64,000 bases of DNA. It comes from Xylocopilactobacillus apicola. GTDB lineage: Bacteria > Bacillota > Bacilli > Lactobacillales > Lactobacillaceae. Numbering within the stretch: the first letter of the stretch is position 1; each line of letters begins with the position of its first letter. The notes below the pieces were generated by a model that was given only the letters and a program-made list of their open reading frames with translations, had not been told where the DNA came from and searched no databases. The position numbers were made by a program, and so were the translations under genes. The DNA lies in the NCBI RefSeq assembly GCF_033095985.1, contig NZ_AP026802.1, forward strand, positions 1,240,001 to 1,304,000, in the 5' to 3' direction. Shown in pieces: positions 1-64,000 of the stretch.

Positions 1-1
1 A

Positions 2-550
2 ACTTGTCCAGTCCCAATCTTTGGTGTAATTGAAGCAGGAAGTCAGCAAGCTATTAAATTAACTTCGACCAATCAAATTGTTGTTTTGGCTACTAAAGCC
101 ACGGTAAAAAGTCGCAAATACGATGAAACAATTCAAAAAATAAATCCTGACTGCACAGTAACTGACTTTGCAGCACAAGAATTAGTTCAAATTGTCGAAG
201 CTGGAGATTATCAAAATCCAAATGTTCAAGCTGAGATTGATAGACTGTTAGCGCCACTTGAAAATATTGATGCAGACACGATGGTTTTGGGATGTACTCA
301 TTTTCCCATCATCGAAAAACTGATCAATAACGCTACCAACCAACGCTTTCAAATGGTTAACTCTGGCCAAGAAGCGGTTAAAAATCTGACAGAATTTCTT
401 AAAACTAACGATTTGGCTTGCGAGGAAAGTTCAACCCCAGCACAGCATATTTTTTACACTACGGGAAATCCCGCAGTTTTGCAAAATGTTGGAAACAAAT
501 TTTTAGGCGAAAAAATTCAAGCAGTCCAGCATTTAGCCGAGGAATCTTAA
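2..550 (+). CDS. murI: Glutamate racemase, C-terminal part (5' end outside window)
   Basis: Interconverts L- and D-glutamate in the cytoplasm, supplying D-Glu for peptidoglycan. Only the last 182 codons are present; the open frame runs in from base 2 without a start, so the gene is cut by the window edge. Visible family features are the PxxGVIEAG segment at the left end, a T-K-A-T-V-K-S-x-x-Y stretch, and the second catalytic cysteine in V-L-G-C-T-H-F-P. The first catalytic Cys lies upstream of the window. The stop overlaps the ATG of the next gene (TAATG), so murI and rdgB are translationally coupled. This neighbourhood (racE/rdgB/ysnB) is conserved in Firmicutes. Confidence 0.93.
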   Translation, partial: TCPVPIFGVIEAGSQQAIKLTSTNQIVVLATKATVKSRKYDETIQKINPDCTVTDFAAQELVQIVEAGDYQNPNVQAEIDRLLAPLENIDADTMVLGCTHFPIIEKLINNATNQRFQMVNSGQEAVKNLTEFLKTNDLACEESSTPAQHIFYTTGNPAVLQNVGNKFLGEKIQAVQHLAEES

Positions 551-1167
551 TGGAAAAAATAATTATTGCAACTAAAAATCCTGGCAAAGCTAAAGAATTT
601 CAAAAACTATTTTCAGATCAATATGAAATTGTGACGTTAAACGACTTAACTGATTTGCCAACAATTATCGAAAATGGCAGCACATTTAAGGAAAATGCCA
701 CGATTAAAGCTCAAACGATCTACAAAGCTACTAATGAAACGGTTATTGCAGACGATTCAGGTTTAGTCGTGGATGCCTTAAACGGCGAACCAGGGATTTA
801 CTCGGCAAGATATGCTAAAGACCACGACTCAAAAGCCAATATGGACAAATTGATTAATAAAATCAAAAAAATCCCGCCTCAAAAAAGAACGGCTCACTTC
901 ATTACCGTCTTGGTTGTCATCAGTAAATACGGTAAAATAGAAGAAACTGGCAGAGTCGACGGTCTTATCATTGAACATCCAAAGGGAAACGATGGTTTTG
1001 GATATGATCCAATTTTCTATTATCCCCCAAAAGATAAGACTTTTGCTGAGATGACAATGTCTGAAAAGAACCAGATTAGTCATCGCGGAAAAGCGATGGA
1101 GCAATTGATTAAAGATTGGCCTGAATACCTTAAAGGAGAAAATAATGAGAATCTTAATTTGCAGTGA
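550..1167 (+). CDS. rdgB: XTP/dITP pyrophosphatase (Ham1/RdgB family)
   Basis: Hydrolyses non-canonical purine NTPs (dITP, XTP) to monophosphates, cleaning the nucleotide pool. The 205-residue product begins M-E-K-I-I-I-A-T-K-N-P-G-K, the classic Ham1 N-terminus. It also has the ADDSGL motif, the G-x-x-S-A-R-Y-A segment and the C-terminal F-G-Y-D-P-I-F plus S-H-R-G-K-A motifs. An open frame extends back to 418, but the ATG at 550 fits the family start and couples to the murI stop. The 3' end overlaps the following phosphodiesterase gene by about 23 bases. Confidence 0.95.
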   Translation: MEKIIIATKNPGKAKEFQKLFSDQYEIVTLNDLTDLPTIIENGSTFKENATIKAQTIYKATNETVIADDSGLVVDALNGEPGIYSARYAKDHDSKANMDKLINKIKKIPPQKRTAHFITVLVVISKYGKIEETGRVDGLIIEHPKGNDGFGYDPIFYYPPKDKTFAEMTMSEKNQISHRGKAMEQLIKDWPEYLKGENNENLNLQ

Positions 1168-1666
1168 TGCTCACGGTGATGAGGCAATTTTGCTTGATAA
1201 ATTAAATAAATATCCTGATTTCGATCATTATTTCTATCTCGGTGACTCCGAGTTAATGGAAAACAATCTAATTTTCGATAAATTTGTTGCGGTTTTAGGT
1301 AATATGGATTACGGTGATTTTCCGGAGACTGTTGATCTTAAAGATCGAGGGATTAATTTTTTCTTAACCCATGGCCATTTATTTGAAGTAAACCGAAACC
1401 TTGAAAATCTCAGAGCAGAAGCTAAAAAGGTCGGAGCTGACGTGATCTGCTTTGGGCATACTCACCTTCTAACGGTCCAAGAGATTGATCAACAATTAAT
1501 CATCAATCCTGGCAGTATTTCTCAGCCGCGTAATTTCATCCAAGAGAAAGGGACTTACGTTATCTTGGAAATAACCGATACTACTTACCAAGTATTTTGT
1601 TACAACCGTGCCGATCAACTTTTAGAATTACCCCAAAATCCGCTTATATTTGAAAGAACCAAATGA
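1145..1666 (+). CDS. YfcE/MJ0936-type metallophosphoesterase (YsnB-like)
   Basis: A 173-residue calcineurin-like phosphodiesterase, cytoplasmic. All metal-binding motifs of the family are visible in order: D-A-H near residues 8-10, G-D-S-E, G-N-M-D, T-H-G-H and G-H-T-H. Homologues cleave model phosphodiesters in vitro, but the physiological substrate is not settled. The ATG is preceded by AAAGGAG inside the rdgB 3' end, so the two genes overlap. The same pairing with rdgB is standard in Firmicutes. Confidence 0.88.
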   Translation: MRILICSDAHGDEAILLDKLNKYPDFDHYFYLGDSELMENNLIFDKFVAVLGNMDYGDFPETVDLKDRGINFFLTHGHLFEVNRNLENLRAEAKKVGADVICFGHTHLLTVQEIDQQLIINPGSISQPRNFIQEKGTYVILEITDTTYQVFCYNRADQLLELPQNPLIFERTK

Positions 1667-2088
1667 AAAAAATAGAAAATTACTTAAATTTGCCGCCAGA
1701 AAAAAGAGATTCTGGCCTATTAATGCGAGATATTGTCTTACCTGATATTTTTAACGACGACAAAAATAAAATTCTTTATTACTATGGCAAAGACCTTGCC
1801 AATAACTTTGATTTCCCGCAAATCGAGGAAATTATGGCGATTTTTGAGAAAATTGGATTTGGCCAAATCACACTGGAAAAAGTAAAAAAAGATATTTACT
1901 TATTTCAAGTTCTGGGAAAATCTGTCGATCAGAGATTCCTAGTTTCTCAGAAGCCTGAATTTGCATTAGAAACCGGCTTTTTAGCTCAAGCAATCACTAT
2001 TGCAATTCAAAGGCCTGCAGAAGGACAATTTAAGCTTGATCCAAAGAAAAAAGCGGTTTCGTTTTTAATTCAAACGATTCCGCAATAA
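1663..2088 (+). CDS. DUF2507 family protein (YslB-like)
   Basis: A 141-residue soluble protein with no signal peptide or membrane segment. The pattern fits DUF2507/YslB: N-terminal R-D-x-x-L-P-x-I-F block, a G-K-x-L-A motif, then a V-x-F-L-I end. The fold resembles V4R-like ligand-binding domains, but function is unknown. It overlaps the preceding gene by 4 bases (ATGA) and is the last gene of this plus-strand operon. Its stop lies 1 base from the stop of the convergent gene, leaving no room for a separate terminator. In B. subtilis yslB sits next to uvrC, and uvrC is also close here. Confidence 0.75.
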   Translation: MKKIENYLNLPPEKRDSGLLMRDIVLPDIFNDDKNKILYYYGKDLANNFDFPQIEEIMAIFEKIGFGQITLEKVKKDIYLFQVLGKSVDQRFLVSQKPEFALETGFLAQAITIAIQRPAEGQFKLDPKKKAVSFLIQTIPQ

Positions 2089-2089
2089 T

Positions 2090-3124
2090 TTAGATCCCCA
2101 AAATAATGGAAATAAGCAAAAAGAGGCCCAAAATTATGAGGTGTCTTTTTTTATTTAACGCTAAAACTCCGACATATTCACGCAAAAAAGCGATTGTTCG
2201 ATAACAAAATGAAGTCTTGCATCCTATTCCATTTGCATTAAATCCTAATTTTTTAGCAAGAAGTGCGGCCCGAAAAACATGATAATCACTAGTACAGAAA
2301 ATAAAGCTATCTCCCTCAACTAATTTCGCGCTGAAAAGCAAATTTTCTTTAGTACTTCGCGATCGGTCTTCCATGAGAGTACAAGAAAGAGGAAATTTTA
2401 GGTCTTCCACCGCGTATTTTTGCATTGCAGATGCCTCACTTACTAACTCGTTTGCTCCTTGTCCACCAGAAAAAATGATTACTGGCGTTAAATCTTTTGA
2501 TTTCTCTGCTTGACTCACTGCCGTTTTAATTCTATTAGCTAATAATTTACCAACAAATCGTCCATCAAGAAGCCCTGCTCCAAGGCATACAAACCAACGG
2601 TTTTGCACATTTTGAAAACGGATGTATAGTCCATAAACAAGACTGGACAAAAAGAAATTAGCGAATGTTACTGTCAGATAAACGGTTGAAAGTAAAACAA
2701 ATAAGAGCAAACGCTGATTAAATCCACGATTTATAATAGAAAAATTAATTAAAAGGGCCAAATAACAGATCACCGCAACGATAGATAAAAAATCACTAAT
2801 TGTATATGTTTTATGGATCCAAAGTTTCACCAATTGATACAACAAATACGAAGAAAAAATAAAGGAAAAAATCGTCGTAATCCCCTCAAATACTAAGATT
2901 TCAGCCCAAAAAAACACGTCATTAAAGAAAAACATTTGAAGTGCGATAAATGGGCAAGCCAAAATGCTAAAACTCAAAACTCCAATTTTTAAAGTCCGTG
3001 GATCTCTTTTTAACTGCCTAATTAAAAGAAAGATTAAAAAAAGGGTAAAGAGCAGAAAACCGATCCCAACGACTGGCCATTTATTTATCAATTTCAATAT
3101 TTGGTACAAATTCCATCGGCACAA
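2090..3124 (-). CDS. YdcF/SanA-type (DUF218) membrane protein
   Basis: A 344-residue protein with several hydrophobic helices over roughly residues 15-175, followed by a DUF218 domain. The DUF218 signature is visible as V-C-L-G-A-G-L-L-D-G-R, F-S-G-G-Q-G, E-D-R-S-R-S-T-K-E-N and S-D-Y-H-V-F-R-A. Family members such as ElyC and SanA act in envelope maintenance; the reaction here is unproven. The open frame starts inside the upstream gene with a poor ribosome-binding site. TTG codons about 13-15 codons further in, overlapping the upstream stop, are alternative starts, so the N-terminus is uncertain. Convergent with the DUF2507 gene. Confidence 0.8.
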   Translation of the reverse strand: MCRWNLYQILKLINKWPVVGIGFLLFTLFLIFLLIRQLKRDPRTLKIGVLSFSILACPFIALQMFFFNDVFFWAEILVFEGITTIFSFIFSSYLLYQLVKLWIHKTYTISDFLSIVAVICYLALLINFSIINRGFNQRLLLFVLLSTVYLTVTFANFFLSSLVYGLYIRFQNVQNRWFVCLGAGLLDGRFVGKLLANRIKTAVSQAEKSKDLTPVIIFSGGQGANELVSEASAMQKYAVEDLKFPLSCTLMEDRSRSTKENLLFSAKLVEGDSFIFCTSDYHVFRAALLAKKLGFNANGIGCKTSFCYRTIAFLREYVGVLALNKKRHLIILGLFLLISIILGI

Positions 3125-3422
3125 TCTCTAAAGTAATATCTGGGTCATCTGAGGCGATGTTAATTCGATCAAACCGAACAACAAACATATCATCAGACTT
3201 CAGATATCTAATCGAAGTATTACGGTCGCTGACGAAAAAATCGCTCACCGGATTATCTGGCAGTTTCTGACATAATTCTTCTGGATCCCCTTGAACACCT
3301 TTGTTTATGTACCAAGCATGTAATTTTCTCTTAATATAAGCTACTAAACTGACTTCATCAGCGTCTGCCATTTGAACTGCAATATCTCCGCGATGAGCAT
3401 CAACAAACAAATATTTCTTCAT
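3081..3422 (-). CDS. Hypothetical protein, 113 aa
   Basis: A soluble acidic 113-residue protein that I do not recognise. It starts M-K-K-Y-L-F-V-D-A-H-R-G-D and has no membrane helix or obvious catalytic motif. AAAGGAG lies at good spacing before the ATG, and an extended -10 box lies upstream, so it is a real gene. It overlaps or abuts the YdcF-like gene, suggesting co-transcription. Alternating hydrophobic/acidic strands in the C-terminal half suggest a small alpha/beta fold, but no function can be given. Confidence 0.7.
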   Translation of the reverse strand: MKKYLFVDAHRGDIAVQMADADEVSLVAYIKRKLHAWYINKGVQGDPEELCQKLPDNPVSDFFVSDRNTSIRYLKSDDMFVVRFDRINIASDDPDITLEIVPMEFVPNIEIDK

Positions 3423-3449
3423 TCTAAGCGCTCCTTTATTATTTATCTT

Positions 3450-3458
3450 ATTATATCA
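3450..3458 (-). promoter_or_regulatory. Extended -10 promoter for the 113-aa gene
   Basis: Minus strand reads TGATATAAT, a TG-n-TATAAT extended -10, just after the uvrC stop and 28 bases before the start codon. No good -35 box is visible at 17 bp. No terminator follows uvrC, so some read-through from uvrC is likely. Confidence 0.5.
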
Positions 3459-3470
3459 TGAAAGCGCAAA

Positions 3471-5261
3471 CTAATATTTTTCGAGATACTTTAGGAGATC
3501 TTCAGCTACTTGCGTTGGAATCTTTAATTGGTGCAATTCTTCGACGCTCGCATTTGCAATTGCGGTTATCGATTTATATTTAGTTAGAAGCAATTTCCGC
3601 CTTTTTGGTCCAAGACCAGGGACATTTTCTAAAATCGAAGTTAGAGAATTTCGCTGATGGGTTTTCTTGAAAAATGTGATAACAAAACGGTGCACTTCAT
3701 CTTGCATTCTCTGCAATAGAAAAAATGCCTCGCTACGCCGATCCAGATGAATAACTTCATCAATATCGCCAACCCGAAAAATTAATTCACTGGTGTTGTG
3801 TTTATCGTCTTTAGCAAGACCAGCAATTGGAATATCAAGTCCCAATTGATTATCTAGAACTTCCTTTGCGGCATTAATTTGCCCTTTGCCACCGTCGACA
3901 ATAATTAAATCTGGAAACTGCAGATTATCTTTAATCACTCGGCTATAGCGCCGATAAATAACTTCACGCATTGAAGAATAATCATCCGGGCCAATCACCG
4001 TTTTTATTTTGTACTTACGATATTCCTTCTTCGCAGGAAGTCCCTCTTGATAGACCACCATTGCAGAAACTGGGTCTGCCCCTTGAATATTGGAATTATC
4101 AAAAATTTCAATGCGATGAGGTGTTGGGATTTCTAATGCTTCCCCCAACTCTTCAATCGCTCCAATGGATTTTTGCTCTTTTTTCTCTCTAAGCTTAAAT
4201 TTCTCGAAAAGTTCCACACTCGCATTCTTTTCAGCCATGACTACAAGACCTCGCTTCTTACCACGTTGCGGATTAGTAATCTTGACATCTTTATGAAGCA
4301 CCATTTGAGCATCTTCAGAATTAATGTCTTTTGGCAAAAGAATTTCTTTTGGAAATAAATGTTCCTTTCCGTCATAGAATTGAGCAAAAAAAGTCAGAAA
4401 ATCATCTTCTGGGTCGTTATACGAAGGAAAAATCGACACATCACGCTTAATAATTTTCCCCGTTCTGATATAAAGAACCGAAACGCTGATCCAGCCTTTA
4501 TCTACCACGTATCCAAAGACATCGCGGTCTTGATCGTCTTCAACACTCGTGATTTTCTGCTTCTCCATCACCGAGTTAATCGCGCGCAGTTGATCACGCA
4601 GTTCTTGTGCTCGTTCGAACTCTAATTTCTCAGCAGCCGCTTCCATTTCTTTTCGAATTCGATCCTGAATCTCGTGATAGCCACCATTTAGGAAACTTTT
4701 GATCTCGCTGACCATATCCTGATAGACTTTAGGGTCAATGTTAAAAACGCACGGTGCTAAACATTGCCCTAAATGATAATAAAGGCAAACTTTGTTCGGT
4801 AAAACCCGACACTTACGTAACGGATATAATTTATCAAGCAATTTCTTAGTTTCATTGGCGGCATAAACATCGGGGTAAGGACCGAAATAAATGCCCGTTT
4901 TCTTGTTAACCTGACGCGTAATCAAAAGCCGGGGATATTGCTCTTTCGTAATTTCAATGTAAGGATAAGTTTTGCCATCTTTTAACAGAATATTGTATTT
5001 CGGGCGATGCTTCTTAATTAAATTTATTTCTAAAAGCAGCGCCTCTTTATTTGAAGAAGTGACAATGTACTCGAAATCAGCAATATCAGCCACCAGATTT
5101 TGTGTTTTCACGTTGTGAGCGCCAGTAAAATAAGACCGCACCCGATTCTTTAAATTCTTGGCTTTGCCCACGTAAATAATGTGGTGATCTTTGTCATACA
5201 TTTGATAACTGCCTGGAAGATCCGGCAGCAATTCCAGTTTGTTTTTGATTATTTCTTTCAT
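3471..5261 (-). CDS. uvrC: Excinuclease ABC subunit C
   Basis: Makes both incisions at damaged DNA with UvrAB in nucleotide excision repair. The 596-residue length is normal. Domains in order: GIY-YIG nuclease (about 13-95, P-G-S-Y-Q-M-Y then Y-V-G-K-A-K-N-L), a Cys-rich segment, UVR motif (about 200-235), RNase-H-like nuclease with I-F-D-N-S-N-I-Q-G and I-V-D-G-G-K-G-Q, and C-terminal tandem HhH (V-P-G-L-G-P-K-R). In many Firmicutes trxA lies directly upstream of uvrC; here about 4 kb of bacteriocin genes separate them. Confidence 0.97.
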   Translation of the reverse strand: MKEIIKNKLELLPDLPGSYQMYDKDHHIIYVGKAKNLKNRVRSYFTGAHNVKTQNLVADIADFEYIVTSSNKEALLLEINLIKKHRPKYNILLKDGKTYPYIEITKEQYPRLLITRQVNKKTGIYFGPYPDVYAANETKKLLDKLYPLRKCRVLPNKVCLYYHLGQCLAPCVFNIDPKVYQDMVSEIKSFLNGGYHEIQDRIRKEMEAAAEKLEFERAQELRDQLRAINSVMEKQKITSVEDDQDRDVFGYVVDKGWISVSVLYIRTGKIIKRDVSIFPSYNDPEDDFLTFFAQFYDGKEHLFPKEILLPKDINSEDAQMVLHKDVKITNPQRGKKRGLVVMAEKNASVELFEKFKLREKKEQKSIGAIEELGEALEIPTPHRIEIFDNSNIQGADPVSAMVVYQEGLPAKKEYRKYKIKTVIGPDDYSSMREVIYRRYSRVIKDNLQFPDLIIVDGGKGQINAAKEVLDNQLGLDIPIAGLAKDDKHNTSELIFRVGDIDEVIHLDRRSEAFFLLQRMQDEVHRFVITFFKKTHQRNSLTSILENVPGLGPKRRKLLLTKYKSITAIANASVEELHQLKIPTQVAEDLLKYLEKY

Positions 5262-5278
5262 TTCGAGATCATTGTAAC

Positions 5279-5316
5279 AAAAAAAAATAACCTGCTCCAG
5301 CTAATGGCAGATTATT
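5279..5316 (-). terminator. Rho-independent terminator of the bacteriocin/LytTR operon
   Basis: On the minus strand AATAATCTGC and GCAGGTTATT pair as a 10-bp stem (one G-T) around an 11-base loop, followed by eight T. The stem overlaps the stop codon of the LytTR gene and isolates the module from uvrC. Confidence 0.88.
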
Positions 5317-6004
5317 AACGGTTACTTAAAATAAGTAAATTATCTTCTAATTCTTTGAGTTTACTGCGTGCACAATGGATCTTAACTTTGTTTGATAAGA
5401 CATAACCACCTGAACCCACCTTAACTTCTTTCAAATTAACAACGAGATAACGATTGCAGCGAAAGAAATAATCAGGTAAACGTTTCTCATAACTAGCCAG
5501 ACTTCCGCGCACTTTGAAAGTTTCAAACTTGGTCACTGCTCTGAGTTCATGATCATGGACTTCCAGACAAATCAAATCATCACAACAAACAGATTTACCA
5601 TCAATTAAGATCTGAGGTTTAATCAGAAAATCTTTCAAAATCGACTTCAAGCGAAATTTTATTTCATGCAATTCTTTAACTTTATCGATTATATTAGTGA
5701 ATTGAAGTTTGTGTGAAATGGCTCGAATCACTGATTCAAGCTGGGAAGCAAGCAAAATTAAACGACCATTCAAATCTTTAGCTTGAATTTCTCGTGCAAG
5801 TTTAATTCCTGTATGATTTTGAACCGGTAATCCAACCTCCACAAAATAAATATTAGTCTCGTTCGGATTAATATTGTCCAATATTTTTCGAGGCGAATGC
5901 GTCGCTTGAACAATTGTAATAGAGCTACGAAGATCGTCGATCGCTTCTTTAAGCATACTTATCAGTCCAGCGCTTCTAGCAAAAATAAAAACGTTTATGT
6001 CCAT
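5315..6004 (-). CDS. Orphan LytTR response regulator with degenerate receiver domain
   Basis: A 229-residue AgrA/ComE-like regulator: receiver-like domain (about 1-115) then LytTR DNA-binding domain (about 130-225), with the signature F-F-R-C-N-R-Y-L-V-V-N. The receiver looks inactive as a phosphorelay. AgrA has E-D at the acidic pocket; here it is A9-R10. The phospho-acceptor Asp of Y-F-L-D is Glu56 (Y-F-V-E). No histidine kinase is present in the window. The ATG at 6004 has GGAA about 7 bases upstream; a TTG at 6016 would add four residues. It ends the bacteriocin operon and probably controls it, by inference from position and from the direct repeats at 9241-9272. Confidence 0.87.
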   Translation of the reverse strand: MDINVFIFARSAGLISMLKEAIDDLRSSITIVQATHSPRKILDNINPNETNIYFVEVGLPVQNHTGIKLAREIQAKDLNGRLILLASQLESVIRAISHKLQFTNIIDKVKELHEIKFRLKSILKDFLIKPQILIDGKSVCCDDLICLEVHDHELRAVTKFETFKVRGSLASYEKRLPDYFFRCNRYLVVNLKEVKVGSGGYVLSNKVKIHCARSKLKELEDNLLILSNR

Positions 6005-6045
6005 TATGAATTCCAATCCTGTTTAAATGAAGGATAACTTAAAAA

Positions 6046-6678
6046 CTACAGGGTTGCAAGATCAATGATCTCATCTGCTTGCTGCCAAATGGCACTATTG
6101 TGCGTGGCAACAATAATCGTTCGATGATCGTTCTTTAATGACAACAACAGCTTCATTACTTCGTCCCCATTAGTCGGGTCAAGTGCTGCCGTTGGTTCAT
6201 CAGCCATGATCAAAGGCGGATCTTTTAAGATGACCTTAGCTAACGCAACCCGCTGCGCCTCACCCCCGGAAATTTCATAAATTTTCTGGTCGAGATCGAG
6301 ATAGTCCAGATTAACTTGCGCTAAAGCTGCCAGCTTCTTCTTTTTCTTCTCGCTAGGTTCAAGCTTCTTGCCGACGAGACCTAAATCCAGATTGTCCGAA
6401 ATCGTTTGGGAATCAAGCAAGCCGAAATTTTGAAACAAATATCCCAAATCATTACGGAAAAATTTCTGAGGTTTGATCTTAAAGATACTCTTCCCTTCAT
6501 AAAGAACATCACCTTCGTCAGGTTTATCAAGGTGGCCGAGAATATTTAGTAACGTCGTCTTCCCGCTCCCACTACGACCAATTAAAGCGTAAGCCTTGCC
6601 CGCATCGAATTCTAGATTTACATGGTCAAACAACGTTCTTTCGGAGAACTTCTTAGTAAGATTTTCTGTTTTCAGCAT
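6046..6678 (-). CDS. ABC transporter ATPase, lactococcin-972-type export/immunity
   Basis: A 210-residue MacB/LolD-like ATPase. Walker A G-R-S-G-S-G-K-T-T, Q-loop L-F-Q-N-F-G, signature I-S-G-G-E-A-Q-R, Walker B L-I-M-A-D-E-P and H-loop A-T-H-N are all intact. It follows the DUF1430 membrane protein gene with a 2-base gap and would power that protein. In lactococcin 972 loci this pair is associated with export or self-protection; which of the two applies here is not visible in the sequence. Confidence 0.92.
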   Translation of the reverse strand: MLKTENLTKKFSERTLFDHVNLEFDAGKAYALIGRSGSGKTTLLNILGHLDKPDEGDVLYEGKSIFKIKPQKFFRNDLGYLFQNFGLLDSQTISDNLDLGLVGKKLEPSEKKKKKLAALAQVNLDYLDLDQKIYEISGGEAQRVALAKVILKDPPLIMADEPTAALDPTNGDEVMKLLLSLKNDHRTIIVATHNSAIWQQADEIIDLATL

Positions 6679-6680
6679 TA

Positions 6681-8696
6681 TTATTGTCCTTTCATTACAG
6701 TCGCGGCAATTTCATCTTCATGCTTGAACTGACGATAAGTTAGAACTGCGCCAATTCCAAGGAACAGAACTGTTGTCCCGGTAATTATTGCCAAGTCTTT
6801 TGTCAGCCAGAATCCGGCAATCGAGGCAACCATAAGAGTCGCCAGTTGAGCAAGCAGATAATTGAAGTGAATCTCAGTAAAACTAAGCCCCGCAATTCGC
6901 TTAATAAAAATTTCCCGCCGGAATTCTTCAAAGTATAGAAGATTCATTAACGTAAACATGAAAATTGAAGTTACGATACTTAAAGCTGAACCAATTAGTA
7001 AAGAAATTAAACGAGTTTTTAGCTCATTACTGGTCCGCTGATATCTAGCTAATCCGCTCTCCACTAATCCCATGTACTTATATAATTTGTACTTTTTAAG
7101 TAATTTAATAGTTGAATCGTAGTCCTTAAAGGCAATTCTGCTACTAAGGGTCGCTGCCCAGTACATATTAGATCCTGGGGTACTACGTGTAGACGTTGGA
7201 GTCCAAACAACAATAATGGGATCTTTAATAAACTGTGTGGTCGTCATTGAATCTAAGCCAGAATTATAGTAAAAACGTTTCTGGTTATTAGCTAAATAGC
7301 CTTTTACAACTTCAAAAGAACTTCCTTGATACTTTGATTCATCAAATAAACTGTTCCAAGATTTAAGGAATGCCTGAGTTAATTCTTGTTCTTGTCCCTT
7401 CAACTTTTCTGGAAAAAGTAACCCGAACTCCCCTGGCTTTAGATGTTGAAGACGCTCTTTTAATTCTGAACTAATTTCAACATTTTGTTTAATTAAATAG
7501 TTGGGTGTCACATAAATCGCATTCCCGTCAGGACCATATTCAGCTGCGTCGACCTTGTCCCTTAGAAAAGAAGGAAGATTTTTGGTATTACGATTCTCAC
7601 ACAATAAGGCATCCTGCTGGTTAACCGCTTCGTTTAAGAAATCGTAACAAAGTTGATCCGTTTTATCAGCCTCTGTCTTTTTAACTCCGCCCGCAGCCCA
7701 AGAATAGGTCGTGAGATAGCGATCTTTTGCCGCCTGCCATTTATTTTGGGCTTGATTCATTTCCTCGTAGGATGCATAATCGGTACTAAATTGTTTTACC
7801 GTGAATCCCACGGTCACAATCGCTATAAATTGAGCTAACAACATAACCCCTAGGATCCGCTTCAACGGCAAGCGCCCGTTAATTAAGGACATTAATTTGC
7901 TGTTATGAAGACTAAATAAATAAATTATACTGAACGCTAGGGAAATGAAAAGTAGTAACGCCGCATAGAGAATGGCCCCAAACGCCAAAAGCAAGGCAAA
8001 ATTAAATTGGAGACTATGATTAAACCCAAGAACAAGCAGTCCGACTAGCCACATGCCACCATTAATTAAAGTAATCGTCTTGAAGTCAGCAATCACTGGG
8101 CGCAGGGTCACTGTTAATAGTGATTCTCCCGCAACCAAGCGAATTCCCGCAAAGCGAAGGTCTTTGATCCGGTAAATTAAGGACAATCCAGAAAAAGTTA
8201 ACAAAAAGATCAAAACGCAAAGGACGGCAGTTTCGTTTAACAGAACAATAAAACTTCGCAAAAAAGATATTTTTTCAAAAGAAACGGCATTATAGCCAAG
8301 TTCTCTAAATTTATTGACCAGAAGTTGTGAATCAAGATTTCCCCTTACAATTAAGTAGCCACTGGTAACATCACTGGCTTTAGCATCTGATTTATTTGCT
8401 TGCTTGAGTTCTTGGGGTATCTTCCCTTCACCGTAGGTCATATAAGTATATAAATCTGCTTCGGTTTTCGACCCGACAAGAACACCTTTAGCAATTAAAA
8501 TGTGATGAACGCTGGCAAATTCGTTAAGCTCTCGTTCGAATTTAGCTCGATCGACTTGTTCTTTTTTAGGATCAGGATTGATAATATCCACTGAAGGATA
8601 ACTGACAGAATTTAAGTGTTCCTTCTTTTGTTGCAAAGAAAACGCCAAGAAGAGGAGGACCACTGCAGAGGAAAAAACAAGAAATATTTTTTTCAT
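6681..8696 (-). CDS. DUF1430 bacteriocin-associated integral membrane protein
   Basis: A 671-residue permease. It has an N-terminal hydrophobic helix, an extracytoplasmic region, a cluster of about four helices between residues 150 and 305, a large extracellular region (about 310-560) and three C-terminal helices. This FtsX/MacB-like arrangement matches DUF1430 proteins next to lactococcin-972-family peptides. It is encoded directly downstream of the bacteriocin and upstream of its ATPase. The start ATG follows AAAGGATTATAA. Function as exporter or immunity factor is inferred from locus architecture. Confidence 0.88.
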   Translation of the reverse strand: MKKIFLVFSSAVVLLFLAFSLQQKKEHLNSVSYPSVDIINPDPKKEQVDRAKFERELNEFASVHHILIAKGVLVGSKTEADLYTYMTYGEGKIPQELKQANKSDAKASDVTSGYLIVRGNLDSQLLVNKFRELGYNAVSFEKISFLRSFIVLLNETAVLCVLIFLLTFSGLSLIYRIKDLRFAGIRLVAGESLLTVTLRPVIADFKTITLINGGMWLVGLLVLGFNHSLQFNFALLLAFGAILYAALLLFISLAFSIIYLFSLHNSKLMSLINGRLPLKRILGVMLLAQFIAIVTVGFTVKQFSTDYASYEEMNQAQNKWQAAKDRYLTTYSWAAGGVKKTEADKTDQLCYDFLNEAVNQQDALLCENRNTKNLPSFLRDKVDAAEYGPDGNAIYVTPNYLIKQNVEISSELKERLQHLKPGEFGLLFPEKLKGQEQELTQAFLKSWNSLFDESKYQGSSFEVVKGYLANNQKRFYYNSGLDSMTTTQFIKDPIIVVWTPTSTRSTPGSNMYWAATLSSRIAFKDYDSTIKLLKKYKLYKYMGLVESGLARYQRTSNELKTRLISLLIGSALSIVTSIFMFTLMNLLYFEEFRREIFIKRIAGLSFTEIHFNYLLAQLATLMVASIAGFWLTKDLAIITGTTVLFLGIGAVLTYRQFKHEDEIAATVMKGQ

Positions 8697-8718
8697 TTAT
8701 AATCCTTTTTATACAACA

Positions 8719-8754
8719 AAACACTAATTAGTGTTATCGAACTAATTAGTGTTT
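8719..8754 (-). terminator. Stem-loop between bacteriocin and exporter genes (partial terminator)
   Basis: A perfect 14-bp inverted repeat (minus strand AAACACTAATTAGT / ACTAATTAGTGTTT, 8-base loop) followed by TTGTTG. It fits an attenuating terminator or mRNA-stabilising hairpin that gives high bacteriocin but lower exporter expression. The left arm also contains self-complementary AATT, so an operator role is possible. Confidence 0.7.
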
Positions 8755-8775
8755 ATATATATTTATAATTAATTA

Positions 8776-9093
8776 TCAGTAGTAATCATACCAGAAAGCA
8801 GCTGGTTCTCCCCAAAGTGTCCAAATATTGGCGTAAGCCATCTGAGCTGGGCTAGCAAAACCTTTTTTATATTTCTCTTTAAACCATCTACTTCTCACAG
8901 TGGCACTGTGGTGTTGACTCTGATGGTAGTAAGCCGAGTAGGCCCCCTCTTTATCATTATGACCGTACCACCATACTGATGCATAAGTGGGGCGCTCTTC
9001 AACCTGATAAGCTGCCACAGTTGTAACTGGGCCAATAACTGCTCCTAAGGCAACTGCCGTTAGAAGCGCTTTTTTAACTTTATTTAAAGTCAT
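8776..9093 (-). CDS. Lactococcin-972-family bacteriocin precursor
   Basis: A 105-residue secreted peptide. An ATG further upstream (9105) and a longer frame to 9129 exist, but AAGGA sits at ideal distance before the ATG at 9093. The first about 28 residues form a Sec-type signal (K-V-K-K, hydrophobic core, V-A-A then Y). The mature part carries lactococcin 972 landmarks: S-A-Y-x-x-Y-H, H-S-A-T-V, and an aromatic W-Y-D-Y-Y terminus comparable to F-Y-Y-N-F-W. Lactococcin 972 binds lipid II and blocks septum formation. It is followed by DUF1430 and ATPase genes. This mature sequence is rich in Trp/Tyr/His and diverged from the type member, so target range is unknown. Confidence 0.88.
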   Translation of the reverse strand: MTLNKVKKALLTAVALGAVIGPVTTVAAYQVEERPTYASVWWYGHNDKEGAYSAYYHQSQHHSATVRSRWFKEKYKKGFASPAQMAYANIWTLWGEPAAFWYDYY

Positions 9094-9205
9094 TTTTTCC
9101 TTCATTGTTTTTGAGTTTATAAATATCATTCACAAACTCGTAAACACATTTATTTTTTGAATCAAGACATAAATAAAAATCTCTTATGCATCAATACATA
9201 AACAT

Positions 9206-9214
9206 ATTGTAGCA
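9206..9214 (-). promoter_or_regulatory. Extended -10 promoter of the bacteriocin operon
   Basis: Minus strand TGCTACAAT is an extended -10 (TG-n-TACAAT). The -35 position (AACAAA) is poor, as is usual for activator-dependent promoters. The 5' leader to the start codon is about 105 bases. Confidence 0.6.
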
Positions 9215-9240
9215 GGTTGAAAGCGTTTTTTGTTACCCGT

Positions 9241-9272
9241 GACGTGAACAGTCAGTTTTTGACGTGAATAGT
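9241..9272 (-). promoter_or_regulatory. Direct repeat, candidate LytTR operator
   Basis: GACGTGAACAGT (9241-9252) and GACGTGAATAGT (9261-9272) are direct repeats with 20-bp periodicity, 11 of 12 bases identical. They lie about 42-73 bases upstream of the predicted bacteriocin transcription start. AgrA/ComE/PlnC-type LytTR proteins bind paired direct repeats about two helical turns apart upstream of weak -35 regions, so this is the expected place. Binding by the LytTR protein encoded in the same operon is inferred. Confidence 0.6.
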
Positions 9273-9324
9273 AAAAAAGCTGACGAGAATCGAAATCAAT
9301 TTGATTCCAATTTCATCAGCTTTT
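9273..9324 (-). terminator. Terminator of trxA
   Basis: A long imperfect stem (arms AAAAAGCTGACGAGAATCG and the TTCATCAGCTTTT side, closing with ATCAA/TTGAT) ending in TTTTTT on the minus strand, directly after the trxA stop. It ends trxA before the bacteriocin promoter. Confidence 0.8.
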
Positions 9325-9326
9325 CA

Positions 9327-9638
9327 TCATTTCGTATATTTATCTAAAATCTCAGCTAATTGTTCTTTCGGATGGAAACCCACGATCCGTTCTTTGATTT
9401 CCCCGTCCTTCTTGATTAACAAGGTCGGAATTGCTTGAATCCCAAATTCCTTCGGAGTTTCAGGATTTTGATCAATGTCCATCTTCGTGAATTTAACATC
9501 ATCACGTTCCGATGCCAAATCATCAATCACTGGCGATTGCATCCGGCAAGGTCCACACCAAGTTGCCCAAAAGTCAGTTAATACTACCCCACTGTTCGTT
9601 TCATCATTAAAATTTGCATCTGTTATTTCAGTAACCAT
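9327..9638 (-). CDS. trxA: Thioredoxin
   Basis: A 103-residue classic thioredoxin that reduces protein disulfides in the cytoplasm. The active site is W27-C28-G29-P30-C31, with the cis-Pro motif A-I-P-T-L and the C-terminal G-F-H-P-K. A GGAGG ribosome-binding site precedes the ATG. It has its own promoter (9674-9702) and terminator, so it is monocistronic. In many Firmicutes trxA lies between mutS2 and uvrC; here both flanks are occupied by other genes. Confidence 0.97.
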   Translation of the reverse strand: MVTEITDANFNDETNSGVVLTDFWATWCGPCRMQSPVIDDLASERDDVKFTKMDIDQNPETPKEFGIQAIPTLLIKKDGEIKERIVGFHPKEQLAEILDKYTK

Positions 9639-9673
9639 TTCGAAGCCTCCTTCTACTTACTAAAAGTAATTAA

Positions 9674-9702
9674 ATTATATCTTAGATCAAAGAACTTATC
9701 AA
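9674..9702 (-). promoter_or_regulatory. trxA promoter
   Basis: Minus strand -35 TTGATA (9697-9702), 17-bp spacer, -10 TATAAT (9674-9679), about 35 bases before the trxA start. Near-consensus vegetative promoter. Confidence 0.75.
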
Positions 9703-9717
9703 CTATCATTATACTAC

Positions 9718-11034
9718 TTAATAAAGGTAATTGAGGTCAGCAGAGATGCTCGGATACGCAAAGATCGTCTTAGCCACGTCTTCTGCTGAAATTTTATGAT
9801 TAATTAAAAGTGCAAATTGATTGATCAAATCATCGGCAGAACTTGATAAAATCGCCCCTGCAACCAAATTTCCTGTTGAGCGGTCAATCACGGTCATAAC
9901 TTTCGCCCCTGGTTCTTGAACTCGCCGATAGTTATACCAATTTGTCACATCGGTTATTTTAGTTTCATATGCGTTTTGAGGATCTAAACTCTCAAATCCA
10001 ACTTGCGCTAACTTCAAAGAAGAAAAGACCACCGTTGGAATTGAAGGATAACGAATTGGGGGCTTGGGCGCCAAAATATTACTAGCAACGTAATTGCCTT
10101 CAAATTCAGCGACTGGTGTTAATTTAGGCAATTTCTTAGCTAAACAATCGCCGATTGCGTAAACACTAGCGCAGCTTGTTTCTAAGTGATCGTTAACCTC
10201 AATTCCGGCAGGGGAAGATTTAATACCAGCAGCCTCAAGATTTAATTTTTCGACATTTGGCACGCGACCGGTGGCGTTTAAAATCCAATTAGTTTGAATT
10301 GTCTGCGTATTCGTTGCAACTTCAAAACTTGCGCCAACTTTTCTAATCGCTTGAATTTCTTCATTAAAATAGAAATTGACTCCTGTTTGCTGCATATTTT
10401 TTACTAAATCCGACGCTAACTCGGCAGGAAAAGCCTTTAAAGGATGATCATTATGTTGAATTACATCCACCTCAGCTCCCGCACAGCGCGCCAAGTTACT
10501 CAGTTCAAGGGCAATGTAGCCAGCTCCAATCACGGTTACATGTTTTGGCATCTTGGCTAAAGAAAGAAATTCATTACTGGTATAAGCGTATTTGGCTCCG
10601 GGAATTTGTAATGAGCGGGGCCTTTGGCCAGTTGCAATAATTATATTTTTTGCTTCATATAATTCCTCATTGATTTTAACTTGGTTAGCAGCTTGAAATT
10701 GAGCTGTTCCTTGCACCGTTTCGATCTGATTAGTTTCAAGTCCTGATTTAGTTTGGCTTGGAACATTTTTGGTGTAGGTTTCTTTAAAAGCCATTAACGC
10801 GGGCCAATCAACTTCCAAATTACCTTTCAGGCCACTATTTTGAAATCGTTGCGCCTGAGCATAGATTTCCGCCCCCGCATAAAGCATTTTCTTCGGGTCA
10901 CAACCACGATTAGGGCAAGTCCCGCCCCATAAATCATCTTCACAAACCAAAACTGACTGCTCTGTCGCTAACTTATAAGCAGCCGCTAAAGCACCAGGTC
11001 CACTACCAATTATTAAAGTATCAACTTTTTGCAT
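9718..11034 (-). CDS. FAD-dependent pyridine nucleotide-disulfide reductase (glutathione-reductase-like)
   Basis: A 438-residue flavoprotein: FAD-binding G-S-G-P-G-A near the N-terminus, redox pair C-P-N-R-G-C (CxxxxC), NAD(P)-binding G-A-G-Y-I-A, second FAD motif Y-A-I-G-D-C, and a dimerisation domain. The usual interface H-P-T-x-S-E, whose His is the proton donor, reads A-Y-P-S-I-S-A-D. The His is thus replaced by Tyr, so the electron acceptor may not be glutathione. Two ATGs are adjacent; the second (11034) is better spaced from AAAGGAG. Adjacent to trxA but with no promoter sharing. True substrate unknown. Confidence 0.88.
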   Translation of the reverse strand: MQKVDTLIIGSGPGALAAAYKLATEQSVLVCEDDLWGGTCPNRGCDPKKMLYAGAEIYAQAQRFQNSGLKGNLEVDWPALMAFKETYTKNVPSQTKSGLETNQIETVQGTAQFQAANQVKINEELYEAKNIIIATGQRPRSLQIPGAKYAYTSNEFLSLAKMPKHVTVIGAGYIALELSNLARCAGAEVDVIQHNDHPLKAFPAELASDLVKNMQQTGVNFYFNEEIQAIRKVGASFEVATNTQTIQTNWILNATGRVPNVEKLNLEAAGIKSSPAGIEVNDHLETSCASVYAIGDCLAKKLPKLTPVAEFEGNYVASNILAPKPPIRYPSIPTVVFSSLKLAQVGFESLDPQNAYETKITDVTNWYNYRRVQEPGAKVMTVIDRSTGNLVAGAILSSSADDLINQFALLINHKISAEDVAKTIFAYPSISADLNYLY

Positions 11035-11044
11035 CATAACTCCT

Positions 11045-11983
11045 TTACCCTTGTTGGGCTAAAAATTTTAAGACATTTGCGCGACTTATCTGCCCCATCT
11101 TATCCACTGTGATCGCTTCTTGTTCAGCTAACAGCGACAAAATCGTCCCAATCGACTGAAAAGGCGAGAGATTCGATTTATTCGAATTAGCTGACACAAA
11201 GTAATCTTTTGGAATCCGCATCACGGGCCACTTAAGTGGATTTTGCTGGAGCTCGGACCCCGCAAAAAACGATGACACGAACTCATTAGCGGGATTAGTT
11301 GTGATTTCTTCGGGCGTAGCAACTTGCTGAATCACTCCTGAGCGCATAATGGCAATTCGTTCCCCCAAGCGCAATCCTTCATTCATGTCATGGGTCACAA
11401 AGACGACCGTAGTTTTCGTATTTTGATGGATTTTTAAGACCAAATCCTGTAACTGGGTGCGCACAATTGGATCAAGCGCGCTAAACGGTTCATCCATCAA
11501 CACCAGCGGCGGATTGACTGCGATCGCTCGCAAAATCCCAATTCTTTGCTGTTCTCCTCCCGAAAGATCCCTTGGATAACGATTACGATATTCACTTGGA
11601 TTTAGGTCAACGTCTTCTAACAACTGAGCAACTCGCTCATGAATTTGGTTTTTTGACCATTTCTTCATTTCGGGAATCAAGGCAATGTTTTGCTCCACTG
11701 TTAAATTTGGAAACAAGGCACTCTCTTGTAAAACATAACCAATATCAAGCCGCAGCTTGCGAATATTGGTTTGCTGTAAATTTTGATTATTGACAATCAC
11801 TTCCCCACTTGTTGGAGCGATCAAATGATTGATCATTTTCAAAGTCGTTGTTTTGCCGCTCCCCGAAGTGCCGACCAAGACAAAAAATTCTCCTTGCTTA
11901 ATCTTGAGATTCAGGTCTTTAACCACTGTGGTGTCATCATAGATTTTATTAACATTCTGAAATTCAATCATCGTTTGCGTCAT
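11045..11983 (-). CDS. Quaternary-amine (glycine betaine/carnitine/choline) ABC transporter ATPase, OpuCA-like
   Basis: A 312-residue importer ATPase energising uptake of compatible solutes. Motifs: G-T-S-G-S-G-K-T-T, L-S-G-G-E-Q-Q-R, L-M-D-E-P-F-S-A-L-D and the F-V-T-H-D-M H-loop. OpuCA proteins are usually about 380-400 residues with tandem CBS domains that sense ionic strength or c-di-AMP. Here only about 60-70 residues follow the ATPase core, so the sensing module is missing or reduced to one degenerate half. The start overlaps the stop of the permease gene (TAATG). Confidence 0.9.
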   Translation of the reverse strand: MTQTMIEFQNVNKIYDDTTVVKDLNLKIKQGEFFVLVGTSGSGKTTTLKMINHLIAPTSGEVIVNNQNLQQTNIRKLRLDIGYVLQESALFPNLTVEQNIALIPEMKKWSKNQIHERVAQLLEDVDLNPSEYRNRYPRDLSGGEQQRIGILRAIAVNPPLVLMDEPFSALDPIVRTQLQDLVLKIHQNTKTTVVFVTHDMNEGLRLGERIAIMRSGVIQQVATPEEITTNPANEFVSSFFAGSELQQNPLKWPVMRIPKDYFVSANSNKSNLSPFQSIGTILSLLAEQEAITVDKMGQISRANVLKFLAQQG

Positions 11984-13518
11984 TATTTGGCTTCCTTTAG
12001 TAAGTGATGTTTGACTAGATAACTACGAGCCACGCTAGCTGCTGACTTCTTTTCAAAATTAACTTGGCGATTCATCTCCTGCATTTCCTCATTTGTGATT
12101 CGTCCTTGAAGTTTATTTAAACTTTTAACCACCTTCGGATTCTTTTTTGCAAATTTATCGTTCATTAAAGGGGCTCCTTGATAAATTGCAAAAAAGTGTT
12201 GGTCATCGTCTAAAACTCGTAGCTTGTAAGCGACGATTTGTGGATCGGTAGTATAGCCATTAGTGATGTTAACTTTCCCTTTATTTAAAGCGAGATACCT
12301 CAGCGATGCATCGAGCGACTGAGTTGGAAAAGAAAAGTGATAATCTTTTTTTAAGCCCGCAAAACCGTCAGCTCGATTCAAAAATTCCAAATCGAAACCG
12401 CCATTTAGTTGAGTTGAAACTTGACCCAAGTCGCTGATCTTTTTTAAATGGTGTTCTTTGGCAAATTGTTCTTTAACCACCAAAGCGTAAGTATTGTTAT
12501 ACTTCATCGGAGCCAGGTAAGTCATTTTAAATTGATCTTCCAAATTTCTTTTGGCAACTTGGTAAATTTCTTCGGCCGAGGCTGATTTCGCCAGAATCCC
12601 TTTTTTGACCTTAACCAAACTTTCGGTCACTGTACCTGAAAATTCCGGATAAAGATCAATCTGCTCAGACTTCAAAGCATTAAAAAGAAAACTAGTTTGC
12701 CCAAAGTTAGGCTTTAGTTCCACTTTAACATGCGGATTTTCATCCTCAATCAGATCTTTATACATATTAATCAAAATTTCCGGTTCACTTCCCAATTTAC
12801 CGGCAATCACTACTCGAACTTCATTTGAGATCACACTTTGATAAACATTGCTACCAACAAAAATTGCCGCTATCGCCACGAAAACTCCTATGGTATAACG
12901 AAAGCGCACCTTTTGTAAAAGACGAATAATTGCACTAAAAATAATGGTAAGAAGTGCTGCTGCGATGGCACCAATCAGGGTCAGAGCCATATCATTGCGA
13001 TCAATGCCCAGCAAGATTAAAGTCCCAAGACCGCCAGCTCCAATCAGCGCTGCGAGCGTTGCTGTTCCAATAATCATCACTAAGGCCGTTCTAATGCCAG
13101 AAATTATCGCGGACCTTGAAAGTGGTAACTCGACTTTAAACAACCGGCGCCACCGGGACATGCCAAAAGCGTCTGCCGCTTCTAAAAGAATTGGATCAAT
13201 CGAGGTTAAACCCAGATAAGTATTTTGAAAAATTGGCAACAATGCGTAAATCACAAGAGCAATTATCGCTGGAGTATTGCCAATCCCGACAAACGGAATT
13301 AGCAGTCCTAATAAAGCAAGCGATGGAATCGTTTGAAAGACTCCGGTCACCTGCAAAAGAAAATTAGCAATTTTTTGATGATTGACCACCACGATTGCTA
13401 GCGGTACGGCAATCACAATTGCGATTAAAAGCGAAATCAGTGAAATATTTAGATGCTGCCACAAAGCGGTTACAAGCTCTCCGCGGTGCAAATTAAAAGT
13501 CGAGATCAAATTATCCAT
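11983..13518 (-). CDS. Fused permease/substrate-binding protein of a quaternary-amine ABC transporter (OpuCB/OpuCC fusion)
   Basis: A 511-residue fusion. Residues about 15-230 form a multi-helix BPD permease with the EAA-like loop (E-A-A-D-A-F-G-M-S-x-W-x-x-L-F-x-V-E-L-P). Residues about 235-505 form an extracellular binding domain with the family pattern G-S-E-P-E-I-L and D-L-Y-P-E-F-S-G-T. It imports osmoprotectants such as betaine, choline or carnitine; the exact ligand cannot be read. First gene of a two-gene operon. GGGAG at good spacing sets the ATG. Confidence 0.92.
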   Translation of the reverse strand: MDNLISTFNLHRGELVTALWQHLNISLISLLIAIVIAVPLAIVVVNHQKIANFLLQVTGVFQTIPSLALLGLLIPFVGIGNTPAIIALVIYALLPIFQNTYLGLTSIDPILLEAADAFGMSRWRRLFKVELPLSRSAIISGIRTALVMIIGTATLAALIGAGGLGTLILLGIDRNDMALTLIGAIAAALLTIIFSAIIRLLQKVRFRYTIGVFVAIAAIFVGSNVYQSVISNEVRVVIAGKLGSEPEILINMYKDLIEDENPHVKVELKPNFGQTSFLFNALKSEQIDLYPEFSGTVTESLVKVKKGILAKSASAEEIYQVAKRNLEDQFKMTYLAPMKYNNTYALVVKEQFAKEHHLKKISDLGQVSTQLNGGFDLEFLNRADGFAGLKKDYHFSFPTQSLDASLRYLALNKGKVNITNGYTTDPQIVAYKLRVLDDDQHFFAIYQGAPLMNDKFAKKNPKVVKSLNKLQGRITNEEMQEMNRQVNFEKKSAASVARSYLVKHHLLKEAK

Positions 13519-13565
13519 TCACAACTCCCGTTGTTTGTTTTGACTATATTTTAACGCAAATCAAT

Positions 13566-13592
13566 AAAAAAGACCGTAATTTCCTTACGATC
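13566..13592 (-). terminator. Terminator of the purA-guaC operon
   Basis: Minus strand GATCGTAA-GGAAA-TTACGGTC stem followed by TTTTTT. The stem touches the stop codon of the 122-aa gene and separates the purine operon from the betaine transporter operon. Confidence 0.82.
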
Positions 13593-13960
13593 TATAAATC
13601 TAATGATATTTGCGATAATTCTTCAACCTCAGCGTCAATTTGCGCTTTAGAAAAATGTCCTGCTTGCAATTGATCCTCGTCTAAGCGAGATAAGTTAGAA
13701 TAGAGCCAATTTCCCAATTTGAGATACAACTCCTCTTCCATTGCGTAGCGTAATCCTTTAAACTCCGTCACCGATTGCTGGTATTGTCTCTGGTCAATCA
13801 ATTTTTGCAAATCCTTTTGATGCGGTAAAGGAGCAGAATATTCTTTAGGAAAGACAATTTCAGAGCCGGGATTACTCTTGCCATGTCCCAATAGATACCC
13901 TAATCCTTGAGCAAATGATTTGACCTGGCGAACAATCCAATCCTTTTCGTCATTTTGCAT
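13592..13960 (-). CDS. Small conserved protein, possibly DUF6483-like
   Basis: A 122-residue soluble, largely helical protein beginning with D-W-I-V-R-Q-V-K-S-F-A-Q-G-L-G. This helix resembles short lactic-acid-bacterial proteins of the DUF6483 type; the assignment is tentative. No catalytic motif is visible. Its ATG overlaps the guaC stop, so it is translated with guaC, and a strong terminator follows. Function unknown; the coupling suggests a role alongside purine interconversion, but this is only positional. Confidence 0.65.
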   Translation of the reverse strand: MQNDEKDWIVRQVKSFAQGLGYLLGHGKSNPGSEIVFPKEYSAPLPHQKDLQKLIDQRQYQQSVTEFKGLRYAMEEELYLKLGNWLYSNLSRLDEDQLQAGHFSKAQIDAEVEELSQISLDL

Positions 13961-14949
13961 TAATAGTTATCCCCGTTCATTACCGAATTCTTGACCACCA
14001 CGTAATCAACATAGCGAATATCATTTAATTTGCGTCCACCAGCATAAGAAATCGATGACTGTAAATCCTGCCTAATCTCTTGCAGTGTATCAGCAATAGC
14101 ACCGCGATAAGGAACCAACATCTGCTTACCTTCAACGTTGCGATAGGCACCTTTTTGCTTTTCGGAGGCCGAACCCCAATACTGCTTGTAAGTTTTGCCA
14201 TCAATCATGATTTTATCTCCAGGCGATTCATCGTGACCAGCTAACAGCGAACCAACCATCACCATTGCTGCTCCAAAGCGAATTGACTTGGCAATATCTC
14301 CGTTGTATCGAATCCCACCATCAGCAATAATCGGCTTCTGGGCAGCCTTTGAGCACAAACGAACTGCCGCTAGCTGCCAGCCCCCTGTGCCAAAACCAGT
14401 TTTTAGCTTAGTGATGCAAGCTTTACCAGGTCCAATCCCAACTTTAGTTGCATCAGCTCCTTCATTTTCTAATTCCCTTACTGCTTCTGGAGTTCCAACG
14501 TTGCCTGCAATAACGAAACTATCTGGTAATGACTTTTTTAAGTGCTTAATCATTCTAATTACAGAATCAGAATGACCGTGAGCAATATCAATGGTGACGT
14601 ACTCTGGCACATCTTTAGAATTTGATAGCTCATCAATAAAATCGTGTTCATTTTCTTTAACGCCCACACTAATTGAAGCAAAAAGATTTTTTTCGTGCAT
14701 TTTCTTAATAAAATCGTGGCGCTTCTCCGGCTTAAAACGATGCATAATGTAAAAATATCCATTTTCAGCCAGCCAAACTGCAAGTGACTCATTAAGGACC
14801 GTCTCCATGTTTGCGGGAACTACCGGAATTTTAAAAGTTCGTGGTCCAAACTCAACAGTAGTATCAGCTTCACTCCGGCTTTCAATTATACATTTATTAG
14901 GGACAAGTTGAATATCTTCATAATCGAATACTTCAGTGGGAATCATCAT
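13960..14949 (-). CDS. guaC: GMP reductase
   Basis: NADPH-dependent deamination of GMP to IMP. A 329-residue TIM-barrel of the IMPDH/GMPR family, with [12 protein letters not shown] near the start. The catalytic Cys is in [10 protein letters not shown], followed by G-F-G-T-G-G-W-Q and A-D-G-G-I-R. It lacks the CBS insert of IMPDH. An open frame reaches 14982, but AAAGGAG places the start at the ATG-ATG pair (14949/14946). It lies just downstream of purA, so GMP can be routed to IMP and then AMP within one operon. Confidence 0.95.
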
Positions 14950-14959
14950 AGTTTCTCCT

Positions 14960-16249
14960 TTACGCCTTATTCCAAGGATCAATTAATACATTAGTTTGTT
15001 CACGGTCAGGACCAACCGAAAAAGTTGCGAGTTTGACTCCCACGAGCTCAATCAGCCTTTTAACATAATTTTGAGCATTTATTGGAAGATCGCTAAATTT
15101 CTTAACTTCTGTTATATCTTCGTCCCAACCCGGAAACTCTTCATAGATCGGATGACTGTGTTCAATTTCTTTAAAACTTGCTGGATAGTGATAAATCGTT
15201 TCACCGTTTAATTCATAAGCGGTGGCAATTTTGAGCGTCTTTAAGCCCGTCAAAACATCAAGGCAATTTAAAGAAAGCGCAGTAATTCCCGAAACCCGCT
15301 TAGCATGGCGCATCACAACACTATCAAACCAACCAATGCGCCGTGGTCGCTTCGTTACAGTCCCGTACTCATGCCCAGCTTCGCGAATAAAATCTCCCAC
15401 TTCATTATTCAATTCAGTCGGAAACGGTCCTTCGCCTACTCTAGAGGTATAAGCTTTACAGACCCCAATTACCTCATTGATACGGCTTGGTCCTACTCCA
15501 TTACCAGTTGTGACGCCACCTGCGACTGGATTGGAAGAAGTTACAAACGGATAAGTCCCGTGATCAATATCAAGCATCACTCCCTGCGCACCTTCAAACA
15601 ATACGTGCTTGTTTTGATCCAAGGCATCATTGATCACAACCGAAGTATCAGTCACATAAGTTTTTAAAGTTTGACCGTATTCATAATATTCTTCAAATAT
15701 ATCATCAAAGTTTAAAGGCTCGTGATCATACATTTTGGTAAATAAACGATTTTTCTCAGCTAAATTTTGGCGCAGCTTGCCTTCAAAGGTATCGCTTTCT
15801 AACAGATCAGCAACACGAATCCCAACGCGCTCCGCTTTATCCATATAGGCCGGTCCAATTCCTTTATTAGTCGTGCCAATTTTATTTTCTTTAGCTGCCT
15901 CTTGTAGTTGATCCAACAAAATATGATAAGGCAAAATCACATGTGCCCGATTTGAAATTTTTAAATTATCAGTCGAAACGCCTCGTTCATGCAGATATTT
16001 TAATTCATTTACCAAGGATTTCGGGTTCAAAACCACACCGTTGCCGATCACGCTTGTTTTTTTTGAATAAAAAATGCCTGACGGAATCAGGCGTAGTTTA
16101 TAGGTATCCCCTTCAAAAACAATCGTATGACCTGCATTATCTCCCCCTTGATAACGGGCGACTACGTCTGCATCGTAACTCAAAAAATCGGTAATTTTAC
16201 CCTTACCTTCGTCTCCCCACTGACTTCCAACAACAGCAATTGATGACAT
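14960..16249 (-). CDS. purA: Adenylosuccinate synthetase
   Basis: GTP-dependent condensation of IMP with aspartate, the first committed step to AMP. The 429-residue length is standard. The P-loop-like G-D-E-G-K-G-K-I is at 13-20, followed by G-G-D-N-A-G-H-T, a N-K-G-I-G-P-A-Y segment and R-R-I-G-W-F-D. The start has GAGGTGAG upstream. Divergent from purB, with back-to-back consensus-like promoters in the 130-base gap; guaC follows closely. Confidence 0.97.
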
Positions 16250-16285
16250 TTTCTCACCTCGTAAAAAATTTTACTGACAGACCCT

Positions 16286-16314
16286 AATATATCAATTTGC
16301 CTCGAAAATTTCAA
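16286..16314 (-). promoter_or_regulatory. purA promoter
   Basis: Minus strand -35 TTGAAA (16309-16314), 17-bp spacer, -10 TATATT (16286-16291), about 40 bases ahead of the purA start. No clear PurR box is visible. Confidence 0.7.
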
Positions 16315-16332
16315 GCAAGAAAATGCAAATCA

Positions 16333-16361
16333 TTGAATAAAATGTGGTATGGTTTTATCAT
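16333..16361 (+). promoter_or_regulatory. purB promoter
   Basis: -35 TTGAAT (16333-16338), 17-bp spacer, -10 TATCAT (16356-16361), 20 bases before the purB start. Its -35 lies about 20 bp from that of the divergent purA promoter, so one regulator could affect both. Confidence 0.65.
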
Positions 16362-16381
16362 CAAAGAAAACGAGGTCAAAA

Positions 16382-17677
16382 ATGCTTGAACGATATACCC
16401 GCCCTGAAATGGCGCAAGTTTGGTCAAAACACAATCAATACAAGTCATGGCTTGCAGTCGAAATTGCAGTCGATGAAGCTTGGGCAGAATTAGGAGAAAT
16501 TCCGGCAGTCGACGTTGAAGAAATTAAAAAGAATGCTAAATTTGACGAAGATCGAATCGCCGAAATTGAAAATATTACTCATCACGACGTTGTTGCTTTT
16601 ACCCGAAATGTTTCTGAATCGCTTGGACCGGTTAGTAAATGGATCCACTACGGCGTTACCAGCACTGACGTTGTAGACACAGCTCAAGGTTACCGGCTCA
16701 AACAAGCCAATTCGCTTTTGAGACAAGATCTGAATAATCTCTTAGCGGTGATTAAAGAACAAGCCCTGAAATACAAAGATACGGTCATGATTGGCCGCAC
16801 TCATGGCGTTCAAGCCGAGCCAACAACTTTTGGGCTTAAACTAGCTCGTTGGTACTCAGAGACCAAACGCAACCTCAAACGATTTGAAACTGCCGCCTCT
16901 GAGGTTGAAGCAGGAAAAATTAGCGGAGCGGTTGGAACTTTTGCCAACGTCCCTCCTTTTGTCGAAGAATTCGTTTGTAAGCAATTAGGCCTTCACCCCG
17001 CCGAAATATCCAGCCAAGTCCTGCCGCGCGATTTACATGCTGATTATCTAGCTACTTTAGCTTTAATTGGTACCAGTCTTGAGGAATTTGCCACCGAAAT
17101 TCGTTCCCTTCAACGTTCAGAAATCCATGAAGTTGAAGAATTTTTTCAAAAAGGACAAAAAGGATCGTCAGCAATGCCCCATAAGCGTAATCCGATCGGC
17201 TGCGAGAATATTTGTGGCCTTGCAAGAATTCTGCGCGGCTATGTGACTCCTTCTTATGAGGACGTCATCTTGTGGCACGAACGTGACATTTCTCATTCTT
17301 CGGCTGAACGAATTATGCTCCCGGATGCTACTGGTTTGTTGGATTACATGTTGCAACGTTTTACGAAAATCCTAGCTAACCTCACTGTTTTTCCTAAGCG
17401 CATGAAAGAAAATATGAACTTAACTTACGGTTTAATTTATAGTCAGCGCATCTTATTAAAATTAATTGATGCTGGATTAACTCGCGAAAGGGCTTATGAT
17501 CTAATTCAGCCTTTAACTGCCCGTGCGTGGGACGAGGGTCTCCAATTTAAGCCCCTCGTAGAAAATAATCCAACTATCAAGTCAACTTTAACTCCCACTG
17601 AAATTGACGAAGCATTTGATTATCATTATCATCTCAAACATGTAGACGATATTTTTAAACGCGTTGGATTACTATGA
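16382..17677 (+). CDS. purB: Adenylosuccinate lyase
   Basis: Cleaves adenylosuccinate to AMP and SAICAR to AICAR. A 431-residue member of the fumarase/aspartase superfamily. It has R-Y-T-R-P-E-M near the start, T-S-T-D-V-V-D-T-A, the G-R-T-H-G-V-Q-A-E-P catalytic His loop and the signature G-S-S-A-M-P-H-K-R-N-P. The frame opens earlier, at 16349, but the ATG at 16382 with GAGGTC upstream fits the family N-terminus and the promoter. Its stop overlaps the start of the amidotransferase gene. Confidence 0.97.
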   Translation: MLERYTRPEMAQVWSKHNQYKSWLAVEIAVDEAWAELGEIPAVDVEEIKKNAKFDEDRIAEIENITHHDVVAFTRNVSESLGPVSKWIHYGVTSTDVVDTAQGYRLKQANSLLRQDLNNLLAVIKEQALKYKDTVMIGRTHGVQAEPTTFGLKLARWYSETKRNLKRFETAASEVEAGKISGAVGTFANVPPFVEEFVCKQLGLHPAEISSQVLPRDLHADYLATLALIGTSLEEFATEIRSLQRSEIHEVEEFFQKGQKGSSAMPHKRNPIGCENICGLARILRGYVTPSYEDVILWHERDISHSSAERIMLPDATGLLDYMLQRFTKILANLTVFPKRMKENMNLTYGLIYSQRILLKLIDAGLTRERAYDLIQPLTARAWDEGLQFKPLVENNPTIKSTLTPTEIDEAFDYHYHLKHVDDIFKRVGLL

Positions 17678-18357
17678 TTATAAATGTTTTACAACATGCC
17701 CCCAACGAAGGACCTGGTTCAATTCAAAAATGGGCTCAGATGCACCATTATGATTTCTATGTTTACCATCCGGCACAATTTGGCATTTTACCAGAAGCTA
17801 AGGAAACTGATTTTTTGGTAATTCTTGGCAGTCCGATGAGTCCAAACGATCGCGAACCTTGGATCGAAAAAGAGAGAACCTTAATTAAAGAGTTAATTGC
17901 AGCTAATAAACCGATTTTTGGTGTTTGCTTTGGGGCTCAACAGATTGTCAAAACTTTGGGGTATCGAGTTCTAAAGGCTCCAGTTAAAGAGGTCGGCTGG
18001 GCTCCTGTTAATTTAATGAGCAATTTAATCCCGGGACTTCCTGAACAATTAAATGTTTTGCATTGGCACGAAGAAATGTTTGAAATTCCAAGGGCAGCAA
18101 AACTCCTTTATTCAAGTGAACACGTCACAAATCAGGGATTTATTCTTCCGTCTAACATTGTTGGTCTTCAATTTCATCTTGAACCTCTTAAAGAAAATGT
18201 TAATGAAATCGTCGTCAATGATGCCGCGTACCTGACTGGATCGGTTTTAAATCAAAATCCTAAAGAAGTTTTAGAAAATGCGATACCCGCGGCTAATCAA
18301 GAAGCAATGTTCAAAATTCTTGACTTCATTTGCAAAAAAAAGGCAAAATCTAATTGA
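17674..18357 (+). CDS. Class I glutamine amidotransferase-like protein (GuaA-N-like)
   Basis: A 227-residue stand-alone GATase1 domain. The triad is visible: Cys85 in F-G-V-C-F-G-A-Q-Q, His168 and Glu170 in L-Q-F-H-L-E-P. It resembles GMP-synthase-like amidotransferases found alone in lactobacilli; family members hydrolyse glutamine or gamma-glutamyl compounds, and the partner or substrate here is unknown. The start overlaps the purB stop (ATGA), so it is co-translated with purB. It ends in a bidirectional terminator. Confidence 0.82.
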   Translation: MIINVLQHAPNEGPGSIQKWAQMHHYDFYVYHPAQFGILPEAKETDFLVILGSPMSPNDREPWIEKERTLIKELIAANKPIFGVCFGAQQIVKTLGYRVLKAPVKEVGWAPVNLMSNLIPGLPEQLNVLHWHEEMFEIPRAAKLLYSSEHVTNQGFILPSNIVGLQFHLEPLKENVNEIVVNDAAYLTGSVLNQNPKEVLENAIPAANQEAMFKILDFICKKKAKSN

Positions 18358-18374
18358 ATGATTTTGTCTTTTTT
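18334..18374. terminator. Bidirectional terminator
   Basis: GGCAAAATC (18342-18350) pairs with GATTTTGTC (18360-18368), flanked by an A-run on the left and a T-run on the right. It serves the purB operon (+) and the PDDEXK-like gene (-). Confidence 0.85.
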
Positions 18375-18378
18375 GATC

Positions 18379-18864
18379 TTAAATTACTTGTAAAACAGCT
18401 GCTTTCATGAAAATATTATCTTCAGTTGAAGACTTTTCAAGATATTTCGGTTCCTTTTGATCCTGCTCGGTATAAACAAGATAGCGTAAGTAACTATCAT
18501 CGTCAAAAATTTTAAAATAGTCAATTTCAATAACATAAAACGGTTGATCAGACCTTGCCCGCAAGGCCTCACTAAGTAATTCTTCAGTTATGCCTCGAAG
18601 TGACCGTCTAACAAAATCGTTATCCCGTCGCATTTCAACCATCACGTGAACCTCAGAGCCATCTTTTAATTTTGCTAAAACCCTCACCTGTGATTTATAA
18701 AGCTGAACCTTATGTAATTCCTCTGGATATAAATATTCAACTTCTTCAATTTCTAAGTCCAAGAAATCATGAATGAGGTTTATTAAAATATTGCTTTTTT
18801 CAGGATTTGCAAAAGCACTTTTGAACTGCCTGTCACTTAATTGTCTTTTCATATTATTTTGCAT
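18379..18864 (-). CDS. Short, degenerate PDDEXK_2/Rpn-family nuclease-like protein
   Basis: A 161-residue protein with the opening typical of PD-(D/E)XK transposase-nuclease (Rpn-like) proteins: F-K-x-A-F-A-N-P-E-K-S, then I-L-I-N-L-I-H-D-F-L-D and V-x-V-M-V-E-M. Typical members are about 250-300 residues with a D...ExQ/K core. Here the expected Asp before the conserved strand reads V-R-V and the E-x-Q reads E-M-R, so catalytic residues look lost and the C-terminus is short. AAGGAGA precedes the ATG. Probably a relic or regulatory remnant of a mobile-type nuclease gene. Confidence 0.7.
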   Translation of the reverse strand: MQNNMKRQLSDRQFKSAFANPEKSNILINLIHDFLDLEIEEVEYLYPEELHKVQLYKSQVRVLAKLKDGSEVHVMVEMRRDNDFVRRSLRGITEELLSEALRARSDQPFYVIEIDYFKIFDDDSYLRYLVYTEQDQKEPKYLEKSSTEDNIFMKAAVLQVI

Positions 18865-18972
18865 AGCTAGTCTCCTTATTTTTTAAATGTTAGACAGATT
18901 TTTCTGCCCTACACTTAGATAAATACGCGAAAATTTCGATTTAGCTAAAAAAATCGCAAAATAATTTAATTT

Positions 18973-21333
18973 TTATTGAAAATTAACAATTGTGGCGCCA
19001 TTGCCACCTTCATTAGCAGGTGCAAAATAAAAATCTGTCACGCGCGGATTATTCCTTAACGTATCTTGAACTAGATTACGAATCGTCCCCGTTCCAAATC
19101 CATGAATAATAATCGCCGAAGGATAATTTGCTAATAACGATGCATCAATAAAATGATCTAATTCACAAACTGCTTCTTCATAACGTTTACCCCGCAAATC
19201 GAGCCTCCCGCTTGGCATTTCATTAGTCCGTTTTACATTAGCTTTTACTTTTGTTTTTATGACCGGTGGTGAGCTCTTGGCAGCCTGAACTTTTTCTAAT
19301 TGATCAGAAGACACTGTCATCTTGATTGAGCCGACCTGTACTTGCCAAGCATTACTGCCCATTTTCTGCAACAAAACACCTCGTTGCTCATAACTCGTCA
19401 AATAAACTGTATCTCCTGGCTGCAAGGTCTTGGCAGCATGAGCTTTTTTCAGCACCCGATTTTTCGTAAGATTTTTTTGATGGAGGGATTTTAACTGAGT
19501 TTTAGCCTCAATAATAACGTTATCTTTAACCGGTTCTCCATTTTTCTGATTGCGCAAACTTTCAATAATTTGCTGACTTTCTCGCTCAGTCTGGGCCACA
19601 ATACTTTCAGCCTCTTTTTTTGCTTGTTGGATTAAATGCTCTCGATTATTAGCTAATTCCTCGTTTTTTAAAGCTAGCTGGGCTTTAAGTTCAGCTAGAC
19701 GTTCTTTTTCTTCCTTGACCGCTTCATTGTTTGCCGCCAGTTCCTTCCGATCATTTTCTAAATGGTCTAACATTTCGTTAATACCGACTGTGTCATTGTC
19801 CATCAATTGCTCAGCATTCTTAACAATGTCTTCTGAAAGTCCCAGTCGTCTTGAAATTGCAAAAGCATTAGAATGTCCCGGAACCCCGATCAGTAAATGA
19901 TAAGTTGGTGACAAAGATTCAAGACTAAATTCCATGCTTGCATTCTCAACCTCTGGCGTATTGTAGGCATAGAGCTTTAATTCAGGATAATGCGTAGTTG
20001 CAAGAACGCAACAACCTTGAGTTTTTAAATGATTTAAGATGCTAATTGCAATGCTCGCCCCTTCTTCTGGGTCAGTTCCTGCGCCAATTTCGTCAAAAAG
20101 CAATAGGGAATCTTGATCGCTTGACTGCAAAATATTGACAATATTTTTCATATGAGAGGAAAAAGTGGAAAGATTCTGTTCAATCGACTGCTCATCTCCA
20201 ATATCAGCTAAAATATCAGAAAAAATTGCAATCTGGCTTTCTTCAGCAGCCGGAATATATAAACCAGCCTGTCCCATTATTTGGGTCAATCCGACCGTTT
20301 TTAAAGTAATAGTTTTTCCACCGGTATTCGGACCAGTAATTACCATTTGACGATGAATTCCGCCCAACCGAAAGTCGTTTTTGACCACTTTTTGAAGATC
20401 AATCAGCGGGTGAAATGCCAATTTAAGTTTAATTTCCTGTTTGGTAGAAATAAGCGGTAAAGTTGCGTTGATTTCCTTAGCATACTTGGCCTTAGCTTCC
20501 GCAAAATCCAAGTCATAAATCAAACGGGCGTTATCAGTAATCGCTTCAATATTTTCTAAAAGTTCAGTTGATATTTCACTCAAAATTTTCTGAATTTCTT
20601 CTTTTTCCTGGTGGATTACTAACTGAAGTTCATTATTTAAATTCAAAACGACTTGCGGTTCAATAAAAAGCGTTTGCCCTGTTGCGCTTTGATCGTGAAC
20701 TATTCCGCCAAAATGTGCTTTATGTTCGGCTTTGACTGGAATCACTTGGCGCCCATTTCTAACAGTCACAAGTGATTCACTTAGATATTTTGCTTCCGGC
20801 CCGTGAACAATGTGATCGAGTCTTTTTTTCTGTTCGTTTTGAAGACTAACAATTCTTTTTCTGATCTGCATTAATTCACCACTAGCTCGATCAAGGATAT
20901 TACCATCTTCATCAACCGATCGCTTCAAGCGGGCATATAATTCCTCGTCAATCTCAACTTCTGCTAACTTTTCTTTAAAAAAAAGTAGTTCAATTGCCCT
21001 TTCATCCAAAGTTTCGTTAAACTGTCTTAAATTGTCGCTAATTCTAAAAATTAAGAGGATTTGACTTAATTCCATCCCTGAAATAATCGCATGTTTTCTA
21101 AGTCGTGCCATAATCGGCATAATATCTGCAACCTCGGCGATTGGAAAGCCGCCAAAGAGCCGCAAAACATTTACAGCGTCAGTTGTTTGAGCGATTGAAG
21201 CTTCAACAATTTGACGATTTTTTTGCGGAATTAAACGCTCAACCTTAGAACGACCTTGTTCTGTAACAGTAAAAGCCGCAATTGCGGCTTTTATCTTCGG
21301 AAATTCTAATATTTCTAAAACTTTTGTATTCAA
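18973..21333 (-). CDS. mutS2: Endonuclease MutS2 / ribosome-collision splitting ATPase
   Basis: A 786-residue MutS2 with MutS-like core and clamp, ABC-type ATPase (G-P-N-T-G-G-K-T-I-T-L-K, D-E-I-G-A-G-T-D-P), a coiled-coil KOW-like region and a C-terminal Smr domain (L-D-L-R-G-K-R-Y, H-G-F-G-T-G). Known roles are suppression of recombination and, in B. subtilis, splitting of collided ribosomes. The frame opens at a GTG (21357), but CAGGAG at ideal spacing points to the TTG at 21333 and gives the family-typical N-T-K-V-L-E start. Last gene of the ireB operon. Confidence 0.95.
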   Translation of the reverse strand: MNTKVLEILEFPKIKAAIAAFTVTEQGRSKVERLIPQKNRQIVEASIAQTTDAVNVLRLFGGFPIAEVADIMPIMARLRKHAIISGMELSQILLIFRISDNLRQFNETLDERAIELLFFKEKLAEVEIDEELYARLKRSVDEDGNILDRASGELMQIRKRIVSLQNEQKKRLDHIVHGPEAKYLSESLVTVRNGRQVIPVKAEHKAHFGGIVHDQSATGQTLFIEPQVVLNLNNELQLVIHQEKEEIQKILSEISTELLENIEAITDNARLIYDLDFAEAKAKYAKEINATLPLISTKQEIKLKLAFHPLIDLQKVVKNDFRLGGIHRQMVITGPNTGGKTITLKTVGLTQIMGQAGLYIPAAEESQIAIFSDILADIGDEQSIEQNLSTFSSHMKNIVNILQSSDQDSLLLFDEIGAGTDPEEGASIAISILNHLKTQGCCVLATTHYPELKLYAYNTPEVENASMEFSLESLSPTYHLLIGVPGHSNAFAISRRLGLSEDIVKNAEQLMDNDTVGINEMLDHLENDRKELAANNEAVKEEKERLAELKAQLALKNEELANNREHLIQQAKKEAESIVAQTERESQQIIESLRNQKNGEPVKDNVIIEAKTQLKSLHQKNLTKNRVLKKAHAAKTLQPGDTVYLTSYEQRGVLLQKMGSNAWQVQVGSIKMTVSSDQLEKVQAAKSSPPVIKTKVKANVKRTNEMPSGRLDLRGKRYEEAVCELDHFIDASLLANYPSAIIIHGFGTGTIRNLVQDTLRNNPRVTDFYFAPANEGGNGATIVNFQ

Positions 21334-21347
21334 CTTTTCTCCTGAAA

Positions 21348-21872
21348 TCACAACCACAGCTGGTTAAAAATCCAGCCAAATGGCCCTTTAATTAAACCAT
21401 TTACTAAAAAAGAATGGGTCAGCGTATTTTGAAGTCCACTAAGCGGAACCATTGCTAAAGCACTAAAAATTAAATAAAGACTAAATGTACCCGTCATAAA
21501 TCCTAGTACTCCTGTCACAACTTTCAGATTAGTGGGAGTTTCAGAAAACTGAAGCTTCTTAATAAACACTTCAACAAAACGCATTAAGAGGCAAAACAAA
21601 AAATAAAAAATCATAAATGTTACAATTCTATAAAACGATTCTTCGACGTCGAAAACATTGACTTTCGAGTAAAAATAAAGTGGTTTTTCATTGATAACTG
21701 ACGAATAAGGGACATAAAGTGAAAAAACTCGCCAAAAAAGCCGCGCAAAAAAAATCGCTGCAATTCCCGAAATTACGTATCCAGCAAACATAATTGTTTC
21801 AAGCTTAAATCCTCTTTTAACTGAAAAATAAATCGAATACGCAATCCAACCACAAATTAAAAAACTAAACAC
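21348..21872 (-). CDS. CvpA family membrane protein
   Basis: A 174-residue integral membrane protein with four hydrophobic segments (about 1-12, 25-50, 80-100, 115-140), the CvpA layout. G-x-x-R/K-G-F after the first helix matches the family. Related to colicin V production protein; role in Gram-positives unclear. It starts at GTG three bases after the DUF1292 stop, without a good ribosome-binding site, consistent with translational coupling. It precedes mutS2, the usual Firmicutes order. Confidence 0.82.
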   Translation of the reverse strand: MFSFLICGWIAYSIYFSVKRGFKLETIMFAGYVISGIAAIFFARLFWRVFSLYVPYSSVINEKPLYFYSKVNVFDVEESFYRIVTFMIFYFLFCLLMRFVEVFIKKLQFSETPTNLKVVTGVLGFMTGTFSLYLIFSALAMVPLSGLQNTLTHSFLVNGLIKGPFGWIFNQLWL

Positions 21873-21875
21873 CGT

Positions 21876-22223
21876 TTAACTATCGCCTTCATCGTTACCA
21901 TTTTCATCCCAAAAAGTATTAAGAACTTCTTCAACCATATCAAGTTCTTTTTCATCCTCAACAGCCTTCAAATCGCCGAAAGTTCCGCTACCATTTGGGT
22001 CAAGGGTATAAGAATATGCTTCGAGATTAAGAATCTCACTCTCATCTTCACTTGTTGGATAAATAATAACGTAAGATTTGTCGTAATCCTCTGAATCAAA
22101 AGTAAATAACACCGTGTAATCGTATGTATTTCCTTTGTCATCAACTAAAACAATTTTACGAAAATCTTCGTCATTTTCTGGTAAATTTGCTCCAAGATCT
22201 TGAAAATTTTTATCATCTGTCAT
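21876..22223 (-). CDS. DUF1292 family protein (YrzB-like)
   Basis: A 115-residue acidic soluble protein with the DUF1292 core (I-V-L-V-D-D-K-G-N, Y-x-V-L-F-T-F-D-S, Y-V-I-I-Y-P, L-N-L-E-A-Y-S-Y) and an acidic tail. Function unknown. It follows yqgF, the standard order ireB-yqgF-yrzB. The short spacing on both sides shows one operon. Confidence 0.88.
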   Translation of the reverse strand: MTDDKNFQDLGANLPENDEDFRKIVLVDDKGNTYDYTVLFTFDSEDYDKSYVIIYPTSEDESEILNLEAYSYTLDPNGSGTFGDLKAVEDEKELDMVEEVLNTFWDENGNDEGDS

Positions 22224-22225
22224 AA

Positions 22226-22651
22226 CTAAAAAGACTTCCTATCTAAGTAAGTTTGTAAAATAAATGAAGCTGCTAATTTATCAATTGCTTTCTTTTGCTT
22301 TTTTCTTGATACATCAGCTTTTTCGACCAAAATCCGACTAGCAGCTACTGTAGTTAAACGTTCATCAATCAAATGAACTGGCATCGCAAACTTTTGTTGC
22401 AGCAATACCTTAAAATCTTCGGTCGCTTTTGCTCTTGCTCCGATTGTGTTGTTCATATTTTTTGGATATCCAAGAACAAATTCATCTGCCTTGTACTCCT
22501 CAACAATTGCTCGCAATCGCTTCAACCCAAAATTATTGTTAGCCGTATCAATTGGAATAATCTCTAAACTTTGAGCAGTAATGCCCATTAAATCACTATA
22601 AGCAACCCCTAAAGTTTTAGTCCCCAGATCTAACCCAATGTAACGTTTCAT
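22226..22651 (-). CDS. yqgF: YqgF/RuvX family RNase-H-fold nuclease
   Basis: A 141-residue cytoplasmic protein with an RNase-H fold, implicated in pre-16S rRNA processing in bacteria. It starts with [12 protein letters not shown], then F-V-L-G-Y-P-K-N-M and L-I-D-E-R-L-T-T, with the catalytic Asp/Glu/Asp set intact including the I-D-K-L-A-A segment. It overlaps ireB by 4 bases. Confidence 0.94.
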
Positions 22652-22911
22652 TTAATATTGTTATCCTTTAAATAACTGCGAACCAATTCTTCGATGATTT
22701 CGTCTCGATCATGCTTACGAATCAAGTTTCGCGCATCATTATGCCGGGGGATATAGGCCGGATCGCCAGATTCAAGATATCCGACAATCTGATTAATCGG
22801 GTTATACCCTTTTTCCTCCAGCGATTGATAAACTGAAATTAGAGTTTCCTTTACATTTTTGGAATCACTCTCTGGAAATTCAAAATGCATTGTGCTATCA
22901 AAATTAGCCAT
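22648..22911 (-). CDS. ireB: IreB family regulatory protein (DUF965)
   Basis: An 87-residue protein with the conserved [11 protein letters not shown]-x-S-G-D-P-A-Y-I-P block and C-terminal R-N-L-I-R. In Enterococcus, IreB is a substrate of the Ser/Thr kinase IreK and modulates cephalosporin resistance. GAGGTGGCAG precedes the ATG. ireB normally directly follows alaS; here alaS is 31 kb away and a long intergenic region precedes ireB. Confidence 0.94.
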
Positions 22912-22959
22912 CTGCCACCTCGTTATGAATCATTAAAATATCTTTTTACTTCTCAGACT

Positions 22960-22965
22960 ATTATA
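22960..22965 (-). promoter_or_regulatory. Likely -10 box for the ireB-mutS2 operon
   Basis: Minus strand TATAAT in GATATTATAATAG, about 50 bases before ireB. The -35 at 17 bp (CAACGG) is weak. Confidence 0.45.
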
Positions 22966-23073
22966 ATATCACGGTTAATAGCCCGTTGGAATAATCTACC
23001 CACATTAAATCTACTAAAAAACACTTATTAATCTGCTTATTCTTATTGTTTTTTGTTCACTCTTTTGTTAAAT

Positions 23074-23304
23074 TAGATAAATAAGGCATCTCGATATAAG
23101 AGAACGTTTTTTAAATGTCCCGAGCCCCTTACTATTACTTTTAGTTTAGGCACAAAATTAAACTCATTTCAATTTTTATCAGGACATCGAACATTTTGAT
23201 TTTACTTAAGTATTAGTAGGATCTCTGCTTCGGCTTTTTCCTACTGATCCCAGTTTACCAAAAAAAAGCTAGAACCCACGGAAATTAACATTAATTTCCT
23301 TTTT
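23074..23304 (+). ncRNA. Structured intergenic element: candidate small RNA or thrB leader with terminator
   Basis: The 469-base gap between ireB and thrB has no plausible ORF but holds paired segments on the plus strand. 23127-23140 pairs with 23208-23220 (12 pairs, one mismatch, one bulge). 23215-23221 pairs with 23239-23245 (AGTAGGA/TCCTACT), which excludes the first pairing. ATGTCC (23115-23120) matches GGACAT (23182-23187). A terminator ends it at 23304. A weak promoter (TTTGTT, 16 bp, TAGATA) begins near 23052. I see no T-box or known riboswitch core. Either a free-standing RNA of about 220 nt or an attenuator leader. Confidence 0.45.
23280..23304 (+). terminator. Intrinsic terminator upstream of thrB
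   Basis: GGAAATTAA (23280-23288) and TTAATTTCC (23291-23299) form a tight stem followed by TTTTT. Only the plus strand has the T-run. There is no plus-strand gene upstream, so it must end a non-coding transcript or attenuate thrB. Confidence 0.7.
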
Positions 23305-23338
23305 GTAACGGTTTTGACATATCGAGAGAACTTTTTTC

Positions 23339-23347
23339 TGCTATAAC
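23339..23347 (+). promoter_or_regulatory. Extended -10 promoter of thrB
   Basis: TGCTATAAC is an extended -10. A perfect TTGACA (23314-23319) lies 22 bp upstream, too far for a normal spacer. It lies between the terminator and thrB, allowing thrB expression independent of the upstream element. Confidence 0.45.
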
Positions 23348-23380
23348 TTCTAAAATTAATTACTAGGAAATGAAGAGATT

Positions 23381-24301
23381 ATGTATAAAATAAAAGTCCC
23401 TGCTTGTAGTTCAAACCTTGGTCCTGGTTTTGACACTCTTGGAATTGCGCTGAACCTTTACTTGACGGTGGAAATCGGCGAAGAAACCGATGAATGGATT
23501 GTGGAACATAATAACGGTCGTTATATCCCCACAGATCATCACAATTATATTGTCAAGACTGCTTTATCAGTCGCACCAGACCTTACGCCCCACCACATTA
23601 TTATCCATTCAGACATTCCGGTCGCTAGAGGGCTCGGATCATCCTCCAGCGCTTTGGTTGCGGGAATTGTATTAGCAAATTTAATTAATAAAATGGAACT
23701 GTCAAACGAAGAGATCCTAAAAAAAGCTGTTGCAATTGAAGGTCACCCTGATAATGTAGCACCAATCGTTTATGGAGGACTGATCAGTGCAATGTATTTT
23801 CACAAAAGAGAAGAATTAATTTGTGAAAAGTTGCCTACCCCCATTTGGAATGCCCTTGCTTTCATTCCAAACCGCAAATTATCAACTAAAGTCTCACGTA
23901 ACGCCCTACCAGAACAGATTCCTTTTTGGAATGGAATTCGGACTAATTCAGCATCAATTATGTTAATTACAGCTCTTTACAATCGAGATTATCGAACTGC
24001 TTTTAGAATGATGGAAATGGATTTATTGCACGAACCATTTAGAAAAGAACTCGTCCCTGAATTAGACCAAATTAGAAAAATCGCCCATACGATTGGAATT
24101 CATGGTACTTACCTTTCTGGTTCTGGTCCAACCATTGTCACTTACGGAACAAGAGAAAAAATGACGAAACTGCAGTCTTTAATTAACCAAGATGAATCAT
24201 TTAATGGCTCAACCAGAATTCTTCAAGTGGAACCTAACGGTTATAGTGTTACTGACACTGAAGAAGACGACGATTTTTACTTTATCAAAGATTTACTGTA
24301 G
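23381..24301 (+). CDS. thrB: Homoserine kinase
   Basis: Phosphorylates homoserine on the threonine route. A 306-residue GHMP kinase with the P-A-C-S-S-N-L-G-P-G-F-D-T-L-G start, ATP-binding P-V-A-R-G-L-G-S-S-S-S-A, E-G-H-P-D-N-V-A-P and C-terminal G-T-Y-L-S-G-S-G-P-T. No hom or thrC is nearby, unlike the usual hom-thrC-thrB operon. It is monocistronic between its own promoter and a terminator, and one of few plus-strand genes in this part. Confidence 0.95.
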   Translation: MYKIKVPACSSNLGPGFDTLGIALNLYLTVEIGEETDEWIVEHNNGRYIPTDHHNYIVKTALSVAPDLTPHHIIIHSDIPVARGLGSSSSALVAGIVLANLINKMELSNEEILKKAVAIEGHPDNVAPIVYGGLISAMYFHKREELICEKLPTPIWNALAFIPNRKLSTKVSRNALPEQIPFWNGIRTNSASIMLITALYNRDYRTAFRMMEMDLLHEPFRKELVPELDQIRKIAHTIGIHGTYLSGSGPTIVTYGTREKMTKLQSLINQDESFNGSTRILQVEPNGYSVTDTEEDDDFYFIKDLL

Positions 24302-24302
24302 G

Positions 24303-24325
24303 AGGCTAAAAAAATAGCCTTTTTT
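24303..24325 (+). terminator. Terminator of thrB
   Basis: AGGCTA / TAGCCT stem with an A-loop and TTTTT, two bases after the thrB stop. Confidence 0.85.
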
Positions 24326-24615
24326 AATTGATTTTAATTACCAAGATCACTACTTTGCAGATAAGAATGCTCCCACATAACGCATTAGTCCATCTGAAAG
24401 CTCATTTTCGACAAAATTTTAAATACGTCACTTCCGACACCAAAAACACCCGTTAGAATTTATCGCTTAATTTAATCTATTTTCTAACAAATCAGTGATT
24501 GAAAATCCTGCTGTTCCATAGACTATGCTTTTTGATCATCCTTAAAATCTGTAACTTAAGAATTTTCCTTCACATCAATTTAATCGCCTTTTACCCTAAC
24601 AACGAACGCCTTTCA
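24326..24615. other. Intergenic stretch without recognised content
   Basis: About 290 bases between the thrB terminator and the permease stop. I see no ORF with a ribosome-binding site, no clear terminator for the permease on the minus strand and no repeat. It may be decayed sequence. Confidence 0.4.
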
Positions 24616-25989
24616 TTATTTTTCCTTAATTCCATATCCGAAATAGATTACTAAGCCGATCACAAACCAAATAAATGCTGCTAGCCAAGTTATTGGTCTC
24701 AATTTTGTCATTAAACCAAGGCATAAAAGAAATGAAAGGATTGGTAAAATCGGATAAAATGGAACCTTAAATCCTTCATTAACCAAATCCTTGTGATGCC
24801 TCAAAGGAATAATTCCGATCGAGACAAATGAAAATGCAATTAAAGTACCAACATTTACTAATTCTGCTAATTGATTAAGATTAACAAAACCGGCCAACAA
24901 AGTAATAATAGTTGCAACGGCAATCAAACTGTTGTTAGGTAAATGAGATTCATTAATTTTACCTAAAAAACCAGGCAGTAACCCATCGCGGCTGATTGCA
25001 TAAACAAGCCGAGAACTACTATAAATCATCGTCACCATCATCGTAAACATGCCAGCAAGTGCACCTAATGAGATAATTCCTGCCACCCAATTTAATTGAT
25101 AATATTGAAGTGCAAAAGCAGCAGGATCAGCCACGTTCAATTTAGAAAAAGGCATCATGCCGGTTAAAACTGTAGCTACAGCCATATATAAAATCGTCGC
25201 AATCAAAAGCGTACCGATAATACCAATCGGCATATTTTTTTGCGGATTTTTAACTTCTGGCGCCGAAGAAGAAACGGCATCGAATCCTAAATAAGCAAAA
25301 AATACCGTTGCAGCTCCAGCATTGACTCCTTTAAGACCAAAAGGCAAAAATGGCTTCCAATTTTTGGGATTAACATAAAATAGTCCCACTGCCACAAAAA
25401 TCAAAATGATAGCAATCTTAACCACAACCATCCAATCATTAATCTTCATTGAAGACTGCATTCCTCTTGCGAGCATTATAGTAATAAGTACAACAATCAA
25501 AACGGCAACTAAATTAATATAGGTATGCTGCTTAAGGTTGATTGGGCCTGAAATTGCTTGAGGCAGATTAATTTTGAGCCCTTTTAGAAAAGCACTAAAA
25601 TAAGCAGAAAAGCTCACTGAAACTGTCGCAACAGCCAACATATATTCTAAGATAAGAGCCCAACCGATCACCCAACCAATGATCTGACCAAAAATTAAAT
25701 TGCCGTATGAATAAGCACTTCCAGCGACTGGCAATGCCGAAGCAAATTCTGCATAACACATTGCCGATAAAGCACAAACAATCGCTGCAATCAGAAAACT
25801 TAAGATCACGCCTGGTCCAGCAGCTGTAGCTGCTACTGTTCCCGGGAGAATAAAAATTCCTGTTCCGATGACTGCTCCGATTCCTAAAGCCAACAAATCT
25901 TTAGCCTCTAAAGTTTTTTCAAGCTTTAAATCCTTTTTCAAATATTGTTTTACATCACCTTTTTGGGTAACTTTCTCCCACAATGACAC
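24616..25989 (-). CDS. APC-family amino acid permease
   Basis: A 457-residue, about 12-helix transporter of the cationic amino acid/YfnA type. It has the family motif G-I-G-A-V-I-G-T-G-I-F-I-L-P-G after a cytoplasmic N-terminus, and F-F-A-Y-L-G-F-D-A-V in the middle. Substrate cannot be read. The frame opens at 26019, but GGGGGG lies 8 bases before the GTG at 25989, the likelier start. It has a strong own promoter with an inverted repeat spanning promoter and leader (26000-26055). Confidence 0.88.
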   Translation of the reverse strand: MSLWEKVTQKGDVKQYLKKDLKLEKTLEAKDLLALGIGAVIGTGIFILPGTVAATAAGPGVILSFLIAAIVCALSAMCYAEFASALPVAGSAYSYGNLIFGQIIGWVIGWALILEYMLAVATVSVSFSAYFSAFLKGLKINLPQAISGPINLKQHTYINLVAVLIVVLITIMLARGMQSSMKINDWMVVVKIAIILIFVAVGLFYVNPKNWKPFLPFGLKGVNAGAATVFFAYLGFDAVSSSAPEVKNPQKNMPIGIIGTLLIATILYMAVATVLTGMMPFSKLNVADPAAFALQYYQLNWVAGIISLGALAGMFTMMVTMIYSSSRLVYAISRDGLLPGFLGKINESHLPNNSLIAVATIITLLAGFVNLNQLAELVNVGTLIAFSFVSIGIIPLRHHKDLVNEGFKVPFYPILPILSFLLCLGLMTKLRPITWLAAFIWFVIGLVIYFGYGIKEK

Positions 25990-25999
25990 ATCAATAACC

Positions 26000-26055
26000 C
26001 CCCAAATTTTTTGACACACGATGGGTAGGATAGTTTAATTTGGGGATGATGTCAA
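26000..26055 (-). promoter_or_regulatory. Permease promoter with flanking inverted repeat (candidate operator)
   Basis: Minus strand -35 TTGACA (26050-26055), 17-bp spacer, -10 TATCCT (26027-26032). CCCCAAATT inside the spacer (26037-26045) and AATTTGGGG in the 5' leader (26000-26008) are perfect 9-bp inverted arms. One arm is not transcribed, so this suggests a DNA operator, not an RNA hairpin; the other arm covers the ribosome-binding site. Confidence 0.62.
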
Positions 26056-26068
26056 CTTAAATTTAAAC

Positions 26069-26097
26069 AAAAAAGCCGATCAAAATTGATTCAGCTT
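26069..26097 (-). terminator. Terminator of the secG-rnr-smpB operon
   Basis: Minus strand AGCTGAATCAA pairs imperfectly with TTGATCGGCT, followed by TTTTTT. It overlaps the last codons of smpB. Confidence 0.78.
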
Positions 26098-26547
26098 AAA
26101 GTTTCTTTGTAATTCCCTTTTAAGTTCTTTTTGTTTCAAACTTTCTCGTTTATCGTAGTTCTTTTTACCTTTTGCAACGCCGATCAACACCTTAGCAAAT
26201 CCATGCTTTAAGTAAACCTTCAAAGGAACAATCGTCATCCCATCTTGATCAACCTCTTTAGCAAGCCGCTTCAGTTCTTTTTTGTGGAGCAAAAGCCGCC
26301 GAACTCTGAGTGGATCATGATTATAAATATTTCCTTGTTTATATTCACTGATGTGAACGTTGCTCAGATTTGCTTGACCATTCTTAATTGAGACATAACC
26401 ATCGCGTAAATTAATCTTACCGGCCCGAACTGATTTAATTTCGGTCCCCTGTAGCTCTATTCCAGCTTCGATTGTATCTTCAATTTCATAATTATGGCGA
26501 GCTTGTCGGTTAGTTGCTAAAACATTTTCATCATTTTTCTTTTTCAT
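26080..26547 (-). CDS. smpB: SsrA-binding protein
   Basis: Binds tmRNA and delivers it to stalled ribosomes for trans-translation. A 155-residue basic protein with [10 protein letters not shown] near the start, the [13 protein letters not shown] core and the R-x-L-L-L-H-K-K-E motif. The C-terminal tail is basic as needed for decoding-centre insertion. It overlaps rnr by 17 bases. The tmRNA gene, often adjacent, is not seen downstream in this window. Confidence 0.96.
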
Positions 26548-28762
26548 TTTTCTTTACAAAATGTCGACCTTCTGAATGAGTAAAATCACTCACTCCTTCA
26601 AACTCTGGAGCTAAAACCGCCTCAGTATCACTAGTTAATTCAAAATCCACTTGGTGAAGATCAACATTAACATTAATCAACTTCACCCTTACCGGTTGAC
26701 CCACTCGATACATTTTACGAGATTTTTCTCCAACCAACGCTAATAAATCCTCAGAGAAATTATAATAATCATCGTTCAACGTTGAAATATGAACCAAACC
26801 TTCAACCGTGTTTGGCAAACTAATGAAAAGCCCGAAACTAACTGCTGAACCAATCACACCATCGAACACCTGACCAATCTTATCTGCCATAAATTCAGCC
26901 TTCTTTAAATCAATTACATCCCGCTCGACGTCAACTGAAACTCGCTCACGGACTGATGCTTGCTCAGCAATGGAATCAATTTTAGCAGCAATGTCTTTTG
27001 CTGCTTCACCTAGATGGTCTTTTTGAGTCAAATATTGGTGAATCAAACGATGGGAAATCAAATCGGGGTAGCGTCTAATTGGCGAAGTAAAATGCGTGTA
27101 ATATTTGGCCCCAATCCCATAATGTCCTAAAGGCTCCCGCGCATAATGAGCTTGCTTCATCGATCGAAGCATTTTAGTAATTACAATTTGTTCATCATTT
27201 GTCCCTTTTGCCTGCTCTAAAATAGATTGCATAACTTTTGGCGACTCTGGATCAAGACCGGCGGTGCGTTTTAATCCTAACGTGTTAGCAAAATTTAGAA
27301 AATCGCTAATTTTTTCTTCATCTGGCACTTCATGTACCCGATAAATAAACGGTAACTTCCGATCGTAATATTCCTTGGCAACAGTTTCATTAGCTGCCAA
27401 CATAAATGATTCGATCATTTTTTCAGCATCTTTTCGTTCTCTAATCCTTATATCGATCGGATGCCCGTTTTGATCAAGAACAATTTGAGGTTCTCTTTCC
27501 TCAAACTCAATCGCGCCTCGTTTAATCCGCATTCCATTTAAAATTAAGTGCAAATTACGCATTTGTTCAAGCATTGGACGAAGATTCTCGTAAATGTCGG
27601 GTACTTTTTTGCCTTCAAAAGTTGCATTGACGAGATTATAAGTTAAACGTCCCTTAGAACGAATTACCGAAGGAAAAATTCGATGCTTTACAACTTTACC
27701 GTCACCATCTATTTCCATTTCGCAAGTCATCGTTAAGCGATCTACATCAGGATTCAGTGAACAAATCCCATTTGAAAGCTTAAATGGCAGCATCGGTACT
27801 ACCTCACCTACTAAATAGGTACTAGTCCCCCGCTCGTAAGCCTCATGATCGATTGCACTTCCTTCTAAAACGTAGCTCGCAACATCTGCGATATGTACCC
27901 CTAAAAGGTAGTGCCCATTATCTAAAAGCTTTAAGCCAACCGCATCATCGAAATCTTTGGAATCATCGCCATCAATTGTAACAACAGTCTCTGCAGTTAA
28001 ATCTGCGCGATCCTCGAAATCCTCTTTTCTAACTTCCTCAGGAATTTTTTGAATCTGACTTAATACATCATCTGGAAAATCTAAGCGCAAGTCGTAACCT
28101 TTTAAAACACTTAGTGTATCGACACCAGGAGCATCTTTATTTCCCAGAACTTCCTTAATAGCACCTGTAAAAGAATCCGGGTGTTTACGTGTTGGATAAT
28201 CTGTGATTTCAGCAACCACTAAATCATGGAGCTTAATCTCGTGTTTAGGATCTCTCAAATAAAGTGGAATCTTACTTAACTTGCCATCAAGCGGACGCAG
28301 ATATCCCTCGTATCCCTGCGCTAAACGATTAGAATCAGTGGTTGCTAAATATTCTCCAATGATTTCAGTTTTATTACGACGAATAATGCTACCGACAAAA
28401 CCGGTTGCTCCGCGATTTGCAGCCAAATCAGCCGTATTGGTCAATACAATCGAAACTTCATCGCCACTTAAAGCAAAACGAGTTTTGTTTGGCGGAATAA
28501 AAACTGATAATTCAATATTTTCTATATCAACAAAACCAAATCCTTTATCAGTTCCCTTAAAGATCCCATGCAGATCATTAGCTAACGCCGCAAGAACTAA
28601 ATGATTTTCGTCTAACAGGTAAATCTTTCTTTGGACCGTCAAACGCTTTAAAATTTTTTGTTCCACATGACCGTCCAAACCGATATCTTTCAGGTCAATA
28701 ACACTATTTTCAGCCGCTGGGCCTATTTTTCTTAATTTATCTAATACTTGTTTTTCGTTCAT
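26531..28762 (-). CDS. rnr: Ribonuclease R
   Basis: 3'-5' exoribonuclease that degrades structured RNA and acts with trans-translation. A 743-residue protein with an N-terminal winged-helix segment and cold-shock domains. The RNB catalytic domain has [12 protein letters not shown] and H-Y-A-R-E-P, and the C-terminal S1 domain has V-S-F-G-L-F-I. The open frame extends to 28909, but the ATG at 28762 (M-N-E-K-Q) with GAAGGT upstream fits the family; the upstream part overlaps a terminator hairpin. Operon secG-rnr-smpB is standard. Confidence 0.95.
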
Positions 28763-28780
28763 AAATACCTTCGGGTAAAG

Positions 28781-28805
28781 AAAAAGGCGACTCAATTGAA
28801 TCACC
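28781..28805 (-). terminator. Hairpin between secG and rnr
   Basis: Minus strand GGTGATTCAATTGAGTCGCC is an almost perfect stem followed by TTTTTC, 20 bases before rnr. It should reduce read-through from secG into rnr (attenuation). Confidence 0.75.
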
Positions 28806-28845
28806 CTTCCCTTCTTCCCGTTAACTTTCTTTTTTAAAAATAAAT

Positions 28846-29079
28846 TTAATGAGAAGACATATATACTAAAATCATCGACAAAATGAAGAAGATGGCACCC
28901 AAAGTCCACGTAACTTTTTCCATAAACGCTTCAAAGCCACGCGATTTTTTGGAATTATATAAATCACTGCCACCGCCTGAAAGGGCGCTTAGAGCGTCTT
29001 GTTGTTTTTGCGGTTGTAACATGACCGCAATGACAATTAAAACTGAAACGATAATCAATAATATCTGAAAAATTCGCAT
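28846..29079 (-). CDS. secG: Preprotein translocase subunit SecG
   Basis: A 77-residue membrane subunit of the SecYEG channel. Two hydrophobic helices (about 3-22 and 55-74) flank the conserved Q-x-x-K-Q-x-D-A-L-S-A-L-S-G-G-G loop. First gene of the operon with rnr and smpB. The start has AGAGGATATT upstream. Confidence 0.93.
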   Translation of the reverse strand: MRIFQILLIIVSVLIVIAVMLQPQKQQDALSALSGGGSDLYNSKKSRGFEAFMEKVTWTLGAIFFILSMILVYMSSH

Positions 29080-29107
29080 AATATCCTCTTTAACAATATT
29101 CTATAAA

Positions 29108-29135
29108 ATTATACCACAATTGAAATTTTTGTCGA
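29108..29135 (-). promoter_or_regulatory. secG operon promoter
   Basis: Minus strand -35 TCGACA (29130-29135), 16-bp spacer ending in TGG, -10 TATAAT (29108-29113); the TG makes it an extended -10. Confidence 0.65.
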
Positions 29136-29152
29136 GAGCAACAGTTCTCCTT

Positions 29153-30325
29153 TTAGGGATGCTCTAGGAAACGAGTCCGAATTGTTGAAGGAATTGCCTG
29201 CAGCGCTTTTAAAAATTCTTCTTTTTTCGCTAATGGAAAATCATTGACTTCAACCATTGTGTAAGCCAAATCTCCCTTCGATCGATTACTGAGGCGATCA
29301 ATGTTAATCGAAAAATCTCCAAAAATTGAAGAGATCTGTCCTAACATATTAGGAATATTATGATGGACAATTGTAACTCGATAATCTGTTGAAAAAGGCT
29401 CATTAATTTCCGGTAGATTAACCGAATTAATCAGATTCCCATTTAGCAAAAATTCTTTTAATTGACGCACTGCCATCCGAGCTGCCGTATGCTCAGCTTC
29501 GCGCGTTGAACCACCTAAATGCGGCGTAATTAAGACATCTGGGCGCCCAGCTAATTCTGCACTCGGAAAATCACTCAAATAAAATTTAAGTTCTTTTTGA
29601 TCAAGAGCTTTTAAAACAGCTTGATCATCCACTATACCACTACGAGAGAAATTCATAACAACCGCAGTTTTTTTCAGCATTTGAAGTTTTGATGCTCCGA
29701 TAAAATGATGATTATCTTCGTTGTATGGAATATGAATTGTCAGATAGTCACAATTTTTTAGAAGGGAAGATAAATTGCTGGCACGCTTTACTGCTCGGTC
29801 AACTTCCCACGCAGCGTCGGGATGAATCGAAGGATCATAACCGATTACGTTCATGCCATAAGCTAGTCCTAAATTAGCCACCAGACTTCCGACATGACCG
29901 AGTCCAATCACACCCAAAGTACGATCTTTTAATTCTGTTCCCCGAAATGAATTCTTACTCGCCTCAGTTCGGAGAGAAACATCTGCTCCAATATTTTCCT
30001 GAGAAAAATTAAGAGCTGGATAGATTTCTCTTGCACAAACTCCCATCATGAAAAAAACAAGTTCTTTCACTGCGTTGGCATTTCCACCAGGGGTATTAAA
30101 AACCGCAATTCCTTTTTCATTTGCTTGATCTAACGGAATATTGTTGTAACCCGCACCAGCCCTAACAATTGCTTTAACTTGACTTGAAAAATTTGTATTT
30201 AATAAATTTTCTGATCGCAAAATAATTGCATCTGCCTGATCGCTTTGATTTAAGGCAAATTGATCAGGGGTAAGTTCTTTCAATCCTGCTTGAGAGATCA
30301 CATTATAAGTTTTAATCTGATACAT
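29153..30325 (-). CDS. serA: D-3-phosphoglycerate dehydrogenase
   Basis: First step of serine synthesis: oxidises 3-phosphoglycerate. A 390-residue protein with substrate-binding and Rossmann domains (G-V-I-G-L-G-H-V-G), the catalytic I-T-P-H-L-G-G-S-T and a C-terminal ACT-like domain (V-T-I-V-H-H-N-I-P-N-M-L-G). The ACT domain suggests serine feedback, as in the short-form ACT type. It overlaps the serC stop (TAATG). No serB is nearby. Confidence 0.94.
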   Translation of the reverse strand: MYQIKTYNVISQAGLKELTPDQFALNQSDQADAIILRSENLLNTNFSSQVKAIVRAGAGYNNIPLDQANEKGIAVFNTPGGNANAVKELVFFMMGVCAREIYPALNFSQENIGADVSLRTEASKNSFRGTELKDRTLGVIGLGHVGSLVANLGLAYGMNVIGYDPSIHPDAAWEVDRAVKRASNLSSLLKNCDYLTIHIPYNEDNHHFIGASKLQMLKKTAVVMNFSRSGIVDDQAVLKALDQKELKFYLSDFPSAELAGRPDVLITPHLGGSTREAEHTAARMAVRQLKEFLLNGNLINSVNLPEINEPFSTDYRVTIVHHNIPNMLGQISSIFGDFSINIDRLSNRSKGDLAYTMVEVNDFPLAKKEEFLKALQAIPSTIRTRFLEHP

Positions 30326-31398
30326 TAATATTCTCCTAAAAATTTAACTAAAGCTTGAACACCTTCAATCGGCATTCCATTGTATAGAGACGCTCTAAGA
30401 CCACCAAATCCACGATATCCTTTAATCGAATATAGACCAGCCTTAGCGGCACGAGATGCCAAATCAAGGTCTTTTTGGTCATCCCCCGTTGTAAAGACGA
30501 CGTTGGCGATTGATCGGTCAGATATTTTAACGGGAGCGCTATACTTCTTGGAATCATCTAGAAAATCATAAAGCAGTTGAGCACGTTCTCTGGCACGGTG
30601 ATCCATTTCTGCCACTCCCCCGTTATTTTCAATCCAATCAAGCATTTTACTTGTAGCAAAAATTGGAAATACCGGCGGCGTATTAACTAAAGAGTTTGAA
30701 TCGATAAATGTTTGATACTGCATGATCGTTGGCAACTCTAAATTAGCGCTTTTGACCCAGGATTTACGCAAAATTACAATTGTAAGTCCTGCAATCCCAA
30801 GATTTTTTTGGGTGGAAGAAATCACCATTTGAAATCGATTAAGATCGATATTTTCTTCACCCAAACAAGAAGTCATATCGGCTACCACTGGCAAGTTAAA
30901 ATCGGGATACATTCCTTCATGATAGCAAGTACCTTCAACAGTGTTATTAATCGTTAAATGAAGATAATCGTATTGATCTGAATTGATATTTGAGGGAATT
31001 AAAGGTAATCGCGTATAATGATCATCTTTAGTCGAGTCCAAAAATTCTGCCTGGACGTGAGGAACTTCTTGAGCCATCGTTAAGGCTCTCTTTGCAAATT
31101 GACCGGAATCAATCATTGCAACTTTTTTTTGCTGAATGGCAAAATTCATGGGAGTCAGCGCAAACTGCATCGTCGTGCCACCACTGACAAAAATTACCGC
31201 AAAATCATCATCCAAATTAAATAAACGGCGAATTGAATCCTGCGTTTTGTTAATCAAAGAGACAAAAGAATCAGATCGATGACTAATCTCTAAAATACTT
31301 AATTGATCATCTAGATGATCTGATAATTCATTAATGAGCTCCTGTTTAACAACTTGTGGTAAAGCGGCTGGTCCCGGAGCAAAATTGTAGCTTTCCAT
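30325..31398 (-). CDS. serC: Phosphoserine aminotransferase
   Basis: PLP enzyme converting 3-phosphohydroxypyruvate and glutamate to phosphoserine. A 357-residue class V aminotransferase with N-F-A-P-G-P-A-A-L-P at the start, V-S-G-G-T-T-M-Q-F and the PLP lysine in S-S-T-Q-K-N-L-G. The frame opens four codons earlier (31410), but that ATG abuts AGGAA; the ATG at 31398 gives the family N-terminus. First gene of a serC-serA pair. Confidence 0.95.
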   Translation of the reverse strand: MESYNFAPGPAALPQVVKQELINELSDHLDDQLSILEISHRSDSFVSLINKTQDSIRRLFNLDDDFAVIFVSGGTTMQFALTPMNFAIQQKKVAMIDSGQFAKRALTMAQEVPHVQAEFLDSTKDDHYTRLPLIPSNINSDQYDYLHLTINNTVEGTCYHEGMYPDFNLPVVADMTSCLGEENIDLNRFQMVISSTQKNLGIAGLTIVILRKSWVKSANLELPTIMQYQTFIDSNSLVNTPPVFPIFATSKMLDWIENNGGVAEMDHRARERAQLLYDFLDDSKKYSAPVKISDRSIANVVFTTGDDQKDLDLASRAAKAGLYSIKGYRGFGGLRASLYNGMPIEGVQALVKFLGEY

Positions 31399-31455
31399 AA
31401 ATATCACCATTTCCTGTTTTTAATCGTATCAGTAAAGTAACATAGTTTAGCCAAT

Positions 31456-31480
31456 AAAAAAACTACTAATCTAATAGTAG
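31456..31480 (-). terminator. Terminator of pepO
   Basis: Minus strand CTACTATTAGATTAGTAG stem-loop followed by seven T, just after the pepO stop. Confidence 0.8.
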
Positions 31481-31494
31481 CCAATAAAACTAAC

Positions 31495-33432
31495 TTACCA
31501 AATTGCAACTCTTTGATCTTTTGGTAGCCACATTCCGTCGCTTTCGCTAACATCAAAAGTCTCATAAAACTCGTCTAAATTTTGAGCTTGAACATTTGCT
31601 CTAAGGGCCGCAGGTGCATGAACATCGATTGCCAAGAGCATTTCAACCAATTGAGGTGAATCCTTTGTCTGCCAAATTCGGCCCCAATTTTCAAAAAATT
31701 CTTTTAAATCAACATTTTCATCTTTTTTAGCTGCCTCTAAAGCACAACTAAGTCCACCTTGATCAGCAACATTTTCGCTGACAACTAACTTGCCATTAAC
31801 CTCACTTGGTCCAAATTTAATACCATTGAATTGATCTATCATTGCCTGACAGCGTTTTTCAAATTCTTCGTAATCTTTCTCAGTCCACCAATTCTTCATA
31901 TTTCCAAATTCATCGAATTTGGCTCCGTTATTGTCAAAAGCATGTGAAATTTCATGCGCAATTACTGCGCCAATTCCACCGTAATTCTGAGAACTAGTCT
32001 GATCTATTGAATAAAACGGCGCTTGTAAGATCGCAGCCGGAAAAGTAATATCGTTTACTTGCGGATCATAACAAGCATTCACCATGTTACCTGGCATTGC
32101 CCAACGTGTCCGATCAACCGGGCGATTAAGGTCCTTAAAATTATCAAGCCGCAATATTTTTGAAAATTCCTGAACGTTTTGATAAAGAGAAGAACTAGAG
32201 TCAACTTTTAACTTTTGATAAATTTTACGCGGCTGATCCGGGTAACCAATTTTTAATTCAATTGCTTCTAATTTATCAATTGCCTTTTTAATTGTCGTTT
32301 CAGAAAGCCAAGAATTCGCTTGAAGCCGTTGTTCATACACTTTAATCATCGTGTTAATCATTGTCTTAACATCAGCTCGTGCTTTAGGGCCAAAATATTT
32401 AGCTCCGTAATAAACTCCGATTATTTCATCAAAGAAATTATTAGTTAACCGATAAGCACTCTTGTCCTGGTTACTTGCTTCTTTAATTCCAGAAATAGCC
32501 CGACCGAATTCACCACCGACAATTCTTAATTGATCAGATAAATAAGGAGTTGCAGCGATTGCCGTGTTTAGCAACATCCAATCCCTAAATTTAGGGAAAG
32601 TCTCCTCGTTTAAAACTTGTGCCAAACTATCAAAATAACGCGGTTCAGTCAAACTTACCAGTTCAGGCGTAACACCTGCAAGTTCAGTAATTAAATCTCC
32701 CAGACCAAATGCTGAAGTTTTTTCGCTAAACTCAGTAAAAGGCACCGGATTATACGATTTTGTATAATCAGCTTTTTCTTCCGAAGATTTGACCAACGGA
32801 ACTAGTAAATGATCAAAATCCAACATATTTTGAATAATTTTCTCGGCATTGGCTTCTGATTCACCATATGAAGCCAAAACACTTTGACTCATTCGCTTAA
32901 AAATTGGAATTAATGTATCTTCACTTGCAGTACCATAATATTGTTTATCAGGTAATAGTAAAGAAGGAGCGCCCACGTAAAGCAAGTTGCGAGCAGTATT
33001 TTTCATATCTGGAGAAACCCAAAAGTTCAAAGCAAAATTACTCTGGGTCACAACTCTTTTAATTTTTGACTTCAAGTCCGCTAAATCTTTGATACCTTTA
33101 TAAAAATTATAGTTATCCATTGCTGGCTCAACTCCGTTATGATCACGCTGATCATAATCATGAGCTAATTGATAAAATTTAACTGCTTCTTTCAAATTCG
33201 AATCTGAAACCTGGCTCAAATCTTTGGCAAAGTCAGCTAAATCTTGCCGCAACTTTTTTTCAACTCCCTCAGCTAAATCTGAAAAACCACCAGTTCTCGG
33301 GCGATCTGAGGGAATTTTAGCAGTTTCTAACCACTTTCCGTTTACATTAAGATACAGATTATCTTGTACCTTAGTCTCTTTACCTGCAAGAAGATCTCCT
33401 GCTCCACCAATCATTTTTTGTACTTTTTGCAT
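31495..33432 (-). CDS. pepO: M13 family metalloendopeptidase (PepO/neprilysin type)
   Basis: A 645-residue zinc endopeptidase with the M13 motifs H-E-I-S-H-A-F-D (zinc ligands and Glu), E-N-V-A-D-Q-G-G (third ligand) and the C-terminal segment ending in I-W. There is no signal peptide, so it is likely cytoplasmic, as in lactococcal PepO, which degrades casein-derived oligopeptides. The frame opens at 33480, but AAGGAG at ideal spacing sets the ATG at 33432. The earlier part of the frame lies in the terminator of the upstream surface-protein gene. Confidence 0.94.
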   Translation of the reverse strand: MQKVQKMIGGAGDLLAGKETKVQDNLYLNVNGKWLETAKIPSDRPRTGGFSDLAEGVEKKLRQDLADFAKDLSQVSDSNLKEAVKFYQLAHDYDQRDHNGVEPAMDNYNFYKGIKDLADLKSKIKRVVTQSNFALNFWVSPDMKNTARNLLYVGAPSLLLPDKQYYGTASEDTLIPIFKRMSQSVLASYGESEANAEKIIQNMLDFDHLLVPLVKSSEEKADYTKSYNPVPFTEFSEKTSAFGLGDLITELAGVTPELVSLTEPRYFDSLAQVLNEETFPKFRDWMLLNTAIAATPYLSDQLRIVGGEFGRAISGIKEASNQDKSAYRLTNNFFDEIIGVYYGAKYFGPKARADVKTMINTMIKVYEQRLQANSWLSETTIKKAIDKLEAIELKIGYPDQPRKIYQKLKVDSSSSLYQNVQEFSKILRLDNFKDLNRPVDRTRWAMPGNMVNACYDPQVNDITFPAAILQAPFYSIDQTSSQNYGGIGAVIAHEISHAFDNNGAKFDEFGNMKNWWTEKDYEEFEKRCQAMIDQFNGIKFGPSEVNGKLVVSENVADQGGLSCALEAAKKDENVDLKEFFENWGRIWQTKDSPQLVEMLLAIDVHAPAALRANVQAQNLDEFYETFDVSESDGMWLPKDQRVAIW

Positions 33433-33451
33433 CACTAACTCCTTCATTATT

Positions 33452-33487
33452 AAAAAATCCCGCATAAAGATTTCCTTCATGCGAGAT
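33452..33487 (-). terminator. Terminator of the surface-protein gene
   Basis: Minus strand ATCTCGCAT pairs with ATGCGGGAT (one T-G) across a 13-base loop, followed by T-run. It lies between the SLAP-like gene and pepO. Confidence 0.85.
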
Positions 33488-33492
33488 TCAAA

Positions 33493-34776
33493 TTATTTGG
33501 TATCTTTTGCTTCAATCCACTGATTTCCTCCCAGGTTATACCACAAGGAGTTATCACTTAAATAAATTGAGGAACAAACTTTCCATTTAGAACCAGGTGC
33601 TAAAACGCGCCCAGAAAAAACTTTTAAATCTCCATAGCCATTATAAAGCCGAGTTCCTGCAGGATTACTTATTTCTGCTACTAGATCTTTAGCGGGTAAC
33701 GTTGGCGACTGATAAATTTTAATATATTGTTGCTTAACCCACTGATTTTGGCCCAAACAATACCACTCTTCACCGCGCTCATCGACAACGCTATATAAAA
33801 CTTGCCACTTTGAACCATTAGGAAGAAAACGATTCAAAGGTTTAGCATCGTCACCAAAATCATCATAGAGCATAATTCCATAATTAGGAATGTAATCTAC
33901 CGCTCCAACCTTATTAACTGGGTAAAGGCGAGCCTGATAGATTGGAGTATAATTGTCCTCCCCTTTTCCCTCGTTTAAAACAGTAATTATCCGCGAAATC
34001 TTAGTAACTTTTTGTGATCTTGGATTAGTGATTTCATAATTAATCACATATCTACCTGGCTTTGAAACATCAAGAACATAATTATTTGCAATAATACCAT
34101 TAGGCGAAGTGACTTTCCAATTCTCTGAAGGAATCGAAGTTAACGAACGATCCTGTTTTGCAAACCAAGCTGACATGCCACTAACTAAACTAAATCCTTG
34201 ACTACTCGTAGAAATAATTGGTCGCAACAAAAAAGCTGGATCATATTGCAACAAAGGCGCAGAGTCAACATTTAGATTGGATTGACTAATTACAATTGGA
34301 ATTGAAAAACTAATTTCTTCCCAATTAGATAGACGTGCAAGCACTTGAAGATTAAAACCGTTACTATTAACCGTACCGTTTAAATCTGCCTCAGTCATCA
34401 TCGATTCTAAACTCTTGATCGATACATTATTGCCTTTACTTTTAACTTGTAGGTTTGAAATTAACCCGTTTTCTGAACTTACATAATTCTCAATTTGATT
34501 TAACGCACTAGGTAAATCTGAGCTCTTAACTCTAAACAAATTTTGTTCTCTGTCGCTAAGCTGATCAGTTAGTAAAATTGGCTGCTTAATCAAACTAATC
34601 ATTTTACCACCAGCTGTATAAGAAATCTCAACTGAATCCTTACTGGAAGCCCTGTGAACAACTCCTTGGTTAGATGCGGCATTGACATCGACTGTCTGGG
34701 AAGCGTTATTGATAGCTAGTAAACTGCCCGCACAAACAGCAATGCTAGTTAATATTTTTAAATTATTTTTTTTCAT
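33493..34776 (-). CDS. Secreted cell-surface protein with two SLAP/SH3-like C-terminal repeats
   Basis: A 427-residue secreted protein. Signal peptide about 1-34 (K-K-N-N-L-K, hydrophobic core, V-N-A-A). The N-terminal half is Ser/Asn-rich with no recognised domain. A beta-sandwich-like segment (about 215-265; D-V-S-K-P-G-R-Y-V-I-N-Y-E-I) resembles DUF5011-type Ig-like folds. Two C-terminal repeats (about 280-350 and 365-427) share R-L-Y...G-S-K-W-x-V...W-Y-x-L-G-x-N-Q-W-V/I, the SLAP type that binds lactobacillar walls. No LPXTG. GAGGAG sets the ATG at 34776, although a GTG precedes it. Adhesin or wall-associated role is inferred. Confidence 0.8.
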   Translation of the reverse strand: MKKNNLKILTSIAVCAGSLLAINNASQTVDVNAASNQGVVHRASSKDSVEISYTAGGKMISLIKQPILLTDQLSDREQNLFRVKSSDLPSALNQIENYVSSENGLISNLQVKSKGNNVSIKSLESMMTEADLNGTVNSNGFNLQVLARLSNWEEISFSIPIVISQSNLNVDSAPLLQYDPAFLLRPIISTSSQGFSLVSGMSAWFAKQDRSLTSIPSENWKVTSPNGIIANNYVLDVSKPGRYVINYEITNPRSQKVTKISRIITVLNEGKGEDNYTPIYQARLYPVNKVGAVDYIPNYGIMLYDDFGDDAKPLNRFLPNGSKWQVLYSVVDERGEEWYCLGQNQWVKQQYIKIYQSPTLPAKDLVAEISNPAGTRLYNGYGDLKVFSGRVLAPGSKWKVCSSIYLSDNSLWYNLGGNQWIEAKDTK

Positions 34777-34786
34777 CACACTCTCC

Positions 34787-34806
34787 TCACATGTGATATT
34801 TTACCA
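34787..34806 (-). promoter_or_regulatory. Extended -10 promoter with palindrome, surface-protein gene
   Basis: Minus strand TGGTAAAAT (34798-34806) is an extended -10; the palindrome TCACATGTGA (34787-34796) follows at the predicted transcription start. The palindrome could be an operator, but is short. Confidence 0.45.
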
Positions 34807-34891
34807 CATAGTTTCATGCTCCTGCTTTTGTAACCAGATTGAAATTAAAACTTCGCATATTTAATTGAATTTTTAGAATTTTCTTTTGTTT

Positions 34892-35075
34892 TATAATTGG
34901 AGATCACGAAGGATTGTTATATAGTAGATAATGGCAAAAGAATAGAAAGGTTATGACTGAACTTTTATGAAAATCATACCTGGTACGTAGCCCCACAATT
35001 GGGCCATTTAAAATGGTCATTATAATCTATTTAGAAAGGAGAATGATTATTACCAGTTAATAATCAATAACAATT
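34892..35075 (+). promoter_or_regulatory. Leader/promoter region of the GT2 gene
   Basis: Two -10-like TATAAT boxes (34892-34897; 35021-35026). The second has TTGGGC 16 bp upstream, and its spacer contains the inverted repeat GGCCAT-TTAAA-ATGGTC (35002-35018). AAAGGAG at 35035-35041 lies just 1 base from a 5-codon ORF (ATG 35043, stop TAA ending 35060) and far from the GT2 start, which has no ribosome-binding site. Two other tiny ORFs start at 34931 and 34953. Function unclear; leader-peptide coupling is possible. Confidence 0.4.
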
Positions 35076-35086
35076 AACCTTCATAT

Positions 35087-36538
35087 ATGAAAAACATAGG
35101 GGCATTTATCAAAAAATATCATTTAATTTTAATCCTGATTTTAATTCTAATCTTCGCATCAATATTTTTACGTCAATTATCGTTTATCAATTATTTGTTT
35201 CAATGGTTCCTTCGTCTCTTTGGTTACGTCATTTTGATTCAATTTATTTATCTTTTCTTTATTTCACTTTTTGGTTTTAAAAATCCTAAAAGAGATTACG
35301 AAATCCAGCCTGATCAAGCACGTTTTTTGATTCTAATCGCTGCTCACAATGAAGAAGCCGTAATTGGTAATACTTTAATGGGATTACAAAATCTTGAATA
35401 TGATCCGAAATTATATAAAATTATCGTTGTAAATGATAATTCAACTGATCGAACTGGTGAAATCTGCGACGAATTGGGAATTGAGCACGTAGACACAATT
35501 GAAGGTAAATTTCCCCGCGAAGGCGTTGGAAAACCAGGTGGAATTCAATATGCTTTACGTGCCCTTGGGTTTGAAAAATTAATAAAAAAATACGATCTTT
35601 TATTCATTCTAGATGCAGATAATCACGTCGACAACAATATTTTACGAGAAATTAATTCCCAGTGGCTAACTCATCACAAACCAGAAAGTATCCAATCATA
35701 TCTAGGAGTTAAAAATTGGAACTCTATTTTAGCTGCTGGATACGCCATTAACTACTGGACCACTAATAGATTTTTTCAGTTAGCTAAATATCGCCTTCAT
35801 CTTCCAGCTTCAATTGGCGGAACTGGTTTTGCAGTTCGAATTGACTGGCTGATTTGGAATGGCGGTTTTAAATACAAATCACTAACCGAAGATCTTGAGA
35901 TGGAAATTCAAATTGTTGAAGATCGCGGCAGAGTTCTTTGGAACCATTTCGCTAAGATATACGATGAAAAACCTGATCGATTAAAAGTTGCAATGGTTCA
36001 GAGATTTCGATGGGCTAAAGGCCACTGGTATGTTTGTCTAACTAACTTCTACAAACTGTTCTTGGATTTCCTTAAAAGCGGAAATTTCAGTAATATCGAT
36101 CAAATTATGTACTTATTCAGTATGGCACAGGTTGTTGAATACTTTGCTTTTATCATTGCCTTATTGTATGCTGCCCTAGCATCTGTTTTTGGTCATTTCT
36201 CGCAATTTTTGGTGATAAAAGATGTTGTTAATTTACTCATTCCTTCAACTGGAATCACAATTTTCTTTGGTGTTTACCAATTTATTGTCCTCCCATTCTT
36301 TGCAACTCTACGTGATGCCCCTGAGAAAAAATACTTTACTTTTATTTTTCTTGGACTACCGTATTACAGTTGGACTTATCTAATTGATCAATTCTGGGGC
36401 CTCGTCAACTGGCGCCAACAAGGAAAATGGGTCCGCACACCTCATGATAAAGAAATTATCATCAAAAAGACCAAAGATCACCAACAGGTAATCATCCAAA
36501 AGTCTTCCCTTATTGAGTCAAATAATGACTCTACCTAA
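35087..36538 (+). CDS. Processive glycosyltransferase family 2 (cellulose/hyaluronan-synthase-like)
   Basis: A 483-residue membrane glycosyltransferase. Two N-terminal helices (about 12-60), a GT2 domain (about 80-330) with I-A-A-H-N-E-E, the D-x-D motif D-A-D-N-H, T-E-D-L-E and the Q-x-x-R-W motif Q-R-F-R-W-A-K-G-H-W, then helices between about 350 and 440. The Q-x-x-R-W motif marks processive beta-polymer synthases, suggesting an exported polysaccharide; the sugar is unknown. It stands alone, transcribed toward another GT2 gene, with a MITE-like hairpin between. No ribosome-binding site precedes its ATG. Confidence 0.87.
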   Translation: MKNIGAFIKKYHLILILILILIFASIFLRQLSFINYLFQWFLRLFGYVILIQFIYLFFISLFGFKNPKRDYEIQPDQARFLILIAAHNEEAVIGNTLMGLQNLEYDPKLYKIIVVNDNSTDRTGEICDELGIEHVDTIEGKFPREGVGKPGGIQYALRALGFEKLIKKYDLLFILDADNHVDNNILREINSQWLTHHKPESIQSYLGVKNWNSILAAGYAINYWTTNRFFQLAKYRLHLPASIGGTGFAVRIDWLIWNGGFKYKSLTEDLEMEIQIVEDRGRVLWNHFAKIYDEKPDRLKVAMVQRFRWAKGHWYVCLTNFYKLFLDFLKSGNFSNIDQIMYLFSMAQVVEYFAFIIALLYAALASVFGHFSQFLVIKDVVNLLIPSTGITIFFGVYQFIVLPFFATLRDAPEKKYFTFIFLGLPYYSWTYLIDQFWGLVNWRQQGKWVRTPHDKEIIIKKTKDHQQVIIQKSSLIESNNDST

Positions 36539-36541
36539 CAA

Positions 36542-36693
36542 AAGAGGCTGTGACATAAGTTGCAAAAATCGGTCAGCCATGCGATTATAGTCTGAGTTTA
36601 AAGAAAAACGCTGATGAAAAAACGAGATCAAGAACGATTTCGAATTCATCAGCGTTATTTTATTTTTGAGAGGTAGTTATGTCACAGCCTCTT
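36542..36693. mobile_element. MITE-like 152-bp element / nested inverted repeat
   Basis: Perfect 17-bp terminal inverted repeats: AAGAGGCTGTGACATAA (36542-36558) and its complement (36677-36693). Nested inside is a perfect 12-bp inverted repeat, AACGCTGATGAA (36607-36618) and its complement (36645-36656). There is no coding capacity. The GAGGCTGTGACA end resembles termini I associate with IS1182/IS1272-type elements (from memory). It lies between convergent genes, and the right end overlaps the stop codon of the downstream GT2 gene. It can also act as a bidirectional terminator. Confidence 0.6.
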
Positions 36694-37639
36694 ATTTTTT
36701 CTTTTTGATAATGTAAACTGGTCGACGCTTAGTCTCAAGATAAATGCGGCCAATATATTTGCCAACTATCCCTAAACAAAACAGCTGCAACCCCCCAATA
36801 AACAAAATAATTGTTACTAACGAAGCCCACCCGCTCACTCGATCTCCAAACATTAAGCGTCGAACAATTACAAAAATCATTGCTACAATGGACAGAGCAA
36901 AGGTTAATAAGCCAACAAACGAGGCAAGAGAAAGCGGTAAATCAGAAAAATCAACAATTCCATCAAGCGAGTAGCGGAGCAATTTACTAAAAGTAAAATG
37001 TGTTTCTCCCGCATTACGAGTAACGTTTTGATACGGCAAATACTTGGTCTTAAAGCCCACCCAACTAAAAATACCTTTTGAAAACCGATTATACTCGGGC
37101 ATTTGTAAAATTGCATCAACTACCTGCCTAGTCATCAATCGATAATCCCGCGCACCTTCAACGATTTTAGTACTAGAAATCCGATTGATAAATTTATAAA
37201 AAGCTTGCGCAAAAAAAGATCTAATCGGAGGTTCACCGCTACGATCAACTCGCCTGCAACCCACCACATCGTATCCTTCTTCATTGATTCCATTAAGCAT
37301 TTCCGGCAGCATCTCGGGCGGATCCTGTAAATCTACATCCATCACTGCGACATAATCACCTTTAGCCGCCTCAAGTCCTGCTAAGAAAGCAGCCTCTTTA
37401 CCAAAATTACGAGCAAAAGAAATATAATGAACTTCAGTCGGATCAATCGATTGAAGTTGATCAATTTCTTTTAACGTATTATCTTTAGAGCCGTCGTCAA
37501 TAAAAATATATTCATGATGGTATTCCACTTGATCGTTAGGAATCTGACTGAACATCTCCTGCATTGCATTAAAATACGTTGAAATATTAAGAGCTTCATT
37601 ATAGCAAGGAATAATTATTGAAATTAATTTTTGTTTCAT
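36692..37639 (-). CDS. GT2 glycosyltransferase, GtrB/DPM1-like (undecaprenyl-phosphate sugar synthase)
   Basis: A 315-residue enzyme: GT2 domain (about 1-220) with I-I-I-P-C-Y-N-E, D-D-G-S-K-D-N-T, D-x-D in M-D-V-D-L-Q-D-P and R-D-Y-R-L-M, then two C-terminal helices (about 232-258, 268-292). This architecture matches GtrB-type enzymes that move a sugar from its nucleotide to undecaprenyl phosphate at the inner membrane face. Cotranscribed with the polytopic protein upstream (12-base gap), which may use the lipid-linked sugar. Its stop codon sits in the inverted repeat. Confidence 0.88.
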   Translation of the reverse strand: MKQKLISIIIPCYNEALNISTYFNAMQEMFSQIPNDQVEYHHEYIFIDDGSKDNTLKEIDQLQSIDPTEVHYISFARNFGKEAAFLAGLEAAKGDYVAVMDVDLQDPPEMLPEMLNGINEEGYDVVGCRRVDRSGEPPIRSFFAQAFYKFINRISSTKIVEGARDYRLMTRQVVDAILQMPEYNRFSKGIFSWVGFKTKYLPYQNVTRNAGETHFTFSKLLRYSLDGIVDFSDLPLSLASFVGLLTFALSIVAMIFVIVRRLMFGDRVSGWASLVTIILFIGGLQLFCLGIVGKYIGRIYLETKRRPVYIIKKKK

Positions 37640-37651
37640 TAGTTAACTGCC

Positions 37652-39037
37652 TTATTTATGATTATTAATAATTTTTTGATCAAATTCTTTAATATTACGC
37701 TTTAAATCCTGAAGATATGGACGCCATTCCTCATATTTAACTGGAACCATCGTTTTGTCAAGGGGTCTCAAATAATAAGATTGAAAAGTTTTATCTCGGT
37801 CAGTATTTTCCATCCAAAGATACATCGTATTTTTAAAATTTAAAACAAAATACTGATTGCGACTTCCTTGTGGCAAAGCATTTTGGTACTCGCAATAAGT
37901 ACGCGCAGCCTCATATGATTTACGATAATCATCAGCAATTAAAGTAAAACGCGTCCCTAAAAACAGCAAACCTAAACAACAAATTGACAAAATCCAAAAA
38001 TTTTCTATTTTAACCCAAGCCCCCATATTTATTATAATCAGGGCCAAAATTAAGACGAAGCTAAGAAAAACACATCTTGGACCAAAAGGTGAAATTACAA
38101 TGAATGGTAAAACCGCCACAGCAATATCAACAACTAAAACAAGATTAATTAAATTTAGTTTGGTATTTTTTAAGTAAAAAAAACTTATTAACAAAATGAA
38201 AACGATTACAACGAAGAAAATTGATCGCCAGCTTGCAATAAATCCGCCTAGATAGTTTATAAAGTCGTTAGACTGCCCACCGACTTGCCGATATTTATCA
38301 TTACCCAATAAAATTTTCACATAGGCCCCGTTACAAAACATGAGGAGAGCACCCAAGAAATTTCCTAACGTAATCCATTTCAAATATTTACGCTTAAAAT
38401 CCGCACTAAAATTGCGAGATAGAAATATACCAAACACTAAAGCATTAAAACAGTTCAAAATCGTAATATGTTCAGCTAAAAATTGACTCCCAATCGCTGC
38501 TAAAAACAGAAGAATTGTTCTTATTTTTGAGTTTGAAATTGACTCGTTCAACTTGCCAAAATGTTTGCTAATTAAATAAATGAAATACAGCGGGAAGATC
38601 ACTGAAGGAACATAGTTAGCAAATCCTGCATGCCAGCCCCATGTCTGACTGAAAATGCCCTTCGGAGCCAATAACAACAAAATTGCCGTCAGACAAGTAA
38701 TTATGGAGTCGTCATGTTTCAGAGTAACTGAATCATATATTTTGGTTATTAAGTAAGAAATAGCAACAGCCGCGCTTCCATATAAAACAAAAGACACAAT
38801 TGGAAATCTTGTCAGCAATATGACTAACAAATCGCCCAAGTAGCGTCCATCATAATAAAGAAAAGTCCCCTGAGAAAAATAATTAGCTCCGAAATCGTGG
38901 CCCCAATTTAAATCATCACCAACAAGCGGCATCAAAAAACCAATCAAACCGAATATTATAAAAATTGCGATATATATAATTTTATATTTTTTCAGAAAAC
39001 TAGAGCTGCTATAAGCTTGATCCAATTTAAACTCCAA
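37652..39037 (-). CDS. Polytopic membrane protein, GT-C-like (DUF6056-type)
   Basis: A 461-residue protein with about 11 hydrophobic helices. After the first helix it carries V-G-D-D-L-N-W-G, an acidic pair in the position typical of GT-C lipid-phosphosugar glycosyltransferases, then Y-Y-D-G-R-Y-L-G. It has a short soluble C-terminal region. The pairing with a GtrB-like gene suggests it transfers the flipped sugar onto a wall or teichoic polymer, like GtrC-type partners. The family label DUF6056 is from pattern memory and tentative. An extended -10 (39071-39079) drives the pair. Confidence 0.7.
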   Translation of the reverse strand: MEFKLDQAYSSSSFLKKYKIIYIAIFIIFGLIGFLMPLVGDDLNWGHDFGANYFSQGTFLYYDGRYLGDLLVILLTRFPIVSFVLYGSAAVAISYLITKIYDSVTLKHDDSIITCLTAILLLLAPKGIFSQTWGWHAGFANYVPSVIFPLYFIYLISKHFGKLNESISNSKIRTILLFLAAIGSQFLAEHITILNCFNALVFGIFLSRNFSADFKRKYLKWITLGNFLGALLMFCNGAYVKILLGNDKYRQVGGQSNDFINYLGGFIASWRSIFFVVIVFILLISFFYLKNTKLNLINLVLVVDIAVAVLPFIVISPFGPRCVFLSFVLILALIIINMGAWVKIENFWILSICCLGLLFLGTRFTLIADDYRKSYEAARTYCEYQNALPQGSRNQYFVLNFKNTMYLWMENTDRDKTFQSYYLRPLDKTMVPVKYEEWRPYLQDLKRNIKEFDQKIINNHK

Positions 39038-39070
39038 TGTTAAAAAGATTTTCGAGAAAACGCAAGTTTA

Positions 39071-39079
39071 ATTATACCA
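39071..39079 (-). promoter_or_regulatory. Extended -10 promoter of the GT-C/GtrB pair
   Basis: Minus strand TGGTATAAT, an extended -10 with no good -35, about 30 bases before the gene start. Confidence 0.55.
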
Positions 39080-39114
39080 TGTATCACGATTTTTTATTGT
39101 TTTGCAGATGTTTT

Positions 39115-40896
39115 TTATTCAAACAACATCTGATTACGATACAATTCAGCGTAAAAGCCATTTTCCCGTAGTAACTGCGCGTGAGAACCCGTTTCGATTA
39201 CTACCCCATTTTTCAAAACCATAATATTATCAGCATTGCGAATTGTTTTTAAACGGTGAGCAATCACAAAACTAGTTCGTCCCTTAATTACGTTATTCAT
39301 TGCATCTTGAAGGTGCGCCTCTGTAACCGTATCGACGTTACTCGTCGCTTCATCCAAAACTAAAAGATCTGGGTTAGTTAAGATTGTCCGAGCAATCGAA
39401 ACCAACTGCAGTTGACCTGTGGAGAAAATTAAATTTTCATTAGAAATTCTTGTTTTATATTTTCGAGGCAAAGACATAATGAAATTGTGAATATTAGCTA
39501 ATTCTGCTGCTCTATACATCTGTTCATCGCTGGCATCGGGCTGACCGAATTTTATATTATCTTCAATAGTACCAGAGAAAACTACTGCATCCTGTAAAAC
39601 AATTCCAACATTACGCCGAAGGCTTTTCAAGCTAAATTCCCTCAAATTGGTTCCGTCATACAAAATCTGGCCTGTATCTAAATCATAGAAACGATTCAAT
39701 AAATTCATTACTGTAGTTTTACCAGAGCCCGTCGGCCCAACTAAGGCAACCATTTGACCTTTTTCAATCACCTGATTGAGCCCATGGATTATCTCTTTAT
39801 TTGGTTCATAACTAAAGCGTACATCTTTAAATTCAATTTCTTTTTTAAGTGGTCGATAGTTTTTAGGGTTAGCTGAATTAACTTCATCCTTATGCTTAAA
39901 AATAGTCAAAAGTCTTCTAGAACCGGTAAAAGCCAACTGCAACATATTATACATTGAGGTTATATCCATGATCGGCTGATAATACAGCGAGGAATACTCA
40001 ACAAAAGTAACAATTAGACCTAACCCGACAGCTCCAGTAACCTGCCCGCTGGTGACTAGATATGCGCCATAAAAAATAACTATGGAAGTGTTCACTAAAG
40101 ATATTCCCTGCATCAGCGGAAATAACATACTAGAATAGATCGTCCCTTTGAGAGTTAAATCTTTAACTTCTTGATTATGTTGATTAAATCCTGCGATCGA
40201 TTTACTTTGTAGCGAATTAGCAATATTTAATTTTTGACCAGTGACTTGTTCATTTATATATCCATTTAAACTACTCAAGGCCTCTTGTTGACGATCAACA
40301 TATTTACTAGCAATCTTGATGACTGTCAGAGCCAAAATTAATGCAAGCGGGGTCGTCGCCATAGTGACCCAAGCTAACTTAACATCGCTTTTAAACATCA
40401 TTATGATAACCCCAAACCAAAGCGCAAGATCATTTAAAATTTGGTAAATTCCTTGATTAAGGCCATTAAATATATTATCAAGATCTGTCGTAAAACGAGC
40501 TAAGATTTCACCATCTTGATGTGTATCAAAGTATTTAATCGGCAGCCGCATCAACTTGTTAAAAAGTGAAGTCCTCATTTCGCCGTTAGTTCGACTGGAG
40601 ATATGAATCATGATATAAGTAGCAGCAAACTGAGCGATCGCGCTTGCAATGAAAAACAACATCATTTTCAACAAGAAATGATTAAAATCATGTCGATTAG
40701 CTAAGCTGCGGGTGGCAGGGTTCATAAATTGGCTAAGATATTTAGTTAAAGAAGTTATCGCCGAACCCAAATAAGCTGGTGCTTGGACTTCAAAGAAAAT
40801 TCCTATTAAAACAAAAGCAATCACCAAAATTAATGGAAACAAAAAGTGACGAAAATAACTCCAAAAAAATTTCATACTGGCGCTAAGTTCTTTCAT
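39115..40896 (-). CDS. ABC exporter half-transporter, catalytic-NBD subunit (LmrD/YheH-like)
   Basis: A 593-residue type IV exporter subunit: six helices (about 1-325), then NBD with Walker A G-P-T-G-S-G-K-T-T and Walker B L-L-V-L-D-E-A-T, with catalytic Glu and H-loop A-H-R-L present. Its signature reads F-S-T-G-Q-L-Q-L instead of L-S-G-G-Q, the expected divergence in the subunit that completes the degenerate site. It overlaps the partner gene by 4 bases. Together they form a heterodimeric multidrug/lipid-type exporter; substrate unknown. Confidence 0.9.
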   Translation of the reverse strand: MKELSASMKFFWSYFRHFLFPLILVIAFVLIGIFFEVQAPAYLGSAITSLTKYLSQFMNPATRSLANRHDFNHFLLKMMLFFIASAIAQFAATYIMIHISSRTNGEMRTSLFNKLMRLPIKYFDTHQDGEILARFTTDLDNIFNGLNQGIYQILNDLALWFGVIIMMFKSDVKLAWVTMATTPLALILALTVIKIASKYVDRQQEALSSLNGYINEQVTGQKLNIANSLQSKSIAGFNQHNQEVKDLTLKGTIYSSMLFPLMQGISLVNTSIVIFYGAYLVTSGQVTGAVGLGLIVTFVEYSSLYYQPIMDITSMYNMLQLAFTGSRRLLTIFKHKDEVNSANPKNYRPLKKEIEFKDVRFSYEPNKEIIHGLNQVIEKGQMVALVGPTGSGKTTVMNLLNRFYDLDTGQILYDGTNLREFSLKSLRRNVGIVLQDAVVFSGTIEDNIKFGQPDASDEQMYRAAELANIHNFIMSLPRKYKTRISNENLIFSTGQLQLVSIARTILTNPDLLVLDEATSNVDTVTEAHLQDAMNNVIKGRTSFVIAHRLKTIRNADNIMVLKNGVVIETGSHAQLLRENGFYAELYRNQMLFE

Positions 40897-42617
40897 TTTT
40901 GTCCCTCTCCTTGTAAACCTTTTTGGGTTCGATAAATTTCTTGATAGACGGCGCTGCTTTGTAATAACTCATGATGATTGCCAATAGCACTCACTTCTCC
41001 ATTTTCTAAAACCAAAATTCTTTCAGCGTTAATGACTGAAGAAATCTTCTCGGCAATAATTAGTTTTGTTGTCGTCTTCAGCTTACTAGCAAGAGCATCC
41101 CTGACTAGCTTTTCACTTTTTGCATCAAGAGCAGAAGTGGAATCGTCAAGAATTAAAATTTTAGGATCACTAATAACTCCGCGAGCTATTGACAAACGCT
41201 GCTTTTGGCCACCAGAAAAATTGGCCGAGCGCTCTTCGACCTTTGAATCGAACTTTTTTGGAAGTCGTTCAATAAACTCCAAGGCTTGTGAAATTTCTGC
41301 TGCTTTTTTCATTTCAGTCAGTGTTGCGTTACTTTTACCTTGGCGTAAGTTATCGGCAATTGTCCCAGAGAAGAGAATCGGCTTTTGTAAGACCAAAGAG
41401 ACGTTTTTTCGTAATTCAGCTTCACTAGTTTCTTTTAAATCCAAATTTCCAACTTTAACACTACCTTTGCTTGGATCATAAATTCGAGCAATTAACTGGG
41501 CTAAAGTAGATTTTCCCGCTCCCGTTGCTCCTATTATACCTATCGTTTCACCGGATTCGAATTTAAAACTTAAATCATTTAAAACCAAATTGTCAGAATC
41601 TGGATAAGAAAAGGAAACGTGATCAAATTCAATTGAACCGTCGGATATTTGATTATTAGTTTTTTGATAATTCAAATCAGGTTCTGTTTTTAAAACTTCA
41701 TCAATTCGTTTCAGTGATACTAGTCCTCGACTCGCAAAAGTAATCGTAAAACCTGCCATTACAATCGCAATCATCAATTGGAAAAGATAATTCGTAAAAG
41801 TAGCAATCCGTGCAACCAAACTTGGATCTGTAGTCACCATGTTTCCAACCAAAAAAACTGAACCTGTAATTGCTAGATTAGCGAATAGAAAAAACAATGG
41901 AATTAAAAAAGAAAACAAACTACCCGTTTGCACATTGATTTTTGTAAGTTGATCTGATGTATCTTTAAACTTGCTCATCTGGCTTTCTTCTTCAACAAAC
42001 GATTTAACTACTCTAATTCCCATCATTGATTCACGCACAATCCCATTAACCCGATCAACCAGATTTTGAGCAATTTGAAAAAATTTTTCCATTCTAAAAA
42101 AAGCATACGCAGCAACTAAAGCAATCATGACAACCACTCCCGCTATAATCCACCAAAACTGGGGAATTGTTAAAATTGCAAATATCAGTGCTCCAAAAAA
42201 AATAATCGGTGCTCGAAAAATCGTCTGTAAAAACATCATTATTAGGTTTTGCACTTGAATGATATCGTTTGTCATTCGAACCACTAAATTACCTGGCGTA
42301 AAACTTTCAATGTTACTAAAAGAAAAACTTTGAATTTTTTGATACTGGGCAGCCCTAAGATCAAAAGCAACGTTTTGAGCAACTTTAGCAGCAAAAATCG
42401 TATTAATTACTCCGGCAACCAAGCCCAAAATTGCTAATAAAATCAGCCCGATGCTCAACTGAACCATCTGATAATGATCTTTTTTTAAAATAGCTGTGAA
42501 GATATCTTTCATAAGCGTCGGCTGAAACAAAGCCGAAAAAGCAGCTACTGAAATCATCAGAACTGCTATAGTAATATCAAACCAATATTTTTTTAAACTC
42601 GAAATTAATGACTGCAA
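40893..42617 (-). CDS. ABC exporter half-transporter, degenerate-NBD subunit (LmrC/YheI-like)
   Basis: A 574-residue partner: six helices, Walker A G-A-T-G-A-G-K-S-T, canonical signature F-S-G-G-Q-K-Q-R. The Walker B is I-L-I-L-D-D-S with Asp instead of catalytic Glu, and the H-loop His is replaced (I-I-A-E-K-I). This gives one degenerate and one active ATP site, typical of LmrCD/BmrCD heterodimers. First gene of the pair, after the pgsA terminator. Confidence 0.9.
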   Translation of the reverse strand: MQSLISSLKKYWFDITIAVLMISVAAFSALFQPTLMKDIFTAILKKDHYQMVQLSIGLILLAILGLVAGVINTIFAAKVAQNVAFDLRAAQYQKIQSFSFSNIESFTPGNLVVRMTNDIIQVQNLIMMFLQTIFRAPIIFFGALIFAILTIPQFWWIIAGVVVMIALVAAYAFFRMEKFFQIAQNLVDRVNGIVRESMMGIRVVKSFVEEESQMSKFKDTSDQLTKINVQTGSLFSFLIPLFFLFANLAITGSVFLVGNMVTTDPSLVARIATFTNYLFQLMIAIVMAGFTITFASRGLVSLKRIDEVLKTEPDLNYQKTNNQISDGSIEFDHVSFSYPDSDNLVLNDLSFKFESGETIGIIGATGAGKSTLAQLIARIYDPSKGSVKVGNLDLKETSEAELRKNVSLVLQKPILFSGTIADNLRQGKSNATLTEMKKAAEISQALEFIERLPKKFDSKVEERSANFSGGQKQRLSIARGVISDPKILILDDSTSALDAKSEKLVRDALASKLKTTTKLIIAEKISSVINAERILVLENGEVSAIGNHHELLQSSAVYQEIYRTQKGLQGEGQK

Positions 42618-42640
42618 ATACTACTCTCTCTATCAATTAC

Positions 42641-42666
42641 AAAAAAATAGTCATTTAAGACTATTT
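42641..42666 (-). terminator. Terminator of the ftsK-pgsA gene string
   Basis: Minus strand AAATAGTC / GACTATTT stem with a 6-base loop, then seven T, six bases past the pgsA stop. Confidence 0.85.
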
Positions 42667-42671
42667 GGCTT

Positions 42672-43247
42672 TTAAAAAGAATCAGCAAAAACGCCACGAT
42701 TCTTATAAAAATATTCAATTCCTGAATAAACAGTGAAAAATAGTGCTATATAAAACATAATTTGAGCAAATGGGAAATTAATAGCGGCAAAACCAACATT
42801 ATTTAAATTCAGAAAAATAATTGAAATCATCTGTGAGAAAGTCTTAATTTTTCCAGGTAATGCTGCTGCAACAACTTCCCCATGATTAGCAAGAAGAAGA
42901 CGTAACCCTGTAACTGACAGCTCACGCCAAACAATAATTGCTAACCCCCAAGTAGGAATAGATTTGTTTACAGCCAAGAAAATAAAGGCAGTAATCACCA
43001 ATAATTTGTCAGCCAAAGGATCAGCGAACTTTCCAAAATTAGTTACTAAGTTATTTCTCCTTGCAATTTGCCCATCTAAGAAATCGGTAATCGAAGCTAC
43101 CACAAAGATAATCGTCGCAATCAGATACAAGACTTCAATTTCAGTACCGAGAAACATAACTTTGCCTGATGAAGGAAGACAAAGTAAAACTGTATAAAAA
43201 GGAATCAAGAAAATTCGAAATAATGTTAATTTATTAGGCAAATTCAT
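42672..43247 (-). CDS. pgsA: CDP-diacylglycerol-glycerol-3-phosphate 3-phosphatidyltransferase
   Basis: Makes phosphatidylglycerol phosphate from CDP-diacylglycerol, the committed step to PG. A 191-residue membrane enzyme with N-L-P-N-K-L-T at the start and the CDP-alcohol phosphatidyltransferase motif D-x-x-D-G-x-x-A-R...G-x-x-x-D-x-x-x-D (here D-F-L-D-G-Q-I-A-R through K-F-A-D-P-L-A-D). Directly follows rodZ (adjacent coordinates). In Firmicutes cinA and recA usually come next; here an ABC exporter follows. Confidence 0.96.
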   Translation of the reverse strand: MNLPNKLTLFRIFLIPFYTVLLCLPSSGKVMFLGTEIEVLYLIATIIFVVASITDFLDGQIARRNNLVTNFGKFADPLADKLLVITAFIFLAVNKSIPTWGLAIIVWRELSVTGLRLLLANHGEVVAAALPGKIKTFSQMISIIFLNLNNVGFAAINFPFAQIMFYIALFFTVYSGIEYFYKNRGVFADSF

Positions 43248-44174
43248 TTAATTATCTCTCTCTGAGTTTTCCAGATTGAAAATCAAATTACTAACACCCC
43301 TACTCGTAATATTCGAAAGATCAACAGATTGACTGTTAAGTTTAACCTCAGAATTACTAGTAGCACCTAAAGTTACGGTAATATTTTTTGCACCATCAGG
43401 AATTGAAATAGTTTGACTTTGTCCAGCTTGTATAACACCAGTGTATAAAGCAGCTCCATCGACAACTACTTTGTCCCATGAATTTCCGTTAGTTGCGTTA
43501 AGCGTCAAGCTGTTCTCAGATTTTGGCAAGTTAGTCACAGCAAAAGTATAATTTGGATCGCTTTGCCCCTTAATTTCAATCTTCATCTCTTCTTTAGCAC
43601 TGGAAGAAGACTTCGAAGGTTTAGATTTAGAGCTGCTACTTTTTTTGCTTGAACTAACCGCGGAAGAGCTTGCCGTTGATGAACTTTTAGACTCGGCATT
43701 GTGCATCTTAGAAACAGAGCTACTTGTGACTTTCCCTTTGTCACTAATGTTAGAATTATTTGAACGTTGATAGAAAAACCAAACCACAAAAACAACTAAA
43801 ACAACTGCCGCAATCACTAAGATTTGGGGTATCAATGAATGCCACCGACTACGAGGTTGTTGCCTTGTTAAATAAGGACTAGCTGAAGCGATTGTTGGCT
43901 CCTCTTTTTCAGGGGTCTCTTCCTCATATTCCTCTACTTCAGCAGGCTCAACATCCTTAGGCTGAGCAAAATAAGGGTCAGTATCAACTCCAACCTGTTC
44001 TCCATATTGCTTAATAAAAGCTCTTACGTAAAATTGACCTGGCAATTGATCAAAATCACCGTTTTCAATTGCAATCAGATATCTTTTTTGAATTCTTGTC
44101 TTCTTTTGCAAGTCATCGATCGTCATTCCTTTATCGATTCGTGCTTGCCGAAGAACTTTTCCAATATTATTCAC
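43248..44174 (-). CDS. rodZ: RodZ-like cytoskeletal/HTH membrane protein (YmfM-like)
   Basis: A 308-residue protein: N-terminal HTH_25 domain (about 5-70; R-Q-A-R...M-T-I-D-D-L-Q-K-K-T-R-I), an acidic segment, one transmembrane helix (about 113-136), a Ser/Lys-rich linker (about 145-195) and a C-terminal DUF4115-like beta domain. RodZ links MreB to the elongation machinery. Position between ymfH-like and pgsA genes is the standard one. The low-complexity Ser linker is long, as in lactobacillar homologues. Confidence 0.88.
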   Translation of the reverse strand: MNNIGKVLRQARIDKGMTIDDLQKKTRIQKRYLIAIENGDFDQLPGQFYVRAFIKQYGEQVGVDTDPYFAQPKDVEPAEVEEYEEETPEKEEPTIASASPYLTRQQPRSRWHSLIPQILVIAAVVLVVFVVWFFYQRSNNSNISDKGKVTSSSVSKMHNAESKSSSTASSSAVSSSKKSSSSKSKPSKSSSSAKEEMKIEIKGQSDPNYTFAVTNLPKSENSLTLNATNGNSWDKVVVDGAALYTGVIQAGQSQTISIPDGAKNITVTLGATSNSEVKLNSQSVDLSNITSRGVSNLIFNLENSERDN

Positions 44175-44256
44175 AGCATCTCCAACAATCTATTTTAAAT
44201 TATTTTACCATATTAAGATTCTAAACAGTTAACTAAAGACAATAAACCGAATTTTT

Positions 44257-45486
44257 TTAAGAAATTAATTTCCAAGCCGTCGCAAATTCAGCTTCATTCA
44301 AAATTTTATTTGCAACTTCCTTGACCCGTTCAACTGTAAGTCGATCAACAATTTTCAAAGAGTTAATCGCATCTTCCAAATGGAATTTACCATCATTTTC
44401 TAAAGTTCCCAATTCCTCTACTGAATCAAAAGACTGAATGTATTTGCCAATAAAATTCTTCACCGTAATAGCAAACTTCTCTTCTGAAATTTGAATACTA
44501 TGCAGAGTTTCTTTGGTATTTTGAATAATTTTAGTCGGAAATTCGGTCAAACAGGAAAAGAAAATCACCGTAAAATTTTTTTCTACCATAAATTCATAAT
44601 AAAAATCATCATTAATAACTCCTTCATTGTACATTCGATGAAAAAATTGGCTCCTTTTTCCAAGCATATTTTCCAAAAACAAGGAAAAAATTAAAGAACT
44701 TTCATAATCCAAATTCAAATCGGGTAATGACCACCCATAAACTAATTTTGTTAAGCGATTCATCGGTGGTAAATCACAATCCAACGTTGGCTCGTAATAA
44801 TAACAAGAATTTTCCACTAACTGTTCTTTAGGAGTCACAAGCGGGATCGAATTTACTATTTCTAACAACCGATTAAGTGAAATAGGACCACAAACGTAAA
44901 GCACTGTATTCTCAGGCCGATAAAAATTATGATGAATTTCTTCCAATAAATCAACTGTTGATTGCTTAATAGTCTTTGTTGTCCCTAAAATATCATAACT
45001 AAGTGGAGTTTTCGGGAACAATTTCTTTAAAAGCTCGGTATAAAGATCAGAATCAGTATCATCCTCTGTTATTTTAATCTCAGACTCGATGATTTGGGTC
45101 TCTTTCTTAATTAATTCATCTGTAAAATACGGATCAAAAACTAATTTGAACAAATAGACTAAAGCCTGAGAAAAATCACCTCGTTGATTATTTAAAAACG
45201 GATAAAAGAAGTTAGTGCTGTTATAAGTAGTATAAGCATTAATTTCAATTCCCAACTGAGAAAAAAGGGAGTCAATCTCACAGTCTCTTTTATGAAATAA
45301 TAGATGCTCCATTAGATGTGCGGCCCCGGGAAACACTTCATTTTTGTAAACTTTTGAATCACTAGAACCAAAACCAACAATTAATTGAACGTTAAAAACC
45401 TGGAAATTGGGTTTTTCAATCAGCTTTACAGTTAGTCCGTTAGCTAATCTTTCAATTGAAACTTTATTTTCTGAGATTAAATCCAT
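44257..45486 (-). CDS. M16 family peptidase, catalytic subunit (YmfH-like)
   Basis: A 409-residue insulinase-fold protein. The inverted zinc motif H-L-M-E-H (HxxEH) is intact near residue 57-61, with a downstream Glu in the E-S-E-I-K segment. Paired with a non-catalytic homologue encoded immediately upstream (1-base overlap), as in YmfF/YmfH pairs. Bacterial M16 pairs process small peptides; the substrate in lactobacilli is unknown. Confidence 0.9.
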   Translation of the reverse strand: MDLISENKVSIERLANGLTVKLIEKPNFQVFNVQLIVGFGSSDSKVYKNEVFPGAAHLMEHLLFHKRDCEIDSLFSQLGIEINAYTTYNSTNFFYPFLNNQRGDFSQALVYLFKLVFDPYFTDELIKKETQIIESEIKITEDDTDSDLYTELLKKLFPKTPLSYDILGTTKTIKQSTVDLLEEIHHNFYRPENTVLYVCGPISLNRLLEIVNSIPLVTPKEQLVENSCYYYEPTLDCDLPPMNRLTKLVYGWSLPDLNLDYESSLIFSLFLENMLGKRSQFFHRMYNEGVINDDFYYEFMVEKNFTVIFFSCLTEFPTKIIQNTKETLHSIQISEEKFAITVKNFIGKYIQSFDSVEELGTLENDGKFHLEDAINSLKIVDRLTVERVKEVANKILNEAEFATAWKLIS

Positions 45487-46748
45487 TACTGCATCCCCTC
45501 ATACCACATTTTAACACCTGGTTGAACGTTTTGGACACATAGAGTTAAATCATCAGGATTAACTGCCTCAATTTCCTTAATTAACTGCGCATTTGAAAGA
45601 TAATTCGGAATAATAAATTTCATTTTTTGCTGCGAAATATCAAAAAATCTTCCATCATTTTGATACAAAAGTTGATTCACTAATGTTTTTTTAGCAATAT
45701 CTAAAGACTTTTGTGAATAATTCTGATTTTGAATTGCTTCAAAAAGTTGGCCAATTTCACGATCAACAATCTCAAAATCTAAAGAATTTAGGGTTGCATA
45801 AACAAAGAAAGAGTTTAGCCCAAAACTAAGGTGACTAAATGCTTCGTAAGAAAGATGTAAGTCCTCCCGAATTCTTTGAAATAAAAAAGATTCAGAATCG
45901 CCACCAAAAATCTGGTTAAACACCAGCCACGATGCATAATTTCCACTACGATACTTAGCATTCTCAGCTAAATAATATTGCTGTAAAAACAAGTGCTGTC
46001 TAAAAGTTCGACGATTTTCATAAAACATTTTTTGAGACTTATTTTTTTCCAAATAATAAATCGACGACGGCCTAACCTGATTTCTCGCAAAAAAACGATC
46101 AGCAAACTGATTAATGACTTTTCTTTCTTCTAAGGAAAGCGAATATCCATCGTAATAAATGTTAATGGCAGAGGTTTGAATCAAATTTTGCCAAAGATCA
46201 TAAACTTGATTCATATCAGCAGCATTTAACTGGGTAAATGTGCCACTTAAGGGCGAATTTAGCTTAGTTGAAGAAATATAACGCGGCAAGGCTTGATAAA
46301 AAACCAAAGTTTGCGGATCAGTTAATTCATCCCTTAACAAATTTTTACAATATTTTTTCTCATTATCAAATAGCAATGTAACCCGATCATTCTGATTGAA
46401 AATTAAATCATCTATAAATGAGACCAGATCGCTAAAACGGTACGACTTATCTTTTAACAGCGATGGATGAACAAAGCTGATCATCAAAGAAAAAGTAGAA
46501 TAATTACCAAAGAAATCATAATCAACGTTAAGGACCGCTCCGTAATGTTCCTCCAAAAAATCAATAATTTGCTGATGCATCTGAAATTTGGCCGAATGTT
46601 TCTTTAAAAGATCACTCAAAAGATTTAGACGGGCAAACAAATGCGCATCAGTCGGAAAAACAAAATCGACCTGAAATATTGCGGTGTTAAATTTATCTCG
46701 TTCATTAACATAAAGATCGACGCCTTTTTTAATTCTTATTGTTCTCAT
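45486..46748 (-). CDS. M16 family non-catalytic partner (YmfF-like)
   Basis: A 420-residue M16-fold protein that lacks HxxEH: the expected place reads L-S-D-L-L-K-K-H, so zinc cannot be bound. Otherwise it keeps the M16 pattern, with strands after G-A-V-L-N-V-D-Y. It probably forms a heterodimer with the catalytic YmfH-like subunit. Overlaps ftsK by 4 bases (ATGA). Confidence 0.88.
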   Translation of the reverse strand: MRTIRIKKGVDLYVNERDKFNTAIFQVDFVFPTDAHLFARLNLLSDLLKKHSAKFQMHQQIIDFLEEHYGAVLNVDYDFFGNYSTFSLMISFVHPSLLKDKSYRFSDLVSFIDDLIFNQNDRVTLLFDNEKKYCKNLLRDELTDPQTLVFYQALPRYISSTKLNSPLSGTFTQLNAADMNQVYDLWQNLIQTSAINIYYDGYSLSLEERKVINQFADRFFARNQVRPSSIYYLEKNKSQKMFYENRRTFRQHLFLQQYYLAENAKYRSGNYASWLVFNQIFGGDSESFLFQRIREDLHLSYEAFSHLSFGLNSFFVYATLNSLDFEIVDREIGQLFEAIQNQNYSQKSLDIAKKTLVNQLLYQNDGRFFDISQQKMKFIIPNYLSNAQLIKEIEAVNPDDLTLCVQNVQPGVKMWYEGMQ

Positions 46749-49039
46749 ACTTCTTCTTTTTCTGGATCCTGTTGTTTTAAGTTGTCATTTGGCGGCTCTA
46801 AATTAGTTTCAGACGAGTTTTCTTGCTTCTGATAACGATATCGATCAATTTTTAACAAAAATACCTCGCGGGATTTAGAGCCATTCATCGGACCGACAAA
46901 ACCTTGAGCTTCCATTTCATCAATTAACGAGGCCGCTCGGTTATAGCCAATTTTAAAATAACGTTGCAACATTGATGCACTTGCTGATTCCTTTTCATAA
47001 ACTAAATTTAAGGCGTCATCAAAAAGTTGATCTTCACTTTCATTAACTTTTTTGGTATCAGATAAATCATCAATTGATACATCAAAATTGTCGTCATAGT
47101 CAGGCTGTCCTTGACGTTTTACAAATTCGGTCACTGATTCAACATCTTCTGTAGCAATAAAAGCGCCCTGAACTCTTTGCGGACTTGTCGCACCGATCGG
47201 ATGGAATAACATATCGCCGTGCCCGACAAGTTTTTCTGCTCCATTAGTATCCAAAATGGTACGTGAATCCACTCCACTTGAAACTGCAAAAGCAATTCTC
47301 GACGGAATATTTGCCTTAATAAGTCCTGTAATTACATCAACTGACGGTCTTTGAGTCGCAATAATCATGTGAATCCCGGCTGCTCGAGCCAACTGAGCAA
47401 GTCTAATAACAGCTTGTTCAACTTCAGAACCAGCAACCATCATTAAATCGGATAACTCGTCAATAACAATCAAAATATACGGCAAAATTTTCATTTCGTC
47501 ATCCGACTTAAGAATGTTTTTATTGTATTCACTAATATTTCTTGTGCCAGTTTGTTTAAAAAGTTCATAGCGATGATCCATCTCAGCGACCGCCTGATTA
47601 AGAGCCCCCGCAGCTTTTTTGGGATCAGTAACGACGGGGGTTAAAAGATGAGGAATATCATTATAAATGTTGAGCTCAACTTTTTTAGGATCAACCAAAA
47701 TCATTTGAACTTGATCCGGCCGTGCCATCATTAAAACACTCACCAAAATCTCATTAATCGAAACTGATTTACCAGAACCTGTGGAACCAGCAATTAGAAG
47801 GTGCGGCATTTTGACCAAGTTCATCGTTACAACATTCCCATTAATATCACGGCCTAAAGGAACTTCTAAAATATTTTGTTCGTTTTGAATTTGAGAAAAC
47901 TCGTTCCAAACATCGCGAAAATAAACTGGCGTCGGATTAGCATTGGGTACCTCAATTCCAATTCGTGATTTACCGGCAATTGGCGCTTCAATCCGAATAT
48001 CTCGATTAGCAAGCGCTAAAGCTAAATTATCACTCAGGCCTAAAATTCGACTAATTTTCACCCCATGAGGTGGTTCGATCTCAATTTGAGTTACTGAACT
48101 TCCCACACTTGCACCAGTTACCTGAACCTCAATATTGAAATCCCTAAAAGTATTAACAATTTTTTCTTCAACATCTTTTAATTCTTCTCGATTCAAACCA
48201 TTTTTAACTTGAACCGTCGGTTTAAGCTCAGATACTGTCGGCAGCTCATAATCGGGATAATCCTGGCTCAGATAATCTTGATTGAATAAATCTGTATTTT
48301 CATCTTCTTCATCGGGTTTTTCAGCAGGCTCATCGAAAGACAATGGTTCAGATTCAGCCAAAGGTTCAGAATCAAACAAGTCGGGAACAATTTCTTTAAC
48401 GGCAGGTTTAGGTTTCTTTTCTTTAGTAACATTTTTCGGCGCATCTGTTGAGTGGTCGAATAAATCATAAAAATATTTACCTAAAAGGTTCACAAAATTA
48501 ACCAGTGATTGAAAAGGGATTTCTAAAATTATCATGCTGCCCCAAATTAACAACATAATCGATATTATGTAGGTCCCAACTAAAGAAAAGACACGATAAG
48601 TCGCACTATAAATGGCCGAACCAATTAGCCCATTAAAAGCAGTTGATTTTATAAACCCATGAGTTAAATCAAATGAAACGTGGTCGACAGTAATTTTGAT
48701 AAAATTCTCAGACACCTGTTTCAAAGGAAAAAGAATTGCCCCAAATAGTTGCATAAATCCAACAAAACAAATTAATCCGCCAATTTTTTTCTTAAAACTT
48801 ATTGCTGGCATCTTTCCCATTGCAAAAAGATAGGCCCCTAAAATTGCAACGAAAATGTCCAACAATATAAAAAGATCTCCGACAAAAAAACGAGCAATAT
48901 TTGCCCAAAAAATGCCAAATAAACCTGTCAAACCTTGAGTTAATCCAAAAACTCCCATTAGGATTAAAACTAAGCCAATCACATTGATCGTATAATTTTT
49001 TTTGCTTTGAGCTTTTTTCTTCGTAACTTTCCTAGCCAT
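46745..49039 (-). CDS. ftsK: DNA translocase FtsK/SpoIIIE
   Basis: A 764-residue septal DNA pump for chromosome segregation: four N-terminal helices (about 20-185), an acidic/Pro linker (about 205-270), the RecA-like motor with A-G-S-T-G-S-G-K-S and L-I-V-I-D-E-L-S-D-L-M, and a C-terminal gamma winged helix (last about 70 residues) that reads oriented KOPS/SRS-like sequences. It heads the string ftsK-ymfF-ymfH-rodZ-pgsA, as in many Firmicutes. Confidence 0.96.
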   Translation of the reverse strand: MARKVTKKKAQSKKNYTINVIGLVLILMGVFGLTQGLTGLFGIFWANIARFFVGDLFILLDIFVAILGAYLFAMGKMPAISFKKKIGGLICFVGFMQLFGAILFPLKQVSENFIKITVDHVSFDLTHGFIKSTAFNGLIGSAIYSATYRVFSLVGTYIISIMLLIWGSMIILEIPFQSLVNFVNLLGKYFYDLFDHSTDAPKNVTKEKKPKPAVKEIVPDLFDSEPLAESEPLSFDEPAEKPDEEDENTDLFNQDYLSQDYPDYELPTVSELKPTVQVKNGLNREELKDVEEKIVNTFRDFNIEVQVTGASVGSSVTQIEIEPPHGVKISRILGLSDNLALALANRDIRIEAPIAGKSRIGIEVPNANPTPVYFRDVWNEFSQIQNEQNILEVPLGRDINGNVVTMNLVKMPHLLIAGSTGSGKSVSINEILVSVLMMARPDQVQMILVDPKKVELNIYNDIPHLLTPVVTDPKKAAGALNQAVAEMDHRYELFKQTGTRNISEYNKNILKSDDEMKILPYILIVIDELSDLMMVAGSEVEQAVIRLAQLARAAGIHMIIATQRPSVDVITGLIKANIPSRIAFAVSSGVDSRTILDTNGAEKLVGHGDMLFHPIGATSPQRVQGAFIATEDVESVTEFVKRQGQPDYDDNFDVSIDDLSDTKKVNESEDQLFDDALNLVYEKESASASMLQRYFKIGYNRAASLIDEMEAQGFVGPMNGSKSREVFLLKIDRYRYQKQENSSETNLEPPNDNLKQQDPEKEEV

Positions 49040-49059
49040 AATCCTTCTTCATCCGTAAT

Positions 49060-49097
49060 AAAAAAACTCCTTTTTTCGATCTATTCGAATTGGGAGT
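49060..49097 (-). terminator. Terminator after the DUF1149 gene
   Basis: Minus strand ACTCC...GGAGT outer stem with an inner TTCGA/TCGAA stem, followed by seven T. It overlaps the last codons of the DUF1149 gene. Confidence 0.78.
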
Positions 49098-49521
49098 CTT
49101 CCAAATTATCGATATCTTCTGATTTTTCCTCTTTTGGAACAAAATTTAAGTTAACTGATCGATCTAAGGCCAAAGTCGTTACCTCATAGGTCAAAGTCTC
49201 GATCAATTCGATAATCGGACGGGACATTTTCTTAACTGCTTCTGGTGGCAGTTCACTTTCACTACCATCAAATCCGTCAATAACAACAACCTGGGCCATA
49301 ATACCCGAAATTGCAAAATGCTCTTGCGGTGGAATAAAATCAAACGGGATAATAACTTTCATGGCGCAGCCGTCTTGAGTTACATTCAGCTGAGATTGAG
49401 CAATTTCCTCAGCAGTTAATTTTTGTAATTGAACACCGATGCCGGTGGTTTCACTTTCGTTGCGGGTTGATACATCATAATGGAAAGCTTGAACATCGAT
49501 TGGTTGTCTTTTAAAATGCAT
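49081..49521 (-). CDS. DUF1149 family protein (SecB-like fold)
   Basis: A 146-residue soluble protein with a DUF1149 pattern: Q-x-F-H-Y-D at the start, V-I-I-P-F-D-F-I-P, F-x-I-S-G-x-x-A-Q-V, and an E-x-L-T-Y-E-V-T helix, followed by an acidic tail. The family has a SecB-like fold, possibly a chaperone; function untested. Last gene of the PTS-IIA/AI-2E/trmL run. Confidence 0.8.
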   Translation of the reverse strand: MHFKRQPIDVQAFHYDVSTRNESETTGIGVQLQKLTAEEIAQSQLNVTQDGCAMKVIIPFDFIPPQEHFAISGIMAQVVVIDGFDGSESELPPEAVKKMSRPIIELIETLTYEVTTLALDRSVNLNFVPKEEKSEDIDNLEDSQFE

Positions 49522-49536
49522 TTTTTACTCCATTCT

Positions 49537-50043
49537 TTATTTAAGTTTATCATGCTGGTATTGGTGATTTAATTCAAGACCAGAAAAGTTTTGTTGCCGC
49601 AAAGCTTCAAACAGCACGATAGCAACACTATTAGCCAAATTTAAAGATCTGATTTGTTCTGTCATCGGAATTCGAAGACATTTCTCCTCATTTTCTCGCA
49701 AGAAATTTTCAGGTAAACCTTTTGTTTCTCGCCCAAACATTAAATAATTATCTGCATCAACGGGATAATCAACCTCAGTATAAACCTGATTTGAAAACTT
49801 GGTTATTAAAAATAGCCGTGCGCTCTTGGGCAGATCAGCCATAAAGTCATCCAGTGAGTCATGAAACACGATTTGAACATGATCCCAATAGTCAAGACCT
49901 GCTCGTTTAACCTTTTTCTCAGTTAACGAGAATCCCAAAGGCCGAATTAAATGCAGATATGCACCCGTACCAGCACAAGTTCGTGCAATGTTACCTGTAT
50001 TGGCCGGAATTTCTGGTGCAAATAAAACTACATGATTAGTCAA
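49537..50043 (-). CDS. trmL: tRNA (cytidine(34)-2'-O)-methyltransferase
   Basis: A 168-residue SPOUT methyltransferase that 2'-O-methylates the wobble base of tRNA-Leu. Motifs: E-I-P-A-N-T-G-N-I-A-R-T (motif 1), F-G-R-E-T-K-G-L-P-E (motif 2) and I-P-M...R-S-L-N-L-A-N-S-V-A-I (motif 3 knot). It overlaps the AI-2E gene by 8 bases. Confidence 0.95.
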   Translation of the reverse strand: MTNHVVLFAPEIPANTGNIARTCAGTGAYLHLIRPLGFSLTEKKVKRAGLDYWDHVQIVFHDSLDDFMADLPKSARLFLITKFSNQVYTEVDYPVDADNYLMFGRETKGLPENFLRENEEKCLRIPMTEQIRSLNLANSVAIVLFEALRQQNFSGLELNHQYQHDKLK

Positions 50044-51202
50044 TTTTTTCTTCCTCTACGATCAAATTTTCTTCATAAGCACCCGTGCGCATCTTATACC
50101 AATTAAAGACCCTTCCAACAATAATCTTAATAACAGCATAAATCGGAATCCCAAAAATAACTCCAAACAGGCCAAAAAGATTTCCTGCTGTAAGCAAAAC
50201 GAGCAAAGTTGTAACAGGATGCATCTTCATATTAGCGCTCATAACCAAAGGAGAAATCAATTGACTTTCTAATAACCATTCGATTACGAAAACTAGGAGC
50301 ACTTTGACTACCATCATAGGCGAAATAAACAGTGCAACAATGATTGTTGGAATTTCGGATAACCAAGAGCCGAAAAATGGAATTACATTAAAAACTCCCG
50401 CTAAAATTCCTAAAAGCAAACCGTATTTCAAACCAATTATCCAATAGCCAATAATGAAAATAATTGCCACACAAAATGCGACAATCAACTGTCCTCTGAC
50501 ATAAAATGCAACTTGCTGGTTAATGTCTTCTAGTAACTTAACCCCGCTTTGCCGATACCTTACAGGAATTAAATTTCCAATAGACGTCTTTAATTTTCTT
50601 CCATCCTTTAACATAAAGAAAAGCAAAAAAGGTACTGTCACAATATTTACAACGGCTGTGGCAAGCTTACCAACAATCCCAGTCACATTTTTCAAAAGTC
50701 CTTGCACAAAATGAGCAATTTGTGTTGACGATGATTTAAAGTAATTGACAACATAATTATAAAAATTATCAGAAATTCCCTTAACTGTATGCGTATCAAA
50801 TTTATCAGTAAGCCAACTAATCAACACCTGATAGTAATGAGGAATACTCGTTGCTAAAGTTACAACTTGATTAATTATGATCGGAAAAACATAAAACGTC
50901 AGAAAAATAAGAAACAAAAAAATTAAAATAAAAAGGCCAGCAATCGTGATAACTCTTTTAATATGAAACTTTTTCTCTAGAAAATCGATTAATGGATTAA
51001 AAAGATAAAAGAGCAGGCCAGAAATCAAAACCGGAATAAAAATTGCTAGAACGAACTGCCGGACGGGATTAAAAATCCCGCGGATTTGAATTAATAAGAA
51101 GATCGCTAAAAAAATTAAAACGATATTCAAAATAAAAATCGTAACTTTATTATTTAAAAATCGCCGGTAAAACCAGCTCGTTTTTTCTTTAGCTTTTTGC
51201 AT
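50036..51202 (-). CDS. AI-2E (UPF0118) family membrane protein
   Basis: A 388-residue protein with about eight hydrophobic segments, including two at the N-terminus and the conserved P-F-L-L-F-F-M-L-K-D-G and F-N-V-I-P-F-F-G region. Family members have been linked to autoinducer-2 export or Na+/H+ antiport; neither can be read here. Its start lies within the 3' end of the IIA-like gene (14-base overlap). Confidence 0.88.
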   Translation of the reverse strand: MQKAKEKTSWFYRRFLNNKVTIFILNIVLIFLAIFLLIQIRGIFNPVRQFVLAIFIPVLISGLLFYLFNPLIDFLEKKFHIKRVITIAGLFILIFLFLIFLTFYVFPIIINQVVTLATSIPHYYQVLISWLTDKFDTHTVKGISDNFYNYVVNYFKSSSTQIAHFVQGLLKNVTGIVGKLATAVVNIVTVPFLLFFMLKDGRKLKTSIGNLIPVRYRQSGVKLLEDINQQVAFYVRGQLIVAFCVAIIFIIGYWIIGLKYGLLLGILAGVFNVIPFFGSWLSEIPTIIVALFISPMMVVKVLLVFVIEWLLESQLISPLVMSANMKMHPVTTLLVLLTAGNLFGLFGVIFGIPIYAVIKIIVGRVFNWYKMRTGAYEENLIVEEEKID

Positions 51203-51557
51203 AAGTAATAATGGTTCCTAACGATATATCAGCTGGATCCATCTCTCCATCGAGATAAACCGCACTAGCCAAATGATTATCTGTGGTATTAAAAATTAAA
51301 TTAACGTGTCCAATCGAACGCATATTTTCTTGCGTCATTCTTCCTACATAATTCACTAAATACTTTTTGCTACCAATCAAAATCGAATCACCAGCTTCTA
51401 TGGTAAATTTTTTTTGCGTCGATGGATCAATAAATTCCTGTCCAAGAGAAACTTCTGCAATTTCGTCAGTTACTGCAGTGCCAAACAAGACAATCATTTG
51501 ATCTTCAGCTTTCAAAGCATCAGACCCAATTCGAGTAATTTTGGTTTTAAATTCCAA
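51189..51557 (-). CDS. PTS glucitol/sorbitol IIA-like protein without the phospho-His
   Basis: A 122-residue SrlB/GutA-fold protein (I-T-R-I-G near the start, V-G-x-x-x-x-E-N-M-R-x-I-G-H-V-N-L-x-F, L-G-T-I-I-T-Y end). In E. coli SrlB the phosphorylated His43 lies in C-F-I-H-C-H. The aligned segment here is A-E-V-S-L-G-Q, so the His is Ser (near residue 37). No IIB or IIC gene is near. It is likely a non-transport, possibly regulatory relative. It overlaps the AI-2E gene. Confidence 0.82.
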   Translation of the reverse strand: MEFKTKITRIGSDALKAEDQMIVLFGTAVTDEIAEVSLGQEFIDPSTQKKFTIEAGDSILIGSKKYLVNYVGRMTQENMRSIGHVNLIFNTTDNHLASAVYLDGEMDPADISLGTIITYAKS

Positions 51558-51609
51558 GATTTCTAACTCCTATAATAAACTGTTAAATACAATTGTAGCA
51601 GATTTCCTT

Positions 51610-52815
51610 TTAATCTTGAGGCTTAATTATCTTTTTTTGGGTAAATAAATTTATGACCAAATTGATTAAAACTAAAACTGCACCTGCTGCAAAAATTCCA
51701 CGATAATCAAAGACGCCAGAAATTAGCGAACCAAGTAGTGGTCCGACCATGGCTCCAATTGACATAAAGCTTTGATTATAAGCAAATATTCGACTAACTT
51801 GGGCTTGTGAAGAATTGCGAGTCAAAAGAGAATTCACCGACGGAAGCATTGTTGCATCGCTAATTCCAATTAAAAATCTCATTAAAATCAACAAACTAAT
51901 GCTTCCAACAAAACTAGTTGCTAATTGAACGAAAAACGCAAAGACAAAACCAGAAATTAACATTTTTTCTGAACCAAATCGATCACCTAAGCGACCGAAT
52001 AAAGGTGCAGTTAAAGCCGTCGCGATCCCGGGAGCAGCCGATACAATTCCTGCCATCAAAGCTATTTTACCTTGGTTGTTCATCAGTTCTTTTACATAAA
52101 GAGAGACGATCGGATTAATGGAAAGATTGACCATTTGAATAATCATAGTTGTGATAAAAAGTCCGAAAATTAAATTGCGATTAGGAAGCTGAGCAAAAAA
52201 AACATGTGCCGAAGGTAGAGTTTCTTTTTCTTGAGGATGAAAGTCTTCCTTAATGGCAAATATTGTCATTAAGAAGACCAAAAACAAGCCAAATCCCGTT
52301 ACAAAGAAAGTGTCTCGCAAACTAAAAATCGAAGCAAAGACTCCTCCTAAAAGCGGACCAAGAAAGCTGCCCGAAGTAGATCCTGTTACAATAATTCCCA
52401 TTGCACGACCGACCGTTTTCTTTGGAGTATTAGCAGCAATTAGAGCATTTGCATTGCTTACATAACCTCCGAAAAAACCCTGAAAAAGTCGCAAAACGAT
52501 CATTTCCCAAATATTAGTGGCAAATCCCATCAAAGTAAAAGCGATAAACATGCCTAATGCCGCTCTAATCAACATTAAGCGCCGTCCAGAACGATCAGCA
52601 AGTTTACCCCAAAAAGGAGCAGAAATTGCCATTGCAAAAAAAGATGCCGCGTAAGCTACCGCACTATAAAAGCCCAGCGCACTTTTTGAATAATGCCCAA
52701 ATGATGAAATATAAAGTGATAAAAACGGAGTAACCTCACTAAGGCTCATCGATACCATGAATACTCCAATAGTAAGAAATATTAAATTACGCCGAGACTG
52801 ACTTTCATCTGTCAA
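51610..52815 (-). CDS. MFS transporter (drug-efflux-like, DHA1)
   Basis: A 401-residue, 12-helix major facilitator. The loop 2-3 motif G-K-L-A-D-R-S-G-R-R appears in the first half and G-R-L-G-D-R-F-G in the second. Helix-5 glycines (S-G-S-F-L-G-P-L-L-G-G) match antiporter motif C, so efflux is likely. It follows an AEC gene with a 16-base gap. Substrate unknown. Confidence 0.85.
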   Translation of the reverse strand: MTDESQSRRNLIFLTIGVFMVSMSLSEVTPFLSLYISSFGHYSKSALGFYSAVAYAASFFAMAISAPFWGKLADRSGRRLMLIRAALGMFIAFTLMGFATNIWEMIVLRLFQGFFGGYVSNANALIAANTPKKTVGRAMGIIVTGSTSGSFLGPLLGGVFASIFSLRDTFFVTGFGLFLVFLMTIFAIKEDFHPQEKETLPSAHVFFAQLPNRNLIFGLFITTMIIQMVNLSINPIVSLYVKELMNNQGKIALMAGIVSAAPGIATALTAPLFGRLGDRFGSEKMLISGFVFAFFVQLATSFVGSISLLILMRFLIGISDATMLPSVNSLLTRNSSQAQVSRIFAYNQSFMSIGAMVGPLLGSLISGVFDYRGIFAAGAVLVLINLVINLFTQKKIIKPQD

Positions 52816-52831
52816 AAGAATTTCTCCTTAC

Positions 52832-53788
52832 TTAAATTAGTTGCACCAATGCCATAAGAATTGGAATAACAATTAAGGACAAAAGAGTCGATTCCGCCAC
52901 CATAATTGAGGCAAAATCAGCATCTGCTCCATAAATGTTAGCAACAATTGGCGCATTCGTCATGACTGGCATGGCTGATTGAATAATAAAAATTTGTTTA
53001 ACCAAAACTGGTAAATTTGTAAACAATAACATGATTGCCATAAATAGTGGCGCAAAGAAAAACCTTCCTGCCAAAATTCCCAGGCTACTGCGTTCAATTT
53101 TAATTTGTTTAAAACCAATTCCAGCAATTGAAATTCCGATAAAAATCATCGACAAAGGAATTGTTAACCCACCCAAATAAACTAAATCTTTGTATAGAAA
53201 AGGTACGTAATTAAAAATATTGAATGGTAAGATAACTAATATTATAGCAATCATGAAACCTACTAAAGGGGGAGAAAAAATTCGACCAATTAACTCTTTA
53301 CAAGTTAATTTACGGCAAATTTGACCGTCTTTTTGAATTAGCCAAACTCCTAAAGTCCAAAAGATAGTTGTGTTAGCAATATAATAAACCAAGACAAATG
53401 GTAGACTTTTATCACCAAACAAAGCAATATTAACCGGTAAGCCAATAAAGACAGTGTTAGAGTTAAAAAACATTGAAGAGAAAATGCCTTGGTGGTGCTT
53501 GGGAATTCTCAATAAACGAACAATGACCAAAGAAAACCCAAATAAAATAATCATCGATATGAACGGAAAAACAATCATCGGTAGATCTCGCTGCAATTTA
53601 TCTAATGTAAACTGATTGGTGATTGTCGCAATCATGTAACACGGCAAAGCAATATTTGTTACAATTCGGGAAATTGTTTTGGTGAAATTACGATCAAACC
53701 AACCCTTTTTTGCAAAGAAATAACCGACTCCGATCATTACAATAACTACCAGGATTCCCTGAATTGCCCGAAAAAAAACTGCTAACAT
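52832..53788 (-). CDS. AEC family transporter (auxin-efflux/malate-permease type)
   Basis: A 318-residue, about 10-helix carrier in two five-helix halves, with the N-P-x broken-helix-like N-S-N-T-V-F-I-G-L-P-V-N motif and a second M-T-N-A-P-I-V-A segment. Lactobacillar relatives move malate or other organic acids; substrate not readable. Together with the MFS gene it forms a short transporter operon. Confidence 0.88.
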   Translation of the reverse strand: MLAVFFRAIQGILVVIVMIGVGYFFAKKGWFDRNFTKTISRIVTNIALPCYMIATITNQFTLDKLQRDLPMIVFPFISMIILFGFSLVIVRLLRIPKHHQGIFSSMFFNSNTVFIGLPVNIALFGDKSLPFVLVYYIANTTIFWTLGVWLIQKDGQICRKLTCKELIGRIFSPPLVGFMIAIILVILPFNIFNYVPFLYKDLVYLGGLTIPLSMIFIGISIAGIGFKQIKIERSSLGILAGRFFFAPLFMAIMLLFTNLPVLVKQIFIIQSAMPVMTNAPIVANIYGADADFASIMVAESTLLSLIVIPILMALVQLI

Positions 53789-53859
53789 CTTTTAACTCCC
53801 TCTAAAAGTTTAACAGTATTTAATCTTAGCACAATTTCAAATTTTATGTATTTTTAATC

Positions 53860-53890
53860 AAAAAATCTTCAGATTTTTTACCTGAAGATT
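53860..53890 (-). terminator. Terminator of alaS
   Basis: Minus strand AATCTTCAG / CTGAAGATT perfect 9-bp stem with a 9-base loop and T-run, 30 bases after alaS. It is followed by the AEC gene, not by ireB. Confidence 0.88.
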
Positions 53891-53919
53891 AATTAAAGGC
53901 TTAGATAGTTGTATAAACA

Positions 53920-56559
53920 TTAAAGAGTACTAATAATATTTGGAGCTTCATCAATTGCTGCTTGAATTTTATCAGTCTCTTTTCCTCCAGCAACAGCCAT
54001 TAGCGGATTTCCGCCTCCACGACCACCAAAAATCTCGGCAAATAAATTAATAGTTGTCTTGGCGTTAACTTCTTTAGTCGCGCGTTCTTTAGAAAATGCT
54101 ACTAAGAATGAAGCTTTACCATTTTTATTACTTGCTATCAGCAAAAGATCTGAAATTCTCTGATTACGCCACTTATCAGCAATTTCTCTAAGTTCTTTTG
54201 CATCAAGGTTCTGTAATACTGCGGCGGTATAAGTCCATGAACCTGATTTTTCAACTTTTTCAAATAGAGCTTTCGCTTCATCAGTTGCGTGAGCTTCCTT
54301 AAGAGCATTTAACTCCTGTTGAACTGATTTCAACTCATTTTTCAAATTAACAACTTTTTCAAGTCCATCTGAAAGTTTTAGCACGCTAAGCTCTTGCATC
54401 ACTGATTTAGCTTGAGCTGCTTCATCTTTTAGATAATCATACAAACCATCGCCCGTTAGAGCAACAATTCGACGAACACCTGAACCAATTCCGCTAGACT
54501 CAGTAATCTTAAACATCCCAATCTCAGCAGTATTATTGACATGATCTCCCCCACACAACTGGGTCGAATAATCACCCACCTTAACTACTCGGACGACATC
54601 TCCGTATTTCTCAGAAAATAGCGCAACTGCACCTTGATCAATTGCTTCTTGATAGGGCATTTCTTGCGCGGTTACAGCAATATTTGCAAAAATCTTCTCA
54701 TTAACGATATCTTCAACCTTCGTGATTTGATCTGAACTCAATTTCTCATCACTAGTAAAATCAAATCGCAAATACCCTGGGGCTACAAGCGATCCTGCCT
54801 GGTGACTGCTTGGTCCCAAAACATCCCGCAAAGCTTCATCAACTAAATGGGTCGCTGTATGATTTCGTTTGATTTGCTCGTTACGTTTGGCATCAATTTC
54901 TAAACGATATTTATTTCCAACTTTAAGTTCCTTTAAGACAGCAAGATAGTGCATATTTTGACCATTAGGAGCATGTTTTGTATCACTAACTGTTGCCACT
55001 AACTCACCACTTTGATCGTAAATCCAGCCAGTATCTCCGACTTGCCCTCCCATTTCTGCATAGAAAGGCGTTCGATCAAAGATCGCTAATGCATCACCTG
55101 TAGTAACCACTGAAACTTTTTGTTCGTCTTGAATTAATAAATCCAATTCACAATTATCAACAACTTGTTCTTCATATCCCTTATAAATGCTTTTTTCTTG
55201 ATAATTAAGTAGATCAGCATTTTGGCTACCCATCGAAATAGTGACACCACGAGCTTTACGAGCTCGCTCTTTTTGATTTTCCATATCTTTTTGGTAACCA
55301 ATTAAATCAACTTTTAGCCCTGATTCTGCAGCTGCTTCTTGGGTTAACTCAACTGGAAATCCGTAAGTATCAAAAAGTTTAAACGCATCACTTCCTGAAA
55401 TAGTCTTGGATTGTTTAACTTCAGGAGATTCAATTAATGAGTTCAGTAATTTCAGGCCATCATTTAGAGTAACTGCAAACTTAGCCTCTTCGCGCTTGAT
55501 TACTTGTTGAATTTTAGCCATATTATCACTAAGTTCAGGATAGTAAGATTTCATAATTTCCGCCACGATTGGAGCTAAATCAGCAAGAAATTGACGATTT
55601 ACTTTAAGTTTTTGTCCATTTAAAACAGCTCGACGCAACAATCGCCTTAACACATAACCTCTTCCAACATTTGATGGCTCAGCTCCGTCACTAATCGCAA
55701 AAACTAATGTTCGCACGTGATCTGCAATGATTTTAAAAGATGAATCAATCTTTTCATCTTGCCCATAGCGATAAGGGGAATCCTGCTCAATTGCGTGAAT
55801 GATCGGTAAGAACAAATCTGTTTCATAATTTGTCTTTGCATGCTGAAAAACAGAAACTACTCGTTCTAATCCCATCCCGGTATCAATATTTTTGTGAGGT
55901 TGTTCGACATAACTACCATCTGGAAGATGATTCAATTCAGAGAAAACAATATTCCAAATTTCTAAATAGCGTTCATTCTCGCCACCCGGATAATTCTCTG
56001 GATCATCGACTGGAATATTATTAAACTCCTGTCCCCGATCAAAGAAAACTTCGGTGTCTGGTCCACACGGGCCGCCACCAATATCCCAAAAATTATCTTC
56101 TACTTCATAGATATGGTCAGATGAAACTCCATTTTGGATCCACAGTTTTTTTGAGTCTTGATCTTTAGGATAAACTGTGACGTAAAGTTTTGATTGATCT
56201 AAGCCAAACCAATCAGGACTTGTTAAAAGTTCCCACGCCCATGCAATTGCTTCCTTTTTGAAATAATCGCCAACCGAAAAATTTCCTAGCATTTCAAAAA
56301 AAGTTAGATGCCGAGCAGTTTTACCAACATTTTCGATATCATTAGTTCGAATACTTTTTTGAGCATTTGTAATCCGCGGATTTTGCGGGACAACCGTTCC
56401 ATCAAAATATTTCTTTAAAGTAGCGACCCCTGAATTAATCCAAAGTAATGACGGATCATCAACAGGAATTAATGAAGCACTAGGTTCAACATCATGTCCT
56501 TTTGACTTAAAAAAATCCAAAAACATTTGTCTCACTTGTCCACTTGTCAATTCTTTCAA
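53920..56559 (-). CDS. alaS: Alanyl-tRNA synthetase
   Basis: An 879-residue class II synthetase: catalytic core (G-V-A-T-L-K-K-Y-F, G-P-C-G-P-D-T-E), editing domain with N-H-T-A-T-H (HxxxH) and C-G-G-D-H, and C-Ala domain ending G-G-R-G-G-G-N-P. The start is 12 bases past the stop of the unknown gene, so alaS has no T-box leader of its own. In Firmicutes ireB normally follows alaS; here a terminator and AEC gene follow. Confidence 0.97.
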   Translation of the reverse strand: MKELTSGQVRQMFLDFFKSKGHDVEPSASLIPVDDPSLLWINSGVATLKKYFDGTVVPQNPRITNAQKSIRTNDIENVGKTARHLTFFEMLGNFSVGDYFKKEAIAWAWELLTSPDWFGLDQSKLYVTVYPKDQDSKKLWIQNGVSSDHIYEVEDNFWDIGGGPCGPDTEVFFDRGQEFNNIPVDDPENYPGGENERYLEIWNIVFSELNHLPDGSYVEQPHKNIDTGMGLERVVSVFQHAKTNYETDLFLPIIHAIEQDSPYRYGQDEKIDSSFKIIADHVRTLVFAISDGAEPSNVGRGYVLRRLLRRAVLNGQKLKVNRQFLADLAPIVAEIMKSYYPELSDNMAKIQQVIKREEAKFAVTLNDGLKLLNSLIESPEVKQSKTISGSDAFKLFDTYGFPVELTQEAAAESGLKVDLIGYQKDMENQKERARKARGVTISMGSQNADLLNYQEKSIYKGYEEQVVDNCELDLLIQDEQKVSVVTTGDALAIFDRTPFYAEMGGQVGDTGWIYDQSGELVATVSDTKHAPNGQNMHYLAVLKELKVGNKYRLEIDAKRNEQIKRNHTATHLVDEALRDVLGPSSHQAGSLVAPGYLRFDFTSDEKLSSDQITKVEDIVNEKIFANIAVTAQEMPYQEAIDQGAVALFSEKYGDVVRVVKVGDYSTQLCGGDHVNNTAEIGMFKITESSGIGSGVRRIVALTGDGLYDYLKDEAAQAKSVMQELSVLKLSDGLEKVVNLKNELKSVQQELNALKEAHATDEAKALFEKVEKSGSWTYTAAVLQNLDAKELREIADKWRNQRISDLLLIASNKNGKASFLVAFSKERATKEVNAKTTINLFAEIFGGRGGGNPLMAVAGGKETDKIQAAIDEAPNIISTL

Positions 56560-56571
56560 AGTTTATACCTC

Positions 56572-57549
56572 TTAATCAATTTTAATTCTAATCACTGGCC
56601 GATACTCCATCTGCCAATTATCGATTGGTTCTTTAAAATAGTCAAAGTCCGGAACAAAACCACTGTCAAAAAAACTCGCATATTTTACATATTTAGTTAA
56701 ACGTCCCTTTTGGCTCACTGGTCCTTCTAAATAACGAAAAGGATTATCAGTTAACAAATAATTATTATCATCTTTTTTAATCTTAATTCCAAACCGATTT
56801 GGAACATAATAAAGCCGGTCCACTGTTGCTGGATCTAAAACATCACCCCAAGGGAAAAACGTCATCATTCCTCCACTTTTTAGGTAGTAATACTCATCTG
56901 CAGAGATGAAATCAACTCCTCTTTTGGCGAAATTCTCCATTAGTTGACCTGGCTGTAAACAAGATTTTTTAAAGACCTTGGCCACCTTTTCTAATGAATC
57001 CTCCTGCAAAAAAAAGTGGGGTGTATCTTGACGCGTTTTAAAAAGCTCAGTTAATTCATTTCGATAAGTCATCTCAATCTTACTATCGATTATTTGACGA
57101 CCATCGTAAAGATCATAATAACCAACGCTTTGTCCACTCACCGGTATTGCATCAACTGATACCAAAAATGGATCGATAGAGACCTGTTGGGGATCATGTT
57201 TTTTTTGGATCGTATAATAACTCGCATATTTAAAAAATTTATCTGCCTGAGCTTGATTAAAGTGATTATCTAAAGCAAATAAAAGCTGATTATTTTCACA
57301 AAAACTATCCCAATCGTAACTTTCGAGAAAGTCTCTTTTTCCTGGAACGAAGACGTAACGTAACCCGTCGATAACAACTTCCCAAACTCGAAAACGTTCA
57401 TTTTTAAAATGTCGTTCAACAGGCTTTAGATCTTGAATCTCACTTAAGGGGCTTACAAAATAGCGAATAATTTGTTGAAAATTTCTTTTTTGCTCATCCT
57501 CCGTTAAATCAGGCCACACTTCCAAATAGAGTGCATTAAGCTCTTTCAT
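56572..57549 (-). CDS. Uncharacterised protein, 325 aa
   Basis: A soluble 325-residue protein that I do not recognise. It is aromatic-rich (many Y, F, W), with no signal peptide, helix bundle or known catalytic motif. Possible landmarks are Y-V-F-V-P-G-K-R-D near 65, a central S-K-I-E-M-T-Y-R, M-T-F-F-P-W-G-D near 235 and a terminal Y-R-P-V-I-R-I. The F-P-W-G and R-P-V pieces loosely recall formylglycine-generating-enzyme folds, but too little to assign. It overlaps the helicase by 14 bases and precedes alaS by 12, so it is in the operon. Confidence 0.72.
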   Translation of the reverse strand: MKELNALYLEVWPDLTEDEQKRNFQQIIRYFVSPLSEIQDLKPVERHFKNERFRVWEVVIDGLRYVFVPGKRDFLESYDWDSFCENNQLLFALDNHFNQAQADKFFKYASYYTIQKKHDPQQVSIDPFLVSVDAIPVSGQSVGYYDLYDGRQIIDSKIEMTYRNELTELFKTRQDTPHFFLQEDSLEKVAKVFKKSCLQPGQLMENFAKRGVDFISADEYYYLKSGGMMTFFPWGDVLDPATVDRLYYVPNRFGIKIKKDDNNYLLTDNPFRYLEGPVSQKGRLTKYVKYASFFDSGFVPDFDYFKEPIDNWQMEYRPVIRIKID

Positions 57550-58861
57550 TAGACTGCTTGCCCTTTCTTCTCATTTGACGCTTGGTATACGAGTTAATGC
57601 GATGCTTATAACCAGGCTTTACTTTCTTCATTCGGCTAGGCACTAACACATCTCGGTGATGATTAGCAAGCTGTTCACGATGCCGTTCACGACGCTTACG
57701 GTGATCAATTTTTACCAGCTCTCCCTTGGAAAGTCGTACTTCTTGGAATTTAATTCCCTTTGCTTCCAAAGCTTTTACTTTTTTAAGGTCTTGTTGATAC
57801 AAAGTGATTGCAACCCCTTTTTGACCCATTCGAGCAGTTCGACCGACCCGGTGAATAAAATACTCTAAATCATTAGGAATATCATCATTAACAATTAAAC
57901 TAATCCCAGGAATATCAATACCACGAGCTGCTAAATCAGTCGAAACAACAAATTCATAATCAAGATTAATAATCTTTTTCATAATTTGATGCCTGCGACG
58001 ACTCGGTAAATCGCCATGCATCTGAGCAATGTTTAAGCCTTTTGCACTAAGAAATTGATAGATTTCTTCAACTCTCTTTTTGGTGTTAGCAAAAATGAAA
58101 ACCAAAAACTCTGGTTTTCTAGTAACAAGGCGATAAATAATTTCTTCTTTTGTTAGAGAACGTGTAGAAATTAGATAATTCTTGACATTATCGTTGATGA
58201 CTTTTTCGTTAGGAACTTGCTTAATTGCAACATCCCCGTGTAAATACTTTTTGATCATCAACTGAAGTTGTTGATTTATTGTCGCTGAGAAGAACAAAAT
58301 TTGATGAAGATTAGGAAGTGTCTCTAAAATCACGTTCAAATTCTCGGCATTTCCAAGATCAAGTGCCATATCTGCTTCGTCAATCACCAAAGAAACAAAC
58401 GAGGCGTAATGTTTTCTAAGCTCTGGCAACAATTCGACAATTCGCCCAGGTGTTCCAATCACAATTTGTGGTAAATTATTTTCAACTTTTGCTTCAAGAC
58501 GTGATAATTCTTTACCACCAATCAAAAGCTGAATTTTTGCAGGTACTGGCAATAATTGATTCAACTCATCTGCCATCGAAGCTAATTGTTCAGCTAATTC
58601 GCGACTCGGCGAAACAATCACTGCCTGAATTTCTTTTTTAGCCAAATCAAGATTATTAAATAATGGCAATAAAAAAGCGTGACTTTTTCCACTGCCAGTT
58701 TCCGACATCCCAATCACGTTTTCTTTTTTTAAGGCACTAAAAAAGATGCGTTCTTGAACTTTCGTAGGTTTTTTAAAACCTAGTTTATCAATTGCTTCAA
58801 CGATTTCAGGTTTAAAATTGTAATTTGCAAAAGGTGATTTCTGCTGGTTTTGATTATTTAT
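57536..58861 (-). CDS. DEAD-box RNA helicase, CshB-like, with non-standard start
   Basis: ATP-dependent RNA helicase: motif I S-E-T-G-S-G-K-S, Ia S-P-S-R-E-L-A, Ib T-P-G-R-I, II I-D-E-A-D, III S-A-T-I, V A-A-R-G-I-D, VI H-R-V-G-R-T-A-R, basic C-tail. The first ATG in frame (58717) lies at motif I, but the open frame continues upstream and encodes the Q-motif region (P-E-I-V-E-A-I-D-K-L-G-F, then P-T-K-V-Q-E-R). No ATG/GTG/TTG occurs before the upstream stop except a GTG just before motif I. The likely start is ATA at 58859-58861 overlapping the DHH stop, giving 441 residues. A lost ATG or rare initiation codon is suspected. Confidence 0.72.
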   Translation of the reverse strand: MNNQNQQKSPFANYNFKPEIVEAIDKLGFKKPTKVQERIFFSALKKENVIGMSETGSGKSHAFLLPLFNNLDLAKKEIQAVIVSPSRELAEQLASMADELNQLLPVPAKIQLLIGGKELSRLEAKVENNLPQIVIGTPGRIVELLPELRKHYASFVSLVIDEADMALDLGNAENLNVILETLPNLHQILFFSATINQQLQLMIKKYLHGDVAIKQVPNEKVINDNVKNYLISTRSLTKEEIIYRLVTRKPEFLVFIFANTKKRVEEIYQFLSAKGLNIAQMHGDLPSRRRHQIMKKIINLDYEFVVSTDLAARGIDIPGISLIVNDDIPNDLEYFIHRVGRTARMGQKGVAITLYQQDLKKVKALEAKGIKFQEVRLSKGELVKIDHRKRRERHREQLANHHRDVLVPSRMKKVKPGYKHRINSYTKRQMRRKGKQSNERA

Positions 58862-59804
58862 AACTCTCTACCGCTCTTTCTAATTCCTTATAAATTTCTG
58901 ATAATTCTCGTTCATCTTCAGCGTCAGCCCCACTGGCCAAAGCATGTCCACCACCATGATGAGATTTAGCAATTTCATTAATTGCAACGCCCTTTGATCG
59001 TAAATGTACTCGAAAAGTCAAGTCGCGTTTTTGAACAAAAACTACCCACGCCTTCACATTTGATAAATGACCTGGTACCGATACAATCGTATGAGCTTGA
59101 TCCATGTTCAATTGATATTCTTGAAGAGTATCACGATAAACAATCACCATGGCAGCCCCACTTTGACTAATTGTTAAGTGTTCTAAAACATAGCCTTGCA
59201 GTCTGCCTTGACCTAAGGTGATCTCACTTAACCTCTCAGCAATTTCTGAAGCATTAAATTCATGTTTTAAAAGATCCGCGGTGACTTCAAAAGTATGGGC
59301 CGTAGCATTCGAATAAAGAAATCTCCCCGTATCACCAACAATTCCCAAATAAAGGAGACGGGCCGCCTTAGAGTTAATTTTTAATTTACCATGGCTTTTT
59401 GAAACAAGATCCCATAAAATTTCACTGGAACTTGAGGCCTCAGGCACCACATAACGAATCGTTCCATATGGATCATCGTCTGGATGATGATCAATTTTAA
59501 TTAGCCCTTGACCAAGATGATAGCGCTCGTCATCAATTCGCGGAGTATTTGCCGTGTCGGTGACAATAACTAATGATTTAGCAAAATCCTGATCAGTTAA
59601 ATTATCCATCGAGCCAACCCAGCTTAGCGAGGATTCATTGATCCCGCCAACCTTGATTTTTTTTGAAGGAAAAGAGTTTCTTAAAATTTCCGCCAATCCT
59701 AATTGAGAACCTAATGCATCTGGATCTGGGTGTTGATGACGAAGCACAATTATCTGAGATGATGATGTAATTAAATTTAATATTTTTTCTACTTGATCAT
59801 TCAT
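58854..59804 (-). CDS. DHH family phosphoesterase (NrnA-like oligoribonuclease/pAp phosphatase)
   Basis: A 316-residue DHH-DHHA1 enzyme degrading nanoRNA, pAp or possibly pApA. Motifs: H-Q-H-P-D-P-D-A-L-G-S-Q, V-T-D-T-A-N-T, K-I-D-H-H-P-D-D-D (DHH) and C-terminal G-G-G-H-A-L-A-S-G-A. A TTG at 59810 abuts GAAGG; the ATG at 59804 is better spaced. The gene end overlaps the presumed helicase start. Confidence 0.92.
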   Translation of the reverse strand: MNDQVEKILNLITSSSQIIVLRHQHPDPDALGSQLGLAEILRNSFPSKKIKVGGINESSLSWVGSMDNLTDQDFAKSLVIVTDTANTPRIDDERYHLGQGLIKIDHHPDDDPYGTIRYVVPEASSSSEILWDLVSKSHGKLKINSKAARLLYLGIVGDTGRFLYSNATAHTFEVTADLLKHEFNASEIAERLSEITLGQGRLQGYVLEHLTISQSGAAMVIVYRDTLQEYQLNMDQAHTIVSVPGHLSNVKAWVVFVQKRDLTFRVHLRSKGVAINEIAKSHHGGGHALASGADAEDERELSEIYKELERAVESYK

Positions 59805-59819
59805 GATCAACCTTCTTTT

Positions 59820-61310
59820 CTATCCTTGATAAATCCAGTAGTTGTGATCATTAGCTAACAAATCATTGGCTGATCTCGGACCTAGAGAGCCTGCAGCATA
59901 AAATTCACTATCTGCAAGCGGTTGTTGATGCCAATAATTTACAATTTGATCTGTTAGTTTCCAAGAAGCGCACAACTCCTCCCACTGAACAAAATTAGTT
60001 TTATCTCCATTTAAAACGTCATGAAATAACCGCTGATAAGCTTCTGGCATTTGATGCCGTTCTTCTTCTGTATAAAGTCGCTGCATCTCAAAGTGTGACA
60101 AAATCTTCGTATCTCCGATGGACTTTGCATTATATTTTAAACTAATACCGGAAGATGGATCAATAAAAATCGTTAAAACATTGTTTTTAGCATCAAGATA
60201 AGGACCAGTTTCAGGAGCTTTAAAAACCACATCAATTCTGGTCTCTTTTTCTTTCAGTCTTTTTCCAGTCCGAAAATAGATTGGAACTCCTTTTAAACTA
60301 GGAGTTTGTAACTCCAATTTTCCTGCAACAAAAGTTTCAACATTGGATTTAGGATCGACTCCCGCTTCTTCTCGATAGCCAGGCATTTCTTTTGAAGCAC
60401 AATATTGCCCTCGAACAAAATTATTCAACAAATCTTGTTGATTCAGTGGTTTTAAACTCGCTAATACGCGGTATTTCTGTTCAACAAAATCATTTGCCTC
60501 TAGACTTACAGGTTCTTCCATCGAAGAGAGCATCATTAACTGACTAATATGATTTTGAAACATATCACGTAAAGCTCCCGCTTGCTCATAATAGCCAGCA
60601 CGTTCTTCGACCCCCACTTTTTCAGCAAGTGTAATCTGAATGTTACTAATAAATTTCGAATTCCAGATCGATTTAATTAAAGGATTACTAAAACGAAATG
60701 GTACAATATTTTGAACAATTTCTTTACCTAAATAGTGATCAATGCGATAGATATCTTTTTCAGGAAAAGCCTTTTGAATTTCTTCGTTTAAAGTTTTCGC
60801 ACTTAAATAATCATGACCAAAAGGTTTTTCAATCACCAGGCGATTCGGGTGACTATTTTCTAAAAATTCACAACGAGCTAAATTTTCCGTAATGGTGCCA
60901 AATAAAGTAGGCGCCATTGCCAAATAATAAAGCCATGGTCCATCAATTTGAAACTTTTGAGCAATTTCCCGGGCTCGATGTTTTAACACTTTATAATGAC
61001 CGACATCAGTCACATCATTAGCTTGATAAAAGAAGTGTTTAGCAAAGTTTTGACGATCGTCTTGTGTTGCACCATTTACCTTTGCAATCGAGTCAAGAAC
61101 AATATTCTGGTAATATTCATCAGGCCACGAACGCCGAGAAGTTCCAATTACAGCAAAATGCTCGTTTAAGGTACCTGCTAAAAATAAACGAAACAAAGCG
61201 GGATAAAGTTTACGCCGTGCAAGATCCCCTGAGCCGCCAAATATAATAAATAACGTCTTTTTTTCTTCTACTAAATTGGAATCTAGATCCTTACTTATCG
61301 TTTTCCTCAT
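59820..61310 (-). CDS. zwf: Glucose-6-phosphate 1-dehydrogenase
   Basis: NADP+-dependent oxidation of glucose 6-phosphate, entry to the pentose phosphate/phosphoketolase route. A 496-residue protein with F-G-G-S-G-D-L-A-R-R-K-L near residue 24 and the active-site R-I-D-H-Y-L-G-K-E. It is placed inside the yajC-DHH gene run. Its ATG lies 20 bases inside yajC; the ribosome-binding site there is weak, so coupling with yajC is likely. Confidence 0.96.
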   Translation of the reverse strand: MRKTISKDLDSNLVEEKKTLFIIFGGSGDLARRKLYPALFRLFLAGTLNEHFAVIGTSRRSWPDEYYQNIVLDSIAKVNGATQDDRQNFAKHFFYQANDVTDVGHYKVLKHRAREIAQKFQIDGPWLYYLAMAPTLFGTITENLARCEFLENSHPNRLVIEKPFGHDYLSAKTLNEEIQKAFPEKDIYRIDHYLGKEIVQNIVPFRFSNPLIKSIWNSKFISNIQITLAEKVGVEERAGYYEQAGALRDMFQNHISQLMMLSSMEEPVSLEANDFVEQKYRVLASLKPLNQQDLLNNFVRGQYCASKEMPGYREEAGVDPKSNVETFVAGKLELQTPSLKGVPIYFRTGKRLKEKETRIDVVFKAPETGPYLDAKNNVLTIFIDPSSGISLKYNAKSIGDTKILSHFEMQRLYTEEERHQMPEAYQRLFHDVLNGDKTNFVQWEELCASWKLTDQIVNYWHQQPLADSEFYAAGSLGPRSANDLLANDHNYWIYQG

Positions 61311-61686
61311 TGTCGCTTTCTTCTTCTACATTACCCATCTCAGGGCTATCAGTATCATCTTTAGTGTTGAGATGTTCTGGTTTGTCGACAGATTTCACCT
61401 CCATAATTGCTCCAAGTTCAAAGGTTAAGAAAATATTATTTGCATTTAAAACAAACACTCTTTTAGCTTGATCAACCGAATCAACTGTACCGTGTAAGCC
61501 ACTTCTAGTGATAACTTCATCACCCTTTTTGACTTTCGATAGCCGATCTTGTTGTTCAGCCATCTTCTTTTTTTGAGGGCGAACGGTGAATATGTACATT
61601 GCACCAAATAAGATAATCATCAAGACTAACATATACATCGTTTGTCCCCCTGCACCTTGTTGAGCAGCCATTAAATTAAGTTTCAT
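61291..61686 (-). CDS. yajC: Preprotein translocase accessory subunit YajC
   Basis: A 131-residue membrane protein: one helix (about 17-35), then R-P-Q-K-K-K, K-K-G-D-E-V-I-T-R-S-G-L-H-G and an acidic tail of about 30 residues. Part of the SecDF-YajC complex. Follows tgt in the conserved ruvB-queA-tgt-yajC string. Confidence 0.94.
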   Translation of the reverse strand: MKLNLMAAQQGAGGQTMYMLVLMIILFGAMYIFTVRPQKKKMAEQQDRLSKVKKGDEVITRSGLHGTVDSVDQAKRVFVLNANNIFLTFELGAIMEVKSVDKPEHLNTKDDTDSPEMGNVEEESDNEENDK

Positions 61687-61704
61687 TACTTTACACTCCT
61701 TGTT

Positions 61705-62859
<1,155 letters not shown>

Positions 62860-62864
62860 TCAAT

Positions 62865-63914
62865 TCATTTAATTAACATCGCATCGCCAAAGCTAAAGAA
62901 ACGATACTTTTGTTTAATTGCGTGTTCATATGCTGCTAAAATCTGTTCACGATTAGCAAAAGATGCCACTAACATGACAAGTGTCGACTTCGGCAAATGG
63001 AAATTAGTAATGAGTTCGTCTACTGCTTCCCACTTGAATCCAGGATAAATAAAAATATCTGTATATCCTGAGTCAGCGACAATTTTACCGTCATGATTAT
63101 GAGCAACAGTTTCAAGTGTCCTTACCACCGTTGTCCCATTAGCTATCACGCGATGACCTTCTTGATGAGTTTGATTAATTAAATCGGCAGTCTTTTCATC
63201 CAAGATATAATACTCACTATGCATATGATGTTCTTTAACATTGTCGGTATTCACCGGACGAAATGTCCCTAATCCCACGTGTAAAGTAAGATACGCGACA
63301 TTAACACCTTTATCTTTAACTTTTGCAAGTAAGTCTTTGGTCCAATGTAACCCTGCTGTTGGAGCGGCTGCCGATCCCCAGTTTTTAGCATAAACTGTTT
63401 GGTAACGATCTTTATCTGCCAATTTTTCTTTAATGTAGGGCGGCAGCGGCATTTCTCCCAACTGATCTAAAATTTCTAGGAAAACTCCCTCGTAATTAAA
63501 AGTTACATTGAAGCGTCCTTCTCCAAGATAGTCTTGAATCGTAGCTTTCAATAAGCCATTTCCAAAAACTACCTCTGTTTTCGAATGAAGATGGCGTGCT
63601 GGTTTGGCTAGAACTTCCCAATCATTACTATGAGTGTTTTTTAATAATAGAAATTCAACATGTCCATGAGTATCTGATTTTTCTCCGATTAAGCGGGCAG
63701 GCATGACCTTCGAATCGTTTAAGACCAAAGTATCACCTGGATTTAGATAATCAATAATATTATAGAAATGTTGGTCCGTCAATTGATCAGTTTTACGATC
63801 TAGCACCAAAAGACGTGAACTGGAACGATCTATAATCGGAGTTTGAGCGATTAATTCTGGCGGTAAATCGTAATCGTAACTCTCCGTTGATAATAAATTT
63901 ATTTTACTATTCAA
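62865..63914 (-). CDS. queA: S-adenosylmethionine:tRNA ribosyltransferase-isomerase
   Basis: Converts preQ1-tRNA to epoxyqueuosine-tRNA. A 349-residue protein with [14 protein letters not shown] at the N-terminus, [18 protein letters not shown] and T-N-F-H-L-P-K-S-T. No ATG occurs near the 5' end; a TTG (63914) overlapping the ruvB stop with GAAGAG upstream is the likely start. Confidence 0.95.
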
Positions 63915-64000
63915 ATTTCTCTTCTTTTCTAACTTTTTTTAAATGTTCAATCCCCATAGGAGTAATCATTCTCCCAGATGGGGTGCGAGCAATAAAGCCC
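63907..64000 (-). CDS. ruvB: Holliday junction helicase RuvB, C-terminal end (truncated by window edge)
   Basis: The last 30 codons are visible: [14 protein letters not shown], the winged-helix end of RuvB (family pattern G-x-I-x-R-T-P-x-G-R). Position before queA-tgt-yajC is the standard one. Only the 3' end lies in the window. Confidence 0.85.

Follow-up and report, generated by a model that had tools for sequence, protein, structure and literature searches.

Gene content and insertion site

The window, that is, the whole 64,000-nucleotide stretch analysed, comes from a Xylocopilactobacillus apicola genome of 2,311,735 bases; the closest relative compared has 2,271,855 bases. Four genes follow one another on its minus strand with short gaps. 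The first (8776..9129) encodes a lactococcin-972-family bacteriocin (TIGR01653, 40.6 bits; cut-off 32.1), and its likely start, judged by eye, is the ATG at 9093, after GAAGGA. It is followed by a bacteriocin-associated integral membrane protein, the permease (6681..8696; TIGR01654, 306.3 bits; cut-off 189.35), by an ABC ATPase of the lactococcin-972 type (6046..6678; TIGR03608, 274.6 bits; cut-off 254.85), and lastly by a LytTR regulator (5315..6004). The three families of a lactococcin-972 operon are present in the right order, all over their NCBIfam cut-offs. A 14-bp inverted repeat between the bacteriocin and the permease (8719..8754, minus strand) is a possible attenuator or partial terminator, but it serves as a lead only, as terminator-like sites were no commoner than in shuffled sequences. 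On the 3' side of the regulator (5289-5313), a stem-loop (7-bp stem, 11-nt loop) leading into Ts was seen by eye and is absent from the list produced by the terminator scan. From the gene order, the genes from bacteriocin to regulator are likely to form one operon.

The genes lie between uvrC and trxA, within a stretch (5284..9325) that is absent from a sister genome (G009). There, uvrC, whose protein is 90% identical, and trxA adjoin each other. DNA matches to the sister genome stop at window position 5283 and restart at 9326, indicating either the acquisition of about 4.04 kb here or its loss from the sister. After trxA, a hairpin at 9276-9330 (-24.1 kcal/mol, z -5.9) is consistent with a terminator.

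The receiver of the regulator and its predicted fold

The regulator frame (5315-6004, minus strand) has 229 residues counted from its ATG; an alternative in-frame start, TTG, lies 12 nt further up. Its LytTR DNA-binding domain scored 49.5 bits with PF04397 (cut-off 22.6), and its receiver reached 19.7 bits with PF00072, below the cut-off of 30.2. We aligned it with nine close paralogues, six from the same genome and three from genus mates. All five phosphorylation residues are present in each paralogue. In the regulator, their Asp-Asp pair is replaced by Ala9-Arg10, their acceptor Asp by Glu56 and their Thr by Ala86; only Lys108 is kept and the other four are lost. The protein thus departs from the canonical AgrA/ComE arrangement of acceptor Asp, acidic pocket, Thr and Lys. 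The preliminary description had read the gene as a LytTR regulator with Glu for the phospho-Asp and no acidic pocket, and the alignment, which could have placed a conserved Asp at the acceptor site, confirmed this reading and added the loss of Thr86 to it. As judged from its residues, the receiver is without those needed for normal Asp phosphotransfer.

The substitutions were also compared with 76 other aligned regulators, a set in which at least one locus is counted twice (L064 and L118 are the same). The acceptor position is Asp in 75 of the 76 and Asn in one, Lys108 is invariant, and position 86 holds Thr (72), Ser (two) or Ala (two). Half of the set (38/76) came from loci of a scan with two peptide patterns including YFLDIDL, which favours Asp; the other 38 were obtained through homology or domain searches, and of these 37 have Asp at the acceptor position and one has Asn. 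In the DNA-binding part, Ser214 aligns with the position of the DNA-contact Arg of AgrA, which we take to be R233. This position is Arg in 49 of the 76 homologues and Trp in the regulator of the L053 kinase-regulator pair described below. The linker between receiver and LytTR domain is 11 to 19 residues shorter than in the paralogues, as counted in the alignment for four of the nine.

Partly worn pockets were also seen in three other LytTR regulators of the Lactobacillaceae: Ala-Gln in L182 (9421-10170), Glu-Ser with Ala for Thr in L183 (8663-9412), and Glu-Asn with Asn for Asp in L184 (8176-8925). The fetched stretches of L182 and L184 gave no AgrC-type kinase match, and L183 has two such matches about 3.4 kb or more away, adjoining another LytTR regulator.

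The AlphaFold model of the regulator has a mean pLDDT of 91.5, and its best match among solved structures is full-length pneumococcal ComE (4cbv, E 1.2e-13), with a whole-chain TM-score of just 0.44-0.48 and an rmsd of 9 or more. The ComE D58E receiver (4mld) ranked seventh among the structural matches, at 0.78 by target length. The predicted fold agrees with the earlier statement that the AgrA/ComE receiver pattern is kept. With Glu56 in this fold and the PF00072 score under its cut-off, the protein has the features of a pseudo-receiver, and in the model the phosphorylation pocket is lost while the fold is kept.

The preliminary description had further suggested that Glu56, acting as a phosphomimic, could make the regulator a constitutive activator. 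No residue replaces the Asp of Asp-less receivers more often than Glu (26% in a 2015 survey; PMC4395418), and the reporter activity of Streptococcus mutans ComE D60E is given as nearly twice that of the wild type (PMC12323615). However, the survey describes the Asp-to-Glu change alone as often insufficient (PMC4395418), and a 2025 review proposes that the Glu of pseudo-receivers perhaps acts by binding the conserved Thr and Lys (PMC12632262). With Ala at position 86 and neither pocket acid present, some of the contacts proposed for Glu are missing, which weakens the case for Glu56 as a simple mimic. In addition, ComE D60A and D60N also activate, so that Glu is not needed there (PMC12323615), and ChxR with its Glu replaced still binds DNA in vitro (PMC4395418). 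Constitutive activation through Glu56 is therefore, in our judgement, very unlikely.

Kinases, relatives and history of the regulator

No window ORF of at least 90 aa matched, at E up to 1e-4, an AgrC-type kinase model built from seven of the genome's own kinases, and none of the 12 PF14501 matches in the genome falls inside the window. For AgrC-type kinases, both searches agree with the claim that the window holds no kinase gene; no such partner was found beside the regulator. The genome holds 11 LytTR proteins. Eight of the 12 PF14501 matches are at LytTR loci, seven directly adjoining a regulator gene and one about 1.3 kb off (L059); the PF14501 kinase of L051 has an open frame of just 273 aa. 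Two of the four remaining matches were inspected: one adjoins an OmpR-like regulator, as judged by eye, and one lies within a 613-aa protein. A genome search for a partner, as had been recommended, thus yielded eight AgrC-type kinases, one of them broken, at other LytTR loci and none beside the regulator. LytTR genes with no AgrC-type kinase are the window regulator and two receiver-less genes. The regulator gene is an orphan.

The two receiver-less genes (L003 1231-2204 and L005 1345-2222) each precede a small membrane protein and resemble LytTR Regulatory Systems. In the sister genome, four small frames of 89-97 aa with similar C-terminal parts adjoin a LytTR kinase pair (L061 10104-11344). 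The broken kinase, at L054 8740-9675 (about 526.7-527.7 kb of the genome), is present in short open frames beside an intact LytTR regulator, which may be a kinase-less regulator in the making.

In a 19-row tree, no end branch is longer than that of the regulator, at 3.26 changes per column (median 0.35). The protein is not nearest the L053 regulator, and its placement among the paralogues is poorly defined. Of the ungapped columns that do not vary among the nine paralogues, it matches 14 of 42 in the receiver, compared with 12 of 18 in the LytTR domain (one Fisher test, p 0.024). When 20000 random sequences were generated with its base composition, none was free of stops, a control which shows only that the open frame is not due to chance. 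That 229 codons have stayed open despite so much divergence speaks for selection on a protein product.

These data bear on the possibility that the regulator is a remnant, its kinase lost and its gene drifting, with the operon run by a paralogous pair alone. The very long branch and the loss of 28 of the 42 invariant receiver columns would fit, and the fragmented L054 kinase beside its intact regulator means that kinase decay occurs in this genome. However, the 229-codon frame is intact at saturating divergence, the LytTR part is better kept than the receiver, and the predicted fold is intact, so we regard a drifting remnant as unlikely. A simple story would be that the regulator was captured into the operon, then lost its kinase, and that its pocket then decayed; the L054 pair may represent the middle step, kinase loss.

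An orthologue search of 397 genomes of the family found none: it gave at best 34% identity among matches covering most of the regulator, and shorter matches reached 40%. A pattern scan of contigs gave 33 loci, the two best with 28-29% identity over most of the regulator. The Asp-less regulator has so far been seen in one genome.

Lactococcin-972-type loci were surveyed by gene order. The search, which scored at most two candidates per genome, placed at least 84 rows from 63 of 395 genomes above the TIGR01654 cut-off and missed the L053 copy. Sixty stretches, covering 61 of the 84 rows, and eight loci from a family search (L095-L102) made up 68, with flanks of about 6 kb or more unless a contig ended. 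A receiver-bearing LytTR regulator was found in two of the 68, both in the same genus and both with Asp and an adjacent kinase; the model used could miss receiver-less LytTR genes. Among another 12 loci, L103-L114, where the permease match was weaker or fragmentary, one (L105) has adjoining LytTR systems, again with Asp kept. No kinase-free Asp-less LytTR regulator was found among the 68 stretches and the 12 weaker loci.

Next to the L053 pair, and divergent from it, lie a permease and an ATPase that are more similar to the window's own (53% and 83% identical, respectively) than those of any other locus compared. A lactococcin-972-type transporter with a kinase-regulator pair next to it on the other strand is also seen in L062 (G009; permease truncated), in L105 (G331) and in one genus of another family (L252 and L254). 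The link between kinase pair and transporter thus recurs with kinase and Asp, though rarely (2/68), and the kinase-less, Asp-less form in the window is the one exception seen.

A promoter repeat shared with an intact kinase pair

Upstream of the operon, two TTCACGT half-sites form a direct repeat on the minus strand (9242-9268), as in promoters of LytTR Regulatory Systems. Half-site 1 (9262..9268) lies 20 bp upstream of half-site 2 (9242..9248), and a -10-like TACAAT (9206..9211) follows 30 nt after half-site 2. An imperfect third half-site, TTCTCGT (9283..9289, minus strand), lies 21 bp further up and is perhaps fortuitous, since it falls inside the stem of the hairpin after trxA.

Exact TTCACGT pairs at spacings of 19-22 occur twice in the genome, in the window and at 1651986-1652013. 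The same search gave none in three genus mates, two of which are 85% complete, and none for a reversed control. The second repeat falls between the two genes of the intact L053 kinase-regulator pair, upstream of the regulator gene, with a spacing of 21 bp as against 20 bp in the window. As the motif was derived from the window, this second place is the sole independent match. When two mismatches were allowed, the genome showed no excess over the reversed control (16 vs 22 at 21 bp; 12 vs 18 at 20 bp); we therefore relied on exact sites. Eleven other regulator loci of the genus were scanned: five have a repeat with a different half-site, TTAACGT (three times), TTCGCGT or TTGACGT, and none was found in six.

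Two looser TTCACGT-type repeats are also present at L053. A TANNNT hexamer lies 30-31 nt after half-site 2 in all four promoters, those of the window and three at L053, and 7 of 5000 shuffles did as well. These amount to less than four independent cases, because the L053 promoters at 2766 and 4066 resemble copies of each other. The looser repeats (L053 2393-4656) precede small genes beside the kinase pair that appear, by eye, to encode membrane-anchored or lipoprotein-like products.

The locus had been proposed to be under kinase-free control. The position of the repeat's only other exact match, before the regulator of an intact pair, opposes this, and on the evidence of the DNA the locus is probably not kinase-free.

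Mode of control and comparison with known systems

We suggest that the regulator is an orphan pseudo-receiver, controlled by dose, that acts on a promoter induced by the L053 pair and sustains or limits bacteriocin expression; we put the chance that this account is right at about even. It would be a ComE/AgrA-family LytTR protein freed from control by Asp phosphorylation, with any activity proportional to its amount. Judging from the gene order, it would be made as the last gene of the bacteriocin operon. Its targets may be LytTR direct repeats, and the TTCACGT pair in front of its own operon is the simplest candidate. The bacteriocin promoter would probably be switched on by the paralogous kinase pair at about 1.651-1.653 Mb, because the sole other exact repeat precedes the regulator gene of that pair. 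Bound to these repeats in its unphosphorylated state, the orphan might then sustain or limit expression. What we infer here is the binding, the sign of regulation and the cross-control exerted by the L053 pair.

We lean slightly to sustaining, through autoactivation, since D60E, D60A and D60N variants of S. mutans ComE activate a bacteriocin promoter and the kinase is not needed (PMC12323615); an Asp-less relative could therefore activate as well. Input from a Ser/Thr kinase is another known route for ComE (PMC6010298). By carrying a regulator that is deaf to phosphorylation and shares kinase-driven sites, the operon could convert a brief signal into bacteriocin output that is latched or self-limited, with no kinase of its own, an idea that we hold tentatively.

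The orphan could instead damp the operon, binding the same repeats without activating or forming weak heterodimers with the phosphorylated paralogue, which would give delayed negative feedback. It is the last gene of the operon that it would limit, it shares a half-site with L053, and an autoactivator with no off-switch would presumably lock the operon on. We know of no orphan Asp-less LytTR regulator that acts in this way, which counts against damping. PlnD opposes PlnC as repressor and activator on the same repeats from one operon (PMC2714321), and, in a section heading of the S. mutans report, heteromeric ComE activates more weakly than homomers (PMC12323615). However, PlnC and PlnD are 59% identical (PMC2714321), whereas the regulator is 28-33% identical to its kinase-linked paralogues. 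Damping is possible but rather doubtful. In the preferred account of a dose-controlled orphan, what stands of the mechanism first proposed is the orphan state, the loss of phosphotransfer residues and the plausibility of dose or dimerisation; the role of Glu as a phosphomimic is weakened by the change of Thr86 to Ala.

A limited literature search returned no report that combines an Asp-less LytTR receiver and kinase-independent activity with a lactococcin-972-type operon. The 2025 review states that the mechanisms by which bacterial pseudo-receivers are activated or inactivated remain a mystery (PMC12632262). The system described here brings its probable target promoter with it, and a kinase-driven paralogue sharing the half-site would serve as an internal control. 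It also includes a pair, its kinase broken, that may be an intermediate. With these three features in one genome, the loss of phospho-control and the role of Glu could be tested in one small system.

Asp-less receivers, kinase-independent activity of ComE and a ComE-driven lactococcin-972-type locus are already known. ChxR, HP1043 and RitR are not known to have LytTR outputs, which sets them apart from the regulator. They resemble it in that the Asp is replaced, the receiver fold is kept and the proteins are often orphans (PMC12632262, PMC4395418); neither source uses the word LytTR in its main text. ComE of S. pneumoniae and S. mutans is similar in joining a receiver to a LytTR domain, in acting on bacteriocin promoters and in being the best structural match, but it has the Asp and a partner kinase, ComD, and the regulator has neither. 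At the pneumococcal streptococcin B locus scbABC, the linked regulator is of the ComR type and ComE is encoded elsewhere with its kinase, a further difference from the window. This locus is otherwise alike, a lactococcin-972-like operon with a LytTR (ComE) site upstream (PMC11796350), and ComE of S. mutans is active without its kinase (PMC12323615). The membrane protein of the window operon is the ABC permease, whether or not it can also inhibit as the dedicated membrane protein of LytTR Regulatory Systems does. The regulators of HdrRM and BrsRM are not known to have a receiver. These systems likewise control bacteriocins without a two-component pair and through upstream direct repeats, but pair the regulator with a dedicated membrane inhibitor (PMC6193735). 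PlnC and PlnD of Lactiplantibacillus plantarum differ in that both are encoded in one regulatory operon and are highly similar to each other. Neither is known to be Asp-less, and the kinase PlnB is encoded in the same operon. They are alike as two LytTR-type regulators that act on the same bacteriocin repeats (PMC2714321).
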